DNA of 64,000 bases, taken from Enterovibrio norvegicus DSM 15893. Its GTDB lineage: Bacteria; Pseudomonadota; Gammaproteobacteria; Enterobacterales; Vibrionaceae. The notes under the pieces are model-generated. The model did no database searches and was not told the origin of the DNA. It saw nothing but the letters and a program-made list of their open reading frames with translations. Shown piece after piece: positions 1 to 64,000 of this stretch. Position 1 is the stretch's first letter; each line of letters starts with the position of its first letter. The position numbers and the translations under genes were made by a program. The stretch spans positions 1 through 64,000 of the forward strand of contig NZ_FOWR01000027.1 of NCBI RefSeq assembly GCF_900115495.1, in the 5' to 3' direction.

Positions 1-294
1 ATGTTGCTTGCCTACAACCTGCTGCGTTTTATGATGTGCCAGATGGCGTATTCCTTGAATACGGTAATGCCATACCAAATAGGTTTTAAGCAGGCATCGA
101 TATTTTTGGTGAGTCAGTTGCAGATGCTCCCGGCTGTCGCGCCCGGAAGATATCCAGAAGTGCTCAGGTATATCCTCGATATGGCAGAGAGCTTTGTGCT
201 TCCAGAGAGGAGGGAGAGGACATATCCAAGAGCAGTAAAGAAAAGGCCCAGTCGCTATGCGACCAGGCCTTCTAGAAGGCGTAATTCAGCTTAA
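1..294 (+). CDS. IS4-family transposase, C-terminal part (cut by window edge)
   Basis: The reading frame is already open at base 1, so only the last 97 residues of a longer protein are visible. The N-terminal hydrophobic stretch (LLAYNLLRF.MMCQMAYSLN) and the basic end (PERRERTYPRAVKKRPSRYAT) are typical of the C-terminus of IS4-type DDE transposases. The catalytic residues would lie upstream, outside the window, so activity cannot be judged. The right end of the element should fall shortly after the stop codon, but no inverted repeat can be recognised without the left end. Frame and family call are fairly secure; the start shown is only the window edge. Confidence 0.8.
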   Translation: MLLAYNLLRFMMCQMAYSLNTVMPYQIGFKQASIFLVSQLQMLPAVAPGRYPEVLRYILDMAESFVLPERRERTYPRAVKKRPSRYATRPSRRRNSA

Positions 295-381
295 TTCACA
301 TGCATTACAGCATCTGCTGACCTTTTCTCTTTGAGTTCTCTATTTTCTTTCGCTATTTTTTTCGCTATCGCGACAGTTGAG

Positions 382-1599
382 TCAGTGTACCTCTGCCGTC
401 GCTTCTGGAGGGCAAGGCTGTTTTTTTTCTCTGACAGAAAGCATCAAGAGCAACAGCGCCACCAGCCCAACCATGATCATTGCGCCAATCACTGAGTGAT
501 AATCAAAGAACTGCGCAATCACACCCACGGTAACACTCGAAATCAGGCTTGCCACCATGATGGCATTGTTAAACAAGGTGGTCGCCACACCCATTTGGGT
601 CGACATTTTGTTTTGAATAACCACCATGCCAAGGCCCGCACAAATCCCAACTGCCGTGCCGTTTAACAATTGAAGGGCATACATTTGCCACAGTTCCTCT
701 GCGCCCCACAGCAAGGTGTAAAACAAACACGCTGACGTAACGCCAAGGATCATCAGCCTTTGAGGATCAACACGCGTAGCCCAAAGCCCTGCCAAAATCA
801 TGACGGGAATTTCGACAAAGGCTGCCAACCCCAACAATTGCCCTGCCACTGCGCCACCCATTATCAGTTCTTTCGACACATATAATGGAATGGTGGTGAC
901 ATACATGTTGTTCGCCCAGAACAACATGAAAACGGCGGCAATATACATAGGCACACCCTCTATGCGTCGCCATGAATGATTCACAACCGACGTTGCCGTT
1001 TCTGCTTTCTTAATGGTGACTGACGGGAACAAACGCCAAACAATCAACACCGACACACTCATCATGATGCCCGCAAACATAAATGCACCATTGAAACCGA
1101 CCGCATCTTTCACAATAAACGCTAACGGCGGGCCAATCACCCAAGACAAAGACATCATGGCGCGCATCAAGGACAGAAAGAGCGTACCGTTGTTACCCAT
1201 GTCTTTATCCGCATATTCACGGCCAATGGCGAAGGTTTGTGGCATTGCCGCGGCGCTAAAGCTGGAAATGCAGACCATCACCGCCAGTGCCAAGTAGTAG
1301 TTTCTAATAAACAGAAACAACACCATGACGACAATAAAACTCATTTGCGAAGTCAAGATGATGTTACGTCTGTCCAAACCAAGATCAGATTGCTTGGCGA
1401 TGCGCTGTGATACCAACACGCCGCTCAAAATAGAGAGCGAGAGGAAAATCCCCATTTGTAATGGTGAGGCGCCCAAGGCATCAACCACAAACAAGCCTGA
1501 AAGTGGGTAGAAAAAGCCGCTTCCTAAGCCCGAAAAGAGGGACACCAATAGGTAACCCAATGGTGCTTTTTGCGTTAAAAAACGACCGTAATTTCTCAT
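382..1599 (-). CDS. MFS transporter, sugar efflux transporter (SetA/SetB) type
   Basis: A 405-residue inner-membrane protein with about twelve hydrophobic segments, the usual length for the major facilitator superfamily. The N-terminal half has the arrangement of the sugar efflux transporters SetA/SetB (FYPLSGLFVVDALGASPLQMG; later MRAMMSLSWVIGPPLAF). Family members export glucosides, lactose or sugar analogues by proton antiport. It is divergent from the AraC-family regulator starting at 1785, with a CRP-like palindrome between them, so the pair is probably one sugar-responsive unit. The substrate cannot be read from sequence. The start is the first Met after a short leader with a GAGA-type ribosome site. 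Confidence 0.8.
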   Translation of the reverse strand: MRNYGRFLTQKAPLGYLLVSLFSGLGSGFFYPLSGLFVVDALGASPLQMGIFLSLSILSGVLVSQRIAKQSDLGLDRRNIILTSQMSFIVVMVLFLFIRNYYLALAVMVCISSFSAAAMPQTFAIGREYADKDMGNNGTLFLSLMRAMMSLSWVIGPPLAFIVKDAVGFNGAFMFAGIMMSVSVLIVWRLFPSVTIKKAETATSVVNHSWRRIEGVPMYIAAVFMLFWANNMYVTTIPLYVSKELIMGGAVAGQLLGLAAFVEIPVMILAGLWATRVDPQRLMILGVTSACLFYTLLWGAEELWQMYALQLLNGTAVGICAGLGMVVIQNKMSTQMGVATTLFNNAIMVASLISSVTVGVIAQFFDYHSVIGAMIMVGLVALLLLMLSVREKKQPCPPEATAEVH

Positions 1600-1671
1600 C
1601 TCATGTTCTCTCTATCTAAAACGGCTGCACTTAATTTACATAGTGAATTTTAGAAACAAACAGATTGCATA

Positions 1672-1687
1672 TGTGATAAATATCACG
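1672..1687. promoter_or_regulatory. Probable CRP (cAMP receptor protein) site
   Basis: The 16-mer TGTGATAAATATCACG matches the CRP consensus TGTGA-N6-TCACA at nine of ten conserved positions, with the correct N6 spacer. It lies in the 185-bp gap between the divergent MFS transporter (382-1599) and the AraC regulator (1785-2669), where catabolite control of a sugar system is expected. Confidence 0.55.
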
Positions 1688-1784
1688 CAACAACTAATAC
1701 TATTCCTTCAACATCTTCCTTTTCACTGACAATATTCGTAAAGACTGATGTAAATACAGCCAACTTGATGAAAGAGCACACAAG

Positions 1785-2669
1785 ATGAAGCCAACCATTG
1801 AACCCATTGATAAATCGACAAGTTTGTCTTGGCATTTCGTTGATTATCACTGCGATCATACGGTGAGAGAGTCCCACTGCGGTTGGCACTATCACAACGA
1901 AATTGAACTCGTGGTATATCAAGACCCACATGGTGTAGTGAGTGCCAAAACCGTACTGGGTGATTACATTGGTGATGCGGAACACAACTGTGCGTACCTC
2001 ATGGGCCCAGGGCTGCCACATATGGTCAGCAGCACGGCATCCGCAACAGAAGATCACCCCGCCAGTTCGCACGTACTTTGGCTCGATCAATGTTGGCTAG
2101 AATCACTCATTGCCACCGTGCCAGAACTTTCGCCTATTTCAGCGTTGCTGGTCCGCGCCCACAAAGGCCTCAAATTTTCGCCTGACACTGGTGAGAAACT
2201 GCATGCATTGATGAGTGATGCCTGTGATTTGAAACCGTCCGTTCAGTTCTCTCACGTCATCGACATCTTACTGCTACTGTGCGAAGACAAAGCTGCCAAG
2301 CCCCTAACCTCAAGGCCTTACTGTTTTTACGTCGCCAAAGACTCGCCAATTAACGACAAGCTAGAGAAAGCACAGCAGTTTATTGCAGACCACTATCATA
2401 AACCTCTCGGCGTGGATGATATGTGTCGTCACCTTCATATGAGCGAAAGTTCGGTATACCGCATGTTTGAAAAGCACTTCTCTGAAAGTTTTTCTGATCA
2501 CCTAAAGCGCTATCGCTTAGGCAAAGCGTGTGAACTACTGATGCGCACAAAAACGCCCATTGCCGTGGTGGCTGAAAAGGTAGGGTTTTCAAATCTGTCG
2601 AATTTTAATCGCCAATTTAAAGCGATAAAGAACATGACGCCGATGGCGTTTAGAAAGCAGTTTTTGTAG
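1785..2669 (+). CDS. AraC-family transcriptional regulator
   Basis: A 294-residue protein. Residues about 20-110 form a cupin-like sensing domain (CGWHYHNEIELVVY, later GPGLPHM). Residues about 195-294 are the AraC/XylS DNA-binding domain with two helix-turn-helix motifs (GVDDMCRHLHMSESSVYRMFEKHF and the signature region ending NLSNFNRQFKAIKNMTPMAFR). Cytoplasmic. It is divergent from the sugar-efflux-type MFS gene and probably controls it in response to a small ligand; that role is inferred from position only. The start ATG follows AGAGCACACAAG, a weak ribosome site. Confidence 0.85.
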   Translation: MKPTIEPIDKSTSLSWHFVDYHCDHTVRESHCGWHYHNEIELVVYQDPHGVVSAKTVLGDYIGDAEHNCAYLMGPGLPHMVSSTASATEDHPASSHVLWLDQCWLESLIATVPELSPISALLVRAHKGLKFSPDTGEKLHALMSDACDLKPSVQFSHVIDILLLLCEDKAAKPLTSRPYCFYVAKDSPINDKLEKAQQFIADHYHKPLGVDDMCRHLHMSESSVYRMFEKHFSESFSDHLKRYRLGKACELLMRTKTPIAVVAEKVGFSNLSNFNRQFKAIKNMTPMAFRKQFL

Positions 2670-2703
2670 CGAAACGAGAAACGAGAAACGAGAAACGAGA
2701 AAA
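2670..2703. repeat. Tandem heptamer repeat CGAGAAA
   Basis: Directly after the stop codon of the AraC regulator the sequence reads CGAAA followed by four perfect copies of CGAGAAA. It is non-coding. Such heptamer arrays can change copy number by slippage; no function is evident. Confidence 0.85.
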
Positions 2704-2739
2704 TCTTAGCTGTTTAGAGCGACAGTCCACCAGTTTTTA

Positions 2740-2784
2740 GCGAGATAAATAACGATCTTAACAGTGTTTTTGATTTTATCTCGC
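2740..2784. repeat. Inverted repeat between araC-like gene and flgL
   Basis: GCGAGATAAA (2740-2749) and TTTATCTCGC (2775-2784) are perfect 10-bp arms separated by 25 bases, between the convergent AraC gene and flgL. It could form a hairpin at the 3' end of either transcript, but no run of T follows, so it is not a classical intrinsic terminator. Confidence 0.5.
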
Positions 2785-2815
2785 GTCTAGAAACTGCTCT
2801 TTCTCGCCATCTTGA

Positions 2816-4009
2816 TTAAATGTAGTTAAACAGCGACAACTCTTTGGTTTTTGAAAACGCTTGTTGAGACGCTTGCAGTGCCAACAGGTTTTCGTTCATG
2901 TCAATCACTGCCGTTGAGTAATCCAGATCTTCCATCGTTCCGAGTGAACGGTTTAGCACCAGTTTGAAATCTTGATGCATGCTTTCTTGGCGATCCAGCG
3001 TATTCAAGCGCGTACCCACTTCCGAGCGTACTGTGTTCAAATGCTTAAACGCCGCCGCAAACTGCTCCGTCACTTGGTGAAGTTCTGCCGTTGCCGACGC
3101 ATTGAAAATACTTTCTTCGGACAATTCCATGCCTTTTCTAAAGGCATCAAACACGTTGAACGTATCTTGGCGTGCCAATGTGATGGAATCGCCATCCAGC
3201 ATTTCACCTTCAAAGCTCGCGCTTAGCGTTCCCCATTGCACACCAGTGGCTGGGTCATAAACGCCCGAACTCACCATGGCGCCGTTTTGCGTCAGCTCGT
3301 ACAGCGTTTGACCATTGCCATCCACACTGAAATTCACCGCATAATCGGACGTATCGGCATTGTTGGTGTTGGTCGCTGACGCTAACAGCAACAGAGAACC
3401 GCTTTCCAGCTCATAGTCCGGCTGATAGTCACCAAACGGGTTTTTGATTTCCATGAAGACTTCGTCACCCGGATCGCTGGTTTGCACTTCTACCGCAGGG
3501 GCAATTTGTGCCGTGCGGTGATAGCTGTCCCCGGCATAACGCACATTGCCTGCATTATCACGGTAGAACGGTTGCTTGCTCGCTTGCGTACCAGAGAACA
3601 AGAAATTGCCTGACTCATCCTTGGCGTTGACCAAATTCATGAAGTTATCGTACAAGCCTTTCATGTCTTGCTTGTGCGCGGCACGGTCGTCATCTGACAG
3701 CGAGCCGTTGATCATTTCCATCGTGGTACGCTTGGCGCTATCAATCAATTGCTCCGAATCGTCAATCGCGATTTCAGCGCGGGTTTGACGGTTGCGAGCC
3801 AGCGTAATCGAATCAACGTATTGATCAAGTTGCTTGTCTTGCTGACGGAAGTTCTGAATGTAGATAGACGCGACAGGATCATCACCAGAGGTAAGCACAC
3901 GTTTACCCGTGGCAAGCTGGTCTTGATTGTCTTGCAGCTTGACCTGCTGGCGCATCAAATCATTCGATACAGACTGATAGTTGTGGAAACTGGCAATACG
4001 GCTAATCAT
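2816..4009 (-). CDS. flgL: Flagellar hook-associated protein 3 (hook-filament junction)
   Basis: A 397-residue flagellin-related junction protein. FlgL forms the second ring between the hook and the filament, outside the cell. The N-terminal D0/D1 helix region (RIASFHNYQSVSNDLMRQQVKLQDNQ and GKRVLTSGDDPVAS) and the C-terminal helix (MEDLDYSTAVIDMNENLLALQASQQAFSK) are the conserved flagellin-like coils. It follows flgK by 11 bases on the same strand, so the two are co-transcribed. In well-studied vibrios flagellin genes lie beyond flgL; here an AraC/MFS pair and an IS4 remnant lie there instead. Confidence 0.95.
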   Translation of the reverse strand: MISRIASFHNYQSVSNDLMRQQVKLQDNQDQLATGKRVLTSGDDPVASIYIQNFRQQDKQLDQYVDSITLARNRQTRAEIAIDDSEQLIDSAKRTTMEMINGSLSDDDRAAHKQDMKGLYDNFMNLVNAKDESGNFLFSGTQASKQPFYRDNAGNVRYAGDSYHRTAQIAPAVEVQTSDPGDEVFMEIKNPFGDYQPDYELESGSLLLLASATNTNNADTSDYAVNFSVDGNGQTLYELTQNGAMVSSGVYDPATGVQWGTLSASFEGEMLDGDSITLARQDTFNVFDAFRKGMELSEESIFNASATAELHQVTEQFAAAFKHLNTVRSEVGTRLNTLDRQESMHQDFKLVLNRSLGTMEDLDYSTAVIDMNENLLALQASQQAFSKTKELSLFNYI

Positions 4010-4020
4010 CAGTCATATCC

Positions 4021-5898
4021 TTATCGGGTTGCACTCAGCAGAGTTTCAAAGGTTTCATTGGCAGCCGTCATGATGCGAGAGGAGGCCATGTACGCCTGTT
4101 GAAACTTCATCATGTTTGCGGCTTCTTCGTCGAGGTTAACGCCAGAAATTTCTGCAACGCGCCCTGCGGCGGCATCATGCTCAACGCGGCTCACGTCTTC
4201 CAAGCGTGCAAACGAGGCCTTTTGAACACCAATGTCTGTGTTCAAGCCCTCATAAACATCAATCAAGCTCGAGCGGCCACCGTCCATCAGTTTCTGTGTT
4301 TGCAGTTTCTGCATACGGATCAAGTTACCGTTCTCACCATCTGCTGGTTGCAGACTGATAGCAAACACATCTTCCGGTGCAGCACCGTCAGACAATTCAA
4401 ACACGGTACCATTGACATTCACCGACCCTGTTGGTGGGTAAGCTTGCGGCGCGACAAGAATATTACCTTTCATGTCCAACACTGCAAACTGGGTCGCATC
4501 CGGAGAAATCGCGACTTGGAATTCTTGCTGCGCACCTTGCGTCAGTATTTTTACGTCACCTTGGCCCGTCACGTTGGACTTAGAGCTCACATAGCTTTGT
4601 GCGGCAATTTTTGCCGGGTCTTCCATGATGACGCCTATTTGTCCTGCCGCTTGTCGGAGCGGTCGGATAATCACACGCTCGCCAGCGGCAAGCCCTGCAT
4701 CAACTTGGATTTTCAACCCATCATATTCAAACGCAGGTGGTGTACCTGTTGGGGTGACGTTCACCATGTTCTTTTCGGGGTCAACCAAGGTGTACTGGCT
4801 ACCGTCGTATTTCAGGTGGTAATCGCCAATTTTCAGCGCCGATAAGTTTTCGAGCGTGACCTTGATATCAGCCGTCGAGTTTGAGCCCTTAATCACGCGG
4901 TCGCGTGAAATTCTGTCATCGTTGAAATCTGTAAAAATTTTCTCGCCGATCGCACCACTCAAATCAAAACCTTGAGATTGCATGTCATTCAATGACATGG
5001 AGAAACCCGCCGCTAAACGCCCTAGCTCGTCACGCACTTGGCCTAGTGTGTTATCGCGGTATTCAAACATCGCACCCAATCTACCGCGGATGTCATCGTT
5101 ATCAATCGCTTTAAGGCTTTTCCCTTCCACCAACGCCAAACGGCGTTTTTGATGGTCAGGATCGCCAGGCACTGTTTTTAATTCACTGGAATGTAAGCCT
5201 GATACCAAGGTGTGCCCACTGCCAATGATGACGTTATACAAGCCATCATCACGTTGGTTCACGCTCACCTGAGTAAATTCGGACAGCTCGTTGATCAAAC
5301 TTTGGTGCCTATCGAGCAAATCGTTATCGACGGCTTGGCTTTTCAGCAAGGCTTTATGAACATCAACGATTTCCGCACCAATATCATTCATGCGCGTCAA
5401 GGTGGCATCGATTTCAACCGAGGTATCCATTTCTTGCGCTTGAAGAATGGTATTCATGTCGTTAAGACCCGCAGCAACCAAGCGAGACTTTTCAAGCACC
5501 ACTTTGCGCGCACCCATGTCGCTTGGGCTGTCCGTTAGGCCTTTTACTGCACCATAAAATTCATTCATGTTTTCAGGAATTTTCTTGGCGGAGTGAGACA
5601 TCATGTCATCCAGCATGGTGAGCTGGCTGTTGCGGGTTGTCGCATGGCTAAGCGCAGAGGTGGAGATACTGAATTCGTTGGCGGCAAACTTATCGTAGTT
5701 ACGACGCACCGACGCCGCGTGGACACCTTGCCCCCATTGGTTTGCAGACCAATAGGCAGTGTCGTTGGCGCGCTGCTCTACAGACTGGCGACTATATCCT
5801 TCCGTGTTCACGTTAGAGATATTGTGGCCCGTTGTATTTAGCTGTCGTTGTGCTGTTAGGACGCCTTGAGCACCCAGCGCCAGCAAATCAAAACCCAT
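4021..5898 (-). CDS. flgK: Flagellar hook-associated protein 1
   Basis: A 625-residue protein with the N-terminal rod/hook signature TTGHNISNVNTEGYSRQ (about residues 22-38) and the C-terminal helix VNLDEEAANMMKFQQAYMASSRIM, shared by FlgK, FlgE and FlgG. FlgK is the first junction ring on the hook tip and is exported by the flagellar type III apparatus without a cleaved signal. Length agrees with Vibrio FlgK. It probably starts its own flgKL transcript: a 158-bp gap separates it from the gene ending at 6057. Several long open frames on the opposite strand inside this gene are shadows of its codon usage. Confidence 0.95.
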   Translation of the reverse strand: MGFDLLALGAQGVLTAQRQLNTTGHNISNVNTEGYSRQSVEQRANDTAYWSANQWGQGVHAASVRRNYDKFAANEFSISTSALSHATTRNSQLTMLDDMMSHSAKKIPENMNEFYGAVKGLTDSPSDMGARKVVLEKSRLVAAGLNDMNTILQAQEMDTSVEIDATLTRMNDIGAEIVDVHKALLKSQAVDNDLLDRHQSLINELSEFTQVSVNQRDDGLYNVIIGSGHTLVSGLHSSELKTVPGDPDHQKRRLALVEGKSLKAIDNDDIRGRLGAMFEYRDNTLGQVRDELGRLAAGFSMSLNDMQSQGFDLSGAIGEKIFTDFNDDRISRDRVIKGSNSTADIKVTLENLSALKIGDYHLKYDGSQYTLVDPEKNMVNVTPTGTPPAFEYDGLKIQVDAGLAAGERVIIRPLRQAAGQIGVIMEDPAKIAAQSYVSSKSNVTGQGDVKILTQGAQQEFQVAISPDATQFAVLDMKGNILVAPQAYPPTGSVNVNGTVFELSDGAAPEDVFAISLQPADGENGNLIRMQKLQTQKLMDGGRSSLIDVYEGLNTDIGVQKASFARLEDVSRVEHDAAAGRVAEISGVNLDEEAANMMKFQQAYMASSRIMTAANETFETLLSATR

Positions 5899-5954
5899 TC
5901 AGCCCCCGTATGCGGTAATGCATAGCCGATAAAACTTCTAATATGACATTCAAT

Positions 5955-5970
5955 TCAAGAATCATGCCAT
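5955..5970 (-). promoter_or_regulatory. Weak sigma-54-like promoter candidate before flgK
   Basis: On the minus strand ATGGCATGATTCTTGA has the -24 GG and a TTG at -12 with the right spacing, but the key -12 GC is GA. It sits about 60 bases upstream of the flgK start. Treat as tentative. Confidence 0.25.
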
Positions 5971-6056
5971 AACCATTACATACCTATATCGGCAATACGG
6001 CGGGTTTATGAAGTGATTTGTTTAATTTTCACACAAAAACAGGCAAGGGCTTGCCG

Positions 6057-6506
6057 TTAGGCGGAGAGCTGATGCCAGAGGCCAAAGGAAAAGTTCGGTA
6101 GTATGTCTATGCCGGCAAAAGACTTGAGTAAATAAAGCGATACCGTGACCACGCAAAACAGTACAAAAGTGCCAAGAAGGAGGATTAACACGCGCGAGAT
6201 ATTGGAAATCGTTTGTTCAGCGCGGGTTAAATCACGGCGGTTACGACCAAACAAAAACACGAGATAGTATTGCCAATTCCACGCCCCGACCACGGTTCGA
6301 ATGTCCACCATATGGCTGGCTTTTGCGCGCGTGCCGTACATGAGCTTTACTTGCAGCAATTGCGCATCGGTGAAGGTCTTTTCGACATCGGAAGGCATTT
6401 TTTCGAGGAAAGCGCGAATAAACGGATCGCGTCGGATCGATCCAGATTGAAGCACTTGAACATTTTCGCTGTTTTTATTTGGCGCGTCTTTTTCCTGTTC
6501 TAGCAT
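6057..6506 (-). CDS. Conserved-type small membrane protein between flgJ and flgK
   Basis: I do not recognise a named family. The 149 residues comprise a soluble, charged N-terminal part (about 1-95, with RRDPFIRAFLEKMP and AKASHMVDIRTVVGAWNWQYYLVFLFGRNRRDLTRAEQT) and one strong membrane segment (about 103-128, VLILLLGTFVLFCVVTVSLYLL), followed by a short C-terminal tail. It has the same direction as the flagellar operon, with gaps of 77 bases to flgJ and 158 bases to flgK. Its location suggests a membrane factor linked to polar flagellum assembly, but nothing in the sequence proves this. Confidence 0.7.
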   Translation of the reverse strand: MLEQEKDAPNKNSENVQVLQSGSIRRDPFIRAFLEKMPSDVEKTFTDAQLLQVKLMYGTRAKASHMVDIRTVVGAWNWQYYLVFLFGRNRRDLTRAEQTISNISRVLILLLGTFVLFCVVTVSLYLLKSFAGIDILPNFSFGLWHQLSA

Positions 6507-6583
6507 GTTCGTTGCCTTTCAGTCACCAACGCTAAAACAGCGCCTCGCTCATGCAATTGACAAGCGAGACGTAACGTTCGGAA

Positions 6584-7564
6584 TTATTGGTCCATCAGAC
6601 CTTTAACACGATTGAACACACTGATCACTTTGTCAGAGTATTGCGGATCGGTTGCGTACCCCGCTTTGTGTAAGCCACGAATAAATTGCTCAGGCTTTTC
6701 CGACTGCTCAAGGGCGGTCGCATAGCGAGGGTTGGTATTCAAAAAACGGACATAATCATCAAAGCTGTCCTGATAGGAAGAATAGGATCGAAATGACGCC
6801 ATTTCCTGCACTGGAATATCATTGTGAAATTCGAGTGTTTGAGTGGCGACTTTTTGCCCAGCCCAGCGAGGGTCAGCTTTGATGTTGAATAAGTTGTGGC
6901 TATTGCCACGGGCATTCGCAATCACTTTCTTACCCCAACCCGTTTCCAGTGCCGCTTGCGCTATCAACATCGCCGGGTCAGTGCCCAAGCTTCTAGCGGC
7001 TCGCTGCGCATAAGGCGTGAGTCGAGAAACAAACTCATCCGGCGTTTCAAAAGGCTTGGCGTTCATCTCAGGGGCCAATGCGCTTTGCTGAGGCTTCACC
7101 TCAACGTTCGGCTTGATTGCCTGTTCCAACGCTTCGAGATTTGGAAGCACTGGCTCTTCGTCTGTATTCACAGGAGGAACACGCAAAGTTGGCGATAAAT
7201 CGATACGCCCACTTGCCGTGTTCTCACCGACATCCATCGGCTCACCTTGTGCGCTTTTAAATTGCTGAACGATCAAATCCGCAAGCCCGAGCGAACCTTC
7301 ACGAGACAAGGTACTCGACAGCTGTTCATCGGCCATTTGCTCGTAGAACTTTGACGTGCGGTTATCAATCAAGTCAGATTTGAAGGCGTCATTCGCCTCA
7401 CGCATTGATTTAAACAACATCTGCGTAAAAATCGCTTCAAATTGTTCAGCCGCTGCACGCATAGCTTCATCTGATTGTTTCCCATCGCCGTTCGATGCTT
7501 TCTGACGCAACGAGTCTAAGCGGCTAAGGTCATGGATGAATCCGGTATCAATGGGCGTTTTCAT
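6584..7564 (-). CDS. flgJ: Flagellar rod cap / peptidoglycan hydrolase
   Basis: A 326-residue two-domain FlgJ. The N-terminal third (about 15-105, EQFEAIFTQMLFKSMREAND) is the rod-capping domain. The C-terminal part (about 175-326) is a glucosaminidase/muramidase domain with the catalytic glutamate E207 in AALETGWG and the NSHNLFNIKAD motif. It opens the peptidoglycan in the periplasm so the rod can grow through. It starts 4 bases after the flgI stop codon and is the last gene of the flgFGHIJ operon. Confidence 0.95.
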   Translation of the reverse strand: MKTPIDTGFIHDLSRLDSLRQKASNGDGKQSDEAMRAAAEQFEAIFTQMLFKSMREANDAFKSDLIDNRTSKFYEQMADEQLSSTLSREGSLGLADLIVQQFKSAQGEPMDVGENTASGRIDLSPTLRVPPVNTDEEPVLPNLEALEQAIKPNVEVKPQQSALAPEMNAKPFETPDEFVSRLTPYAQRAARSLGTDPAMLIAQAALETGWGKKVIANARGNSHNLFNIKADPRWAGQKVATQTLEFHNDIPVQEMASFRSYSSYQDSFDDYVRFLNTNPRYATALEQSEKPEQFIRGLHKAGYATDPQYSDKVISVFNRVKGLMDQ

Positions 7565-7568
7565 AGGC

Positions 7569-8660
7569 TTAAATCACTATCAGTTGACCGTCGATAGCCC
7601 CTGCTTGCTTGAGCGCTTGCAAGATGGCCATCAAATCAGACGGCGCTGCGCCGACACCGTTTACCGCACGAACCAAATCATCCAAGGTCACGCCCGGCTT
7701 AAAGTGGAACATGCGTCCATCTTCTTCTGATACTTCGACACCAGAATCAGGCACGACAACGGTTTCTCCCCCCGAGAATGCGCCCGGTTGACTGACTTGT
7801 AAGTTTTCATTGATCGTGACTGTCATGCCACCATGGGTAATCGCAGCGGGACGAAGGCGTACATTCTGACCAACAACGATGGTGCCAGTGCGGCTGTTCA
7901 CGATAATTTTCGCGGCGGCATCGGCAGGCACAAATTCGAGGTTTTCAATGGTAGACAAGAAGGCAACGCGCTGAGACAAGTCACGCGGTGCGCGAACACG
8001 AATCGAGGTCGCGTCCATCGCTGCGGCAGTATTAGGGCCGAGGAAGCTGTTGATAGAATCTGACATGCGCTGTGCGGTCGTAAAATCAGATTCAAAAAGA
8101 TTAAAGGTAATGTGGTCGCCACGCCCAAATGGAGACGGGACTTCTTGCTCTACCGTTGCACCGTTGGTGATTCGACCCACTGTCGGCGTATTGCCCACGA
8201 TTTTTGAGCCGTCAGCCCCTTCAGCACTGAAACCGCCAACAATGAGGTTACCTTGTGCCACGGCGTAGGTTTTACCATCAAGGCCTTTCATGAAGGTTTG
8301 GACTAACGTGCCACCGCGCAGACTTTTCGCCGATCCGATCGATGACACTGTGATGTCAATTTTCTGACCCTGCTTTGCAAACGCTGGAAGCTCTGCACTC
8401 ACAGCAACAGCTGCCACGTTTTTGGTTTTCGGTTTGGTGCCTGGTGGCAACTGTATACCGAAGTTTTTCAGCATGGCATTAAAGCTTTGATCAGTGAAAG
8501 GCGTGCTTTCCCCTGTCCCCGCAAGGCCTACCACCAAGCCGTAACCGACCAATTGGTTGCTGCGCACTCCCGCCACTTCCGACACATCTTTAATGCGGGC
8601 AGCATAGGCAATGGGGCTAGCCAGTGCAGCAATCAATAAAAGCGTTAGCCAATTCTTCAC
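7569..8660 (-). CDS. flgI: Flagellar P-ring protein
   Basis: A 363-residue periplasmic protein that forms the P-ring around the rod in the peptidoglycan layer. A signal peptide is visible ([19 protein letters not shown], cleaved before ARIKDV). The conserved start of the mature protein, [20 protein letters not shown], and the C-terminal [22 protein letters not shown] are diagnostic. The gene lies between flgH and flgJ with short gaps. Expected to be made with the other rod and ring genes from the sigma-54 promoter upstream of flgF. Confidence 0.96.
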
Positions 8661-8687
8661 GTCAAATCTCCGACAACGTCATTACGT

Positions 8688-9473
8688 TTACAGAACAACA
8701 TTGAAGAATCGTGCCAACCAGCCCTGATCTTGCGTATCTTGTCGATCGCCAGTACCAGAATACTGAATGCGCGCATTCGAAATACGCGTTGAAGCCACGG
8801 TATTTTCTTGGCTGATGTCATCAGGACGGATGGTGCCGCTCAAACGAATATATTCATCGCCGGTATTCAGCGTCAGCCATTTCTCGCCGCGAATGATCAA
8901 ATTGCCGTTCGCCAACACATCAATCACTTCAACAGAGATCGAGCCGCTAATGCTGTTGCTCTGATCAGCACTGGTTGAGCCGCTGGTTTTGTTGTCATGA
9001 CCCGCGGCGTAAGACAAGTTGGAATCACCGATAGTGACTTCTTGCCCCCCCATTTCAAGCGGGTCCATGCTCAAATCGCTTGATTTGTTCGCATCGGTGC
9101 TGGCGCTTTTTTTCGCTTGTGTTTTTTCTTCCAACAACACGGTGACAATATCGCCAATGCCGCGCGGTTTAGTGTCATCATAAAGATCTTGCGCCTGTGC
9201 AATACTGAACAGCGAACCTGTGGCTGTCGTATAGTGCTCAGGTTGGCGTGGCGGATGTAGTGGTGACCAAGAAGGATCACCTGCCATCGCGTCTTCACGC
9301 TGACGCAGTAATCCAATCAAGCCTTCGCCCTGCGGCTCTGTGTTGCCTTCAACGGCATCAGTCTCTGTGGTGGCTTCTGCCACTTCATTTTGCGCAAGTA
9401 GCGCTTCTGGATCCATCAAGCTACAACCCGATACAGTCACCAGCATCAAACTTGTTATTAGTAACTTTTTCAT
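8688..9473 (-). CDS. flgH: Flagellar L-ring lipoprotein
   Basis: A 261-residue outer-membrane lipoprotein that builds the L-ring. The N-terminus has a lipobox with the acylated cysteine at C17 (VTVSGC). The conserved core includes [38 protein letters not shown] and a C-terminal [10 protein letters not shown]. An acidic linker (about 25-50, [17 protein letters not shown]) follows the lipobox. The gene is 14 bases from flgG and 27 bases from flgI, within one operon. Confidence 0.96.
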
Positions 9474-9488
9474 CCGCGCTTTACTCCA

Positions 9489-10277
9489 TTAAAGTTGCTG
9501 ATTCACATAGCTCAGCATCTGATCGACAGAAGAAATGACTTTGGAGTTCATTTCATAAACGCGTTGCGCTTCGATCATGTTAACCAGCTCTTCGGTGACG
9601 TTAACGTTGGAGGTTTCCAGCATTGATTGACGAATGCTGCCTAATCCATCAAGTCCCGGCACACCTTCTTGTGGGTCGCCACTGGCACCCGTTGGCAAGT
9701 AAAGGTTTTGGCCAATAGGCTCAAGGCCACCTGGGTTGATGAAATCTACCGTCGTTATTTGCCCCAACACGGCGTTTGCCGTTTGGCCACGCAGTCGAGC
9801 AGAGACTTCACCGTCAGTACCGATAGTCACTTGAATTGCATCAGGCGGCACAGCGATTTCAGGCTCAAGGGAGTAACCCGCACCTGTCGTTACAATCACG
9901 CCTTCATCATTCAGCGTGAACTGGCCGTTACGTTGGTAACCGATGTTGCCATCAGGTAGCAAGACTTGGAAGAAGCCGTCACCTTCGATCATCAGATCTA
10001 AGGCGTTATTGGTCGTTTGCGCATTACCGTTGCTGTGCACACGTTGTGTCGCCACGACTTTAGCACCGGCACCCAACATCAAACCGCTCGGTAGTTCAGT
10101 ATTTTGAGACGACTGGCCGCCCGGCTGATTGATGTTTTGATAGAACAAGTCTTCAAACACAGCACGGGATTTTTTGAAACCAATTGTCGAGGCATTCGCC
10201 AAGTTGTTAGAAATGGTCGAAATATTGGTCTGCTGAGCGTCTAGGCCCGTTTTACTCACCCACAAAGCTGGATGCAT
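9489..10277 (-). CDS. flgG: Flagellar distal rod protein
   Basis: At 262 residues it has the standard FlgG length. It forms the distal rod that passes through the P and L rings. Visible signatures are the N-terminal rod motif SNNLANASTIGFKKSRAVFEDLFYQN and the C-terminal ETSNVNVTEELVNMIEAQRVYEMNSK. Exported by the flagellar type III system, so it has no signal peptide. It starts 16 bases after flgF. Confidence 0.97.
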   Translation of the reverse strand: MHPALWVSKTGLDAQQTNISTISNNLANASTIGFKKSRAVFEDLFYQNINQPGGQSSQNTELPSGLMLGAGAKVVATQRVHSNGNAQTTNNALDLMIEGDGFFQVLLPDGNIGYQRNGQFTLNDEGVIVTTGAGYSLEPEIAVPPDAIQVTIGTDGEVSARLRGQTANAVLGQITTVDFINPGGLEPIGQNLYLPTGASGDPQEGVPGLDGLGSIRQSMLETSNVNVTEELVNMIEAQRVYEMNSKVISSVDQMLSYVNQQL

Positions 10278-10293
10278 AATGATTCCCTCTTAA

Positions 10294-11043
10294 TTAACCC
10301 AGGCGAAGCAAAGAGTTGGATGCTTGATCCATTTCTTCGGCGGTCTTCATGAGTTTGACTTGCATTTCGAAGTGGCGTTGAAGATCAATCAGACCAGTCA
10401 TTTCACCAATGGCGTTGACGTTGCTGCCTTCTAGCGCGCCGGTAAGCAGAGTGACCCCTGCATCAGCGGCATACGTGGCACCTGGGTTCACAGGCTTGAA
10501 CACGCCATTTTTGTCTTTGAATAAATCATTGTTGTCAGGACGAACAAGTTTGATGCGATCCACTTCTTCCATGGCTTCAGGTGGTGCACCTTGCGGCAAC
10601 ACAGACACAGTGCCATCCGTACCGATTTCAATTTTTGACACCGGTAACGGTAAGAAGATAGGTGCGCCGCTTTCCCCCAAGATCAAATGACCATGGCCAT
10701 TTTGCAGCATACCGGTTTGATCCACTTTCAAGTTACCCACACGGGTGTAACCTTCTTGGCCCGTACCGTCCAATACCGCCAACCAACCGTCACCTTTAAT
10801 GGCAACGTCAAGTTCACGACCTGTCGTGATGGTTGAACCTTGAGCAAAGCTGTGCCCTGGACGCTCAGTCATATTGAATACGCGCGTTGGCAAACCTTCA
10901 CCATAAGCCTGCATTGCTCGTGCCTGCTCTAAATCAGCACGAAAGCCTGTGGTGCTTACGTTAGCGAGGTTATTGGCACGTAATTGCATGCCTTGCATGT
11001 CTTGTTTTGCGCCACTCATGGCGAGGAATAATGCGCGATCCAT
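10294..11043 (-). CDS. flgF: Flagellar proximal rod protein
   Basis: A 249-residue rod protein with the N-terminal motif QLRANNLANVSTTGFRADLEQARAM and the C-terminal EGSNVNAIGEMTGLIDLQRHFEMQVKLMKT. It joins FlgB and FlgC in the proximal rod. The 185-bp gap to flgE contains a textbook sigma-54 promoter on this strand, so flgF is the first gene of a separate flgFGHIJ transcript. Confidence 0.96.
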   Translation of the reverse strand: MDRALFLAMSGAKQDMQGMQLRANNLANVSTTGFRADLEQARAMQAYGEGLPTRVFNMTERPGHSFAQGSTITTGRELDVAIKGDGWLAVLDGTGQEGYTRVGNLKVDQTGMLQNGHGHLILGESGAPIFLPLPVSKIEIGTDGTVSVLPQGAPPEAMEEVDRIKLVRPDNNDLFKDKNGVFKPVNPGATYAADAGVTLLTGALEGSNVNAIGEMTGLIDLQRHFEMQVKLMKTAEEMDQASNSLLRLG

Positions 11044-11076
11044 TTGACGTTCTCCTGTCGCTTATGCAAGACATAA

Positions 11077-11093
11077 AGCAAGAAGAGTGCCAA
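11077..11093 (-). promoter_or_regulatory. Sigma-54 promoter of flgFGHIJ
   Basis: On the minus strand the sequence reads TTGGCACTCTTCTTGCT. It matches the sigma-54 consensus TGGCAC-N5-TTGC with exactly ten bases between the -24 GG and the -12 GC. It lies 34 bases upstream of the flgF start codon, which has a CAGGAG ribosome site. Confidence 0.85.
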
Positions 11094-11228
11094 TTTAAAA
11101 TAATAATAATTTACAAGGCATTAGTGCAATAAACACATAATAACAGAAGAGAGAAAGGGGGGAGTTGTAGGAAATGAATTGCCGCCTGACATGCAAGCGG
11201 CAATTTCACGTATCGATCAATGAACCGA

Positions 11229-12536
11229 TTAGCGAATCTGAAGGATAGTCTGTTGCATCGAATTACCCACTTCAAGTGAACGCGAGTTCGCTTGGAAGTT
11301 ACGTTGAGCAGTGATCAAATCCACCAGCTCTTGGGTCATATCAATGTTTGATTGTTCGATGGTGCCGCTTTTCACTTTACCAAACGCACCTTGCATCGCT
11401 TCACCCCACACCGCATCACCAGATTGTTGGGTGACTTTCCACTGGGTGTTACCCGCTTGTGACATACCTTGTTGGTTAGAAACACGCACCAACGCCACTC
11501 GGCCTAGTGCAACGTTTTCACCGTTGCTGTACGTCGCCATGATGGTACCTTTCGGATCGATATCGACTTTTGCAAGGTAGCCCGTGGTTGCACCATCTTC
11601 GTTAAACTTACGCATTTCAAACGGTGATGCGTATTGTGTTGGCTCTTCAAAGTTAATCGCCAGCGATTGTGCACCGTCTGCACCATTCATTTCCAAGCCC
11701 GCGCCGTTAGGACCAAATTCAACGGTTTGAATAGGCTGACCGCCATTAACCGTGTTGACGGAACCGTCGCTGTTAAACTCAACAGAGTGACCAACGTGGC
11801 CGGTTGCGCTGGTGAAGTCACCCGCGGTTAAGTTAACAGGCTTCTCGCCTTCAGAGTCAGTTGCGCTGTAGTACACCGCCCATTTGTTCGGTGTAACGTT
11901 ATCTTTAACATAATAGGTTGTCAGTTTGTACGGCTGGCCTAGTGAGTCAAAGATCGTCGCAGAGGTCGCTTTGTTATAGGTATCAGGATCTTCTGGGTTA
12001 AACAGAGTTGGATCTTTTTCTGCAGCACCCGCTGGTAGGTTCAAACCAATATCAACGTTCTGAGAAGCACGAGGTTGACCAAATTGGTCTGGCACTTGAA
12101 GTGATTTTGGCTCAAACGAACCCACTTGGCCGGTCTCAGTATCTACGTTGTAACCTAATAGGTACTGACCTTCAGAGTTAACGACGTTGTTGTCTTTATC
12201 CAGATGGAAAGCACCGTTACGGGTCAACACGTTGTTTTGTGTCGCCAGTTTGTCGTTCGCCACGGCAAAATAGCCGTTGCCGCTTACTCGAAGATCAAGC
12301 GGGTTGTTGGTGTAAATACTTGAACCTTCATGGAATTGCTGCGCCACAATAGAGGTTTGCACACCGCTACCCGTCGTGGTCTTTGCGTTCGAGAAAATCG
12401 AAGCCGAGTAAACATCACCAAATTCAGCGCGCGATTCTTTAAAGCCAAAAGTGTTGGCGTTCGCAATGTTGTTACTGGTGGTATTCATGTCCTTTTGAGC
12501 TGCCGCGAGGCCACTCAGTGCGATATTCAATGCCAT
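11229..12536 (-). CDS. flgE: Flagellar hook protein
   Basis: A 435-residue hook subunit. The N-terminal MALNIALSGLAAAQKDMNTTSNNIANANTFGFKESRAEF-type start and the C-terminal SGTIEQSNIDMTQELVDLITAQRNFQANSRSLEV are the conserved D0 parts of FlgE. The variable hook-surface domains lie between. It is the last gene of flgBCDE, starting 20 bases after flgD. Confidence 0.97.
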   Translation of the reverse strand: MALNIALSGLAAAQKDMNTTSNNIANANTFGFKESRAEFGDVYSASIFSNAKTTTGSGVQTSIVAQQFHEGSSIYTNNPLDLRVSGNGYFAVANDKLATQNNVLTRNGAFHLDKDNNVVNSEGQYLLGYNVDTETGQVGSFEPKSLQVPDQFGQPRASQNVDIGLNLPAGAAEKDPTLFNPEDPDTYNKATSATIFDSLGQPYKLTTYYVKDNVTPNKWAVYYSATDSEGEKPVNLTAGDFTSATGHVGHSVEFNSDGSVNTVNGGQPIQTVEFGPNGAGLEMNGADGAQSLAINFEEPTQYASPFEMRKFNEDGATTGYLAKVDIDPKGTIMATYSNGENVALGRVALVRVSNQQGMSQAGNTQWKVTQQSGDAVWGEAMQGAFGKVKSGTIEQSNIDMTQELVDLITAQRNFQANSRSLEVGNSMQQTILQIR

Positions 12537-12556
12537 TGCTGGAACTCCTCTATCCT

Positions 12557-13309
12557 TTAACCTTTGCTCGCGCCGCCGACGTTAGCATTACCTACTTCAA
12601 GCACCTCGGTGAGTTTCACCGGTGATGTGTAACCTGCAATGTTTAGCATGACGTTGCCATCACCGTTACCCAGTAGGACACTGTTTACATTGGCGTAAGT
12701 CGATAGTTCGAAGTCTTGAGACTTTCCATCAACAAAGCCGCTTACGTTCATGGTGTATTTGCCTTCCGGCAATGGATTGCCACTGTCATCCAAGCCATCC
12801 CACTCGACGCGGTGATCGCCCGGTGATTTCGCACCAATACTGAAGTTTTTAAGTAACTGACCCTGTTCGTTTTGAATACGTACCATGACGTCATTCATCG
12901 CTTGAGGCAGTTTAACCATCGCTGCAATGCCACCCGCGGCTGCTTTAAAGCTCTCGTTACCTGGCACTAATACATCTTGGCCGACCAGTGACGATGCTTG
13001 AAGCGCTTGGCTCGACGTCATTGCTGCATTCAATGAACCAAATTGTTCATTCATTTTGCCTATGCCATCAACGGTCGCGAACGATGCCATTTGGGCAATC
13101 ATTTGCTCGTTATCAACCGGTTTGAACGGGTCTTGGTTCGCAAGCTGCTTGGTCAATAGTGAGAGAAAGTCTTCTTGATTCAGGTCAGTTTGACCTGTGA
13201 CTTTTTCTCCCGTATCACCGCGCTCTGTGCGTTGCTTTTCTTGTAGGGCTTTGAGTTGGTCAATGTAGCTGCCGCCACCTGCACCACCTGCGCCGTCAAT
13301 CGGATTCAT
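12557..13309 (-). CDS. flgD: Flagellar hook assembly scaffold (hook cap)
   Basis: A 250-residue hook-capping protein. The N-terminal motif LNQEDFLSLLTKQLANQDPFKPVDNEQMIAQMASFATVDGI is diagnostic of FlgD. The C-terminal part contains an Ig-like domain (HRVEWDGLDDSGNPLPEGKYT). It sits at the growing hook tip and is later replaced by FlgK. A glycine-rich N-terminal stretch (GAGGAGGGS) precedes the conserved part. The gap to flgC is 17 bases. Confidence 0.96.
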   Translation of the reverse strand: MNPIDGAGGAGGGSYIDQLKALQEKQRTERGDTGEKVTGQTDLNQEDFLSLLTKQLANQDPFKPVDNEQMIAQMASFATVDGIGKMNEQFGSLNAAMTSSQALQASSLVGQDVLVPGNESFKAAAGGIAAMVKLPQAMNDVMVRIQNEQGQLLKNFSIGAKSPGDHRVEWDGLDDSGNPLPEGKYTMNVSGFVDGKSQDFELSTYANVNSVLLGNGDGNVMLNIAGYTSPVKLTEVLEVGNANVGGASKG

Positions 13310-13326
13310 AATGCCGTCCTTCTACC

Positions 13327-13740
13327 TTACTTACCCATCTGTAGTGTACGCATCAGCATTTGTTTACTTGCCTCTGCCACTTCTACGTTGGTTTGATAGG
13401 AACGGGAGGCCGAAATCATATTGGCCATCTCTTCCATTACATTTACGTTTGGTTTGAAAATGTAGCCTTCCGCATTTGCCATTGGGTGATCAGGATTGAA
13501 CTCGGCACGCAGTGGCTTTTGACTCTCCACGATACCTTCAACACGTACTGGAACACTTTGTCCTTGCGACGCAAACTTGTTCAATTCCGCGGCAAATATA
13601 GGGTGACGTGCTTTGTACGTTTCTTCAGCTGAGCTGCTGACAGAGTTCGCGTTCGCCAAGTTACTGGACGTGGTATTCAGTCGAACAGACTCTGCACTCA
13701 TGGCAGAACCGGTGACGTTGAACACATTAAATAGACTCAT
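13327..13740 (-). CDS. flgC: Flagellar proximal rod protein
   Basis: At 137 residues it has the normal FlgC length. The N-terminal motif RLNTTSSNLANANSVSSSAEETYKARHPIF and the C-terminal NVMEEMANMISASRSYQTNVEVA mark the family. It builds the proximal rod with FlgB and FlgF. The start codon is 3 bases after the flgB stop, so the two are translated together. Confidence 0.97.
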   Translation of the reverse strand: MSLFNVFNVTGSAMSAESVRLNTTSSNLANANSVSSSAEETYKARHPIFAAELNKFASQGQSVPVRVEGIVESQKPLRAEFNPDHPMANAEGYIFKPNVNVMEEMANMISASRSYQTNVEVAEASKQMLMRTLQMGK

Positions 13741-13743
13741 CCA

Positions 13744-14139
13744 TTAATCCCCTTTCAGTGCCTTGGACATGTTTTTGAACTTAGAACCAAGAAAGTCCAG
13801 CGACGCCTGATATTCAAGTGCGTTTTGCATAAACAAGTTACGTTCTACCTGCGCATCCACGGTGTTGCCATCGCCAGTGTCAGGTTGATTTGGAACACGG
13901 TACATCTTTTGACCATCCACTTGTGAAGAGGCAGTAATGTGCCGCCCATCCGTTCGGCTCAGGCCAATGCTTGCCCCAGAAGTTGCCGCTTGAAGCGCAC
14001 GTTCGAAATCCATATCTTGAGCTTTGTAACCTGGCGTATTCGCATTCGCGAGGTTACTTGCCAGTGTCTCAGCCCGCTGAGAGCGCACACCGACAGTGTG
14101 TTGATGAATCCCCAGCGCTTTATCGAACGATATTGCCAT
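13744..14139 (-). CDS. flgB: Flagellar proximal rod protein, first gene of flgBCDE
   Basis: A 131-residue rod subunit with the motif SNLANANTPGYKAQDMDFERALQ near the N-terminus and a C-terminal helix (NLFMQNALEYQASLDFLGSKFKNMSKAL). A strong ribosome site (TAGGAGGTTGCC) precedes the ATG, and a sigma-54 promoter lies about 35 bases further upstream. Confidence 0.97.
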   Translation of the reverse strand: MAISFDKALGIHQHTVGVRSQRAETLASNLANANTPGYKAQDMDFERALQAATSGASIGLSRTDGRHITASSQVDGQKMYRVPNQPDTGDGNTVDAQVERNLFMQNALEYQASLDFLGSKFKNMSKALKGD

Positions 14140-14173
14140 GTGGCAACCTCCTAAAATCTTCTATTGATAGAAA

Positions 14174-14190
14174 AGCAATATGGATGCCAA
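14174..14190 (-). promoter_or_regulatory. Sigma-54 promoter of flgBCDE
   Basis: On the minus strand TTGGCATCCATATTGCT has the -24 GG and -12 GC separated by ten bases, matching the sigma-54 (RpoN) promoter consensus. It lies about 35 bases upstream of flgB. Flagellar rod and hook genes of vibrios are known sigma-54/FlrC-dependent genes. Confidence 0.8.
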
Positions 14191-14293
14191 CTTTCACCAC
14201 ATATCGTCAAAAGTAAAATTACCACTTACTATTCAATGTATTACTTTATTTTTCAGTGCTAATTTTCATGCTTTCACTATCCATCAGGCACAA

Positions 14294-14322
14294 AAAAAGC
14301 GGCAACTTCTGTGCCGCTTTTT
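14294..14322 (-). terminator. Intrinsic terminator of cheV-cheR
   Basis: AAAAAGCGGCA and TGCCGCTTTTT form a perfect 11-bp stem with a 7-base loop, followed on the minus strand by a run of T, 20 bases after the cheR stop codon. Confidence 0.85.
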
Positions 14323-14341
14323 ACGTAGTTCGTGTGTTGGC

Positions 14342-15169
14342 CTATTTCAGACGGTAAATAATGCCAGGGTTACAACGGATCATTTCAAAACGATCCGTCA
14401 ATCCTGTCAGAGATTCCGATGCGCCCAGCAACAGATACCCTCCAGGATTAAGGCTTGATGCCATCTGATTTAATACCTGTGCTTTCATTTCCGGCGAGAA
14501 ATAGATCAGCACATTTCGACAAAAAATGATGTCAAACTTTCCATGTAGGCTGTAGCTTTCCATCAAGTTTTGAGGCTTGAACGTCACCATGCGCTTTAAT
14601 GAATCATTCACCTTCATGCGGCCTTCGCCAGCATCTTCGAAGAATTTTCGCTTCCGCTCAGGAGACAGACCTCGGCTCAATGCCAAATTGTCATAAATCC
14701 CTGCGCGACAGTTCTCCAGCATGGTTGAAGAAATATCAGTGCCAGTGATTTGTGCACTTTGAAAAAGGCCTGGTCGCCTCGCAAGCACTTCTTGGATCGT
14801 CATCGCGATGGAGTACGGTTCCTGTCCTGATGAGCTTGCCGCTGACCAAATTTTGATTGGGCGTTTATTTTCCGCTACCTCTGGCAGCAGTTTGTTTGCC
14901 AAAACATCAAACGGATAGGTATCCCTAAACCATAAGGTTTCATTTGTTGTCATTGCATCAATAGCAGCAACGGCCAAATCGCGATTGCGGTTGGTCAGCA
15001 CAAGCTGAAACAGCTCCGACATCGAAGCGAGTTTGTAGCGTGTAAGAAGCGGACTAAGTCGGCTTCTTACGAGATATTGCTTACTGTCGCCAAGAACAAT
15101 GCCACATTTGCTTTCGAGATATTTACAAAAATCACGGTACTCTTGTTCTGTGATCGCTATATTCGTCAT
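14342..15169 (-). CDS. cheR: Chemotaxis protein methyltransferase
   Basis: A 275-residue CheR. It transfers methyl groups from S-adenosylmethionine to glutamates of chemoreceptors. The N-terminal all-helical CheR domain (about 1-85) is followed by the SAM-binding domain with IWSAASSSGQEPYSIAM and FDIIFCRNVLIYFSPEMK. It starts 3 bases after cheV on the same strand; this cheV-cheR pair beside the flagellar genes is the typical Vibrionaceae arrangement. Confidence 0.95.
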   Translation of the reverse strand: MTNIAITEQEYRDFCKYLESKCGIVLGDSKQYLVRSRLSPLLTRYKLASMSELFQLVLTNRNRDLAVAAIDAMTTNETLWFRDTYPFDVLANKLLPEVAENKRPIKIWSAASSSGQEPYSIAMTIQEVLARRPGLFQSAQITGTDISSTMLENCRAGIYDNLALSRGLSPERKRKFFEDAGEGRMKVNDSLKRMVTFKPQNLMESYSLHGKFDIIFCRNVLIYFSPEMKAQVLNQMASSLNPGGYLLLGASESLTGLTDRFEMIRCNPGIIYRLK

Positions 15170-15172
15170 GGA

Positions 15173-16105
15173 TTAATTTTCTTGACCTTTTACCGCGTTC
15201 ATTACGGCTTCGCCGAGTTCATCTGGGTCGAACTTCGGTATGAATGCATCTGCCCCAACTCGCTGTACCATAGCTTCATTGAAGACACCACTGAGAGACG
15301 AGTGCAATACTACATGAATATCTTTGAGGCTAGGGTCTTTTTTAATTTCAGTTGTTAAAGTGTAACCATCCATCTCTGGCATCTCGATATCTGAGATAAC
15401 GAGCGCAAGATCGTTAATGGTGCCTTCAGCCGCCATAACCTGGAGTTTTTCCAGTGCATCTCGGCCGTCATGTGCGAGTACAACATTATACCCAATGGTT
15501 TCCACAGCACGTTTTACCTGGCGACGAGCGACACTTGAATCATCAGCAACGAGCACAGTTGTTGGGTCTGAACCGCCCTCTTCAAATACCGGTTTGTTGG
15601 CCAGCACTTCCTCACTAATATCTTCGTTCACCGGTGAAATCTGGTTTAGGATTTTCTCTACGTCGAGAATTTCTACCAGCTCGCCTTCAATCTCAGTCAC
15701 AGCAGTGAGGTAGTTCGAGCTACCGGTACCTTCTGGTGGAGGCAGGATCGCTTCCCAGTGCATGTTAACAATGCGCTCAACCGAACCCACTAAGAAGCCT
15801 TGAGTGGAGCGGTTAAACTCTGAAATGATAATAAAGCGGTTTTCCGGGTCAGTGATTGGCAACCCACCCGTTGCCAGGCTCATATCGATGACTGAAATGG
15901 TTTGCCCACGAATGTGTGCCACACCTTTGACCAGCGGATGCAAATTTGGCATGGAAGTCAGCTTAGGGCATTGGAGTACTTCCTTTACCTTAAACACATT
16001 GATGCCGTAACGTTGTTTTCGCATCAATCGGAAGGTCAATAGCTCTAGGCGGTTTTGACCCACCAATTGTGTACGCTGATTGACCGTATCAAGAATCCCC
16101 GACAT
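15173..16105 (-). CDS. cheV: Chemotaxis coupling protein with receiver domain
   Basis: A 310-residue hybrid. Residues about 15-160 are a CheW-like coupling domain (LLTFRLMRKQRYGINVFKVKEVL, HIRGQTISVIDM). Residues about 182-305 are a response-regulator receiver domain with acidic pocket D188/D189 and the likely phospho-acceptor D239 in VISDIEMPEMDGYTL. It links chemoreceptors to CheA, and the receiver may tune adaptation. It is divergent from flgA and forms an operon with cheR. Confidence 0.95.
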   Translation of the reverse strand: MSGILDTVNQRTQLVGQNRLELLTFRLMRKQRYGINVFKVKEVLQCPKLTSMPNLHPLVKGVAHIRGQTISVIDMSLATGGLPITDPENRFIIISEFNRSTQGFLVGSVERIVNMHWEAILPPPEGTGSSNYLTAVTEIEGELVEILDVEKILNQISPVNEDISEEVLANKPVFEEGGSDPTTVLVADDSSVARRQVKRAVETIGYNVVLAHDGRDALEKLQVMAAEGTINDLALVISDIEMPEMDGYTLTTEIKKDPSLKDIHVVLHSSLSGVFNEAMVQRVGADAFIPKFDPDELGEAVMNAVKGQEN

Positions 16106-16234
16106 AAGATAAACTCCATATTGCCCTGATTTTTTTTATCGTATTGCAGCAAACATTGGCTCAACAAACTTCATCGTCGAACCAATTCGTGGAACACTGC
16201 AGCTATGTTTAACATACTAACCAATTTGTGACTT

Positions 16235-16933
16235 ATGTGTTACCAACGATTAGCCTGTCTCTTTATCGGCACATTTCTCATTGGCTTTAGCTCCATTATA
16301 GCCGCTGCTCCGGCAAATCAACTTGAAGCCGTAAAAGTTGCCGCAGAGGAATATGTTACGACCTTGATAACCCCGCCCGCACAGGGGGAGCTAAATGTGC
16401 AAGCCGGAAACCTTGACGCTCGATTACGCCTTTCAAATTGCCCATCACCTCTTGATGTTTCTGTTCCTGGACGACAATCATTGAACAAAAGCGTGACGGT
16501 GATGGTTACGTGTGAAGAAGATGACTGGCAAGTTTATGTGCCTGTGCAAATCAGTCTACTCACACCGGTCGTGGTAGCAAAACGCCCGTTAGATCGCGGA
16601 GTGATGCTTACAAACGACGATTTAACCGTTCAACTTGTTGATGCTCGCTTTCAACGCGGTCAAACGTATACAGATGTGTCGACGGTTGTGGGCTCTCGCA
16701 TTAAACGCGTGGTAGGTATTGGGCAGCCAGTGCAAGGTAATGACATTTGTATGGTGTGTCGAAGTGATGAGGTCGTTATCACAGCAACGGGTAGTGGCTT
16801 GAATATTATTGCAAAAGGTACAGCATTGAGTGACGGTGCTCTCGGCGAACAAATTAAAGTACGCAACAGCAAATCGAATCGAATCGTCGATGCTACAATA
16901 ACCTCCGTCGGCCAAGTAATTGTAAAATTCTAG
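16235..16933 (+). CDS. flgA: Flagellar P-ring assembly chaperone
   Basis: A 232-residue periplasmic protein with an N-terminal signal peptide (CLFIGTFLIGFSSIIAAA) and a C-terminal SAF-like domain (VVAKRPLDRGVMLTNDDLTVQLVD and VIGRIKR-like VVGSRIKRVVGIGQPV, ending TSVGQVIVKF). FlgA helps FlgI polymerise into the P-ring. It is read away from cheV and sits just before flgMN. The ribosome site before the ATG is poor, so expression may be low. Confidence 0.93.
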   Translation: MCYQRLACLFIGTFLIGFSSIIAAAPANQLEAVKVAAEEYVTTLITPPAQGELNVQAGNLDARLRLSNCPSPLDVSVPGRQSLNKSVTVMVTCEEDDWQVYVPVQISLLTPVVVAKRPLDRGVMLTNDDLTVQLVDARFQRGQTYTDVSTVVGSRIKRVVGIGQPVQGNDICMVCRSDEVVITATGSGLNIIAKGTALSDGALGEQIKVRNSKSNRIVDATITSVGQVIVKF

Positions 16934-16951
16934 TTTCCTGAAATTAAGTGC

Positions 16952-16978
16952 TAAAGTTCATATGAGTACGGCCGATAC
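16952..16978 (+). promoter_or_regulatory. FliA (sigma-28) promoter of flgMN
   Basis: TAAAGTTC, then 11 bases, then GCCGATAC. This matches the flagellar sigma-28 consensus TAAAGTTT-N11-GCCGATAA at 14 of 16 positions with exact spacing. It starts 19 bases after the flgA stop and ends 40 bases before the flgM ATG. Confidence 0.92.
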
Positions 16979-17018
16979 TGTGAGCAACAGAAGGTTCGGG
17001 CATTTAAAAGGTTTTATT

Positions 17019-17336
17019 ATGGCAAGTATTGATCATTTGCGTTCTGGTCAACCCATTAACACGAACAGAAGCAATCAAAACAAAACGCAAAATGCAGCAG
17101 CAGAAACAGGCGCGGCGAGTGATGTTCGCCAAACCCGAGGTGATGCATTTTCAATGAGCGATGAGAGTCGAGCGATTGGCGCTATGAATCAACAAATGGC
17201 AAGTGAAACACATTTTGACAGCGCGAAAGTCGCTGCGATTAAAGCCGCCATCGCAAACGGATCTTACAAAGTCGATGCAGACCGCCTTGCGGCTAATATC
17301 ATGAAGCACGAAGATGAGCTTCGTAGTATCAAGTAA
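17019..17336 (+). CDS. flgM: Anti-sigma-28 factor
   Basis: A 105-residue FlgM that binds and inhibits FliA until it is exported through the finished hook. It has the typical N-terminus MASIDHLRSGQPINTNRSN and a C-terminal helical sigma-binding part (FDSAKVAAIKAAIANGSYKVDADRLAANIMKHEDEL). A longer frame opens at 16962, but that start lies inside the FliA promoter, before the expected transcript start. The ATG at 17019, preceded by AAAAGG, is therefore the start. It is followed by flgN after 6 bases. Confidence 0.94.
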   Translation: MASIDHLRSGQPINTNRSNQNKTQNAAAETGAASDVRQTRGDAFSMSDESRAIGAMNQQMASETHFDSAKVAAIKAAIANGSYKVDADRLAANIMKHEDELRSIK

Positions 17337-17342
17337 TTGACG

Positions 17343-17774
17343 ATGTCTGACGAAACGCTCACGTTCGAACAACAACTCAGCGCACAAGCTGAGGACGTCA
17401 ACGCATTACTTGACGTGATGCAAGCCGAAATATCGGCGATTGCTTCTCGTAAAGCAACGGATATTGACGCCCTTGCAAAGCAAAAGCTCGCTTTGATTAA
17501 TGCCATACGACAACGCGACCAATTTCTTGCTCGATGCCCTGAGCTCGCCGCTCCTTCTGATGAAACAAAAGAACAGATCATCAACATTCAAGATGTTCTC
17601 ACTCAATGCCACCAGCAAAACGAAAATAACGGCATTGCCCTTCAGCGCGCTCAGCTCAGCATGCACAAGCTTCGTAATTTATTTCAAGAAGCCACAGGGA
17701 AAAGTGAAATGACCTATGACAGTGAAGGTCAAGCGTCTGGCAGCCGCACGCTCGGTACCAACATAAAAGCGTAA
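17343..17774 (+). CDS. flgN: Flagellar export chaperone for FlgK/FlgL
   Basis: A 143-residue, mostly helical acidic protein of the FlgN family. It contains LTFEQQLSAQAEDVNALLDVMQAE and a central KLALINAIRQRDQFL. FlgN escorts the junction proteins FlgK and FlgL to the export gate. The ATG at 17343 is preferred to the TTG at 17337, which would follow the flgM stop with no spacing. Co-transcribed with flgM from the FliA promoter. Confidence 0.9.
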   Translation: MSDETLTFEQQLSAQAEDVNALLDVMQAEISAIASRKATDIDALAKQKLALINAIRQRDQFLARCPELAAPSDETKEQIINIQDVLTQCHQQNENNGIALQRAQLSMHKLRNLFQEATGKSEMTYDSEGQASGSRTLGTNIKA

Positions 17775-17830
17775 GTTAACGTTCAAGCTTCCCGTTTTAG
17801 AACAAAACATCAGAATAGAAACCAAATAGA

Positions 17831-17853
17831 AAAAGCAGCCCATGGCTGCTTTT
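17831..17853. terminator. Bidirectional terminator between flgN and flgP
   Basis: AAAAGCAGCC and GGCTGCTTTT form a perfect 10-bp stem with loop CAT. The A and T runs on both sides allow it to end the flgMN transcript (+) and the flgOP transcript (-). Confidence 0.85.
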
Positions 17854-17888
17854 GTCGTATTCAACAGTATGACGCGAAAAGAACACGC

Positions 17889-18317
17889 TTAGAAAATGAT
17901 CGCGTCGTTGCGAGGCACATGGTGAGATTCACCGTATTCAGTCATCTTCTTCATTTTACGTAGATTCAATTCAAGCTCTGTGACGTAACTGTCACCCACC
18001 TGATAAGTGCTCACAACTTCCGCAGCACGAATGATGCCATCGACCGCACCGTGGGTTTTATCAATGCCTAGCGCTTGATCATCCACTTGTGTCAGCCCGC
18101 TTACTCGAATGCCATAAACCTGTTCGGATAATTCTTTATACGCTTCAAGTTTTGATGCGCGCATGGCACGAAACTGTTTTTCTTCTAGGGTTTCACCACG
18201 CTGAGCGGTGACCGACGCGGTACCCACAGCAGTGAGTACTTCATCAGAACGAATACGTGTAATAGGCTGACAAGCATTGAGCAGCATTACCATTGTCAGC
18301 ATTAGCCAAATTTTCAT
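17889..18317 (-). CDS. flgP: Flagellar outer-membrane lipoprotein (LPP20 family)
   Basis: A 142-residue lipoprotein with lipobox LLNAC (acylated cysteine C16) and an LPP20-type domain (VGTASVTAQRGETLEEKQFRAMRASKLEAYKELSEQVYGIRV). In vibrios FlgP forms part of the H-ring / outer-membrane disk around the polar flagellum and is needed for motility. The ATG at 18317 is preferred to one 18 bases upstream because it gives the compact KIWLMLTMVMLLNAC signal. It lies 42 bases after flgO. Confidence 0.92.
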   Translation of the reverse strand: MKIWLMLTMVMLLNACQPITRIRSDEVLTAVGTASVTAQRGETLEEKQFRAMRASKLEAYKELSEQVYGIRVSGLTQVDDQALGIDKTHGAVDGIIRAAEVVSTYQVGDSYVTELELNLRKMKKMTEYGESHHVPRNDAIIF

Positions 18318-18359
18318 GTGAACTCCACTCATCAATCTTGTTTATTCATTTTTCGCGGT

Positions 18360-18995
18360 TCAAGGCTTCAACGTGACGGTATCAGACATGTGTTTGCGCT
18401 TATCGCCACGAATGATCACACCATCTTCAATGCGTACTTTACGCAGCGTATCAATGTCTCGACCAATGCGATCCGCAGGCAAAAAGCCTTGCGCTGACGC
18501 AACGACAACGCGTGAGCGCATGCCAACAATACGCGCATTCACCAATACCCCGCCGCCTTGGCGCAACATGGTGCCCGTCAGGACATAGTCAATCTGCTGT
18601 TCGGGGTTCAACTCTTTCCAGTTACGGCTAAGGGTGAAATCACCTTCAGGCGTCACGCGGATAGCCCCCGTGGTTTTAAAATCAATGACTGTAAAACCAC
18701 GGCGCTGCATTTGGTAGATCATGCCTTCTGTCACGGAGTTTCCGAGCCAGTTGGTTTCGTCCATTTCTTCGACGTCAACAAACGAGACCACTGCCATTGG
18801 TGTTCTTGCCGTCAGGTAGTTGTTTGTCTCAAGCAATTCGGTCGCCAAACCATCGAGAAAATAATCGAGAGTGTGCCGAGGTGTTTGTTGCAACAGAAAT
18901 TGGCTACCCGGATACGGTTCTTTACCGTTATAGATCGGGTTGTACGCACAAGATACGGTTGCGAGACTCAGTAATATCACTATCCAGTTTTTCAT
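18360..18995 (-). CDS. flgO: Flagellar outer-membrane protein FlgO
   Basis: A 211-residue lipoprotein with a lipobox ending at C16 (SLATVSC). The body contains the FlgO-domain pattern TARTPMAVVSFVDVEEMDETNWLGNSVTEGMIYQMQRRGFTVIDFK. FlgO, FlgP and FlgT are the Vibrio-type accessory outer-membrane proteins of the polar flagellum. It is divergent from flgT and co-directional with flgP. Confidence 0.92.
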   Translation of the reverse strand: MKNWIVILLSLATVSCAYNPIYNGKEPYPGSQFLLQQTPRHTLDYFLDGLATELLETNNYLTARTPMAVVSFVDVEEMDETNWLGNSVTEGMIYQMQRRGFTVIDFKTTGAIRVTPEGDFTLSRNWKELNPEQQIDYVLTGTMLRQGGGVLVNARIVGMRSRVVVASAQGFLPADRIGRDIDTLRKVRIEDGVIIRGDKRKHMSDTVTLKP

Positions 18996-19030
18996 TGTCG
19001 TCTGGCTCCGGATACGTTTAACGCATGATA

Positions 19031-19054
19031 TTTCACCACATCATACGTGTGAAA
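19031..19054. promoter_or_regulatory. Imperfect palindrome in flgO-flgT divergent promoter region
   Basis: TTTCAC (19031-19036) and GTGAAA (19049-19054) form the perfect 6-bp ends of a 24-bp dyad with partial symmetry inside. It lies in the 208-bp gap shared by flgO and flgT. It has the form of a regulator site, but I cannot assign the regulator. Confidence 0.35.
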
Positions 19055-19083
19055 TTTCAAATCCATTTATCGCACCATTTTTT

Positions 19084-19099
19084 GGGAACATTATTTGCA
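19084..19099 (+). promoter_or_regulatory. Candidate sigma-54 promoter of flgT
   Basis: GGGAACATTATTTGCA has a GG and a GC separated by ten bases and a good TTTGCA -12 element; the -24 element is less good. It lies 104 bases upstream of the flgT ATG. Confidence 0.45.
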
Positions 19100-19203
19100 T
19101 CTATACGGTTTATTCGTGCAATGTATTGCTAACCGCGTTGCCGCTTTTACTGCGATGTATCTTGGTCTAGCAATTTTTATACCTACTATTGGATATCAGG
19201 GCT

Positions 19204-20337
19204 ATGCGTAAAAAAATTCTTAAGCCATTGGTTGCTTGTATTGCACTCTCAGCACCGTCAGCCAACGCGGCATGGTACGAAGTCACTGGCGTCAGCACCA
19301 TTTTAGAGAACAAAGACCAAGCCCGAGAACGTGCGCTTGAAGACGCTATTTATCAGGCGATAAAATTCTCTGGTGCTGATATCGCGGGCCTAACGGCAAT
19401 CCGTCCGTACCTGAAAGAGACCCGCAACGACTATCAATTCAGCGGAAATGAAATTCGCCACGTCCAAGTGCTGAAATCGAAGCAATCTGATGGCGTCATA
19501 AAATTGACTGCGCGGGTTGATATCTATCCAACGGCAAATGCTTGCCACAAGAACCAATATAAAAAAGGGCTTGTGATGGGCCGTTTTGACATTGTGTCTC
19601 CTGATCATGCCGCACTCGGCGGTATTTTCCGCTTCGGGGATGACTTCACCGTCTTACTTCAGCGTCAATTTGAAACGCAAGCACAAAGCTTTGTGGTGCA
19701 AGGCATTACGCCTCATGCCATCTCCCCTACCCAGCCTGATGTTGCCACTATGATTGCCGAAGACACTGGCGCTCAATATTTGCTGGTTGGAAACATCACT
19801 GACATGTCGGCAACGATCGACACCAAGGTATTAAGAAAAGACAAAACCAACCGACAATTGGCATTGTCTGTCGATGTGATCGACGGAAAGTCGGGGGACG
19901 TGATTTATCAGAACCTGTATCGCGATATCGCCGAATGGCCTTTTGAGCGACACAGCAAAGTCGATACCAAAACCGCCCGTTTTTGGACATCCGCGTACGG
20001 TGAGATGGCGCAGCGAATGAGCAGAAACGTGTTGCTAGATTTAGAAACGCATTTGGCGTGCCGTGCAACGACACCAGAAGTCGTGCAAATTAACGGCCAG
20101 AGAGGGCAAATTAATGCCGGACGTATTCATGGTGTGAAGTACGGTGATGAGTTGTCATTGTGGCATAACGCATCTTTTACCGACCAATACGGTACGCACC
20201 GCACCCAGCTCAAGAAAAGTGACATGCTGCTAACCGTCACGCGTGTGTATGAAAACTCATCAGAAATCTCAATCGCCCCTGTTGAACTCGGCTCAAGTGT
20301 TCAAATTGGTGATATGGTGACCAAACACACTCAATAA
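19204..20337 (+). CDS. flgT: Flagellar T/H-ring protein
   Basis: A 377-residue periplasmic protein with a signal peptide (KILKPLVACIALSAPSANA) and mature start AWYEVTGVSTILENKDQARERALEDAIYQA. In Vibrio FlgT forms the H-ring around the basal body and is needed to assemble the MotX/MotY T-ring. The C-terminal domain (about 285-377) begins VQINGQRGQINAGRIHGVKYGDELSLW. The ATG at 19204 with an upstream CAGGG is preferred to the TTG at 19189 because it begins the typical signal peptide. Confidence 0.93.
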   Translation: MRKKILKPLVACIALSAPSANAAWYEVTGVSTILENKDQARERALEDAIYQAIKFSGADIAGLTAIRPYLKETRNDYQFSGNEIRHVQVLKSKQSDGVIKLTARVDIYPTANACHKNQYKKGLVMGRFDIVSPDHAALGGIFRFGDDFTVLLQRQFETQAQSFVVQGITPHAISPTQPDVATMIAEDTGAQYLLVGNITDMSATIDTKVLRKDKTNRQLALSVDVIDGKSGDVIYQNLYRDIAEWPFERHSKVDTKTARFWTSAYGEMAQRMSRNVLLDLETHLACRATTPEVVQINGQRGQINAGRIHGVKYGDELSLWHNASFTDQYGTHRTQLKKSDMLLTVTRVYENSSEISIAPVELGSSVQIGDMVTKHTQ

Positions 20338-20372
20338 CGTTAGATACCCCTTAATCTGATCCCGTATTTAGG

Positions 20373-20414
20373 TATACTGAATATCGGCGCTGCATAATCC
20401 CACCTTGTAGCGCC
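20373..20414 (+). promoter_or_regulatory. tRNA promoter -10 and leader hairpin
   Basis: TATACT at 20373-20378 is a good -10 box; the -35 is weak. GGCGCT (20386-20391) and AGCGCC (20409-20414) can pair just before the tRNA 5' end. Confidence 0.4.
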
Positions 20415-20417
20415 AAT

Positions 20418-20493
20418 GCTCCTATAGCTCAACAGGATAGAGCAGTCGCCTCCTAAGCGATCGATCGGGGTTCGAGTCCCTGTGGGAGCGCCA
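20418..20493 (+). tRNA. tRNA-Arg (anticodon CCT)
   Basis: A complete cloverleaf can be folded by eye. The acceptor stem pairs GCTCCTA with TGGGAGC. The D arm is GCTC/GAGC. The anticodon arm GTCGC-CTCCTAA-GCGAT places CCT at 20452-20454, reading AGG. The T arm is CGGGG-TTCGAGT-CCCTG. The discriminator base G is followed by an encoded CCA at 20491-20493. A single-copy tRNA for a rare Arg codon, between flgT and a porin gene. Confidence 0.97.
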
Positions 20494-20586
20494 TTTCTTG
20501 GCCTCATATACCTCCAAACAATAAACCTAATCAAAACCCTTCTTTCAATATATCCAGCTCATTTTTTTGGTTTATCACAAACGGAA

Positions 20587-20609
20587 AAACGGGCCATAAA
20601 GGCCCGTTT
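20587..20609 (-). terminator. Terminator of the first porin gene
   Basis: AAACGGGCC and GGCCCGTTT form a perfect 9-bp stem with a 5-base loop. On the minus strand it continues into TTTTTCC. It is 27 bases beyond the porin stop codon. Confidence 0.85.
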
Positions 20610-20635
20610 GTATGTGATAGCTACGTCCTAATGGA

Positions 20636-21703
20636 TTAGAAGTAGTATTCAGCACCGATTAGGATGTTAGTACCATCATTTTTCTCAGTGCTACCATCCA
20701 TGTCGTATGAACGAACGTCCATGTACAAGTAAGTGCTTGGAAGCATGTAACCTAGACGACCAGTGATTGCTTGAGAATCGTCGTCGTTACCAAGTTTAGA
20801 CTCGCTTGTTGCTGCATAGCCTGCTTTAAGTACCCAAGTACCGTCGATAACGTACTGTGCAGTTGCAGAGTATGCATCTTGGTCATCGCCAGTCAGACCA
20901 TTTTCCATCATTTTGTATGCAGCAGTAAGCGTAACGTCACCTAGGAATACGCTACCACCAACGATAGCGTAAGAAACATCACCAGCTTCTTCTGTGGTCG
21001 CTGCTGTGCCTGGTTTAACGACAATATTACCATTATCATCAATAACAACGCTGTCTTCGGTCTTAGCTACTGCTGCGTCATATTTGCCTTGGTTATAGTA
21101 ACCCGCGTGTACACTGAACATGTCTTGAGTGTAAGAAGTCGCGATGCTTGCAACCAGCGCGTCAGTCGTTGAGCCCATACCGCTCAATGTTGCTTGGAAG
21201 TTGAAGCCACCCCAAGTTGCAGAGTCAAAACGGAAGTTGTTATTTGCACGGTCTTCAAATGAAGCATCGATAGCATTGTGCCAATCGAAAACGTTACCTA
21301 GACCTGGGTTCGTGTGTGGCCAGTCAACGTAGTTATATGCAGCAACTAGTTGGCGACCAAATTTGAAGCTACCAACGCCTTCAAAATCAAGACCTAGGTA
21401 AGTATCACGCATACCGAACGCACCGTAATCAGTGTTGTTTGCGTCACCACTTTCGATTTGCCAGATAAAGTCTGGGCCAAAGTTGTCAAATGCTACACGG
21501 CCTTTAAAACCAATGCGTGATTCGATAACAGCTTGTGCTGCACCATCACCCACTTCTGGGTTAGTGATGTGCATGAAACCAGCTGCTTGGCCGTACATTT
21601 GTACTGCTTCACCGTTAAGATCGATAGCTGCGTTTGCAGAACCAGACATTGCAGCAACTGCAACAGCCATACCTAGTAGAGAACGTTTAAAAGTTTTGTC
21701 CAT
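20636..21703 (-). CDS. OmpU-like outer-membrane porin (paralogue 1)
   Basis: A 355-residue general diffusion porin of the Gram-negative trimeric type. The signal peptide ends at SGSANA before AIDLNGE, and the protein ends in the beta-barrel assembly signal GAEYYF with terminal Phe. Alternating strands and loops run throughout (RIGFKGRVAFDNFGPDFIWQIESG, GLDFEGVGSFKFGRQLVAAYNYVDWPH). It is clearly homologous along its whole length to the porin at 24938-25942. It differs mainly by an extra stretch around residues 215-240 (AVAKTEDSVVIDDNGNIVV and following), probably a surface loop. Transport specificity cannot be read. Confidence 0.9.
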   Translation of the reverse strand: MDKTFKRSLLGMAVAVAAMSGSANAAIDLNGEAVQMYGQAAGFMHITNPEVGDGAAQAVIESRIGFKGRVAFDNFGPDFIWQIESGDANNTDYGAFGMRDTYLGLDFEGVGSFKFGRQLVAAYNYVDWPHTNPGLGNVFDWHNAIDASFEDRANNNFRFDSATWGGFNFQATLSGMGSTTDALVASIATSYTQDMFSVHAGYYNQGKYDAAVAKTEDSVVIDDNGNIVVKPGTAATTEEAGDVSYAIVGGSVFLGDVTLTAAYKMMENGLTGDDQDAYSATAQYVIDGTWVLKAGYAATSESKLGNDDDSQAITGRLGYMLPSTYLYMDVRSYDMDGSTEKNDGTNILIGAEYYF

Positions 21704-21728
21704 GGAAAACTCCTTAAAAAGTAAATGC

Positions 21729-21779
21729 CCGGTGGAGAGTTCATCGCTCTTAGTTGGCCGCCGTGAGCAACGACACCGG
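21729..21779 (-). promoter_or_regulatory. Porin-1 mRNA leader hairpin
   Basis: On the transcript, TCGTTGCTC (21765-21773) pairs with GAGCGATGA (21741-21749) using two G-U pairs, closing a 15-base loop with GGCGGCCAAC. An outer 6-bp helix, CCGGTG/CACCGG, extends it. The second porin leader has the same loop on a stem of different sequence. Confidence 0.65.
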
Positions 21780-22140
21780 TGTTTATTTATTGATTCTGTA
21801 TATCAACGATGTGCAGCTTAATTCGTATCGATTAAAAAAAAACACGCAGCTGAATGAAGTTTGAATTAGTTCAAACTTAACATCTAAAACGATATAATCA
21901 CTTATTAATCAACAACTTATGATGTTGTGATTTATTATAAATATCAACAATTTTTAGATAAACGCTTAGAATAAAGATCTGACTCACACACTTTCTTCTC
22001 GAAAAGAAATATCTAATCCAAGATCACTAAAATCTAAACCGCGTAAAGTGATCTCAGACGCAGAATTCATTTCATTCGAAGGTGAAAAATTGCAAGAAGG
22101 CCTATTCATTTGCTTATCGATAGGCGTTGAACAAAGAAAA

Positions 22141-22164
22141 AGCCCCTCGTAAAAACGAGAGGCT
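22141..22164 (-). terminator. Terminator of gltX
   Basis: On the minus strand AGCCTCTCGT and ACGAGGGGCT form a 10-bp stem (one mismatch) with a 4-base T loop, followed by TTTTTC. It lies just after the gltX stop. Confidence 0.8.
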
Positions 22165-22200
22165 TTCGAGTGCGAACTGGTGAGCAGTTGCTATCTGATG

Positions 22201-23622
22201 TTATTGCGCTTCACGTTGGGCAATAAAGGCGAGAGCTTGTTCGATACGAGAAACAACGCGCGCTTGCCCAACCAATGCCATCACTGCATCAACCGATGGT
22301 GATTGGCCTTGGCCGGTAACCGCGACGCGAAGTGGCATCCCTACTTTACCCATACCAAGATCCAGCTCACTGCAAGTATCAGCGATCACCGCGTGCAGGT
22401 TTTCAACTGTCCATGCATCTTGCGCTTTTACTTTAACAAGTGCGAGCTCAAGCGCTTCTTTAGCAACAGGGCGAAGGTGTTTCTTCGCAGCGCCTGCTTC
22501 AAACTCTTCGAAATCTTGATAGAAGTAGCGACATTGCTCAGCCAAATCGATCAATGTGTTGCAGCGCTCACCCACAAGAACAATAACATCGGCGATTGCT
22601 GGACCGTTTTCCGTTGAAATACCTTTAGCATCAAGATGCCATTGAAGGTATTTAGCCACATACTCTGGCTCAGACGTTTTGATGTAATGGTTGTTCAACC
22701 AAAGAAGCTTATCTGTGTTAAATGCTGATGCAGATTTACTCACAGATTCAAGGCTAAATAAGCTGATCATTTCTTCTAGAGAGAAGATTTCTTGGTCACC
22801 ATGAGACCAACCCAAACGTACCAAATAGTTCAGTAGCGCTTGCGGCAAGTAGCCTTCATCACGGTATTGCATGACACTCACAGCACCGTGACGTTTCGAC
22901 AATTTCGCGCCGTCATCCCCCAAAATCATAGAGCAATGCGCAAATTCAGGTACCGCTGCGCCAATCGCTTTGTAGATATTGATTTGACGAGGGGTGTTGT
23001 TGATATGGTCTTCACCACGAACAACTTGAGTAATACCCATATCCCAGTCATCAATGACAACACAGAAGTTATAGGTCGGGCTACCGTCGGTACGACGGAT
23101 GATCAAATCATCCAACTCACTGTTAGCGATTTCGATTCGGCCACGAATCTTGTCATCAAATACTACCGTCCCTTCTTTCGGGTTGCGGAAACGAATACAG
23201 AAAGGAGAACTGTCGGTGGCTTCAGCGTTTGCCGCAATGACTCGCGGGTGATTAGCATCGTATCGCGGCTTAGTGCCAGCAGCCATCTGCTTTTCTCGGA
23301 TTTCGTCAAGAAGCTCTTTTGGCGCATAACATTTATAGGCTTTATTTTCAGCGAGTAGCTGATCAACCACTTCGTTATAGCGATCGAAGCGTTTCGTTTG
23401 GTAGTAAGGACCTTCATCCCAATCCAAACCTAACCACTGCATACCTTCAATGATCGCATCGATAGCTCCTTGAGTAGAGCGCTCAATATCAGTGTCTTCA
23501 ATACGAAGGACAAACTCTCCGCCAGTGTGTTTAGCGTAAAGCCATGAATAAAGTGCAGTGCGTGCACCGCCTACATGCAAGAAGCCTGTTGGGCTTGGAG
23601 CAAAACGTGTTTTAACGTTCAT
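22201..23622 (-). CDS. gltX: Glutamyl-tRNA synthetase
   Basis: A 473-residue class I aminoacyl-tRNA synthetase that charges tRNA-Glu with glutamate. The N-terminal nucleotide-binding fold carries the HIGH-type signature [14 protein letters not shown] (residues about 9-22). The KMSKS-type loop is KLSKRHG near residue 240. The C-terminal anticodon-binding helical domain is complete. Length equals the usual bacterial enzyme. It sits between two porin paralogues but is transcribed on its own, with its own terminator. Confidence 0.97.
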
Positions 23623-23787
23623 GTTAATCCTATTACGTTTGGCAAAATTTGAGTGATGCGGAGAGAGCTCCGTAAGGGCGCTATTGTAAGCGGAGTCTCA
23701 CGCCTGGACAACGTTAGACTTTGTAGGGAGGTTCAATGCAACGAAGCGAACTGATAGAATATTAAATTTGCAACCATTCAACACTAA

Positions 23788-23809
23788 AAATAAGATTTAG
23801 ATCTTATTT
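23788..23809. promoter_or_regulatory. Perfect inverted repeat before small secreted-protein gene
   Basis: AAATAAGAT, TTAG, ATCTTATTT: 9-bp arms around a 4-base centre, 71 bases upstream of the ATG at 23880. It looks like an operator for a dimeric regulator. The T run after the second arm is too short for a convincing terminator. Confidence 0.4.
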
Positions 23810-23879
23810 ATTAACACGAAGTGTAAATAACTCCTAACATAAACGTGAAACACATAACAAACAGTTAGGAGAGATACTG

Positions 23880-24068
23880 ATGAAAAAATTACTACTTATT
23901 ATCGCTGCATTCAGCTTCACTTCAGCAACAAGCTTCTCCGCGCTAGCAGATGGCGCATCAGCCGCAACGCAAGCGGGCCCACTCGTCACATGCGAGCATA
24001 GTGATGGTTCGACAACCGAAACACCGTCACTCCTTTGCCGATACGGCGATGGGAAAATTGTTCTGTAG
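23880..24068 (+). CDS. Small secreted protein of unknown function
   Basis: 62 residues; I recognise no family. A clear signal peptide (KKLLLIIAAFSFTSATSFSALA) leaves a mature peptide of about 39 residues with two cysteines (C38 and C53), which could form one disulfide in the periplasm (LVTCEHSDGSTTETPSLLCRYGDG). A strong ribosome site (TTAGGAGAGATACTG) precedes the ATG and a perfect terminator follows. It has all the marks of a real gene despite its size. Confidence 0.75.
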   Translation: MKKLLLIIAAFSFTSATSFSALADGASAATQAGPLVTCEHSDGSTTETPSLLCRYGDGKIVL

Positions 24069-24094
24069 CATCAAATACCGAACAAATTAAATAC

Positions 24095-24124
24095 AAAAAA
24101 GAACGCCATATGGCGTTCTTTTTT
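24095..24124. terminator. Bidirectional terminator
   Basis: AAAAAAGAACGCCAT and its exact reverse complement abut, a perfect 30-base palindrome with A/T runs on both sides. It serves both the small secreted-protein gene (+) and the DUF2057 gene (-). Confidence 0.88.
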
Positions 24125-24153
24125 AATACAAATGCACTCATAGACTGGCAACG

Positions 24154-24867
24154 TTAAGAACGAACGTTTTTCACTGCCCACTGGAGAAATTGTTTCTGCG
24201 TCTCTGGATTCATTCGTAGGAAATCTGCTTGCATCAAAATGATTGAGTTTTCAGGAGATACACCCTGTGCCGGCTGAATAGATACTTGTTTCTGTGGTGC
24301 AATGACCGTTGGTTCACTTGTTTTTTGAACGTTACTCGGCGCGCTTGCTTCAGCTGCATTCGCAACAGCCGACGCAGTTAAGGCTGCCCCACCCAGAACA
24401 ACGCCCTGCTTCTCATTAAATCTCGCTAGTTCTTTTTCGTAATCTCTCAAAAAACCTGGGCCTTGAGGGAGAACATTTTGTTGAGAGGATACCGTTTTCC
24501 CTGATTGATCAGTCATCGTAAAAGAAGGGGACTGTTTAAAATCTTTGACCTGAGCCTCACGCATAATCTGGCGTGTCGGCTCTATCATTATCTCTTTATC
24601 TTCAGACGTAAAAGTGACAACCAAAGGGTCTGACTTGAACTTTTCATATTCAGAGCCAGTCGCGATAAGCTTTGAGAGACGAATGACAAGTTGGTTTGTA
24701 CCATTTTCCAGGGAGAATTGGCTTTTTCCCATAACAGTAATAGGGAGTTCTTCGCCATTGACAACTACTGCCTCCACATCCTTATGCAGAGTAACGTTTA
24801 CTTCAGCATTAGCGACAAAAGGTACTAATGCTCCAACTACGAGTACTGATTTAAGAATCTGTTTCAT
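24154..24867 (-). CDS. DUF2057 (YccT/CsgI-like) periplasmic protein
   Basis: A 237-residue exported protein with signal peptide KQILKSVLVVGALVPFVANA. Its N-terminal half (VNVTLHKDVEAVVVNGEELPI, NGTNQLVIRLSKLI) has the DUF2057 pattern. The E. coli member (YccT, renamed CsgI) has been reported as a curli-synthesis inhibitor; whether that role applies here is unknown. The start at 24867 follows a strong GGAGGG ribosome site; a Met 27 bases upstream lacks one and falls inside the porin-2 terminator stem. The C-terminal part is low-complexity and rich in Ala, Pro and Gln. Confidence 0.75.
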   Translation of the reverse strand: MKQILKSVLVVGALVPFVANAEVNVTLHKDVEAVVVNGEELPITVMGKSQFSLENGTNQLVIRLSKLIATGSEYEKFKSDPLVVTFTSEDKEIMIEPTRQIMREAQVKDFKQSPSFTMTDQSGKTVSSQQNVLPQGPGFLRDYEKELARFNEKQGVVLGGAALTASAVANAAEASAPSNVQKTSEPTVIAPQKQVSIQPAQGVSPENSIILMQADFLRMNPETQKQFLQWAVKNVRS

Positions 24868-24884
24868 ACTGCCCTCCATGAAAA

Positions 24885-24911
24885 ATGCGAGCACCTATTT
24901 GGCGCTCGCAT
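24885..24911 (-). terminator. Terminator of the second porin gene
   Basis: ATGCGAGC and GCTCGCAT (extended by an inner CC/GG with one mismatch) form a stem followed on the minus strand by TTTTC. It separates porin 2 from the DUF2057 gene and ends just before that gene's ribosome site. Confidence 0.7.
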
Positions 24912-24937
24912 CAATATTACTACAAGTGCTCTATTAC

Positions 24938-25942
24938 TTAGAAGTAGTATTCAGCACCAATTAGTAGGTTAGTGCCATCGTCAGTTTCATCTGAACCATT
25001 GTAGTCATAGCTACGAACGTCCATGTATAGGTAAGTGCTTGGCAGGATGTAACCTAGACGGCCAGTGATAGCTTGTGAATCATCGTCAGTTCCAAGCTTA
25101 GACTCTGAAGTTGCCGCATAACCCGCTTTAAGAACCCACGTACCATTGATAACATATTGAGCAGTCGCAGAGTAAGCGTCTTGGTCGTTGTTAGTTAGAC
25201 CGTTATCCATTGCTTTCCAAGCTGCTGTTAGCGTCAAGCTATCAAGGAATACGCTACCACCAACGATAGTGTATGATACATCACCTGCTTTATCGCCAGC
25301 GTCATCTACATAGTCAGCTTGGTTATAGTAGCCAGCATGAACGCTAAACATGTCCTGAGAGTAAGAACTTGCAAGGCTCGAAACCATTTGTTTAGTAGAA
25401 TCACCCATGCCGCTAAGCGATGCTTGGAAATTAAAACCACCAAAGCTTGCTGAATCAAAACGGAAGTTGTTGTCTACACGGTCTCCAAAACCAGCATCGA
25501 TTTTGTTGTGCCAGTCAAAAACGTTACCCAAACCAGGGTTTGAATGTGGCCAGTCAACATAGTTATATGCAGCGATAAGCTGACGACCGTATTTGAATGA
25601 ACCAACACCTTCAAAGTCCAAACCTAAATAAGTATCACGAGCACCTAGTTGGCCAGATTTTGCGCCATTGTCCGCGTTGCCGCCTTCAATTTGCCAGATG
25701 AAATCTGGACCCAAGTCATCATAAGCAACACGACCTTTGAAGCCGATACGTGATTCAATAACAGCTTGTGCAGCACCGTCTTTACCTTGAGCTTCAGGGC
25801 CAGTCAAGTGAATGAAGCCCGCTGCTTGACCGTACATAACTACGTTTTCGCCAACCAACTCAATTGCTGCGTTTGCGCTACCTGAAACTGCTGCAACTGC
25901 TACTGCTGCACCCAATAGTGAACGTTTGAACATTTTTTCCAT
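24938..25942 (-). CDS. OmpU-like outer-membrane porin (paralogue 2)
   Basis: A 334-residue porin with signal peptide ending SGSANA and C-terminal GAEYYF. Almost every strand matches the porin at 20636-21703 (YGRQLIAAYNYVDWPHSNPGLGNVFDWHNKIDAGF; VLKAGYAATSESKLGTDDDSQAITGRLGY). It lacks the roughly 20-residue insertion found near residue 220 of that paralogue. The pair probably arose by duplication and may be expressed under different conditions. The ribosome site is TTAGGAG. Confidence 0.9.
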   Translation of the reverse strand: MEKMFKRSLLGAAVAVAAVSGSANAAIELVGENVVMYGQAAGFIHLTGPEAQGKDGAAQAVIESRIGFKGRVAYDDLGPDFIWQIEGGNADNGAKSGQLGARDTYLGLDFEGVGSFKYGRQLIAAYNYVDWPHSNPGLGNVFDWHNKIDAGFGDRVDNNFRFDSASFGGFNFQASLSGMGDSTKQMVSSLASSYSQDMFSVHAGYYNQADYVDDAGDKAGDVSYTIVGGSVFLDSLTLTAAWKAMDNGLTNNDQDAYSATAQYVINGTWVLKAGYAATSESKLGTDDDSQAITGRLGYILPSTYLYMDVRSYDYNGSDETDDGTNLLIGAEYYF

Positions 25943-25979
25943 GGAATAAACTCCTAAAAGGGATTTCTAAACGTCATAC

Positions 25980-26013
25980 CATTGCTTTTAAAGGTTGGCC
26001 GCCGAAAGCAATG
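25980..26013 (-). promoter_or_regulatory. Porin-2 mRNA leader hairpin
   Basis: On the transcript CATTGCTTT (26005-26013) pairs perfectly with AAAGCAATG (25980-25988) around a 16-base loop containing GGCGGCCAAC. The porin-1 leader has the same loop with a differently sequenced stem, so the structure itself seems conserved. Confidence 0.65.
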
Positions 26014-26300
26014 ATGTGATTACTCGTTCGTAAAAAATGATAAATTATTCATCACTTTAAATTTTTAGAAACCGATTGAACTCTCCCTCAACCGATGTAT
26101 TCAGCCTACTTCCACGTGAAAAAACATCAATGAGAACTTTATTTGTTATTAAAAAAATATGACTCGGTGCAAAGTTCCAGCCATGTTCGTGATCAAGATC
26201 TCCATTTTATATAAAAACATCAAGTTAAAAATATAAAATGATTAATTTCAGATACTTAAATAAATAATTGCATTAATACAACTGGGAAGTTTTCAATCTT

Positions 26301-26316
26301 GACGATCTAGATCACA
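26301..26316. promoter_or_regulatory. CRP-like site upstream of porin 2
   Basis: GACGATCTAGATCACA. The right half and the central TCTAGA equal the ideal CRP sequence TGTGATCTAGATCACA; three bases of the left half differ. It lies about 360 bases upstream of the porin start, which is far. Confidence 0.3.
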
Positions 26317-26414
26317 AGAAAATATTCTCCAAAAAGGAACGGATAATCATTAAAGAAACATGATATTTCTCTTGGATAATTATCTACCTCATGGACTCAT
26401 TGTTTTCCGAGCAC

Positions 26415-26440
26415 AAAAAAACGCCAGTCATAGACTGGCG
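26415..26440 (-). terminator. Terminator of ligA
   Basis: CGCCAGTC and GACTGGCG form a perfect 8-bp stem with a 3-base loop, followed on the minus strand by TTTTTTT. It starts about 27 bases after the ligA stop. Confidence 0.85.
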
Positions 26441-26466
26441 CTCATGGGCGAAAAAAGCGTCGGGAT

Positions 26467-28503
<2,037 letters not shown>

Positions 28504-28705
28504 TCAAACGACGAGTAAAGGATAAATAGAATAAGGCCGTAGTATAACCTCAAGCTTATCTGCGTTGCAGTTACACAATGTCGAAATTCACCGATGTTGA
28601 AGAAGGATTAACCGATATTCAGATTCCTTACAAAGCCGCATTCATTGCTTGTTGAAAGGCGCACTCGCCAGTAATATGAAACCGAATTTATGAGTGAGTC
28701 CTTGT

Positions 28706-29182
28706 ATGTGCAGTTTTTGGAATAAACAACGAAGTCTATTGGGCGTCTTGCTCAGTTTTCTGCTCGTCTGTTTTTCTGCTGGCGCATCCACCACTTTCGA
28801 ACGACAAACGGCAGTGTCGGATCTTTCGACCATGGTTTTGTCACCCCTGACTCACCACCAGCAAGATGCCACAGAATCACAAAACGATGCGCATCTGGAA
28901 CATCGCGCTCCTGCAAAATCCATTGCTCCCGGTTTATCATCCATTCTTCGAAATGGATCTTTCCTGCCCGAGCGATTACACAATACAGAACCAAGCTACG
29001 AACTCGTCTTTGATTTCGAACCTTCAAGCATTCCATCACGATTGCAATATGTGCACGTTTCTTCACGCCATTGGCACGATTGGACGTTAAGAGGCCCCCC
29101 TTCCTCTTTGCACCGTATTTCAGGATGGAAGGAATCCAATCTGCTCTATCGGTTTATCAGCCAAGCTGACACTGCGTCTTAA
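28706..29182 (+). CDS. vemP: VemP-like export-monitoring arrest peptide
   Basis: 158 residues: a hydrophobic signal sequence with a basic N-terminus (WNKQRSLLGVLLSFLLVCFSAGAS), a polar middle and a C-terminal tail with HRISGWKESNLLYRFISQ. Vibrio alginolyticus VemP is a secreted peptide of 159 residues encoded directly upstream of secD2F2. Its translation stalls at a glutamine close to the C-terminus unless Sec export pulls on it. The length, signal, position before secD2, and C-terminal motif ending in Q153 (five residues before the end) all fit. I recall the HRI.GWKE core from that protein but could not align it. A GTG at 28694 is an alternative start. Confidence 0.75.
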   Translation: MCSFWNKQRSLLGVLLSFLLVCFSAGASTTFERQTAVSDLSTMVLSPLTHHQQDATESQNDAHLEHRAPAKSIAPGLSSILRNGSFLPERLHNTEPSYELVFDFEPSSIPSRLQYVHVSSRHWHDWTLRGPPSSLHRISGWKESNLLYRFISQADTAS

Positions 29183-29194
29183 TTCTTATCATTT

Positions 29195-29341
29195 GAGCGT
29201 CTCGCTCACCGCTTTTGCACGTTTAAACAATCAGTCATACGCGAACTTATCGTATTGGCGGGTCTTTACGTGTCATGAATGAATACCAATCTGATTGGTA
29301 TAAGACAAAGTTGCTGGCCAATTGCCAGTGAGACGATTGCT
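29195..29341 (+). promoter_or_regulatory. vemP-secD2 intercistronic RNA switch (predicted)
   Basis: Bases 29198-29206 (CGTCTCGCT), 16 bases after the vemP stop, can pair in nine successive positions (one G-U) with 29327-29335 (AGTGAGACG), which includes the secD2 Shine-Dalgarno. Inside the enclosed loop are a 19-base near-unbroken palindrome (29283-29301) and a CTGGC/GCCAG hairpin (29314-29328). The first segment can also form a local hairpin GAGCG-TCT-CGCTC (29195-29207), so alternative folds are possible. Confidence 0.6.
29283..29301. repeat. 19-base palindrome ATACCAATCTGATTGGTAT
   Basis: Perfect 9-bp arms about a single central T, between vemP and secD2. It could be a hairpin of the intercistronic RNA or a dispersed intergenic palindrome; similar ACCAATC...GATTGGT units seem familiar from marine gammaproteobacteria, from memory only. 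Confidence 0.7.
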
Positions 29342-31156
29342 ATGCAGTTAAAACCTAAACGAAAGACCGTGCTGAATCATTATCCAGCATGGAAATACGT
29401 CGTCCTAGTTACGACCATCATCATTATGCTTCTGAGCGCCCTTCCTTCTTGGTTTGGTGAAGAGGCGGCCGTTTTCATCAAACATAAAGACAATGGCATC
29501 GCCCCTGTCACACTAAAACACCAATTGGATTCCCACAGCGTCGATATAAAACGCATTGACCAAAAAGGCAACAGCACGACAGTTGTGCTGCAAGATGCCG
29601 CCGATCAGAACAAAACCAAAGGTATCCTGACGGAGTTCTCGAACAAAGATGACATTGTCACACTAGGTATGGTGCCCGCCGCGCCAAGTTGGTTACTTGA
29701 AATGGGCTTTAAGCCCATCAAGCTCGGACTAGATTTACGCGGCGGAGTGCAGTTCCTGCTTGATGTGGATATGCAGCAAGTATTCCGCTCTCACGCCGAT
29801 CAAGCAGCAGATTCCGTCAAAGCTTTTGCCCGCGAAAACCGCATTCGTGGCTTGCGTGTTCACCAATCAAACGCCGATGGCTTTGTTGTGAATGCGCCTT
29901 CTGACGAGGCACAAAGTGCCGTTCGACAATACCTTCGTGAGCAATTCCCGCAGTGGGACGTGCAAGGGAAAGGTGACTTGGGCTTGTCAGTCAGTCTGAA
30001 AGAGGCAGAAAAACAAACCCTCACCAACCTGACTGTGCAGCAAAACCTGCAAACCATGCGCAGCCGCATCGAAGAATTGGGCATTACTGAAGCCGCCGTT
30101 CAACGTCAAGGTGAACACCGCATCCGCATTGAATTGCCAGGCGTTCAAGACCCAGCTGCGGCAAAAAATGTTATCGGCGCAACAGCAAGTTTGGCGTTCT
30201 ATGAAGTAAAAACATCACCAACACCGGGCTCAATGATGATCCCCGATGACAAAGGTGCCCCTGTTTACGTGAGCCGCAAGCCGATTCTTTCTGGCGAACA
30301 CATTGTGGATGCACGAGCAGGAATGGGCGAAATGGGCACACCTGAAGTGAACATTTCATTGGATGCCTCTGGCGGCAAAATGATGTCAGATTACTCAGCG
30401 AAGCACATTGGCGACCCGATGGGCACGGCGTATAGCGAATACAGCCGCGACAGCAAAGGCAATGTCGAGCAAACCAACACCATCATCAGCATTGCAACGA
30501 TTCAATCTCAGCTGGGTAACCGCTTCCGCATTACGGGTGTCGGCCAACTTGAAGAAGCTCAAGACTTAGCACTGTTGCTGCGCGCAGGCTCACTGACCGC
30601 GCCAGTCACCATCGTTGAAGAGCGCACCATTGGCCCTTCTTTGGGTGCTGAAAACATTCAAAACGGTTTCGCGGCGCTGGCGCTTGGCATGGGTTTGACC
30701 TTGCTGTTCATGGCGGTGTGGTATCGCAAACTGGGTTGGGTGGCGAACCTTGCGCTTCTCATCAACATGGTGATGTTGCTGGGTCTTATCGCGTTACTGC
30801 CAGGGGCGGTTCTGACGCTTCCAGGTATTGCAGGTCTCGTGCTCACCATCGGTATGGCCGTTGATACCAACGTGCTTATCTTCGAGCGAATAAAAGAGAA
30901 AATGCGTGAAGGAAGAAGCTTCGCGCAATCTATTGACCTTGGCTTTAGCAGTGCGTTTGCCACCATTTTGGACTCAAACATCACCACGCTAATTTCCGCC
31001 GCAACGTTATACGCAATCGGTAATGGCCCGATTCAGGGCTTCGCCCTCACATTGGGGCTAGGTCTTCTAACAAGCATGTTCACGGGTATTTTCGCTTCTC
31101 GCGCGGTGATTAACCTATTTTGGGGTAAAGATGCGCGCCGTGATGTGAGGGTATAA
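29342..31156 (+). CDS. secD2: Protein-export membrane protein SecD, second paralogue type
   Basis: A 604-residue SecD. With SecF it uses ion flow to help pull proteins out of the Sec channel on the periplasmic side. The first membrane segment is followed by the large periplasmic P1 domain (GLDLRGGVQFLLDVDMQQVF) and five C-terminal membrane segments. The ion-path aspartate is D508 in IGMAVDTNVLIFERIKE. Two SecDF pairs are known in marine vibrios. The VemP-like gene upstream marks this as SecDF2, reported to be Na-independent. The ATG at 29342 is chosen for its GTGAGA ribosome site; an ATG at 29279 would cover that site. Confidence 0.93.
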   Translation: MQLKPKRKTVLNHYPAWKYVVLVTTIIIMLLSALPSWFGEEAAVFIKHKDNGIAPVTLKHQLDSHSVDIKRIDQKGNSTTVVLQDAADQNKTKGILTEFSNKDDIVTLGMVPAAPSWLLEMGFKPIKLGLDLRGGVQFLLDVDMQQVFRSHADQAADSVKAFARENRIRGLRVHQSNADGFVVNAPSDEAQSAVRQYLREQFPQWDVQGKGDLGLSVSLKEAEKQTLTNLTVQQNLQTMRSRIEELGITEAAVQRQGEHRIRIELPGVQDPAAAKNVIGATASLAFYEVKTSPTPGSMMIPDDKGAPVYVSRKPILSGEHIVDARAGMGEMGTPEVNISLDASGGKMMSDYSAKHIGDPMGTAYSEYSRDSKGNVEQTNTIISIATIQSQLGNRFRITGVGQLEEAQDLALLLRAGSLTAPVTIVEERTIGPSLGAENIQNGFAALALGMGLTLLFMAVWYRKLGWVANLALLINMVMLLGLIALLPGAVLTLPGIAGLVLTIGMAVDTNVLIFERIKEKMREGRSFAQSIDLGFSSAFATILDSNITTLISAATLYAIGNGPIQGFALTLGLGLLTSMFTGIFASRAVINLFWGKDARRDVRV

Positions 31157-31158
31157 CC

Positions 31159-32055
31159 ATGATAACAATCAAAAACATGACCAAATGGCGCCATATCGGC
31201 ACCTTGCTTTCTTGTGTAGTGATGTTGATTTCCATTTTCACACTCGCGACGAAAGGCTTGAACTACGGGCTCGATTTCACGGGAGGAATGATCAGTGAAG
31301 TCAGACTGGACAAAACCCTGACAGCCAAAGAGATTCAATCCCACTTAGAAACCGCTTTGAACCAACCCGTGTCGGTGGTGGAAGCGGGAAACCCAGGTCA
31401 GTGGGTGCTTCGCTATGCCGCACCTGAGACGCTAAGCGATCAACCAGAAATCAAAACGCTACTCAATGGCTTTTCTGACAACGTTGAAATGCTCAACGTC
31501 AGTCTGGTTGGCCCTCAAGTAGGGCAAGAACTGGCAGAGCAAGGTGGCTTAGCGGTACTGATTACGCTGTTGGTAATACTTGGGTATTTGAGTATGCGCT
31601 TCGAATGGAGACTGGCGTCTGGCGCATTACTGGCCTTGGTTCATGACGTGGTGCTGCTGTTAGGCTTCTTCTCGGTCACAGGAATGGAGTTTAACCTCAC
31701 CGTGCTGGCGGCATTGCTAGCAGTATTAGGTTACTCACTCAATGACTCCATCATCATTTCAGACCGCATTCGCGAACTGTTAAAAGCCAATGTCAGCCTG
31801 CCGATTGCTGAATTGAACAACCGCGCCATTGTTTCTACCCTGTCGCGCACGTTGATCACATCTGGCACCACGCTGATTTCGGTGGGATCGCTGTGGTTGC
31901 TTGGGGGAGAGCCACTGTATGGATTCTCTATCACCATGTTCATCGGCATCGTTGCTGGCACATGGTCAACCATGACAGTTGCCACCATCATCCCTGAACT
32001 CACGCATCTTGGTCCTCAACACTACGCACCAGCACCAGTGTCTGACACACCATAG
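31159..32055 (+). CDS. secF2: Protein-export membrane protein SecF, second paralogue type
   Basis: A 298-residue SecF starting 2 bases after secD2. Its P1-like periplasmic start is GLNYGLDFTGGMISEVRLD. The membrane region holds the conserved aspartate D196 in GYSLNDSIIISDRIRE, and ISTLSRTLITSGTT-like VSTLSRTLITSGTTLISVGSLW. It forms the SecDF complex with the preceding gene. A strong terminator follows 30 bases later, closing the vemP-secD2-secF2 operon. Confidence 0.94.
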   Translation: MITIKNMTKWRHIGTLLSCVVMLISIFTLATKGLNYGLDFTGGMISEVRLDKTLTAKEIQSHLETALNQPVSVVEAGNPGQWVLRYAAPETLSDQPEIKTLLNGFSDNVEMLNVSLVGPQVGQELAEQGGLAVLITLLVILGYLSMRFEWRLASGALLALVHDVVLLLGFFSVTGMEFNLTVLAALLAVLGYSLNDSIIISDRIRELLKANVSLPIAELNNRAIVSTLSRTLITSGTTLISVGSLWLLGGEPLYGFSITMFIGIVAGTWSTMTVATIIPELTHLGPQHYAPAPVSDTP

Positions 32056-32084
32056 ACACGAACCAGCACGGATGTTCAATCCAA

Positions 32085-32120
32085 CAGTAAGGCCCATCTT
32101 CTTGGGCCTTACTGCTTTTT
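32085..32120 (+). terminator. Terminator of vemP-secD2F2
   Basis: CAGTAAGGCCCA and TGGGCCTTACTG make a perfect 12-bp stem with a 6-base loop, followed by CTTTTT. Confidence 0.92.
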
Positions 32121-32247
32121 ACCGTATACAACCAACTGGATTTAGATGTTTTTATAAAAAAATGCTGAACAAACATTCCCAATCCGCGTCCAACCGTGTT
32201 CAATAGAGAGATAAACAACAACTTCGATAACGCCGAGTTTTCTGAGA

Positions 32248-32649
32248 TTGCGACACATTAAACCCTACACAACATCGATCACACGCGCGCAGTGGGCACT
32301 TACCCTAGTTTGGTGGGTGGTGTTTGTGTGTTTGTCGCAAAACGCGGGCGCCTTCAATGCCTGCGGCATGAACCATGGCGTTGTAATAAATGAAGCCACG
32401 ACGTCAACGCAAAGTACCTCACTAACACCCAACAATGACACCACTGCAATGGCGAGTAGTTGCGAGCTTTCTGAAAAGCTGGTTCAGCTATCTTCGTCAT
32501 CGTGGGAATCGGCGACATTTACCATGTGGGTGTTTGCGTTCGCCATTATTGCTTGGCTGCTGTCGACATCCACATTTGTTCCAAAGCCCCCTGAACCCAT
32601 TCCTCCGCCCCGGCGATTACACCTCACGTTTTGCGTTTTTAGAGAATAA
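32248..32649 (+). CDS. Small membrane protein upstream of scsB (ScsA-like position)
   Basis: 133 residues. Two hydrophobic stretches are visible, WALTLVWWVVFVCLSQNAGAF (about 16-36) and FTMWVFAFAIIAWLLSTSTF (about 91-110). A short loop between has a Cys-Met-Asn-His group (ACGMNH), a second Cys and many Thr/Ser. The C-terminus PPPRRLHLTFCVFRE looks like a conserved tail. I do not recognise the family with certainty. It lies where scsA precedes scsB in Salmonella, and the Cys/Met/His content would suit a metal- or thiol-related membrane protein. The only start giving the full frame is a TTG, so the 5' end is uncertain. Confidence 0.55.
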   Translation: MRHIKPYTTSITRAQWALTLVWWVVFVCLSQNAGAFNACGMNHGVVINEATTSTQSTSLTPNNDTTAMASSCELSEKLVQLSSSSWESATFTMWVFAFAIIAWLLSTSTFVPKPPEPIPPPRRLHLTFCVFRE

Positions 32650-32713
32650 ACATATCAAACACTGGCACACGCTAGACGTTTTTATATTTGTTTTATTTTC
32701 TAGGAATACACCC

Positions 32714-34825
32714 ATGCACGTTCTAAACACACTCTCACGAAAGCTGGTCTTGCTCATCGTGAGTTTGAGCATCGCTTTATCCGCAGCTATGGCAGCACAA
32801 GCAGAGACCCCGTCAACAGGCTGGCTCACTAACCCCGCTCACCCTCCGCTTAGCACCCGTGTCGTGTTAACGGGCTCAACGAACTATGACGCCAATACCT
32901 TTGATGGCTTTTTAGAAGTCCAATTGAATGATGATTGGAAAACCTACTGGCGAACGCCAGGTGAAGGTGGCATTGCCCCCAGTTTTGACTGGCAAGCATC
33001 AGAAAACATAAAAGATATCACTTGGCACTGGCCTGCTCCTCAGCGCTTTGACCTTTTAGGTATTGATACCCTTGGTTACAAAGGGCACGTTATCTTTCCT
33101 CTCACGTTTACGGCAGAGAATATTCAGAAGCCTGTAAACATCAAAGGCAAGGTCACGGTATCGTCATGCACAACCGTGTGTGTACTCACCGACTACCCCA
33201 TTGATTTCACAGTAACACCGGCGGCCTTGAAAACTGACTCGCAGGCACTTCACTTATTCGCACAAGGCATGAGCAACGTGCCTCAGCCCTCGCCGCTCAT
33301 TGAAGCGCTTTCTGTCATTTGGGATGAAAATGCGCAGCTGGTAGAGATCACTGCGAAAAAAACGACGGGCTGGCAAACGCCGGATGTATTGATTGATGGA
33401 AGCACCGACGCGGTTCAGGACACTTTCTTTTCTGTTCCCAACATTCAAGTGACGGGAAACACCTTGCGCGCGCGCTTTGACGCAAGCAGTTGGATGGGAA
33501 AACCTGAGTTAAGCGATGAAACACTCAAAGTGACGTTTCTCGATGACAGCTTTATCGCAGAGCATGCATCAACAGCGAAAAGAGGCATCGCGACTTCGCC
33601 ATCTCAACCGTCATTTTTCACGGCCATCTTATTCGCCGTATTGGGCGGATTGATTTTGAATATCATGCCCTGCGTCCTGCCCGTCCTCGGCATGAAGCTC
33701 AGCAGCGTGATATCCGCACAAGGACTGGGAAAATCGCAGATCCGACGCCAATTCATTGCCTCTGCGATGGGAATTCTATTTTCGTTCTGGGTGATTGCTG
33801 CACTAATCAGCACCTTAAAGCTCACTGGACACGCATTTGGCTGGGGCATTCAATTTCAAAGCCCATTGTTCATCGGCGTGATGGTGGCGGTAACCGCTAT
33901 TTTTGCCGCCAACATGCTTGGCTTGTTTGAAATCCGCCTTCCCAGCACAGCAAATACGTGGCTTGCCAGCAAAGGGGATAACTCTTACGCCGGTCATTTC
34001 ACCCAAGGCATGTTTGCCACCTTATTGGCAACACCTTGTTCAGCACCTTTTTTGGGAACGGCTGTCGCGTTTGCCCTCACAACAAATTACCTCATGCTGT
34101 TTGTCATTTTCACCGCATTGGCGTTCGGCATGGCTATGCCTTGGTTGTTGGTTGCCGCTATGCCATCCATCGCCCAACGGTTACCCAAGCCCGGCCGTTG
34201 GATGAACAGACTCAAAGTCACCTTCGGTGTGATGATGCTTGCCACCAGCGTATGGCTAATGTCTCTACTGCAAAGCCATTTTTCTTTGGGTTGGGTAGCC
34301 ACTATCGTAGTCGTGGCGACAATGATTATTCTGTGGCGAACATCGTCAGTATACGGGCGAAAAACAACGATTATCGTCAGTGCGCTTGCCATGGTGTTGC
34401 TTGTCGTCGGTATAGTAACGGCAAGCTTAACAGCGTCTAAATGGGCCTCACCGCTACCCGCCGATCACACCTGGGAGAAACTTTCCTCCGCCCAAATCAG
34501 TCACCATGTCGCACAAGGTAAAATCGTCTTTGTTGATGTCACGGCAGATTGGTGTATCACCTGCAAAGCCAACAAGATCGGCGTATTGCTTCAAGAGCCG
34601 GTTTACAGTGCACTCAGCGGTCAGAACATCATTCGAATGCAGGGTGATTGGACGTCACCCAGTGATTCCGTCACACAGTACCTTCAACGTCACGGCAGAT
34701 ATGGCGTGCCCTTCAACATAGTTTATGGCCCCAATGCACCCAATGGGATCTCTCTACCTGTGATCCTTTCCAACGACGCCGTACTCAATGCCATCAAGCT
34801 CGCACAAGGAACGTCTTATGAGTGA
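32714..34825 (+). CDS. scsB: ScsB/DsbD-like thiol reductant transporter
   Basis: A 703-residue inner-membrane protein that should carry electrons from cytoplasmic thioredoxin to periplasmic thiol proteins. Signal peptide (LVLLIVSLSIALSAAMAAQA), N-terminal periplasmic domain with CTTVC, then about eight membrane segments with redox cysteines C320 (NIMPCVLPVLG) and C442 (TPCSAPFLG), and a C-terminal thioredoxin domain with C614-I-T-C617 (ADWCITC). The frame runs open upstream to 32435, but the ATG at 32714 begins the signal peptide. Its last 8 bases overlap the next gene (ATGAGTGA). Confidence 0.85.
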   Translation: MHVLNTLSRKLVLLIVSLSIALSAAMAAQAETPSTGWLTNPAHPPLSTRVVLTGSTNYDANTFDGFLEVQLNDDWKTYWRTPGEGGIAPSFDWQASENIKDITWHWPAPQRFDLLGIDTLGYKGHVIFPLTFTAENIQKPVNIKGKVTVSSCTTVCVLTDYPIDFTVTPAALKTDSQALHLFAQGMSNVPQPSPLIEALSVIWDENAQLVEITAKKTTGWQTPDVLIDGSTDAVQDTFFSVPNIQVTGNTLRARFDASSWMGKPELSDETLKVTFLDDSFIAEHASTAKRGIATSPSQPSFFTAILFAVLGGLILNIMPCVLPVLGMKLSSVISAQGLGKSQIRRQFIASAMGILFSFWVIAALISTLKLTGHAFGWGIQFQSPLFIGVMVAVTAIFAANMLGLFEIRLPSTANTWLASKGDNSYAGHFTQGMFATLLATPCSAPFLGTAVAFALTTNYLMLFVIFTALAFGMAMPWLLVAAMPSIAQRLPKPGRWMNRLKVTFGVMMLATSVWLMSLLQSHFSLGWVATIVVVATMIILWRTSSVYGRKTTIIVSALAMVLLVVGIVTASLTASKWASPLPADHTWEKLSSAQISHHVAQGKIVFVDVTADWCITCKANKIGVLLQEPVYSALSGQNIIRMQGDWTSPSDSVTQYLQRHGRYGVPFNIVYGPNAPNGISLPVILSNDAVLNAIKLAQGTSYE

Positions 34826-35354
34826 CAACACGCCACAGAAAATGGAACCCAAACGAAAATGGAAGAACCCCAAATGGTGGCTTAGAGAGTTTGCGACTTT
34901 AGTGGTTCTTTTCAGTGTGATGGCATTTGCGATGGATTGGTGGCGCACCCAAGACATGCCAAAAGGCGCAGTGCCAGCAATGCCAATGACGACAATATCC
35001 GGCTATGCTATCGACTTGGTCGCCCTCAGCCATGATGAGCCAGTTGTGCTGTATTTTTGGGCGACATGGTGTCCGGCCTGCAAATTTGTCACGCCAACTA
35101 TCAACTGGCTGTCTGATTCTTATCCCGTGGTATCTATTGCCATGACATCAGGCGACAACCGACGGATTAGCGCCTTTCTCAATAGTCATGACCTTCAGTT
35201 TGATACCGTCAACGACGAGAAAGGGACACTTGGACAAACCTGGGGCATTCAAGCCACACCTACCATCGTCATCATTAAAAATGGCAAGGTTGAATCTATA
35301 ACAACAGGCATTTCTACGCCGCTGGGTCTGCTGGCTCGCCTGTGGTTTTCCTAA
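34818..35354 (+). CDS. scsD: ScsD/TlpA-like membrane-anchored thioredoxin
   Basis: 178 residues. A positively charged N-terminus and one membrane anchor (REFATLVVLFSVMAFAMDWW, about 24-43) are followed by a periplasmic thioredoxin fold. The active site is W-C85-P-A-C88 and a cis-proline loop follows (QATPTIVI). The start overlaps the end of scsB, implying translational coupling. By analogy with Salmonella ScsD it would be reduced by ScsB and protect periplasmic thiols under copper or oxidative stress. Substrate specificity is not visible. Confidence 0.8.
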   Translation: MSDNTPQKMEPKRKWKNPKWWLREFATLVVLFSVMAFAMDWWRTQDMPKGAVPAMPMTTISGYAIDLVALSHDEPVVLYFWATWCPACKFVTPTINWLSDSYPVVSIAMTSGDNRRISAFLNSHDLQFDTVNDEKGTLGQTWGIQATPTIVIIKNGKVESITTGISTPLGLLARLWFS

Positions 35355-35373
35355 CAATTGATGAGTTAAAAAG

Positions 35374-36114
35374 ATGAAAAATACATTGTTTTCGCTCCTG
35401 TTGGTGATGATCGCCACCTTGACCTCTTTCAATGCAGTGTCAGAGACAGCGTTGAATAAAACGCAGCAACAGCAATTGAATGCCATCACTACGCTGCTTC
35501 AGCAAAACCCTGACATTATTCCAGGCTTACACCAAAGCCTGACGCAATACGTCGCGCAGCAACAAGGCTTCAAGGGCATACTCACCGCCAACCATGACTA
35601 CCTCTACAGCAACCCCAAACATACGCAGTTCGGCGCAACTGAACCCAAGCTCACCATCGTGAACTTTACCGACTACAACTGCCCTTTCTGCAAACGCCTC
35701 GATCCGGTTTTGCATGACATGGCCAAAACCTACCCAGACATAAAAGTGGTCAACATTTATGTGCCACTAAAAGAAATGGACGCCCCCTTGTCTGACATGA
35801 ATTCAGCGGCGTTTGCATTGAACGTATGGCAGCAGGCGCGTGATAAGTACTTTGAAGTTCACCAGTTACTCCTCACCAAGCCTAGCGCTCATGATCAACG
35901 CTCTTTTGCACGTATCGCTGATAAAACGGGGACGCGAGATCAACTAAAACAACACGATGCTACCGTCGAGATGGTTGAGAGAAACGTTTCTCTATTCCAG
36001 CAACTGGGCCTGCGCGGCACACCAGCCATGATCATTGGCGATGGTGTTCTACCAGGCTACTTACCCGCGGAGAAGCTTGCGCCGCTGATTGAGTCTGCTC
36101 TAGACAAACATTGA
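35374..36114 (+). CDS. scsC: ScsC/DsbG-like periplasmic thiol-disulfide protein
   Basis: 246 residues with a signal peptide (LFSLLLVMIATLTSFNAVS). A Gln-rich helical N-terminal segment (NKTQQQQLNAITTLLQQ) may mediate oligomerisation, as in trimeric ScsC of Proteus. The DsbA-type thioredoxin fold has active site C103-P-F-C106 (DYNCPFCKRL) and cis-proline loop LRGTPAMII. It probably acts as a disulfide isomerase or reductase kept reduced by ScsB. It follows scsD by 19 bases and ends the operon before a hairpin terminator. The order here is B-D-C, not B-C-D as in Salmonella. Confidence 0.82.
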   Translation: MKNTLFSLLLVMIATLTSFNAVSETALNKTQQQQLNAITTLLQQNPDIIPGLHQSLTQYVAQQQGFKGILTANHDYLYSNPKHTQFGATEPKLTIVNFTDYNCPFCKRLDPVLHDMAKTYPDIKVVNIYVPLKEMDAPLSDMNSAAFALNVWQQARDKYFEVHQLLLTKPSAHDQRSFARIADKTGTRDQLKQHDATVEMVERNVSLFQQLGLRGTPAMIIGDGVLPGYLPAEKLAPLIESALDKH

Positions 36115-36425
36115 TCAATACCGAGTGAGGAAGGCTCCCTCACTCGGTTTCCTCCTTCCCTGCCTTCATGCTTACCCTTTCAAACAACGCCATTTTTCTT
36201 CCATATCTCTCAATATGTTAAGCCAGGTTGCACTGCGTTTACCTCCACGACTGTTTAGTGATTTACCTTCCTGTTTACGACGAAGATTTTCATCCTTTTG
36301 AAAAAATTCGCTTTCTTTTTCGAGCCACTTTTTAATTGTGATAACAAAGAATTGAAGCCTTTTTAATAATTGCGCACACCAAGGAGGCAATCACTAAAAC
36401 AACGAGAAACACAAAAGGAAGGAAC
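36115..36425. other. Gene-free interval between scsC and LPMO gene
   Basis: 311 bases. It holds the scs terminator at the left and, at the right, two purine-rich ribosome-like sites before the LPMO ATG. A 72-codon open frame on the minus strand (36172-36390) starts with TTG, has no ribosome site and is not accepted as a gene. Confidence 0.55.
36121..36150 (+). terminator. Terminator of the scs genes
   Basis: CCGAGTGAGG and CCTCACTCGG pair over 10 bp with a 7-base loop, followed by TTTCCTCCTT. It is 6 bases after the scsC stop. Confidence 0.75.
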
Positions 36426-37994
36426 ATGTTACGTACTCGATTACTCCCCTATATCGCGATGGTTTCTGCTGTTTCAGCAGCAATTCCGCACACGGTATCC
36501 GCACATGGGTATATGGATTATCCGCCCGCACGACAAGAAATCTGCGACAGTGATGGCGGCTTCTGGGATTCAGCAGACGGATCAACCATCCCCAACACAG
36601 CCTGTCGCGCTGCGTTCTGGGAATCCAGTTGGATACCCTTTATTCAAAAACATGAGTTCGCCAAGCTCGTCTCTGATTACACCAACCAAGCCGCCGTTGA
36701 AGAAGCCATACCAAGCGGCGCTCTGTGTTCTGGTGGCGATCCTGATAAAGCGGGTATTGATTTACCGTCTTCAGAATGGCAATCCACGCCCATCGACCCC
36801 GCCGCCAATGGCAAACTGACGCTGCTTTATCATGCCGACACGCCACACAACCCAAGTTTCTGGAAGATCTACTTATCAAACGCCAATTACAATCCGGCCT
36901 CGTCACCACTGGCTTGGTCTGATATTGATTTAATCGCTGAATTCGATGACTTGCCCGTTGTCGTGATCAACGAGAAAAAATACTACCAAATGCAAGTAAC
37001 CCTCCCGACAGATAGAACAGGCAATGCTGTACTCTTTTCACGCTGGCAACGCGTCGATGCGGCAGGGGAAGGTTTCTATAACTGCAGTGATCTCAACTTT
37101 GGCGGTGATATTGTTGCGCCAACATGGAACGACATCGGCAGTGCGATTAAATCCACCACGGATGCTTCTGCTGGCGACACCGTGTGGTTCCGCGTGTTTG
37201 ATGGTTCAGGTGCTGAAATGGTATTCGAAAAGCTACCAATAGACGCTAGCAATGACGCTGAAACAGTGTGGGGTGGGCAACTCGCTGACACAGTCAACAA
37301 CACATCATCAAGCGCACGTTTGGGTAAATTGGCAGAAGACGGCACAGTTGCTTGGGACAGCAGTGACCTCTATAGCAACTTGGTCTTTGTGAAAAACACC
37401 AACCACAGTTTCCAATTGGAAGTGAAAAAAGCCACCGTTAATTCTGCACCTGTTTTGTCAGCCCCTGCCTCAGTCTCTGTTGACAGCGGTCAGGATGTTC
37501 AATTCTCAGTGTCCGCTACGGATGCAGATAACGACCCTGTAGATTTCACCCTCTCGGCAGGTAGCTTCTCGATTCAAGGAAACACAGCCACTGTGACTTA
37601 TTCAGCCCCAGACACTCTTCAGGATCTGCGCCAGCAAATTCAAATTACAGCGACAGATGGTCAAGCAGCCGTATCAACGATCGTTGAAATTGCAGTAAAA
37701 GGCAGTGGTCCCGTAGGACAAACAGATTGGAGTGCCAATAACGTGTATCTGGCGGGAGATTCAGTAAACCATCTTGGTACGCAATACACCGCACTGTGGT
37801 GGACGAAAGGCGAAGAACCGGGCACATCCACAGTATGGTCGGCACAAGCAGATGGTAACAATCAAGCATGGAGCGAAGGGATTGCGTACTCAGCGGGTGA
37901 TATCGTGATGTTTGAGCGCGAAAATTATGAAGCGAAATGGTGGACGAAAGGCGATCTTCCATCAAACGGCGGGCCTTGGAAACGCGTGAAGTAA
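36426..37994 (+). CDS. AA10 lytic polysaccharide monooxygenase with two chitin-binding modules
   Basis: 522 residues, secreted. Signal peptidase cleavage after SA exposes the N-terminal histidine H27 (HGYMDYPPARQ) of the copper-binding histidine brace; the second histidine is probably H141 (PHNPSFWKIYL). The AA10 domain runs to about residue 225 (FYNCSDLNFGG). A linker domain without clear family follows, then an Ig/cadherin-like domain (about 340-430, PASVSVDSGQDVQFSVSATDADNDP). Two CBM5/12-type chitin-binding modules end the protein, each with a WWTKG motif (about 437-475 and 480-520). It oxidatively cleaves chitin or cellulose; the modules favour chitin. This layout differs from Vibrio GbpA. 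Confidence 0.9.
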   Translation: MLRTRLLPYIAMVSAVSAAIPHTVSAHGYMDYPPARQEICDSDGGFWDSADGSTIPNTACRAAFWESSWIPFIQKHEFAKLVSDYTNQAAVEEAIPSGALCSGGDPDKAGIDLPSSEWQSTPIDPAANGKLTLLYHADTPHNPSFWKIYLSNANYNPASSPLAWSDIDLIAEFDDLPVVVINEKKYYQMQVTLPTDRTGNAVLFSRWQRVDAAGEGFYNCSDLNFGGDIVAPTWNDIGSAIKSTTDASAGDTVWFRVFDGSGAEMVFEKLPIDASNDAETVWGGQLADTVNNTSSSARLGKLAEDGTVAWDSSDLYSNLVFVKNTNHSFQLEVKKATVNSAPVLSAPASVSVDSGQDVQFSVSATDADNDPVDFTLSAGSFSIQGNTATVTYSAPDTLQDLRQQIQITATDGQAAVSTIVEIAVKGSGPVGQTDWSANNVYLAGDSVNHLGTQYTALWWTKGEEPGTSTVWSAQADGNNQAWSEGIAYSAGDIVMFERENYEAKWWTKGDLPSNGGPWKRVK

Positions 37995-38030
37995 AAGACA
38001 ACCATAAGGTGATTTTTAAAAAATCCCATA

Positions 38031-38057
38031 AAAAAACGCCCTTAAAGGGCGTTTTTT
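38031..38057. terminator. Bidirectional terminator between LPMO gene and zipA
   Basis: AAAAAACGCCCTT, A, AAGGGCGTTTTTT: perfect 13-bp arms with A and T runs on both sides. Confidence 0.92.
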
Positions 38058-38068
38058 CTTCACACTGC

Positions 38069-39112
38069 TCAAGCAGGTGAATGGAATTTCTTTATCTTGT
38101 CTCGGTACGTATCAATGCGCTGAGGCGTCATCATGGTACGGGAATCATCCGTCACCAAGCCACCTAACTGATCCGCAACTTGCTGAGCGGTCTGCAGCAT
38201 CAACTTAAAGTTTTGATCCGCTTCGCCATAACATGGCAGCGTCATAAACAACGAAATGCCCGGTGTCGTGAATTGATGAATCGTCTCTAATGGAAAACTG
38301 CCAGGATTGAACATGTTCGCCGCACTGAACAACACTTTTCCCGTGCCCGCTAAATCAGCGTGACGATGGAAGATTTCCATTTCGCCGTACAGCAGACCAT
38401 GTTGCTCAAGGCAGTTAATCAGCTCTGTGCCATCAAATTCTTGGTTGTTGCCCGCCTGCACATTGAGGATCAGCACTTGCTGTTGAGGCTCAGTTGCAGC
38501 CTCCGGTTCTTCATCAACCGCAACAATGTCCTGCTCTTCCGTTGTTTCAGCAACGGCGTCCTTAACAGCCTCATCCACCACATCTTCATCGTAAGACGAC
38601 GCAGTTTGATAGAAATCGTTCGACGTTTTCTTCGGCTCAACTACAACCGATTCAGCCTCAACACGCGGCTCATCAACGGTAAAAGATGGCGCATCGTTGT
38701 CAGACGCAGAGAAAGCCGGTAAATCAAACGCCTCTTCTTTCGTGTCGACAACCACATCATTCGTGACAACATTTGACTCAAGGTCATTTTCCACACGCGT
38801 ATCAGGTGCCGATGCATCGTCAGAATGCGTTTCGTTAGCGAACAGCGGATCAACATCAGATTTATCGCCAAAGCTTAAACCCGGTTCCTTCCTGTCCACT
38901 TTGGGTGCGTCATCACCCGATTTAATAACACGAACAGAGCCGATACCGTCCTGATCAAAGCCAGTGTCATCCTTCCCTGTCAGCTTACCAATGGGTTTTT
39001 CACCAAATTTGGCAGGCTTTTCTTTCCTACTGGTCCAAAGGCCATGAAGCAGAAGCGCAGCTATCGCTACCGCTCCCAAAATGATCAATACAAGGCGCAA
39101 TTCCTGCATCAT
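38069..39112 (-). CDS. zipA: Cell division protein ZipA
   Basis: 347 residues. An N-terminal membrane anchor (LRLVLIILGAVAIAALLLHGLW) is followed by a short basic stretch, a long acidic linker rich in Asp, Glu, Val and Ser (about 55-205), and the C-terminal FtsZ-binding domain (about 210-345, QVLILNVQAGNNQEFDGTELINCLEQHGLLYGEMEIFHRH). ZipA tethers FtsZ to the membrane at the division site. The MMQELR start parallels the E. coli MMQDLR start. ligA does not follow it directly here; the LPMO, scs and secDF2 genes, on the other strand, intervene. Confidence 0.95.
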   Translation of the reverse strand: MMQELRLVLIILGAVAIAALLLHGLWTSRKEKPAKFGEKPIGKLTGKDDTGFDQDGIGSVRVIKSGDDAPKVDRKEPGLSFGDKSDVDPLFANETHSDDASAPDTRVENDLESNVVTNDVVVDTKEEAFDLPAFSASDNDAPSFTVDEPRVEAESVVVEPKKTSNDFYQTASSYDEDVVDEAVKDAVAETTEEQDIVAVDEEPEAATEPQQQVLILNVQAGNNQEFDGTELINCLEQHGLLYGEMEIFHRHADLAGTGKVLFSAANMFNPGSFPLETIHQFTTPGISLFMTLPCYGEADQNFKLMLQTAQQVADQLGGLVTDDSRTMMTPQRIDTYRDKIKKFHSPA

Positions 39113-39388
39113 TTAATCTCAGTATTTATCTAATTAGCGACGAGAAACCATAGAGCAAGCCCCTATCTAAACACCTTGGAACAAGCTTTGGCAATGTCGC
39201 GCATACAATTTGCTGACTACTGTACCAAAAAGCGCATAAAAGTTAATGCACAACCAATAAGAACACTCAAAAAGTGCCTGTTCTTTCTGGCTTTTGACAC
39301 GCAATGCACTTAAAAATTCCACGTCAGCATAAATTGCCAATACCAACAGGAAACCGTTACCATGCAGAGGTTAAAGCAAGGAGACACT

Positions 39389-40150
39389 ATGACCCCCTCA
39401 CAACTGGTACAACAACCAACATCCGGTGCAGGTTATTTCCTGCGTGGATTTTCTCTGGCATTTACACCAGGTATCCGCAGATTTGTCATCATTCCACTGA
39501 TGGTTAACCTCTTGTTGATGGGTACCCTAATTAGCGTGCTATTGTCACAACTCAGTACATGGATTGACGGGTGGCTCTCTTATATACCCTCTTGGTTGGA
39601 CTGGTTGTCTTACTTATTATGGCCATTGCTGGCAATCTTCGCGTTGGTGATCTGTTCGTATTTTTTCAGCACGGTCGCCAACTGGATAGCCGCGCCCTTT
39701 AATGGCCTACTTGCTGAGCACTTGGAAGCAAAGCTCACTGGCAAACGCCCACCGGATGATGGCATCGCTGGGATCGTTAAAGATTTACCGCGTATCTTCA
39801 AACGGGAATGGCAAAAGCTTTGGTATTACCTACCTAAAGCACTAGGTTTGCTGATATTGATGTGGATTCCAGCTATCGGGCAAACGCTCGGGCCTGTGCT
39901 CTGGTTTTTATTCAGCGCATGGATGATGGGCATTCAATACTGTGACTATCCGTTCGATAACCACCGCGTGTCGTTTCCATCAATGAAAGCAACACTGCGC
40001 GAACAAAAAGGCATGACCATGAGCTTTGGCGCATTAGTCATGGTGTTTACCATGACGCCAGTGCTCAACCTGTTTGTCATGCCAGTCGCCGTGTGTGGTG
40101 CAACCGCAATGTGGGTAGACAAATATCGTGGCGAACTCGCGCGATACTAA
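39389..40150 (+). CDS. cysZ: Sulfate transporter CysZ
   Basis: 253 residues, an integral membrane protein for sulfate uptake feeding cysteine synthesis. Family features are [25 protein letters not shown] at the N-terminus and [21 protein letters not shown] near residue 190. The start at 39389 follows an ideal AAGGAGA ribosome site; a Met 27 bases upstream lacks one. It is divergent from zipA and precedes cysK, the usual gammaproteobacterial order. Confidence 0.94.
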
Positions 40151-40415
40151 ATATCGAAGAACGAAACGCTTTTTTAGTATGCAGGTCTACATACTTCTCG
40201 TTCACTTTGCCGCCCAACCTCACGGGCGGTAGAGTTCCACACACAAATGCCTTCATAATTAGCCAACGTCAGTCTACTTTCCAAATCAAAAATGCCAAAA
40301 ATAACTGTCTAAGTTCTGAAATCACAATAAGATATAACCAACGATTCCTTTGCATTTATGCAAACAGCGATATTATTTTAGACGTATTCCCCAGCAAACC
40401 GAAGGAACGAAGAAC

Positions 40416-41384
40416 ATGGGTAAGATTTACGAAGATAATACAACCACCATTGGTAACACCCCTCTAGTACGCCTTAACCGTGTATCTAACGGAAAAGTGC
40501 TGGTAAAGATTGAAGCGCGTAATCCAAGTTTCAGCGTTAAATGTCGTATCGGCGCGAACATGATTTGGGATGCCGAGAAAAAAGGCACTCTGAAGCCAGG
40601 TATAGAGTTGGTTGAGCCTACCAGTGGTAACACAGGTATTGCGCTGGCTTACGTTGCTGCTGCTCGTGGTTACAAGCTAACGCTGACCATGCCAGAATCA
40701 ATGAGCCTCGAGCGCCGTAAACTGCTTAAAGCATTGGGTGCAAACCTCGTGCTAACAGAAGCGGCAAAGGGTATGAAAGGCGCCATTGCTAAAGCAGAAG
40801 AAATCGTCGCAACTGACCCTGCAAAATACCTGTTGCTTCAACAGTTCGATAACCCAGCTAACCCAGAGATCCACGAAAAGACAACGGGTCCTGAAATTTG
40901 GGAAGACACTGACGGTGAAATCGACGTCTTTGTTGCTGGTGTAGGTACGGGCGGTACACTAACGGGTGTTAGCCGTTACATCAAAAACACGCAAGGTAAA
41001 GCGATCACTACTGTTGCCGTTGAACCTTCAGAATCACCAGTTATTGCACAAACTGTTGCGGGTGATGCAGTTCAACCTGCACCACACAAAATCCAAGGTA
41101 TCGGTGCAGGCTTCGTACCTGGCAACCTTGATCTTTCACTGATTGATAAAGTGGTTCACGTCACTTCTGACGAAGCGATTGCTATGGCACGTCGTTTGAT
41201 GGAAGAAGAAGGCATTCTGGCCGGTATTTCATCAGGTGCAGCCGTTGTTGCAGCGAACAAAGTTGCAGAGCTTCCTGAATTTGATGGCAAGAACATTGTG
41301 ACCATTTTGCCGAGCTCTGGTGAGCGTTACCTCAGTACTGCACTGTTCGCAGGTATCTTCACTGAGCTAGAAAATCAGCAGTAA
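40416..41384 (+). CDS. cysK: Cysteine synthase A (O-acetylserine sulfhydrylase)
   Basis: 322 residues. It makes cysteine from O-acetylserine and sulfide with pyridoxal phosphate. The PLP-binding lysine is K42 in [13 protein letters not shown], and the substrate loop TSGNTG and the phosphate-binding glycine loop VGTGGT are intact. The start ATG follows GAAGGAACGAAGAAC. The sequence shows strongly biased, high-expression codon use like the ptsHI-crr genes downstream. A classic terminator ends the gene. Confidence 0.97.
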
Positions 41385-41701
41385 TAGATACAATTTGTTA
41401 CAGACAATAGTCTGAGAGACAACAAAAAAGCCCCTGAGGGGCTTTTTTGTTTGATTTTTTTAGTCCGCTCTAGTAAAAAATCCCCGCTTATTATTTTCGA
41501 GGCTCGAAATAAAAAGCCGCCTCGTCTTCGAGGCACATGCCCATTCAAGCGAAAATGTCACAAAAATTTGACTTGGATTAAGCAAAGGCATGCAAATCTT
41601 CGTTAGTTTATCGTCCACCGATAGCCAAATCAGGTCATTCGGTTTAAGCTATCAACAGATTTAATACATAAACTTAAATAAATAATGTATCGGGGTAAAT
41701 C
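41385..41701. other. Interval between cysK and ptsH
   Basis: 317 bases. Left: the cysK terminator. Middle: a cluster of complementary GC-rich segments (41495-41534) able to form alternative hairpins. Right: presumably the ptsH promoter and the ribosome site GGGGTAAATC. A TTGACT at 41568-41573 could be a -35 box, but no matching -10 stands out. Confidence 0.5.
41424..41448 (+). terminator. Terminator of cysK
   Basis: AAAAAAGCCCC and GGGGCTTTTTT form a perfect 11-bp stem with loop TGA, 40 bases after the stop codon. Confidence 0.92.
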
Positions 41702-41959
41702 ATGTATCAAAAGCAAGTAGAAATCACTGCTGAAAACGGTCTGCACACTCGTCCTGCTGCTCAGTTTGTTAAGGAAGCAAAAGGCTTCGATGCAAAAATT
41801 ACTGTTGAATCTGGCGGTAAAGAAGCAAGCGCAACTAGCCTGTTCAAACTGCAAACTCTTGGCCTGACTAAAGGTACTGTTGTAACCATCAAAGCTGATG
41901 GTGCACAAGCTCAAGAAGCTGTTGATCACCTAGTTAAACTGATGGACGAGCTGGAATAA
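41702..41959 (+). CDS. ptsH: Phosphocarrier protein HPr
   Basis: 85 residues, the exact HPr length. The phosphorylated histidine is H15 in [12 protein letters not shown] and the regulatory-site serine is S46 in [12 protein letters not shown]. HPr passes phosphate from enzyme I to all sugar-specific EIIA proteins, including presumably the EIIA at 47145. First gene of ptsH-ptsI-crr. Confidence 0.98.
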
Positions 41960-42013
41960 TCCAGCTTTTTTCTATCCATTAGCATTTAAATTTGGTCAAC
42001 GTAAGGTAAAGCT

Positions 42014-43741
42014 ATGATTTCAGGCATTCTGGCATCTCCTGGTATTGCATTCGGTAAAGCGCTGCTACTTCAAGAAGACGAAATCGTCATCAATAAAAAC
42101 CCTCTTCCAGCTGATCAGTTGGATGCGGAAATTCAGCGCCTTTTCGATGCGCGCGAAAAATCTAAACTTCAGCTAGAAGCTATCAAAGAAAAAGCACTCA
42201 TCACCTTTGGTGAAGAGAAAGAAGCTATCTTTGAAGGCCATATCATGCTGTTGGAAGATGAAGAGCTAGAAGAAGAAATCATAGCTTTCATTAAAGAGAA
42301 CAACGCAGCGGCTGATTACGCGATTTACAGCGTATTTGAAGAGCAAGCAACGACGCTTGAATCTCTTGACGACGAATACCTAAAAGAGCGCGCAACTGAT
42401 ATTCGTGACATCGGCTCACGTTTTGTTAAGAACGCACTGGGTATCAACATCGTTTCTCTAAGCGCTATCAACGAAGAAGTGATTTTGGTTGCTAACGACC
42501 TAACACCTTCTGAAACTGCGCAAATCAACCTAGATTACGTACTAGGTTTCATCACCGATATCGGTGGTCGCACTTCTCACACCTCAATCATGGCGCGCTC
42601 TCTAGAGCTTCCAGCAATCGTTGGCACCATGAACATCACTAAAACAGTGAACAACGGTGACATGCTGATACTTGATGCAATCAACAACAAGATTGTTATC
42701 AACCCAAGCGAAGAAGAGCTAAACAAATTCAAAGCGATCCGTGATGAATTCATCGCAGAGAAAGAAGAACTGGCTAAATTGAAAGATTTGCCAGCAATCA
42801 CTCTGGACGGTCACCAAGTGGAAGTTTGCGGTAACATCGGTACCGTTAAAGACTGCGACGGTATCAACCGTAATGGCGGCGAAGGTGTAGGCCTTTACCG
42901 CACAGAATTCCTATTCATGGACCGCGATGCACTGCCTACTGAAGAAGAGCAGTACAAAGCATACAAAGACGTTGCGCTTGCAATGCAAGGTCACCCAGTG
43001 ATTATCCGTACTATGGATATCGGTGGTGACAAAGATCTACCTTACATGGATCTGCCAAAAGAAATGAACCCGTTCCTAGGCTGGCGTGCAATTCGCATCA
43101 GCTTGGATCGTCGTGAAATTCTACGCGACCAACTTCGTGCCATCCTTCGTGCATCTGCACACGGTAAGCTACGCGTGATGTTCCCTATGATCATCTCTGT
43201 AGAAGAAATCCGTGAGCTGAAGAAAGCCATCGAAGAATACAAAGTGGAACTTCGTGCAGAAGGCCATGCGTTTGACGAGAACATCGAGATCGGTGTAATG
43301 GTTGAAACGCCAGCAGCCGCAGCGATTGCTCATCACCTAGCGAAAGAAGTTGCATTCTTTAGCATTGGTACAAACGACTTAACCCAGTATACTCTTGCGG
43401 TTGACCGTGGTAATGAGATGATCTCGCACCTGTATAACCCTCTGTCTCCGGCTGTACTTACTGTGATCAAGCAGGTAATTGATGCTTCTCACAAAGAAGG
43501 TAAATGGACTGGCATGTGTGGCGAGCTTGCAGGCGACGAGCGTGCAACGCTACTACTGATGGGTATGGGTCTAGATGAGTTCAGCATGAGCGGCATCTCA
43601 ATCCCACGCATCAAGAAAATTATCCGTAATGCCAACTTTGCTGATGTTAAAGCAATGGCAGACGAAGCACTGGCAATGCCTACTGCAGCTGAAATCGCTG
43701 AACATGTAGAAAAATTCATTGCTGAAAAAACTGTCTGCTAA
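42014..43741 (+). CDS. ptsI: PTS enzyme I (phosphoenolpyruvate-protein phosphotransferase)
   Basis: 575 residues. It takes phosphate from phosphoenolpyruvate onto H189 ([12 protein letters not shown]), the same residue number as in E. coli, and passes it to HPr. The C-terminal PEP-binding barrel is intact ([36 protein letters not shown]). The gap to ptsH is 54 bases, with ribosome site CGTAAGGTAAAGCT before the ATG. Confidence 0.98.
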
Positions 43742-43783
43742 ACTACGGCAGCAAAGAATTGATAACGCTTAGGAGCATACACT

Positions 43784-44293
43784 ATGGGTCTGTTTGACAA
43801 ACTGAAGAAGCTGGTTTCTGACGACAGCAGCGATGCAGGTGTGATTGAAATCATGGCACCACTTTCTGGTGAAATCGTAAACATCGAAGATGTGCCTGAT
43901 GTTGTTTTCGCAGAAAAAATCGTTGGTGACGGTATTGCAATCAAACCAACTGGCGACAAAATGGTTGCACCAGTTAACGGTACCATTGGTAAGATTTTCG
44001 AAACTAACCACGCTTTCTCAATCGAATCTGAAGACGGCATCGAGATGTTCGTTCACTTCGGCATCGACACTGTTGAGCTAAAAGGTGAAGGCTTCAAGCG
44101 TATCGCTGAAGAAGGTCAAACTGTAAAAGTTGGCGACCCAATCATCGAATTCGATCTAGCAATGCTAGAAGAAAAAGCGAAGTCTACTCTGACACCTGTT
44201 GTTATTTCTAACATGGACGAAATCAAAGAGCTGAACAAGCTTTCTGGTTCTGTTGTTGTTGGTCAAACACCAGTACTACGCATCAAGAAGTAA
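43784..44293 (+). CDS. crr: Glucose-specific EIIA component
   Basis: 169 residues. The phosphorylated histidine and its partner are H91 (MFVHFGIDT) and H76 (ETNHAF), corresponding to His90 and His75 of E. coli numbered without Met. It donates phosphate to glucose-type EIIBC and is the regulator of inducer exclusion and adenylate cyclase, which links it to CRP-controlled genes such as the 382-2669 pair. Ribosome site TTAGGAG. Confidence 0.98.
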
Positions 44294-44310
44294 TGCTTAA
44301 TGTGTAAGGA

Positions 44311-44335
44311 AAAGCGCAGCCTCGGCTGCGCTTTT
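44311..44335 (+). terminator. Terminator of ptsH-ptsI-crr
   Basis: AAAGCGCAGCC and GGCTGCGCTTT form a perfect 11-bp stem with loop TC, followed by TTTTG. Confidence 0.92.
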
Positions 44336-44349
44336 TTGTTGCCTCAAGT

Positions 44350-44475
44350 TTATATCCGCTCAACGATATTTTGCCCGCTTTCACTGCGCCGACAAGCATC
44401 AACGTGCTTAGCATCCACTTCCCAAACGCCACGACTGACCGCCGCCATTAACTGCTCACGAAGAGTTAGTTCGAA
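44350..44475 (-). pseudogene. Possible short coding remnant behind the AraC regulator
   Basis: On the minus strand, in a different frame from the AraC gene and overlapping its last bases, an open stretch encodes ELTLREQLMAAVSRGVWEV followed by DAKHVDACRRSESGQNIVERI and a stop. Its composition looks protein-like (helical, balanced charges), but there is no ribosome site and it is too short to identify. It may be the eroded C-terminus of a lost gene, or chance. Confidence 0.2.
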
Positions 44476-45341
44476 AACTCATGAATGAAACTCTGCTGTT
44501 GGCTTATGTATTGCTGACGATATTGTGTTGGGGTCATCCCTGCTAGCCGTTTAAACAGGCGGCAAAAGTAATCCGCATCCACAAACCCACTTTCCAGCGC
44601 CACCTGTTTAACACGCAACCCTTTTTCAATAAGAAGATGCCGAGCATGAGCAAAGCGCTCTCGATTAATGTATTCGTTAAAACCAATGTCGCTGTGTTGC
44701 TGAAACAGGTGAGAAAGGTAACTTGATGAAATACAGAAGTGATCAGCCACTGACTCACGGCAAATTGACTCATGGAAATGGCAACGCATGTAAGTCAGAA
44801 TCTGATGGAAGAGCTGCTTTTGCTTAGACACATCCGACGCATGAGCACTTAGCTTACGAGAAATCGTCCGTAGCAATACATCAAGCTTCACATCACCCAA
44901 CCCCCTCACTTCTGACGTCAAGCCAAGCAGCAAGGCATTGAGTGATGTCAGTGGCATGGCCCATTTCGCCAAACTGATGCAACGGCCATCTTGCCAGTGG
45001 TTATAACTTAGCCCTAGCTTTTCACCACGACAACAAATGCTCAAGGTGTTCGCCTCATCAGCATACGGCAAATTCCAACCGTGAGCCTCTACGCGAAGCA
45101 CATCACCGGGCTTCATGCGCACCACACCTCGCTCGCCACCGCCGTAACTGAACATCATGTCTACCGCCCCCTCGACAACTATTTCCACTCTTTCTTCTGG
45201 CGTACACCATGCCAAAAGCGGCATGTCATTGCATGGCAATGCACGGTGGCAATCCGTATTGAGCTTTCCGTCTAAACGACCTGCAATCTCAGAAAGCACC
45301 AAATATGAATACGTGTCGGGTTGGTTAGTCGTGTTGGGCAT
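44466..45341 (-). CDS. AraC-family regulator of the mannoside PTS locus
   Basis: 291 residues. The N-terminal part (about 35-110) is a cupin-like sensor (PLLAWCTPEERVEIVVEGAVDMMFSYGGGERGVVRMKPGDVLRV). The C-terminal AraC domain (about 190-285) has both HTH motifs (ESVADHFCISSSYLSHLFQQHSDIGFNEYINRERF and VDADYFCRLFKRLAGMTPTQYRQQY). It is divergent from the EIIBC gene with a 235-bp spacer holding repeated ACTGT elements. It is therefore the probable inducer-responsive activator of the PTS and alpha-mannosidase genes; the ligand is unknown. Confidence 0.85.
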   Translation of the reverse strand: MPNTTNQPDTYSYLVLSEIAGRLDGKLNTDCHRALPCNDMPLLAWCTPEERVEIVVEGAVDMMFSYGGGERGVVRMKPGDVLRVEAHGWNLPYADEANTLSICCRGEKLGLSYNHWQDGRCISLAKWAMPLTSLNALLLGLTSEVRGLGDVKLDVLLRTISRKLSAHASDVSKQKQLFHQILTYMRCHFHESICRESVADHFCISSSYLSHLFQQHSDIGFNEYINRERFAHARHLLIEKGLRVKQVALESGFVDADYFCRLFKRLAGMTPTQYRQQYISQQQSFIHEFSN

Positions 45342-45364
45342 TCGGTGTCACTCTCACTATTGGA

Positions 45365-45469
45365 TGTGAAAATACATTCACGAGAACTTTAACTGTTCAC
45401 TTTATGATGAAAAAATTTACAGTTTTTTGAGAATATTTCCATGATGGACTGCACCCTTTAACTGTAAAT
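45365..45469. promoter_or_regulatory. Repeated operator-like elements between AraC gene and EIIBC
   Basis: CTTTAACTGT occurs at 45387-45396 and again at 45456-45465. ATTTACAGTT (45415-45424) is the exact reverse complement of AACTGTAAAT (45460-45469). A further palindrome, GTGAA-N6-TTCAC, is at 45366-45381. Repeated half-sites in a divergent promoter are what an AraC-type activator would bind. Confidence 0.55.
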
Positions 45470-45576
45470 ATTTACAACAAAATGACTAATATGCGCTCAA
45501 TCACAGTCTTAAATTGGAAATATTTTCATCATCTTCCTGCCAAAACCCTATTTGAAGGTCGTAGAAGGAGAACCTC

Positions 45577-47139
45577 ATGACCAAAAATGTTGTTGCGATA
45601 ACCGCCTGTGCTGCTGGTATTGCTCACACTTACATGGCAGCTGAAGCCCTCGAGCAAGCTGGCAAAGAACACAATTTTTTTGTAAAGGTTGAAACCCAAG
45701 GTTCAATCGGCGCACAGAATGTTCTGACCGAAAAAGAAATTAACGATGCAGAACTGGTGATCATCGCCTCTGACATTGAAATTGATCTTGCTCGCTTTGC
45801 AGGGAAACGTGTTTACAAGGCACGTCCAAAAGCCGCGATTCGCGATGCAATGGCACTTATCAAAGAAGCCGAAGAAAATGCGACTGTCTTTGGTGCGAAA
45901 GGCACAAAAGTCGGTAACGTGACCTTGGGTAAAACCACAGAAAACGGTTTTGTTCAGCACATCATGAGCGGTATCTCTTACATGGTACCGATGGTTATTG
46001 CAGCAGGTTTGTTGCTGGCCATCGCGAATATCTTCGCTTTTCAACGTGATGACCTGGGCCGTATGGTCGCGTGGGGCTTTGACCAAACAGAACCACTCGG
46101 TTATTTCATGGCGCACTTATTCAAAGTGGGTCAAATCGGCTTCCTTCTCATGATCCCACTGTTTGCAGGCTTCGTTGCAAATTCCATTGCGGATCGCCCT
46201 GCGATTGCTCCAGCGATGCTGGGTGCATACATGGCAAACGACCCAGCATTTTTAGGCACTGACGCGGGCGGCGGCTTCCTATCAGCCATCCTTGTTGCTT
46301 TCCTTGTTGGCTACTTCGTGAAGTACCTGAAGAAAATCAAATGGCCGAAACTGCTTCAACCGCTTGTGCCGATCATGATCATCCCTTTGATCGCAACCTT
46401 CTTCATTACCGTCGTGGTGTTGTACTTCATTGGTCAACCTATCGCGGGTGCCATGAGTGCATTGTATGAAGGCCTTAACTGGCTAACCAACACGTATGGC
46501 GCATCTACCTTCATCATCGGTGCCATTATCGGCGCAATGATCGGCTTCGACTTCGGTGGCCCAGTCAACAAAACCGCACTGATTTTCGGTACTGCGGTAT
46601 GGACTGACACCGTTGCAAAATACGGCATTGAAGGCGCTAACTTCGTTCCAGGCACCGCGGCACAAGCTGCAATATCTGTCGCGCCACTTGGTATTTTCCT
46701 AGCGTCAAAGCTGTTTAAAAACCGCTTCACTGACACTGAAAAAGTCTCTGCAAACTCTGCGTTCGGTATGGGTATTGTTGGGGTAACTGAAGGTGCTATT
46801 CCGTTTGCTGCGGCAAACCCTGTTCAAATCATCACCGCCAGTGTGGCAGGTTCAGCCCTAGCCGGTGGCCTTGTGGGTTACTTGGACGTGAAATTCTACG
46901 GCGGTATCGGTTCTCCGTTGGGTACGTTCATCGGTTACATCGAGCAGCCGATTCCTTTCGTGACGTGGATTGCGTGTACCTTCGCGGGTATCGCAACCAC
47001 CGCAATGATCATTGGCTTCTGGCGACGCCCTTCTAAACAGCCAGTTGCTAATGCAAAAGAAGCGGGCACAACATCAAGCTCCATACAGCAGGAAACAGCC
47101 ACACCCGCTGTTGCTACTTCAACCGCAGTGAATGGATAA
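45577..47139 (+). CDS. PTS EIIBC component, fructose/mannosylglycerate family
   Basis: 520 residues, inner membrane. Residues 1-100 are a fructose-type EIIB domain with phospho-cysteine C11 in ITACAAGIAHTYMAAEAL. Residues about 125-475 are the EIIC channel with about nine or ten membrane segments (YMVPMVIAAGLLLAIANIF, GFDFGGPVNKTALIFG, GVTEGAIPFAAANP). It imports and phosphorylates a sugar. The alpha-mannosidase downstream, and the resemblance of this gene set to E. coli mngA-mngB, point to mannosylglycerate or another mannoside rather than fructose. The C-terminal tail is low-complexity (Ala, Thr, Ser). Confidence 0.87.
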   Translation: MTKNVVAITACAAGIAHTYMAAEALEQAGKEHNFFVKVETQGSIGAQNVLTEKEINDAELVIIASDIEIDLARFAGKRVYKARPKAAIRDAMALIKEAEENATVFGAKGTKVGNVTLGKTTENGFVQHIMSGISYMVPMVIAAGLLLAIANIFAFQRDDLGRMVAWGFDQTEPLGYFMAHLFKVGQIGFLLMIPLFAGFVANSIADRPAIAPAMLGAYMANDPAFLGTDAGGGFLSAILVAFLVGYFVKYLKKIKWPKLLQPLVPIMIIPLIATFFITVVVLYFIGQPIAGAMSALYEGLNWLTNTYGASTFIIGAIIGAMIGFDFGGPVNKTALIFGTAVWTDTVAKYGIEGANFVPGTAAQAAISVAPLGIFLASKLFKNRFTDTEKVSANSAFGMGIVGVTEGAIPFAAANPVQIITASVAGSALAGGLVGYLDVKFYGGIGSPLGTFIGYIEQPIPFVTWIACTFAGIATTAMIIGFWRRPSKQPVANAKEAGTTSSSIQQETATPAVATSTAVNG

Positions 47140-47144
47140 CCCTG

Positions 47145-47591
47145 ATGAACAACGTCTTTAACGTCGAGCATATTCTGACTGACGCCCACTCAACCTCTCA
47201 GCAGCAAGCGTTTCAGTTCATTGCCGAGCACGCCCATCAACTGGGTTACATCGACAGCGTTGATGGTTTTGCACGTGGGTTGCAAGCGCGTGAGGCGCAT
47301 GACAGCACCGGGTTTCTTGGCGGAATGGCAGTGCCACACTGCAAATCAGCCCATGTAAAAACACCGGCTATTTTTGTGGTGCATTTTGCCAACCCTATCG
47401 AGTGGGACACCATGGACGATGAACCTGTCACCACGGCAGTGTCGTTAGCGATTCCAGAATCAGGGGCAGAAGAAAGCCTAATGATGCTGACGAAGTTATC
47501 GCGCGCCATGATGAAACCCGACATTCGAAACACGCTACAACAGAACGACACGCAAGCCATTTTAGATACCATTCAACACGTGATTGCGTGA
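47145..47591 (+). CDS. PTS EIIA component (PTS_EIIA_2 family)
   Basis: 148 residues, cytoplasmic. The phosphorylated histidine is H65 in GGMAVPHCKSAHVKTP, the standard EIIA-fructose/mannitol motif (G.GIA.PH). It accepts phosphate from HPr and passes it to the EIIB domain of the preceding gene, from which it is separated by 5 bases. In E. coli MngA the A, B and C domains are fused; here A is a separate protein. It could also serve the stand-alone EIIB at 53815. Confidence 0.88.
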   Translation: MNNVFNVEHILTDAHSTSQQQAFQFIAEHAHQLGYIDSVDGFARGLQAREAHDSTGFLGGMAVPHCKSAHVKTPAIFVVHFANPIEWDTMDDEPVTTAVSLAIPESGAEESLMMLTKLSRAMMKPDIRNTLQQNDTQAILDTIQHVIA

Positions 47592-47614
47592 GTTTACATA
47601 TCCAATGACATGAG

Positions 47615-47637
47615 GGTGCCGCTCGCCGAGCCGCACC
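47615..47637 (+). promoter_or_regulatory. Intercistronic hairpin before the GH38 gene
   Basis: GGTGC-C-GCTC, GCC, GAGC-C-GCACC: a symmetric 9-bp stem with one C-C mismatch and a 3-base loop, in the 85-bp gap between EIIA and GH38. There is no T run, so it is more likely an mRNA stability or processing element than a terminator. Confidence 0.4.
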
Positions 47638-47676
47638 TTCACATTCTGCGGATAGCATTCCAAAGCGGACAGGTTT

Positions 47677-50340
47677 ATGAAAAAACAACTACATGTTATC
47701 TCCCATACTCATTGGGATTTTGAGTGGTACTTCTCCGCTCATGAATCGCTCATTCAATTGATCTATCACCTCGAAGAAGTGATGGACGCGCTCGAGAACG
47801 GCGAAGTAGATAACTACTACTTGGATGGACAACTGAGCATCGTAGAAGATTATTTATCTGCCTGCCCGCAGCACAAAGAACGTTTTTGTCATTTGGTCGA
47901 AAGCGGAAAACTCAAGATCGGCCCTTGGTATAGCCAAACCGATCAACTGATCATTTCGGGTGAGTCCATCATCCGAAACCTGCAACTGGGTATTCGTCTT
48001 GGTGAATCACTCGGTGGCTGCGAAATGCTGGGCTATGTGCCGGACGCTTTTGGTCAAAGCATGGACATGCCAAAAATCTATAACGGTGTCGGCATCGATA
48101 AAACGGTTTTTTGGCGTGGACTGTCTACGGACGTTTATCCGTACCGAGAAGGTCAATGGCAAAGTGAAGACGGCAGCCATGTGCTTTTCTACAACATCAA
48201 AGATGGCTATTACGTGGGCGGGCAACTGATCTATTCCGACGATGCTATCTCGCTAACTAACCAAGTCGAGAAAGACTGCCTTAGCGATCACGTTGCCCTG
48301 CCATTGGGTGGCGACCAACGCTTCGTTGATCGCAATGTCAAAGAACGCATTGCGCTGTTTAATCAAAAGCTGGCAGACGCCAACATCGATAGCCAACTGA
48401 TTGAAAGCAGCTACGACAAACTGTTCGCCTCGCTTAATGCGCAAGACCTGCCAATGGACACGCTGAGCGGCGAGATGATCGATGGGCAAGTATCGAAAAT
48501 CCACCGTTCCATTTACTCGTCACGCGCCGATCATAAGCGCCTGAACGATATGCTTGAGCGACGTATCACCCTTGAGCTTGAGCCCCTTATGGCGCTGGCC
48601 ACCCGTTATGGTATCGGCTATCAGCCTGAACTCATTAATAACCTTTGGCGCACCATGACCCGCAATCATGCCCACGACAGTGCCGGAGGTTGCAACACGG
48701 ACAAAACCAACAAGATCATCCTTGAACGCTTTGAACAGGTTGATCAAACATCAAGTGCAGCGCGAGACTATTTGGTACGCAAACTGGCGGATTCTCAACC
48801 TGAACTCGATAACGGCACGCGCCTGACCTTGTTCAATACCCTGCCCGTCTCACGAGAGCAGGTTCAAGACATCACGCTTTCAACCAAATCGCCGCAATTC
48901 ACGCTAAGCACCTTAGCGGGTGAGAACGTAGCATTTGATGTAACTGCACAAACCCAACACTACAACGGCAGCATTCAACGCAATCCCGAAGACAATGACC
49001 CGAATGGCTACTACTACCAAACCGACATCGCCGTTCAATATGCGCTTCCCGCATTAGGTTTCACGTCTCTCGTGATTCAAGAAGTAGCAGAAAAAGATGC
49101 GTTAGTGCTACCCACGGTTCTTGGGAAACACATCGAAAATGATCGATACCGTATCGACTATCAAAACGGCGAATTGAACCTTACTGACAAGCAAACAGGC
49201 CAGCATTGGCCGCAAGCCTTCACGTTGCGTGATGGCGGTGACGATGGCGATACCTACGACTACTCACCACCTGAAAATGATTGGGTGATCACCTTGTCAT
49301 TCAGTCACGCAGCATGCACGACACAATCCGGTCAATGTAAGCAACAAATGACCTTGAAAGGCTCATGGTTGCTACCAGAAAACTTAGAGGCTCGTGCTCA
49401 GGGCTTCCGCGACACTGTTTGCGAGTACACCGTGAACGTGACGCTCACCAACGATGAACAGCCTTTGCAGATCGATGTCACCATCGACAATCAAGCCGAC
49501 GATCATCGCCTACAGATCGTCATTAACAGCCCAATCAAAGCGAAAGAAAGCATTGCGGATACACCCTTTGGCTTTGCGCGTCGCCCATTGTTCCAAACGC
49601 AATTGGCGGATTGGCGTGAGCGCGGCTGGAAAGAAGAGCCTTGCGGGATTTACCCGATGATCAACTACGCCAACCTGCACGATGAGCAAGCCAGTTTGAC
49701 GGTGTTCGCCCAAGGCATAAAAGAGTATGAAGTGCTTATCGAGAGCGCGGAACAGCCAAGCGGCACCCTCGCCCTCACGCTGTTCCGCAGCGTGGGTTGG
49801 TTAGGCAAGCCCGACCTACTTCGTCGCCCAGGAATTGCATCAGGTCAGCAGTTTAAATACATCCCCACCCCTGATAGCCAGATGAAAGGCCACCAGCACA
49901 TCACACTGGGACTACACATCGATCCAAGTTTCTCGCCGGCGACTGCTGTGCAGCAATGGCAAACGTGGAGTGTGAAAACGCCTTACTATCAAGCGCAAAC
50001 GCTCAATCAATTCACCAATACCTTGAAATATTTTGTCATGCATCAACTCGACAATGCGGTGAAGGATAATGACAGCCTGTTTACCCTTGATGCGCCGCAT
50101 CTTGTTTGTAGCAGTGTCCAGTTCGACAACAACGCGCTGTATGTACGTCTTTTCAATCCATCGGAATACAGCATTGAGAACACAGGCAGCCTCACTGTCG
50201 GGCATGCAACAATCAAAAACGCAGCGGATACCAACCTGATGCTCAAGACTCTGAATACCTTGGTGGTTGATGGCAATGTGATTCAACTTGGCGACTTCCG
50301 TGCGAAGCAAATCCGCACCATTAAGATCATGCTTGATTAA
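47677..50340 (+). CDS. GH38 alpha-mannosidase (MngB-like)
   Basis: 887 residues, close to E. coli MngB. No signal peptide, so cytoplasmic. Zinc and catalytic residues can be seen: H12 and D14 in ISHTHWDFEWY, the nucleophile D123 in GYVPDAFGQS, and the fourth zinc ligand H331 or H333 in NHAHDSAGGCNTDK. The C-terminal beta-rich domains of GH38 follow. MngB hydrolyses 2-O-(6-phospho-alpha-mannosyl)-glycerate made by the PTS; this enzyme probably acts on the phosphorylated product of the neighbouring EII. The true aglycone cannot be read. Confidence 0.9.
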   Translation: MKKQLHVISHTHWDFEWYFSAHESLIQLIYHLEEVMDALENGEVDNYYLDGQLSIVEDYLSACPQHKERFCHLVESGKLKIGPWYSQTDQLIISGESIIRNLQLGIRLGESLGGCEMLGYVPDAFGQSMDMPKIYNGVGIDKTVFWRGLSTDVYPYREGQWQSEDGSHVLFYNIKDGYYVGGQLIYSDDAISLTNQVEKDCLSDHVALPLGGDQRFVDRNVKERIALFNQKLADANIDSQLIESSYDKLFASLNAQDLPMDTLSGEMIDGQVSKIHRSIYSSRADHKRLNDMLERRITLELEPLMALATRYGIGYQPELINNLWRTMTRNHAHDSAGGCNTDKTNKIILERFEQVDQTSSAARDYLVRKLADSQPELDNGTRLTLFNTLPVSREQVQDITLSTKSPQFTLSTLAGENVAFDVTAQTQHYNGSIQRNPEDNDPNGYYYQTDIAVQYALPALGFTSLVIQEVAEKDALVLPTVLGKHIENDRYRIDYQNGELNLTDKQTGQHWPQAFTLRDGGDDGDTYDYSPPENDWVITLSFSHAACTTQSGQCKQQMTLKGSWLLPENLEARAQGFRDTVCEYTVNVTLTNDEQPLQIDVTIDNQADDHRLQIVINSPIKAKESIADTPFGFARRPLFQTQLADWRERGWKEEPCGIYPMINYANLHDEQASLTVFAQGIKEYEVLIESAEQPSGTLALTLFRSVGWLGKPDLLRRPGIASGQQFKYIPTPDSQMKGHQHITLGLHIDPSFSPATAVQQWQTWSVKTPYYQAQTLNQFTNTLKYFVMHQLDNAVKDNDSLFTLDAPHLVCSSVQFDNNALYVRLFNPSEYSIENTGSLTVGHATIKNAADTNLMLKTLNTLVVDGNVIQLGDFRAKQIRTIKIMLD

Positions 50341-50348
50341 GAGGAGCG

Positions 50349-50372
50349 TTCGCCCTACGGTAGTGGGGCGAA
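50349..50372 (+). promoter_or_regulatory. Hairpin between GH38 gene and rpiR-type regulator
   Basis: TTCGCCC and GGGCGAA pair over 7 bp with a 10-base loop, 8 bases after the GH38 stop. No T run follows. It could reduce read-through or stabilise the upstream mRNA. Confidence 0.35.
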
Positions 50373-50385
50373 TGATTGATGGCCT

Positions 50386-51189
50386 ATGGTACTGATGAAC
50401 AAAGATATTGGATTGCTGTTTGAATATGCACGGAGCAAATTCACCACTACCGACAACAAGATTGCGGATTATTTTCTCGCACATCGTCCTGTCAAAACCA
50501 TTGAAGAACTGGCGACGGACATTGGTGTCTCCACCGCCTCTATCACGCGATTTTGCCAAAAGATTGGCCTGAATAACCTCAAAGAATTTCTCTTTCTCTA
50601 TCAAGAGCAGTTGGATAGCGCGACCCCCCTCACCAAACCGGAGAATGATGGGCTGCAGCAAGATTACTTCGATGTTTTACAGCAACTAAAACACTGCCTT
50701 GATACAGGCGTTATCGAGCAAATCACCCACGCCATTGCAAGGCATCAAATCATCCATGTGTATGGCACCGGATTCAGTGCTCTTGCAGGGGCTGATTTCA
50801 AATTCCGTTTTGGACGACTCGGCAAGTTTGTCGAAGTGGTGCAAGACACGAACTCCATGCAAATGTACCAAGACATTTTGACGACCGACAACCTGGTGAT
50901 CGTGCTGAGTTTAAATGCGCAAAATGATGACATGGCGAAGGTGGTGAAAAACCTGACACGCCGCGGTATCGAAACCTATCTGATCTCGGCGAACCCGAAA
51001 TCAAAAATGTCACAATCAGCAACGGCAACCTTGCTCACTGCCTCGCTCAATGGTGAAGAACGTACCGGTATGATTTCAGCCCAACTGCCTATGCTGATGG
51101 CCATAGACCACCTTTACTATCATTACGTATCACTTGACCGAGAGACGATTAAAAACTGGGTGTCTACCGAAGCGCCATTTGGAAAATAA
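50386..51189 (+). CDS. RpiR-family regulator with SIS domain
   Basis: 267 residues. The N-terminal HTH_6 domain (about 1-75) contains KTIEELATDIGVSTASITRFCQKIGLNNLKEF. The C-terminal SIS domain (about 105-235), which binds phosphorylated sugars, has HVYGTGFSALAGADFKFRFGRLGK and LVIVLSLNAQNDDMAKVVKNLTRRG. It is the last plus-strand gene of the mannoside locus and probably senses a phosphosugar from the pathway. It may also control the convergent GH2/EIIB operon. Start ATG at 50386 or 50395. Confidence 0.87.
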   Translation: MVLMNKDIGLLFEYARSKFTTTDNKIADYFLAHRPVKTIEELATDIGVSTASITRFCQKIGLNNLKEFLFLYQEQLDSATPLTKPENDGLQQDYFDVLQQLKHCLDTGVIEQITHAIARHQIIHVYGTGFSALAGADFKFRFGRLGKFVEVVQDTNSMQMYQDILTTDNLVIVLSLNAQNDDMAKVVKNLTRRGIETYLISANPKSKMSQSATATLLTASLNGEERTGMISAQLPMLMAIDHLYYHYVSLDRETIKNWVSTEAPFGK

Positions 51190-51218
51190 TTCATCTCGAA
51201 TTCCTTTTCCTTTAGCAT

Positions 51219-51304
51219 CTACTTGCCCCAACCTCTGTATTCCCCTGCCTCTACTTGCCCCAACCTCTGTATTCCCCTGCCTCTATTTGGCCCAGTCTCT
51301 GTTT
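51219..51304. repeat. 32-bp tandem repeat, 2.6 copies
   Basis: A 32-base unit beginning CTACTTGCCCCAACCTCTGT and ending CCCCTGCCT is present exactly at 51219-51250 and 51251-51282. A third, degenerate copy runs to about 51304. It lies between the rpiR-type stop codon and the shared terminator. Confidence 0.9.
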
Positions 51305-51315
51305 GACCAGCAACA

Positions 51316-51341
51316 AAAAAGCCCTCCGAAGAGGGCTTTTT
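51316..51341. terminator. Bidirectional terminator between rpiR-type gene and GH2 gene
   Basis: AAAAAGCCCTC, CGAA, GAGGGCTTTTT: perfect 11-bp stem with a stable tetraloop and A/T runs on both sides, ending both converging transcripts. Confidence 0.92.
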
Positions 51342-51355
51342 GCTATCAATTTAAC

Positions 51356-53812
51356 TCAGTAACTCGCCGCTAAGTGGTACACCGTTAATCCTGCTTTCAC
51401 CTGTTCAGCGGATGTATTCCCCGTGTATTCCAAGGTAATAGGCTGAGAGGGCAACAAGGTAACGCTTGAGTCATCAAAACGTCCGGTATCACCGCCTTCG
51501 CCATCAAATTCAGGATGAACAAAGAAGGCTGGTTTGTCGGCACTCAAGGTCACCATCACACGACCATCCACCTCTTCCACCTTGGTTTCGATGTTCGCTT
51601 TAGGTAATGGCAGGCGCTTGTATGCATCGTCAAACCACATGTTGGTAAAGGTTTGACCATCACACTCGACAACCGCATGGAAGAAGCCTTCGTGCTTGCG
51701 CTCGTTAATCACGTTGCGGTCACACTGCCATACCACTTGGTTATCGTCTTCACCCAACATGCTCTCAATCGGCCATGTGTCGATCACTTCGCCGTGCCAG
51801 TCATACCAAGTCACTTGACCTTTTGCTGCCAAGCAACGGTGTTCATCATTAATCACATTCAATCGCACCGTGTTTTCTTCATCCACAAACACCGCCAATT
51901 GCTGCGCGAAGAAGCGTTTGGCATGGTAATGCAACTGCTTCCAACGCCCTGTGTATTCAATGCTCGACCAAGAGCTGACAGGCCAGCAATCATTCAATTG
52001 CCAATACAAGATACCGCGACAAACAGGCTTATTCGCACGCCAGTATTCGCTCGCCGTTTTAATGGCTAGCGCTTGTTGAACCTGACTTAAATAGAGCATC
52101 TGAGAGAAGTCAGAAGGGAAACGGAAATAGCGTGTGAACATTTCAGTGATGATGCTATTCCCACGGCCATTTTTCTGGTGTTGCTCAAAAGTAGGAGAAG
52201 TAACGTTCCACTCTTCCTCTGATGCAAAGGTTTTTACCGTTGGTAATGACGGCCAAGACTGATAGCCAAACTCACTACAAAAACGCGGCTTAATGCTGCT
52301 GTAGGCATCGAAGGATTTGCCGGAATGCCACACATCCCAAAAGTGCATGTCACCTTTGTTGTCGTCATGCCACGCATCACCAAAGTCCAACTCACCATTA
52401 CATGGCGAGCTCGCCCAGAAACGGCGGCTGGTGTCTTCGCGCTCAACCACTTCTTGCAGAACACGGCTTAAACGATCGTAATTCACCACGTATTTTTCGC
52501 GATTCGCGCGGGATTCTGGGTACCAATTGATCGCGCCGATCACTTCGTTATCGCCACACCATAACGCCAACGATGGATGATCGCTCAGACGGCGAACTTG
52601 TTCGGTGATCTCTTGTTCTACGTCGCGGAGGAAATCAGGTGTCGACGGGTACAAGGCGCATGAGAACATCAAATCTTGCCACACCAACAGACCTAGCTCG
52701 TCACACAGATCATAGAAGGTATCGCGCTCATACATGCCGCCACCCCAAACACGGATCATGTTCATGTTCGCGGCTTTCGCATCTTCCAACAAGCGTCGGT
52801 AATGATCAGGCGTTTGCTTGCCAGGCATCGCATCCAGTGGGATCCAGTTCGCGCCTTTCGCCATGATGGCTTTGTCGTTGACGACAAACGTCATCGCCGC
52901 ACCCACGTCGTCTTCGCCCGTTTCTAAATACAGCTCGCGAAGACCCAAGCGTTTCTCAATGGTTTGAGCATCTGTTGTCACTGTCAGTGTATAGAGCGGT
53001 TGTTCGCCGTAACCCGCAGGCCACCAGCGTTTAGGTTGCGCCATGCGAAAACAACATTCCACCTCTGTGCCCGTTAACGCAACAGATTGCGACATGCGCT
53101 CACCATCAGGGCTAACCAAACAACATTCAATCTGAGCGTCATTATCAGGGCTGATCTGTTCTGCAGAAATGATGGCCGTGACATCACAACTGCCATCGCT
53201 GTGCCATTGCTGTGTAGAACGGACCTGTTGAAGACGCACCTCAGACACAGGTTGCAAGCGAATGCTGTCGTAAATACCACTCACCAATAAGCAAATGCCC
53301 CAATCCCAGCCTGAATGACACTGGGTTTTACGCAAGGTATTCATGTGTGGAATCTGGTTGTTACCCACCGCCCAAGGCACAGGGAAAGGCAAGCGCTCAG
53401 CACGTGCTTTGGCTTCAATGTCTGCGCGTTTAAGCGTGATTTTCAGTGTATTTTCACCGTTGCACAAATACGGGCGAACATCGCGGCGGTAATGGCGGAA
53501 CATGTTGCTGCACAGCAATATAGTTTCGCCGTTCAACACAATCTCAGCCATGGTATCGACCATGCTCAAGATCAGGTCCACTGCCTTCGCACTCAGAAGA
53601 TCGGCATCTGCGATGAAGGTTTTCTCAAGCACCCAATCGTGTTCGCCCACCCACTGCACCTTGGTTTCATTACAGCCAAGGTAAGGGTCAGGAATAATGT
53701 CCGCAGCAAGCAACGCACTGTGCACATCGCCCGGCAAGGTGATAAGGGCAACGATGGACGCATCCATCAAAGAAGTGAGTTGCCATTGGCCGTCTAGTTT
53801 CAACATGGTCAT
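51356..53812 (-). CDS. GH2 beta-mannosidase
   Basis: 818 residues, no signal peptide. The order is sugar-binding domain (LDGQWQLTSL, PLGDVHSAL-like LPGDVHSALL), immunoglobulin-like domain, TIM barrel and C-terminal beta domains, as in bacterial beta-mannosidases. The acid/base is E423 in LWCGDNEV and the nucleophile E514 in FCSEFGYQSWP; HMNTLRKTQCHSGWDWG is also typical of beta-mannosidases. It cleaves terminal beta-mannosides in the cytoplasm. It follows the stand-alone EIIB by 2 bases, so it is PTS-linked, unusual for GH2. Whether the substrate is 6-phosphorylated is open. Confidence 0.9.
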   Translation of the reverse strand: MTMLKLDGQWQLTSLMDASIVALITLPGDVHSALLAADIIPDPYLGCNETKVQWVGEHDWVLEKTFIADADLLSAKAVDLILSMVDTMAEIVLNGETILLCSNMFRHYRRDVRPYLCNGENTLKITLKRADIEAKARAERLPFPVPWAVGNNQIPHMNTLRKTQCHSGWDWGICLLVSGIYDSIRLQPVSEVRLQQVRSTQQWHSDGSCDVTAIISAEQISPDNDAQIECCLVSPDGERMSQSVALTGTEVECCFRMAQPKRWWPAGYGEQPLYTLTVTTDAQTIEKRLGLRELYLETGEDDVGAAMTFVVNDKAIMAKGANWIPLDAMPGKQTPDHYRRLLEDAKAANMNMIRVWGGGMYERDTFYDLCDELGLLVWQDLMFSCALYPSTPDFLRDVEQEITEQVRRLSDHPSLALWCGDNEVIGAINWYPESRANREKYVVNYDRLSRVLQEVVEREDTSRRFWASSPCNGELDFGDAWHDDNKGDMHFWDVWHSGKSFDAYSSIKPRFCSEFGYQSWPSLPTVKTFASEEEWNVTSPTFEQHQKNGRGNSIITEMFTRYFRFPSDFSQMLYLSQVQQALAIKTASEYWRANKPVCRGILYWQLNDCWPVSSWSSIEYTGRWKQLHYHAKRFFAQQLAVFVDEENTVRLNVINDEHRCLAAKGQVTWYDWHGEVIDTWPIESMLGEDDNQVVWQCDRNVINERKHEGFFHAVVECDGQTFTNMWFDDAYKRLPLPKANIETKVEEVDGRVMVTLSADKPAFFVHPEFDGEGGDTGRFDDSSVTLLPSQPITLEYTGNTSAEQVKAGLTVYHLAASY

Positions 53813-53814
53813 GG

Positions 53815-54126
53815 TTAGGCCACCGCTACGTCACAAGCTGCATCCAGTATTTCAGCGGCACTCACCACCAGCTTTTTCACCGTTGTTTCGACGATGGTTT
53901 TGCCATCAAAGCGAGACATGCCCGCCAGTTCAATGTCAGTCGTCACGATGACCACATCGGCGTTTTCCACATCGTCTAATGTAATTTCGTTTTCCGCCCC
54001 AAGCGCACCTTGGGTTTCAACTTTAATGGTCAACCCGCGAGCAATCGCAGCTTGTTCTAATGATTCAGCGGCCATGTAAGTATGGGCAACACCTGAAGGG
54101 CAGGCAGTAATGGCAACAATGTTCAT
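53815..54126 (-). CDS. Stand-alone PTS EIIB (fructose family)
   Basis: 103 residues: a complete fructose-type EIIB domain with phospho-cysteine C9 in AITACPSGVAHTYMAAESL. It closely matches the EIIB domain of the EIIBC at 45577 (VKVETQGSIGAQN versus IKVETQGALGAEN). The start at 54126 has the ribosome site GGAGAAG; upstream codons in the open frame are not needed. It is the first gene of an operon with the GH2 beta-mannosidase. No EIIC or EIIA of its own is in the window, so it may share the EIIA at 47145 and an EIIC elsewhere. Confidence 0.88.
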   Translation of the reverse strand: MNIVAITACPSGVAHTYMAAESLEQAAIARGLTIKVETQGALGAENEITLDDVENADVVIVTTDIELAGMSRFDGKTIVETTVKKLVVSAAEILDAACDVAVA

Positions 54127-54361
54127 GATCTTCTCCAGCACGTCTGTTTTTATAACGTTATTACCCTGAAGATCACCACACTGAGCGAGGGTGCGTCGAG
54201 TGAGATTCACTGGACATTTTTATGATGTGTCGCAAAAGCAAAGCGCGGTCAAACTTAGTAAAAATGATTGTTTTGCATCAGTCACAAATCGAGGAAAAAC
54301 ACCGGCACCATCGACGCCAATGCCTATGACTTACCCGCCTTCCCTCCCTTTAAAAACAAAA

Positions 54362-54387
54362 AAAGCACCGCCCATTGGCAGTGCTTT
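54362..54387 (-). terminator. Terminator of the DyP peroxidase gene
   Basis: AAAGCAC-C-GCC and GGC-A-GTGCTTT form a stem with one mismatch and a 4-base loop, followed on the minus strand by TTTTTTTG. It is 25 bases after the stop codon. Confidence 0.75.
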
Positions 54388-54412
54388 CTGTTCTCTAAGA
54401 TGCATCGATAAA

Positions 54413-55312
54413 CTATGCGATCTTGCTTAATGCATCCATAGACGGTGCGAAGAAATACGCGCCTGTCACTGGTGTTGTGAAACGCAGCATCATGTCCGTT
54501 TTGCCATCACGCTCGCCGAACATGCTTTCTAGCATCGTTTTGTGAACATGTTGCGTGTGGCAGTAGGCAATAAACAGCAAACCATGATCGCCCGACACTG
54601 AGCCATAAGGCAGGCTATGTCTGACCATTTTTAGGCCTTTGCCATCTTCTTTGATATCAACACGTCCTACGTGCGATGTCGCAGGCACATCATCCAACTC
54701 GATAGAGTCAGACTTGGTACGACCGATGATTTTCTCTTGCTGTTTGACTGACAGAGGTTCCCACGCGTTTAGGCGGTGCACATAACGCTGCATCATGACA
54801 ACGCTGCCGCCCGCACATTCACCATCAGCAATGATGGCAACTGCACGACGGTCGTCTTCACCTTCTGGGTTTTCCGTTCCATCAATGAAACCCGTCATGT
54901 CACGAGAATCCAAGTAGCGGTAACCATAGGTTTCATCCACAACCGTAACGTCTGAGCCGATGTTTTCAAGGAACTTTCTCAGTAGATAGAAGTTCAGGTC
55001 ATGACGCGTTGAGTGTACGTGCAGCAACACATCACAATCCGTTGCTGGTGCATGTGTGTCACCTTCACCAAGTGCTTGGAAAGGCGTAAAATCGTCAGGG
55101 GTTACGATGTTATTGGCTTGGCAAAATGCAGGTGTGAACGACACGGCCGCTTTCATGTTACTGCCAGGCTGGTTGGAGTTGATGTCATCAACAAGCGTAT
55201 GCACGTCACGAGAGCGCCCAAGAACAGCAGATGCTGAACCGGTGACTTTGAACAATACGTACAGTGCAAATGGCCCTGCGTCGGCCACGATTGCTGGCTG
55301 GGATACCGCCAT
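54413..55312 (-). CDS. Dyp-type heme peroxidase (YfeX-like)
   Basis: 299 residues, about the length of E. coli YfeX. The DyP signature GFIDGTENP contains the catalytic aspartate D144. The proximal heme histidine is H214 in ATSHVGRVD and the distal arginine R231 in MVRHSLPYG. No signal peptide, so cytoplasmic. YfeX-type enzymes oxidise porphyrinogens and other substrates with hydrogen peroxide. The gene lies near a DUF2919 gene, as in the E. coli yfeX-yfeY-yfeZ neighbourhood. Confidence 0.93.
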   Translation of the reverse strand: MAVSQPAIVADAGPFALYVLFKVTGSASAVLGRSRDVHTLVDDINSNQPGSNMKAAVSFTPAFCQANNIVTPDDFTPFQALGEGDTHAPATDCDVLLHVHSTRHDLNFYLLRKFLENIGSDVTVVDETYGYRYLDSRDMTGFIDGTENPEGEDDRRAVAIIADGECAGGSVVMMQRYVHRLNAWEPLSVKQQEKIIGRTKSDSIELDDVPATSHVGRVDIKEDGKGLKMVRHSLPYGSVSGDHGLLFIAYCHTQHVHKTMLESMFGERDGKTDMMLRFTTPVTGAYFFAPSMDALSKIA

Positions 55313-55435
55313 TGTTACCTCCAGATAAATACAGCTCTTTCAGCTTCTTAAGTCTGATAGTGCGAAAAGTCCAAGCATAGTAGCAGGGAAATGCTCAGAC
55401 TTTGTCCTAGATCTGGAAACGTGACGAGATGATGA

Positions 55436-55831
55436 TTAAACAGACGTTATTTCGACTTTCAAAGACGCCAACTCATCACGCTGTGTGTTAGCACATTCGA
55501 TAGAGGTTGGTGCGTTCAATCCAGCCTGAACAACAGGAGACATGATTGTGCGCCATTTTCCGTCGCTGCATTGCTCTTGGATAAGCAGAGAAATTTTGAC
55601 TTCATCAGCCGTTACTTCAAGCAGCTCGGCTTTACCAATCAATACGCCGTGCTGTTGGCTGTTTTCAAATAGAATGGTTTCTTCACCCGGGATCAGCGAT
55701 ACCGAGCTTTGCGCACGTTGATGTTTACCTGCGCGATCAATTTCAAAGTTCACGTCTACTTGCCAGTCAGCCATGGCTAACGGGCTAAGCATTGCGCTAA
55801 ACAGGACAAGTCCTTTCTTCCACTCGTTCAT
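55436..55831 (-). CDS. Secreted protein of unknown function (YfeY position)
   Basis: 131 residues with a signal peptide (KKGLVLFSAMLSPLAMA) and a beta-rich mature part beginning DWQVDVNFEIDRAGKHQRAQSSVSLIPGEETILFE. It has two cysteines (EQCSDGK and IECANTQ) that may form a periplasmic disulfide. I recognise no family. Its start overlaps the stop of the DUF2919 gene (ATGA), so the two are translationally coupled. It occupies the place of yfeY in E. coli, but lacks a lipobox. Confidence 0.75.
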   Translation of the reverse strand: MNEWKKGLVLFSAMLSPLAMADWQVDVNFEIDRAGKHQRAQSSVSLIPGEETILFENSQQHGVLIGKAELLEVTADEVKISLLIQEQCSDGKWRTIMSPVVQAGLNAPTSIECANTQRDELASLKVEITSV

Positions 55832-56319
55832 TTTTTTTCTCTTTCTGTTTCTCGGTAAATCGGAGAAGCAAATAGAAACTGAATGCGACGGCTTCTTAAT
55901 AAGTAGATCACTAGCCAAAGCGCAATCAGTAATGTCACCGCACTGCTCCAATGAAAACGCCAGTGCCCAACAGTTAAATGCTTAATTTGTAGTACTAAGT
56001 CGCAGCTAAACGCTGCTAATAAAATGGCTCTTCCCCAATGCCAGACACTTTCTATCACCCTCGGGTATCGGTGCAGGTTACCTGCCATTAGCATTAATGC
56101 GACGGAAGGAAAACCGACCGCTAACCCCATATAGAGCGCGTCATGGTTTGGGTAAATCAAGGCAAGCATATCAGCGCCTTGTTCGCGGCTTACGCCAGCA
56201 ATGACAAACACAATCCACGCTCTCGCGAGAAAAATACACGCGAGCCAGAAAAAAAGCGCGGGCTTCGCGTTGCCATGTTTGTCGAAATAATCAGGTGATT
56301 GGTACAAAGGTGTATTCAT
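55828..56319 (-). CDS. DUF2919 (YfeZ-like) inner-membrane protein
   Basis: 163 residues with about four membrane segments (ALFFWLACIFLARAWIVFVIAG; LYMGLAVGFPSVALMLMAG; WGRAILLAAFSCDLVLQI; SSAVTLLIALWLVIYLL). The start LYQSPDYFDKHGNAKPALFFWLACIFLARAW is the DUF2919 pattern. Function unknown. It is coupled by a 4-base overlap to the secreted protein downstream and close to the DyP gene. Confidence 0.82.
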   Translation of the reverse strand: MNTPLYQSPDYFDKHGNAKPALFFWLACIFLARAWIVFVIAGVSREQGADMLALIYPNHDALYMGLAVGFPSVALMLMAGNLHRYPRVIESVWHWGRAILLAAFSCDLVLQIKHLTVGHWRFHWSSAVTLLIALWLVIYLLRSRRIQFLFASPIYRETEREKK

Positions 56320-56494
56320 TCATGTTTTAGGGCCTGCAGCCCCTCTTTATTACGGTACGGCCAATAAAACAATGTTCATCAACCACGTATTCACTGTCTC
56401 AATATTTACACGGACGGCATAGTGTTGACGCAGAAAATTGCGGGGCAGCGCAGGCAGTTTCACTGCGGGATTTTATGTGCATCACATTTATTGC

Positions 56495-56509
56495 AGTGTC
56501 ACTGACACT
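56495..56509. repeat. 15-base palindrome AGTGTCACTGACACT
   Basis: Perfect 7-bp arms around one central base, 18 bases beyond the stop of the truncated YbjQ gene. It may be an operator or a short hairpin; no assignment. Confidence 0.5.
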
Positions 56510-56526
56510 TACCCTCTGCAAGCCTC

Positions 56527-56673
56527 TTAGCGCGCGCCGACAATATCACGAACGCTGGCGAAGATACCTTTAAACAAGTTCTTGCCAAGTATCGCGTATC
56601 CAACAACGACGCCGAGGTATTCCGTGATACTTTTCCCTTCCACCAAAGGTGTCGTGGTTAAGATCATGACCAT
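56527..56673 (-). pseudogene. Truncated YbjQ-family (DUF74) protein
   Basis: A 48-codon frame on the minus strand, preceded by the ribosome site GGAAAAGAAG. It encodes [19 protein letters not shown], then [19 protein letters not shown] and VRDIVGAR. This matches the N-terminal half of the YbjQ / putative heavy-metal-binding family, which normally has about 105 residues and continues GR.GAYE.EL after this point. Here a stop codon follows directly, and the next codons do not resemble the missing half. It is therefore either a decayed gene or a short version; full function is unlikely. Confidence 0.65.
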
Positions 56674-56779
56674 GTCTTCTTTTCCTATATTTGGAACTTT
56701 GACACGAATAGTGGATTTTGGTTTCGTGGCATATTGTTATCAAAGGTATAATCCAGACTAACAAGTGAACAAGAACAGT

Positions 56780-57124
56780 ATGATGAGCAATCCAACCCCC
56801 TCTCCAGAGACGCAAAATGAAGCGATGAAAATCGCAAAAGCGACGCAAAAGCCTGGGCAATCAAAAGAGCAAACTAAGCTCATTGCACAAGGTATTGAAA
56901 AAGGCATCGCGCTTTATAAAAAACAGCAAAAAGTCAAAGCGCGTGATCGTGACAAAGAACGTAAGAAACAAATCAAAGTTAAAAACGCAGGCGAACAATC
57001 TCAGCAAGCTGATCGCGAAGTAGTGGTATCGCACAGCGACTCAACACACACATCCTCCCTACCTTGGGTGTTGCTCGTACTGAGTTGGCTTGGATTTGCC
57101 GCCTTTTACTTTATCGCTCGCTAA
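56780..57124 (+). CDS. DUF2956 protein with C-terminal membrane anchor
   Basis: 114 residues. The conserved N-terminal part (SPETQNEAMKIAKATQKPGQSKEQTKLIAQGIEKGIALYKKQQK) is the DUF2956 pattern. A very basic helix follows (VKARDRDKERKKQIKVK), then a single C-terminal membrane segment (LPWVLLVLSWLGFAAFYFI). Function unknown. Starts at 56780 or 56783; both ATGs are preceded only by weak ribosome-like sequence. The DUF1499 gene follows by 23 bases. Confidence 0.8.
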   Translation: MMSNPTPSPETQNEAMKIAKATQKPGQSKEQTKLIAQGIEKGIALYKKQQKVKARDRDKERKKQIKVKNAGEQSQQADREVVVSHSDSTHTSSLPWVLLVLSWLGFAAFYFIAR

Positions 57125-57147
57125 GAAGCCCCTACAAGGAAGGCCCT

Positions 57148-57588
57148 ATGAAAAAAACGATAATTGGCTCACTCACAAGCCTTGGACTTTTGTTATCCGT
57201 CGGTTGCGCTCAAGGAGATACCGCCATGACAGACAAATCGCTCACGCCTTGTGGTGATAAGCCAAACTGTGTATCCACGCTTGATGAACGAGAAGATTAC
57301 CAGTTAGCGCCTTTTACCCTAGTGTCTGACGATGTCACGATATCGCAAATTATCGAAGTCGCACTGACACTGCCAGGTTCTCGCTCTGGTGATCGCGCAA
57401 AAGATTACGCACGCATTGAATCGGTGAGCAGTGTCTTCCGTTTCGTGGACGATCTTGAACTGCGTATTGATGGTGACAATTTGATTGTGCGTTCAGAGTC
57501 TCGTGTGGGTTATTCAGATTTCAGTGCGAACCGCAAACGTGCAGAAGCGTTACGTCAAAGCTTGAAAGAAGCGGGCTTGATTTTATAA
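57148..57588 (+). CDS. DUF1499 family lipoprotein
   Basis: 146 residues. A signal with a lipobox (SLGLLLSVGC) indicates a lipid-anchored envelope protein. The DUF1499 core is visible (CGDKPNCVSTLDE, RIESVSSVFRFVDDLELRIDGDNLIVRSESRVGYSDFSANRKRAEALR). Function unknown in the family. The start ATG at 57148 follows CAAGGAAGGCCCT. Co-directional with the DUF2956 gene and the YjbR-like gene, probably one transcript. Confidence 0.85.
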   Translation: MKKTIIGSLTSLGLLLSVGCAQGDTAMTDKSLTPCGDKPNCVSTLDEREDYQLAPFTLVSDDVTISQIIEVALTLPGSRSGDRAKDYARIESVSSVFRFVDDLELRIDGDNLIVRSESRVGYSDFSANRKRAEALRQSLKEAGLIL

Positions 57589-57615
57589 GTCGTAAAATAG
57601 GCAACCGACATAAAC

Positions 57616-57978
57616 ATGGATATCGCTGCATTAAAAGCACATTGTGATGCCCTCATCGGCATTCGCTTCGACATAAAGTGGGGCGGTGTAGAGGTGTATA
57701 GCGTGCACAAAACAAAGATGGTGTGCATTTTCTATGACGGCAACAAAATGGCCTGCAAAGTGCCTGATGAGCATTTTTTGATGATGGCTGATATTCCAGG
57801 TTGCCGTCCGGCACCGCACCTTGCACGTGTCGGTTGGATTGAGTTTGGCGAAAGCTGTCCACTTCCATGCGCTGAGCTTCAAAACCTCATTTCGCAATCT
57901 TGGCATTTGGTGGTGGATAAACTTCCCAAGTATGTCCAAAAATCATTGAGACCTGAAGACACGCCAGAGACAAAATAA
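57616..57978 (+). CDS. MmcQ/YjbR family protein
   Basis: 120 residues. Pattern of the YjbR/MmcQ fold: an N-terminal helix (DIAALKAHCDALIG) followed by strands carrying VEVYSVHKTKMVCIFYDGNKMACKVPDEHF and a C-terminal helix with LISQSWHLVVDKLPKYVQKSL. These small proteins bind DNA or act as unknown accessory proteins; no role is defined. It is 27 bases after the DUF1499 gene. Confidence 0.75.
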   Translation: MDIAALKAHCDALIGIRFDIKWGGVEVYSVHKTKMVCIFYDGNKMACKVPDEHFLMMADIPGCRPAPHLARVGWIEFGESCPLPCAELQNLISQSWHLVVDKLPKYVQKSLRPEDTPETK

Positions 57979-58011
57979 AACGGTCAGCCCGCTTAGCTGA
58001 CTGACCGTTTT
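57977..58011. terminator. Bidirectional terminator between YjbR-like gene and phaZ
   Basis: AAAACGGTCAG and CTGACCGTTTT form a perfect 11-bp stem with a 13-base loop, between converging genes. The first A run overlaps the stop codon region. Confidence 0.8.
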
Positions 58012-58036
58012 CCGTTCTATGTCCTGTGGTGGTTTT

Positions 58037-59266
58037 CTACTTTCCCGCTTTGTGTTTTTTCACAAAAGCTTTAATGGCTGGCGCAATGAACTCTCGATAA
58101 CGCCTACCATTGAAAATTCCGTAATGTCCGACACCTTCTTGTTCAAGGTGCGCCTTTTTGGATGTTGGCAACTTGTGGCATAAGTCGAGCGCGGCGGCCG
58201 TTTGCCCTCGCCCAGTAATGTCATCCACCTCACCTTCAACAGTGAAAATGGCCGTTCGTGTAATGTCTGCCATATCGACAGCTGTGCCGCGATATGTCAT
58301 GGTGTTGTTGGCCAGATCTTGCTCTAAAAATACCTTTCTGATCGTATCCAAATAGTAGTGCGCAGGCAGATCCATCACCGCGAGGTACTCGTTGTAAAAT
58401 TTACGGTGTGCTTCCGCATTGTCCCCGTCACCTTTGATCAAATCATCGAAAAACTTGAAGTGTTTTTGCACATGGCTATCGAGGTTCATCGACATAAATC
58501 CCGACAATTGCACAAAGCCCGGATACACCAATTGCCCCGCCCCTTCAAAGTTGTCAGGCACAGTACAAATCACATTCGATTCAAACCAGTCGGCGTCTTT
58601 TCCACTGGCGTAGTCATTCACTTCAGTAGGATTGATACGCGTATCGATAGGCCCACCCATCAAGGTCATAGTGGCAGGTGTTGCAGGGTTATTCTTGGCT
58701 GACATAAGGGATGTAGCAACCATCAACGGGATACAAGGCTGACATACGGCCACGGTGTGAGTATCAGGCCCCAACATCTCAAGGAACTCTATCAGGTAGT
58801 CAACATAATCATCGAAGTGAAATTCCCCCTCACTAACTGGCACATCACGCGCATTGCGCCAGTCCGTAACATAAACATCGTGATCGGGCAAAAATTCTCG
58901 GATCGTTCCTCGCAACAAGGTGGCAAAATGACCGGACAACGGTGCGACAAACAGCACACGAGGTTGATTGGGTTGCGCTTTGCTGCGACGAAAATGCAGC
59001 AGGTTACAGAACGGCTTATTGGCAATGACATTGTATTGAATCGCAACGTTGTCGCCGTCTATTTCAGTGAAGTCGAGCTCCCACGCGGGTTCGTCATAGC
59101 AGTCAGTGAGTCTCTCAATCAACTCCATCGAAGCATCAAAACTCCGGTTCGCTGAAAACATTCGAAAACCATTCCACGGTGCCGCATTCACATCTCGAAC
59201 AAACTTGGCCCAGCTGTTAAGAGGTTTAATCGATTCCATGTACGCAGCATTGAGTTGATAAAGCAT
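58037..59266 (-). CDS. phaZ: Intracellular polyhydroxyalkanoate depolymerase
   Basis: 409 residues, no signal peptide. It matches intracellular PHB depolymerases (PhaZ): PRVLFVAPLSGHFATLLRGTIREFLPDHDVYVTDWRNARDVP, and a nucleophile motif with cysteine instead of serine, C178 in AVCQPCIPL. Further conserved parts are GGPIDTRINPT and the C-terminal GVGHYGIFNGRRYR, which holds the catalytic histidine. It mobilises stored PHB granules. No PHA synthesis genes are in the window. Confidence 0.92.
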   Translation of the reverse strand: MLYQLNAAYMESIKPLNSWAKFVRDVNAAPWNGFRMFSANRSFDASMELIERLTDCYDEPAWELDFTEIDGDNVAIQYNVIANKPFCNLLHFRRSKAQPNQPRVLFVAPLSGHFATLLRGTIREFLPDHDVYVTDWRNARDVPVSEGEFHFDDYVDYLIEFLEMLGPDTHTVAVCQPCIPLMVATSLMSAKNNPATPATMTLMGGPIDTRINPTEVNDYASGKDADWFESNVICTVPDNFEGAGQLVYPGFVQLSGFMSMNLDSHVQKHFKFFDDLIKGDGDNAEAHRKFYNEYLAVMDLPAHYYLDTIRKVFLEQDLANNTMTYRGTAVDMADITRTAIFTVEGEVDDITGRGQTAAALDLCHKLPTSKKAHLEQEGVGHYGIFNGRRYREFIAPAIKAFVKKHKAGK

Positions 59267-59649
59267 CCTTCCACCCTTTCTATTAACCGCTTTAAATGAC
59301 GACCCAATAACTTATTGAGTAGTCACGCAATTAACATACTAGACCAGAATTTGAGCACGACAGTACACGCCCATTTTCATTGGGTTTGCCGGGAGAACAA
59401 CACGAAATATTCGTAAAAATGAGGAAGAAAAGAGGATATTTAACGCGTGAGGAATCCATCACCCAGAGGAAAAGAGGCATTCCCTATAGCGAGTGAAGCA
59501 GAATAAAGAGAAGTTGCAGCCTGACAGACTGATTGTCATTTACATGGGTTTGACCCAACCATGTTTTCAGCATCTGCCGAAAAACGATTGGCGTTCATTC
59601 TCTTGTGGCCGAGCTGCATCTTCAACTAACTTGGCATTGTCTTTTGCGC
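59267..59649. other. Interval between phaZ and small HTH gene
   Basis: 383 bases. I see no gene, only a purine-rich stretch (about 59420-59510) and a small dyad TGGGT-TTG-ACCCA at 59545-59557. The phaZ promoter is presumably at the left end. Confidence 0.5.
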
Positions 59650-59931
59650 TTAGCTGGTCAAGGTATAGACGATATCGCCTTTACGCTCTTCCACCCACTC
59701 GCGTTTGAACGGTCCCCAGTCAGTGAGGCGATAGTAGCCATCATTGTGACGTCGGCCGTCTTGAATAAATGCCAGCTCAATCCCTAAGCCCGCTAAGGAT
59801 TTGATCACGTCTTGAATAGTACGACGTGGCCAGCCTGTGGCTTCAATTAAGCGTGGAACGTTTGGGCGTTCCATTTCTTCGACAAGACTTGCGAGATACA
59901 GTCTTCTTGCAAAAACCGGATTCAGTTCCAT
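59650..59931 (-). CDS. Small winged-helix DNA-binding protein
   Basis: 93 residues. A helix-turn-helix is evident in ERPNVPRLIEATGWPRRTIQDVIKSLAGLGIELAFIQDGRRHNDGYYRL, followed by a short basic-acidic tail. It resembles small winged-helix proteins that pair a recognition helix with a beta wing; I cannot name the family. The ribosome site TAGGAGGTC is strong. A stand-alone gene, with no evident target nearby except possibly itself. Confidence 0.7.
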   Translation of the reverse strand: MELNPVFARRLYLASLVEEMERPNVPRLIEATGWPRRTIQDVIKSLAGLGIELAFIQDGRRHNDGYYRLTDWGPFKREWVEERKGDIVYTLTS

Positions 59932-60060
59932 TGAGACCTCCTAAAATGCACTGTCTTCATTATTCAACGAAATGCAATCAAGGTATTGCGCTCGATCAAA
60001 AGGAACACGTATTCAACGGCATACAAACTTTCAGTTATTGAAGGTTGTGATCTCTACATC

Positions 60061-60112
60061 TATACCCAAACAACCTCAAGATGCTTGTTCAGCGAGAGTT
60101 TGTTTGGGTATA
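60061..60112. repeat. Palindromic element with 13-bp arms
   Basis: TATACCCAAACAA (60061-60073) and TTGTTTGGGTATA (60100-60112) are perfect inverted copies enclosing 26 bases. It lies downstream of the ArsR-type gene and upstream of the small HTH gene, both on the minus strand. It has the look of a dispersed intergenic palindrome; no T run directly follows. Confidence 0.8.
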
Positions 60113-60136
60113 TAACGGTAGCGCGGAAAAAGCCTG

Positions 60137-60454
60137 TTATTTCTTTAGAGTACGTTTGTTCTGTCGCTCACACCATGCGCTCTGAATCGCGTCTATCAAG
60201 TGCTTAACCTTTGGTGCGGAAAGGCTGTAATACACCGATTGAGAAGATTTACGGGTCGTAACAAGGTTAGCTTGACGCAGTACCGTGAGGTGCTGAGAGA
60301 ACGCAGATTGGCTCAACGTACTATTTTCTAAAAGCTGAGAGACATTCCTTTCTCCTTCTCGCAACTGACATAGCACAATCAATCGCTCAGGATGCGAAAG
60401 AATACGCAACACTTCTGCTGCCTCTTTGGCGTCATCAATCAGATCGCTATCCAC
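60137..60454 (-). CDS. ArsR/SmtB-family regulator
   Basis: 105 residues. Winged-helix repressor fold: EAAEVLRILSHPERLIVLCQL, recognition region NVSQLLENSTLSQSAFSQHLTVLRQANLVTTRKSSQSVYYSL. The usual CVC metal site of ArsR is absent (C-free recognition helix); single cysteines remain in VLCQL and AWCERQ. It is more like the HlyU/BigR redox-sensing branch. It is divergent from an ArsC-family reductase gene at 60675, whose control is a natural guess but not proven. Confidence 0.85.
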   Translation of the reverse strand: MDSDLIDDAKEAAEVLRILSHPERLIVLCQLREGERNVSQLLENSTLSQSAFSQHLTVLRQANLVTTRKSSQSVYYSLSAPKVKHLIDAIQSAWCERQNKRTLKK

Positions 60455-60674
60455 ACTACCCCCTAAAAATATGACTCTTTATAGATATAGCTAATTACCC
60501 GTAGATGAATCAAATCTAATTTAGCCATAAGTGATATAACGATCAGGTATTGGCACAATTATCGAGGTGTGAGAAAACGATGAATCGCACGAGGATTACC
60601 CTCTCTGCCTTGCTTTCGACACGGTGGAATGTCAATCTAGCACCCTAAAACCTAACGCAAAAAGGAAGCAATCA

Positions 60675-61025
60675 ATGAGCACGATGGTTTACGGTATCAA
60701 GAATTGTGACACGATAAAAAAAGCCCTGAAATGGCTGGAAGCCGAAGGAAAACCTTTTACGTTTCACGATTACCGTAAAGATGGCATTGATCAGGAAATG
60801 CTAAAGAAATTTGTCAATGAATTGGGCTGGGAAGCACTGGTCAATAAACGCGGCACCACATTTCGCGCATTGACAGAAGAGCAAAAGAACAACTTAGATG
60901 AATCTAACGCTATCGCGCTAATGTTGGTTCAACCTGCAATGATAAAACGCCCATTGCTTGCGCACGCTGGCAAATACCATCTCGGCTTTAAACCCGCTGA
61001 GTACGCAGACATTTTCGCAGAATAA
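60675..61025 (+). CDS. ArsC-family reductase (YffB/Spx-like)
   Basis: 116 residues with the thioredoxin-like ArsC fold. The N-terminal active region is VYGIKNCDTIKKALKWLE with one redox cysteine (C11). FRALTEEQKNNLDESNAIALMLVQPAMIKRPLL is characteristic of the YffB type, which lies upstream of dapE in many gammaproteobacteria. Its biochemical role is not established (glutathione-dependent thiol reductase has been suggested). The ATG at 60675 follows AAAGGAAG. dapE starts 54 bases later. Confidence 0.9.
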   Translation: MSTMVYGIKNCDTIKKALKWLEAEGKPFTFHDYRKDGIDQEMLKKFVNELGWEALVNKRGTTFRALTEEQKNNLDESNAIALMLVQPAMIKRPLLAHAGKYHLGFKPAEYADIFAE

Positions 61026-61079
61026 CCGACGCGTAGAACACTTTATAGAATTCGATAAGCAGAAAGGACACACTCCCCC

Positions 61080-62213
61080 ATGACAGACAGTGCTGTATTG
61101 TCTTTGGCCAAGGATTTAATCGGCCGCCCATCCGTCACCCCTATCGATGAAGGGTGCCAAGAATTGATGATCTCTCGCCTAGAAGCGATTGGTTTTTCTA
61201 TCGAGCGTTTAGTGTTCGAAGACACAACGAACCTTTGGGCTCGTCGTGGCACAGAAGCACCATTATTTGCCTTTGCAGGTCATACCGACGTTGTGCCATC
61301 AGGCCCGGTAGAACAATGGCATACACCGCCTTTTGAGCCGACTGTTATTGATGGCTACCTTCACGGGCGCGGCGCGGCTGACATGAAAGGCTCACTGGCG
61401 GCAATGGTCATCGCGGCAGAACGTTTTGTGGCTGAAAACCCTGACCACAAAGGTTCTATCGCTTTCTTGATCACGTCAGATGAAGAAGGGCCGTTTATCA
61501 ATGGTACGACCCGCGTGGTGGACACCTTGGTCGAGCGTAACGAAATCATTGATATGTGCATTGTCGGCGAACCATCAAGCACACACGCAGTGGGTGATGT
61601 CGTGAAAAACGGCCGTCGAGGCTCAATCACTGGCGACGTCATCATCAAAGGGATCCAAGGACACGTTGCTTACCCGCAACTGGCACGTAACCCTATTCAC
61701 CAAGCGTTACCTGCGCTTGCTGAATTAGCGGCAACACAATGGGACCAAGGCAATGCCTACTTCCCACCAACCAGTTTCCAGATCCCGAATGTGGCGTCAG
61801 GGACAGGCGCAAGCAACGTTATTCCGGGCGACTTTCATGTGCAATTCAACCTGCGTTTTAGCACTGAATCGACAGTTGATGACATCAAATCACGCATTCA
61901 CTCGGTGCTTGATGCACACGGCCTAGAATACGATTTGGCATGGACGTTTAGCGGCCACCCATTCCTTACGGACACAGGCACCTTGTTGGACGCGGTCGTC
62001 AAAGCCGTTGACGAAGTAAACCATCAAAAACCTGAATTGCTGACCACTGGCGGCACGTCTGACGGACGCTTTATTGCACAAATGGGCACACAAGTGATCG
62101 AACTCGGCCCTGTTAACGCCACTATCCACAAAGTGAACGAGTGCGTGAAAATTGCCGATTTAGAAAAGCTCACAGACATGTACCAGAAAGTCCTAGAGAA
62201 AGCGCTCGCCTAA
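61080..62213 (+). CDS. dapE: Succinyl-diaminopimelate desuccinylase
   Basis: 377 residues, normal DapE length. A zinc peptidase-family (M20) enzyme that releases diaminopimelate for lysine and peptidoglycan synthesis. Metal ligands lie in [25 protein letters not shown] and [10 protein letters not shown]; the dimerisation domain is in the middle ([15 protein letters not shown]), and [11 protein letters not shown] is near the end. The preceding ArsC-family gene and the M15 peptidase, whose start overlaps the dapE stop by one base, are probably co-transcribed. Confidence 0.97.
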
Positions 62214-62884
62214 TGCATTGGAGTGTTGCGTCGCTGACCGGTCAAACACAAGAACACCTTGTTTCTCATGGTGACTTCTTGCTGCACGCTGACGTGAAGG
62301 CGGATTTCATCCGCCTTCAAACCGCTGCGCAGGCCGCCGGGTTCGAACTTGCAATTGCTAGCAGCTTTCGAGACTTCGCCCGTCAGCAGATGATTTGGAA
62401 CAACAAGTTCATGGGTCTTAGGCCAATCCTCGATGATGCAGGTACCTCACTCGACCCTTCACGTCTAAGTGATGACGAGAAAGTGCGTGCGATACTTCGA
62501 TGGTCAGCGCTTCCCGGCGCAAGTCGACACCATTGGGGCACGGATATCGACGTATATGCGACGAACCTTTTGCCACAAAGTGTCTCTTTGCAATTGGAGC
62601 CTTGGGAGTACCTTTCAGGTCATCAAGCACCGTTGTTTGCTTGGCTTGAGGATAACCTCGAACAATATGGCTTTTATCTTCCCTATCGTGAAGACAAAGG
62701 CGGCGTGGCATTCGAACCTTGGCATATTAGCCACAAGGCCACCACACAGGGTTTGCTTGAGCAGCTCACGCCAGAAACGCTGAGTGCCGTGATTGCGTCA
62801 TCCGACATACAAGGGCGAGAAACTATCCTTCCCATGCTGAATTGGATATATTCACAGTACATTTCTAATGTGTGTGAGGCCTGA
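62213..62884 (+). CDS. M15-family peptidase (VanY-like D,D-carboxypeptidase)
   Basis: 223 residues. Zinc-peptidase motifs of family M15: SRHHWGTDIDVYA (zinc His and Asp) and FEPWHISH (catalytic/zinc His). It has no signal peptide, which is odd for a peptidoglycan enzyme; many dapE-linked M15 proteins share this. It starts at the ATG overlapping the dapE stop (TAATG). Predicted to cut D-Ala-D-Ala ends or a related D-amino-acid peptide. Confidence 0.88.
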   Translation: MHWSVASLTGQTQEHLVSHGDFLLHADVKADFIRLQTAAQAAGFELAIASSFRDFARQQMIWNNKFMGLRPILDDAGTSLDPSRLSDDEKVRAILRWSALPGASRHHWGTDIDVYATNLLPQSVSLQLEPWEYLSGHQAPLFAWLEDNLEQYGFYLPYREDKGGVAFEPWHISHKATTQGLLEQLTPETLSAVIASSDIQGRETILPMLNWIYSQYISNVCEA

Positions 62885-62886
62885 TC

Positions 62887-63099
62887 ATGGATTTTCTAAC
62901 CAACCCTTATGTGATTATTTTCATCGTGGTCGCGGTTGTGGTCAGTAACATCATGGCGCTCAAGTACACCGCAAATGCGAAGTTTGGGATGAAACAAAAG
63001 CCCAAAACTGATGACACCAATAAACAAGGTGAAGAGCAGAAAAAGACCGCTCAAACCAACAAAGAGGATGACGAAGATGACAAGTCCTCTTTTTGGTAA
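62887..63099 (+). CDS. DUF2897 small membrane protein
   Basis: 70 residues. An N-terminal membrane helix (NPYVIIFIVVAVVVSNIMAL) is followed by a hydrophilic, strongly charged tail (KPKTDDTNKQGEEQKKTAQTNKEDDEDDKSSFW). It matches the DUF2897 layout. Function unknown. It starts 2 bases after the M15 stop and ends the operon before a terminator. Confidence 0.82.
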   Translation: MDFLTNPYVIIFIVVAVVVSNIMALKYTANAKFGMKQKPKTDDTNKQGEEQKKTAQTNKEDDEDDKSSFW

Positions 63100-63134
63100 G
63101 CCCAGATTCGTCAATTGACTCTCCATGCTAAAAG

Positions 63135-63164
63135 GAAAAAAGCGACGCCTGACGTCGCTTTTTT
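63135..63164 (+). terminator. Terminator of the dapE operon
   Basis: AGCGACG and CGTCGCT, extended by A and T runs, form a stem with a 5-base loop followed by TTTTT. Confidence 0.9.
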
Positions 63165-63204
63165 ACTGCCTGCTTCCTCGTAAATCTGTGCATTGTATTT
63201 TTTT

Positions 63205-63220
63205 AGGCAAACGTTTGCTT
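63205..63220. promoter_or_regulatory. PurR operator of purC
   Basis: AGGCAAACGTTTGCTT matches the PurR consensus ACGCAAACGTTTGCGT at 14 of 16 positions, including the entire core GCAAACGTTTGC. It lies 122 bases upstream of the purC start. Confidence 0.88.
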
Positions 63221-63341
63221 TTTCTCTAACAGCGAGCAAAGACTTCTTGGTATGATGCGTTTCAAATGGATGGTAGGCACAAGGATTCTCCATTCCCTGC
63301 CATCTTCTGTGTGCCGTTCAACAACAGATAGGAATGTCTCA

Positions 63342-64000
63342 ATGAGCCTCGCGGATCAAGTTCTCGCCGTTAACGACGATCTTCCCATTCGTACCCACCA
63401 GCCAGTTCACAGTGGAAAAGTCCGCTCTGTTTATTGGCTAACAGAAGCCGATAGCCAACGCCTCATTCAAGAAAAAGGCTACGATGTTGCCCCCGATGCG
63501 CCACTTGCCATCATGGTGATCAGTGATCGTATTTCAGCGTTTGATTGTATCTGGCATGCGGAAGGCGGTTTAAAAGGTGTTCCAGGCAAAGGTGCTGCAC
63601 TCAACGCCATTTCGAATCACTGGTTCAAGTTGTTTAAAGAAAATGGCTTAGCAGACAGCCACATTCTCGACATTCCCCACCCGTTCGTTTGGATCGTTCA
63701 AAAAGCCAAGCCTGTTAAAATTGAGGCCATTTGCCGTAAATACATAACAGGTTCAATGTGGCGCTCATACGCCAAAGGCGAACGTGAATTCTGCGGTATC
63801 GCGATGCCTGAAGGCTTAGAGAAAGACAAAGCCTTACCAGAATTGCTGATCACACCGTCAACCAAAGGTATTTTGAAAGGCATTCCAGGTGTTCCTGAAG
63901 CCGATGATGTGAACATCACGCGTCAGAACATCGAAGATAATTTTGCGGCGTTCAATTTCTCGTCTGCAGATGACATTGCCCTTTATGAAACGTACCTCAA
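63342..64000 (+). CDS. purC: SAICAR synthase, N-terminal part (cut by window end)
   Basis: The first 219 codons of phosphoribosylaminoimidazole-succinocarboxamide synthase, which joins CAIR and aspartate in purine synthesis. The start reads [43 protein letters not shown] and [16 protein letters not shown] are conserved ATP and substrate-binding parts. The protein resembles the longer SAICAR synthase found in vibrios and yeast (about 300-370 residues) rather than the 237-residue E. coli form. The upstream PurR box supports the call. Confidence 0.93.

What the first reader, a model, noticed from the sequence alone, without database searches (positions are those of the whole stretch)
28706..31156. 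VemP-type force-sensing arrest peptide ahead of secD2-secF2
The 158-codon gene has a Sec signal, no known enzymatic domain, and a C-terminal HRISGWKESNLLYRFISQ ending five residues before the stop. Vibrio alginolyticus VemP (159 residues) sits directly before secDF2 and stalls at a C-terminal glutamine unless pulled by export. Length, signal, genomic position and the near-terminal glutamine agree. The homologue here sits in an unusual location (between ligA and zipA) and next to a thiol-redox operon.
Basis: partly seen in the sequence, partly recalled or inferred. Interest (0 to 1): 0.8.

Follow-up and report, generated by a model that had tools for sequence, protein, structure and literature searches.

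The report
Arrest-peptide switch controlling protein export genes
The gene encodes a secreted peptide that very probably jams its own ribosome when protein export is failing and so switches on a back-up export motor; relatives in other bacteria keep the jam motif, differ at its tip, and some sit before a different kind of membrane gene.

Summary
Window 28706-29182 (+) encodes a 158-residue secretory protein before secD2-secF2, ending HRISGWKESNLLYRFISQADTAS. It is the Enterovibrio member of the VemP family of export-monitoring arrest peptides: a family profile hits 274 of 329 Vibrionaceae genomes, nearly the same ones that have SecD2. The stall itself is not shown here.

One detail does not hold: Q153 lies five residues after the anchor tyrosine; V. 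alginolyticus Q156 lies six after it, and A154 aligns with it.

New points. (1) Over 159 distinct C-termini the anchor R-x-x-G-W-K-x-x-N-x-x-Y is kept, but the tip that reaches the peptidyl-transferase centre is lineage-specific; none is shorter than six residues. (2) The profile also hits nine families outside Vibrionaceae. (3) The motif ends peptides before DedA-family genes, among them yqjA-type genes and a second locus in this genome, where it usually reads RFIHSR-stop.

The mRNA latch over the secD2 ribosome-binding site has support in other lineages but is only suggestive here (p 0.13). Verdict: a VemP orthologue, new variant of a known kind.

The parts
28706..29182 (+). vemP orthologue, 158 codons plus stop (alternative GTG start at 28694)
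28706..28789 (+). N-terminal signal-like segment, residues 1-28 (judged by eye; no signal-peptide predictor was available)
28904..28912 (+). R67-A-P69, candidate for the (hydrophilic)-x-P element of VemP; P69 invariant in 14 of 14 aligned genus members
28934..28951 (+). short hydrophobic stretch L77-L81 followed by R82, candidate for the SHS-Arg85 element of VemP; R82 invariant in 14 of 14 (A1) and 15 of 15 (A2)
29114..29149 (+). arrest anchor R137-I-S-G-W141-K142-E-S-N145-L-L-Y148
29150..29179 (+). lineage-specific tip RFISQADTAS; predicted P-site codon at arrest 29165-29167 (A154), alternative 29162-29164 (Q153)
29175..29181 (+). candidate 5' arm of the mRNA latch, CGUCUUA
   Evidence: weak (p 0.11-0.25)
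29314..29328 (+). hairpin CUGGC-CAAUU-GCCAG directly before the ribosome-binding site
29329..29335 (+). candidate 3' arm of the latch UGAGACG, covering the ribosome-binding site of secD2
   Evidence: weak
29342..31156 (+). secD2 (conserved start; 604 aa)
31159..32055 (+). secF2

Best explanation
The gene is the Enterovibrio orthologue of VemP. The nascent secretory peptide arrests its own ribosome near its C-terminus: R137, W141, K142, N145 and Y148 anchor it in the exit tunnel and the RFISQA tip blocks the peptidyl-transferase centre with A154 (or Q153) in the P-site (inferred). Productive export pulls the arrest off (inferred from V. alginolyticus). When export is slow, the ribosome parked at the end of vemP keeps the mRNA there from pairing with the secD2 ribosome-binding site, so the back-up SecD2-SecF2 motor is made (inferred; the pairing is weakly supported here and better in relatives). 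Shown by sequence: orthology, operon, co-occurrence with SecD2, conservation of anchor and tip.
For: Anchor identical or similar to the V. alginolyticus arrest segment. Homologues in 15 of 18 genus genomes and profile hits in 274 of 329 family genomes. Of the 55 genomes without a hit, 51 have a single, SecD1-like SecD match (searches compared by eye); the three own-genus genomes without VemP have only SecD1-like hits. The RFISQ tip is kept at protein level with synonymous codon variation in 21 RF-type genes. No tip is shorter than six residues in 159 unique C-termini. In other lineages the mRNA in the footprint of a ribosome at Y+6 pairs with the next ribosome-binding site more often than control windows do: 18 of 103 against 5.3%. 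In the reduced genome of Ca. E. luxaltus vemP is broken inside the anchor while secD2 stays open.
Against: Pairwise similarity to V. alginolyticus VemP is weak (phmmer E 0.49). V. alginolyticus residues listed as needed beyond the anchor (A148, M149, V151, L153, N154; motif) are L, L, R, I, S here. The latch is not significant in the window (p 0.13; 0.11; 0.25), it reaches p<=0.05 in only 1 of 13 Enterovibrio/Grimontia pairs, and predicted accessibility does not change when the 5' part is removed (0.32 to 0.31). L140, whose peptide ends as V. alginolyticus VemP, did not pass the helix test either (p 0.43). No stall, export or expression data exist here.
Confidence: 0.88

Rival explanations
1. 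A VemP descendant that no longer arrests: the tip has diverged so far (RFISQA for VALNSQ) that the peptide is only a spacer ORF before secD2.
For: Changed residues at positions important in V. alginolyticus; weak latch in the window.
Against: RFISQ is held at protein level in 21 genes with synonymous changes; other lineages have RF[IL]-type tips too, and the dedA-type peptides end in RFI[HQ]-x-R-stop. A dead tip should drift.
Confidence: 0.07
2. A secreted protein with its own job outside the cytoplasm, co-transcribed with secD2-secF2; the C-terminal motif is a binding tail and not an arrest signal.
For: It has a signal-like N-terminus and conserved central stretches (EPxYELV) as well as the C-terminus.
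Against: The conserved C-terminus matches the tunnel-contacting residues of a solved stalled complex; no enzymatic or binding domain passes cut-off; related peptides precede unrelated membrane genes, which fits regulation in cis.
Confidence: 0.03

Closest known systems
Vibrio alginolyticus VemP (vemP-secD2F2), PDB 5nwy
   Same: Place before secD2-secF2, length (158 against 159), signal, anchor HRISGWKE-N--Y, candidate upstream elements (hydrophobic stretch plus Arg; x-P)
   Different: Tip RFISQADTAS for VALNSQFSA; the glutamine one position nearer the anchor; latch pairing different and weak; the thiol-redox genes and ligA next door
VemP-like cluster of PMC10987492 (339 sequences, consensus RxxxWKxxNxxY)
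   Same: The window's peptide fits the consensus and may already be a member (the supplement could not be read)
   Different: That work, in the passages and section I saw, searched only upstream of secA, secDF and yidC; the DedA-linked branch lies outside that search
SecM, MifM and the RQH / stop-codon arrest peptides (PMC7897499, PMC10987492)
   Same: Upstream ORF with a localisation signal and a C-terminal arrest sequence controlling the next gene
   Different: Unrelated arrest sequences (FxxxxWIxxxxGIRAGP; RAPP-like; DGMK-stop)

Membership tests
VemP family | Encoded directly upstream of secD2-secF2, same strand | tested here: met
VemP family | C-terminal motif RxxxWKxxNxxY (PMC10987492) | tested here: met
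VemP family | Homology over the arrest segment beyond pairwise level (profile) | tested here: met
VemP family | N-terminal Sec signal | tested here: inconclusive
   Hydrophobic N-terminus seen; no predictor was run
VemP family | V. alginolyticus residues beyond the anchor (VxLN at Y+1 to Y+4) | tested here: not met
   RFIS here. Lineage-variable within the family, so I do not treat it as defining
VemP family | Stem that hides the secD2 ribosome-binding site, opened by the stalled ribosome | tested here: inconclusive
VemP family | Translation arrest relieved by export | not testable with these tools
   needs in vitro translation and pulse-chase
SecM | Before secA, ending FxxxxWIxxxxGIRAGP | tested here: not met
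   the next gene is secD2 and the motif is absent (motif)
RQH family (RAPP-like) | R-A-P-P-like C-terminus before secDF | tested here: not met

The most novel reading that the evidence does not exclude
VemP is one branch of a large, modular family of force-sensing arrest peptides spread over the order. A tunnel anchor is joined to exchangeable tips, and the family controls not only the SecDF back-up motor but also DedA-family membrane proteins (yqjA-type in enterobacteria; in Vibrionaceae dedA, in some genomes followed by a RodA-like gene or a third secD). In the Vibrionaceae DedA branch the stop codon mostly stands right after Y+6, so arrest would happen with the stop codon in the A-site. The window's genome has both kinds, so one cell may run two such sensors.
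Probability: 0.55. Interest if true: 0.82.

Novelty: new variant of a known kind. Interest (0 to 1): 0.62.

Why it matters
In passages I read, VemP is called specifically conserved among Vibrio (PMC11470409) and found only in that genus (PMC8887479). The sequences here say that the tunnel anchor is widely kept while the part touching the catalytic centre has changed by lineage: a natural mutagenesis of how a nascent chain silences the ribosome. If the DedA-linked peptides also arrest, translation arrest would control membrane maintenance more widely than the Sec and YidC cases described so far.

Tried and rejected
Latch tests that led nowhere or only part of the way: folding the intergenic region of single sequences showed a V. 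alginolyticus-type change in several lineages but not in the window; RNAduplex energies against shuffles were uninformative; helix tests gave window p 0.25, 0.11 and 0.13. RNAalifold on all Enterovibrio/Grimontia together gave almost nothing; subclades gave subclade-specific pairings. Substitution counts between the window and its nearest relatives were too few in the C-terminus to use (0 and 0; 1 and 1). The promoter and terminator scan found no more than shuffles.

Considered and rejected: that E. coli yqiM, annotated before yqjA, is a remnant (27 residues, no motif). That the motif of the dedA-type peptides is chance: the profiles A2 and A5 each find the other's arrest segment in this genome (E 0.007; E 1.8e-4), and 28 of 30 fetched loci stand before a dedA-like ORF (several of the 30 are near-copies).

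Against a simple story of an invariant anchor: 22 of the 30 dedA-type loci pass a strict pattern, mostly with Q for K; four have H for K; three Grimontia ones have lost the anchor but keep RFIHSR; one (L330) was not resolved in frame. In V. alginolyticus only Arg or His can replace K144 (PMC8887479 passage), so the Q forms may differ in mechanism. Seven Photobacterium-like VemPs have H for Y.

Rows left out: the set of 219 loci omits L202, L204 and L205 (secD2 without a motif-bearing ORF), the named duplicates of the genus, the dedA-type loci (L302 onward), and the many Vibrionaceae hits that I did not fetch (I fetched the better-scoring ones); the pattern itself fixes W and N and limits R, K and Y. 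The tree leaves out the yqjA rows and rows with under 75 residues.

Not checkable: whether the 2024 VemP cluster already holds these genera (no supplement look-ups allowed); Mori 2018 is not held. No papers were listed for arrest peptide with DedA, yqjA with leader peptide or VemP with Photobacterium and ribosome; VemP with Shewanella and arrest listed one paper, on a globin nascent chain by its title. The library is open-licence PMC only.

Full report
What is there. Window 28706-29182 (+) is an ORF of 158 codons with a hydrophobic N-terminus and the C-terminus HRISGWKESNLLYRFISQADTAS. Nothing in Pfam or NCBIfam passes cut-off. secD2 and secF2 follow; the secD2 start kept among relatives is ATG 29342. 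The genome is Enterovibrio-like: the named loci closest in SecD2 are E. baiacu (99%) and E. calviensis (98%). It has a second SecD on another contig, 43% identical, with a SecF-like match beside it, so SecD2-SecF2 is a second set, as in Vibrio.

Is it VemP. phmmer against the PDB gives one weak hit, the VemP nascent chain (5nwy and four further entries), E 0.49, over HRISGWKE-N. The published V. alginolyticus segment, read in passages of PMC5449182, is HRISGWKETNAMYVALNSQFSA with Q156 in the P-site. Homologues are in 15 of 18 genomes of the genus. A profile of 15 diverse members (A2) hits 274 of 329 Vibrionaceae genomes at E <= 0.01, among them genomes whose peptide ends exactly as in V. alginolyticus (L140, L141). 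SecD2 passes its curated cut-off in 269 of 329. I compared the two lists by eye. Of the 55 genomes without a VemP hit, 51 have one SecD match, SecD1-like; G035 has one, SecD2-like; G096, G158 and G199 have two. On inspection G096 has a diverged VemP (LPRLGGWREHNLQYRFIHSR), G035 an ORF without the motif, and in G158 and G199 no ORF of 70 codons was seen in the stretch looked at. Some weak hits among the 274 may be chance; G022, for example, has one SecD and E 0.006. In the own genus the three genomes without VemP have only SecD1-like hits.

Correction of the finding. Counted from the anchor tyrosine, V. alginolyticus Q156 is Y+6; here Q153 is Y+5 and A154 is Y+6. Q153 is invariant in 21 of 21 RF-type genes, with A (16) or S (5) at Y+6. 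The NAR 2021 paper writes the last two residues of the VemP motif as unimportant (passage). Two facts favour Y+6 as P-site: no tip is shorter than six residues in 159 unique C-termini, and seven have exactly six; and in 20 of the 22 dedA-type peptides that pass a strict pattern the stop codon follows directly after Y+6. Against certainty: VALN-type tips have at least seven residues and RF-type tips at least six, which would also fit a stall one codon earlier in the RF type.

Anchor and tip. Of 219 fetched loci scanned, 218 carry the anchor; the miss is the broken gene of Ca. E. luxaltus (rows left out are named in Tried and rejected). Over 159 unique strings the anchor columns have 0 to 1.7 bits of entropy, the two columns before the tyrosine 2.3 and 1.8, and the eight columns after it 2.4 to 3.2. 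The search pattern fixes W and N and limits R, K and Y, so those columns are conditioned. Tips fall into lineage types: VALNSQF, RFISQA, TVYHHR, SHYGHS, SQRLYPH, SHFRELL, IPQQY, xxxxTYH and others. On a tree of about the first 130 residues of SecD2 (157 rows, 129 columns, weakly resolved) 16 tip classes need 20 changes, least possible 15, shuffled mean 99.7: tips change rarely and are then held. In V. alginolyticus N154 contacts U2506 and U2584 (PMC5449182 passages); it is S here.

Upstream elements. R82 after a short hydrophobic stretch, and R67-A-P69, resemble SHS-Arg85 and Q65-x-P67 of V. alginolyticus (PMC11470409 passages). The spacing differs (13 against 18 residues from P to R), so they are candidates only.

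mRNA latch. A helix test between 42 nt around and after the Y+6 codon and the 17 nt before the next start codon gave p <= 0.05 in 18 of 103 other Vibrionaceae pairs (5.3% of control windows), 8 of 24 yqjA pairs (2.9%), 1 of 20 other pairs of the order (5.6%) and 1 of 13 Enterovibrio/Grimontia pairs (4.8%); some pairs are near-copies. For the window CGUCUUA (29175-29181) can pair with UGAGACG (29329-29335); the same helix stands in the RNAalifold consensus of the four closest genomes, but p is 0.13, and predicted accessibility does not change when the 5' part is removed (0.32 to 0.31). L140, a V. alginolyticus-type locus, shows the change on folding (0.26 to 0.44) but not a significant helix (p 0.43). 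The latch is likely by analogy and not shown here.

Natural loss. Its dedA-type peptide holds six stops. Both fit a relaxed need for the sensors.

Beyond Vibrionaceae. A2 hits 85 of 394 genomes drawn from the order, 19 of 115 genera; 31 of the 85 are Vibrionaceae and the rest fall in nine other families. I fetched 40 of these 54: by eye 33 lie before a SecD-like ORF, four before a DedA gene, two before an S41-protease-like gene, and one showed no downstream ORF. In family f19 a profile of the four DedA-linked peptides (A4) hits 26 of 343 genomes, 12 of 154 genera; in 25 of 25 fetched loci the next ORF is the yqjA-type gene, 82-330 nt downstream. Its identity rests on 71% DNA identity to annotated E. 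coli yqjA over 40% of the query and on the VTT domain. hhalign of A2 against A4 gives probability 97, E 1.1e-10, over the C-terminal part (50 columns). E. coli has no such peptide before yqjA in the record looked at.

A second peptide in this genome. A2 finds one further place in the own genome, contig C27 (L314), E 0.007: an ORF ending DTDRLGGWQDANLQYRFIHSR, 139 nt before a DedA gene (VTT domain E 7.9e-20). A profile of such peptides (A5) has matches in 69 of 329 family genomes, some of which are only VemP arrest segments, among them the window's at E 1.8e-4. Of 30 fetched loci (some near-copies) 22 pass a strict pattern, 20 with a six-residue tip; four more have WH; three from Grimontia keep RFIHSR without the anchor; one is unresolved. 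In all, 28 of 30 stand before a dedA-like ORF, one before secD, one at a contig end. In three Enterovibrio genomes dedA is followed by a third secD. Several of these peptides have a second hydrophobic stretch close before the anchor, so membrane insertion rather than export may be what they sense; that is inference.

Literature. PMC11470409 and PMC8887479 (passages) restrict VemP to Vibrio; PMC10987492 (passages and section 6) describes 339 VemP-like sequences with RxxxWKxxNxxY and searched upstream of secA, secDF and yidC. Two searches listed no paper on arrest or leader peptides before DedA or yqjA genes.

Verdict. A VemP orthologue (0.88), by itself a member of a known kind. The new elements are the exchangeable tips, the spread and the DedA branch, all from sequence; arrest of these types is untested.

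Noticed in passing
L314 1195-1560 (own genome, contig C27:120207-120581): Second VemP-motif peptide of the window's genome, ending RLGGWQDANLQYRFIHSR, 139 nt before a DedA gene; a RodA-like ORF (by eye) lies further on.
   Followed up: partly
L277-L301, L256, L268, L274, L275: VemP-like peptides before yqjA-type DedA genes in 26 of 343 genomes of one enterobacterial family, with a frequent CCGGUGU:ACACCGG pairing between the peptide's stop and the yqjA start.
   Followed up: partly
L261, L266 (family f17): VemP-like peptide before a gene with a Peptidase_S41_N match, not a Sec gene.
   Followed up: no
L317, L318 (Photobacterium-like G060, G048): VemP-motif peptides directly before a RodA-like gene (named by eye).
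   Followed up: no
L044, L045, L051 (Pseudoalteromonas), ORF before secD2: Signal-bearing upstream ORF ending NCKPANLTFKGSLNFAS with a central YALVxEL stretch; perhaps a far-diverged VemP with C for W.
   Followed up: no
L027 / G001 (Ca. Enterovibrio luxaltus): vemP broken by an in-frame stop inside the anchor, secD2 open, dedA-type peptide decayed.
   Followed up: partly
window 32248-36114: DsbD-, thioredoxin- and DsbC-like genes (named by eye) after secF2; a DsbD-like match follows in 10 of 13 named Enterovibrio/Grimontia loci and in none of the 13 Vibrio/Photobacterium ones, within the flanks held.
   Followed up: partly
window 29283-29301: Near-perfect palindrome ATACCAATCTGATTGGTAT in the vemP-secD2 gap, varied in the nearest relatives and absent from Grimontia.
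   Followed up: no
window 36426-37994: 522-residue secreted protein that looks like a chitin-binding lytic monooxygenase (by eye), lying between the thiol-redox genes and zipA.
   Followed up: no
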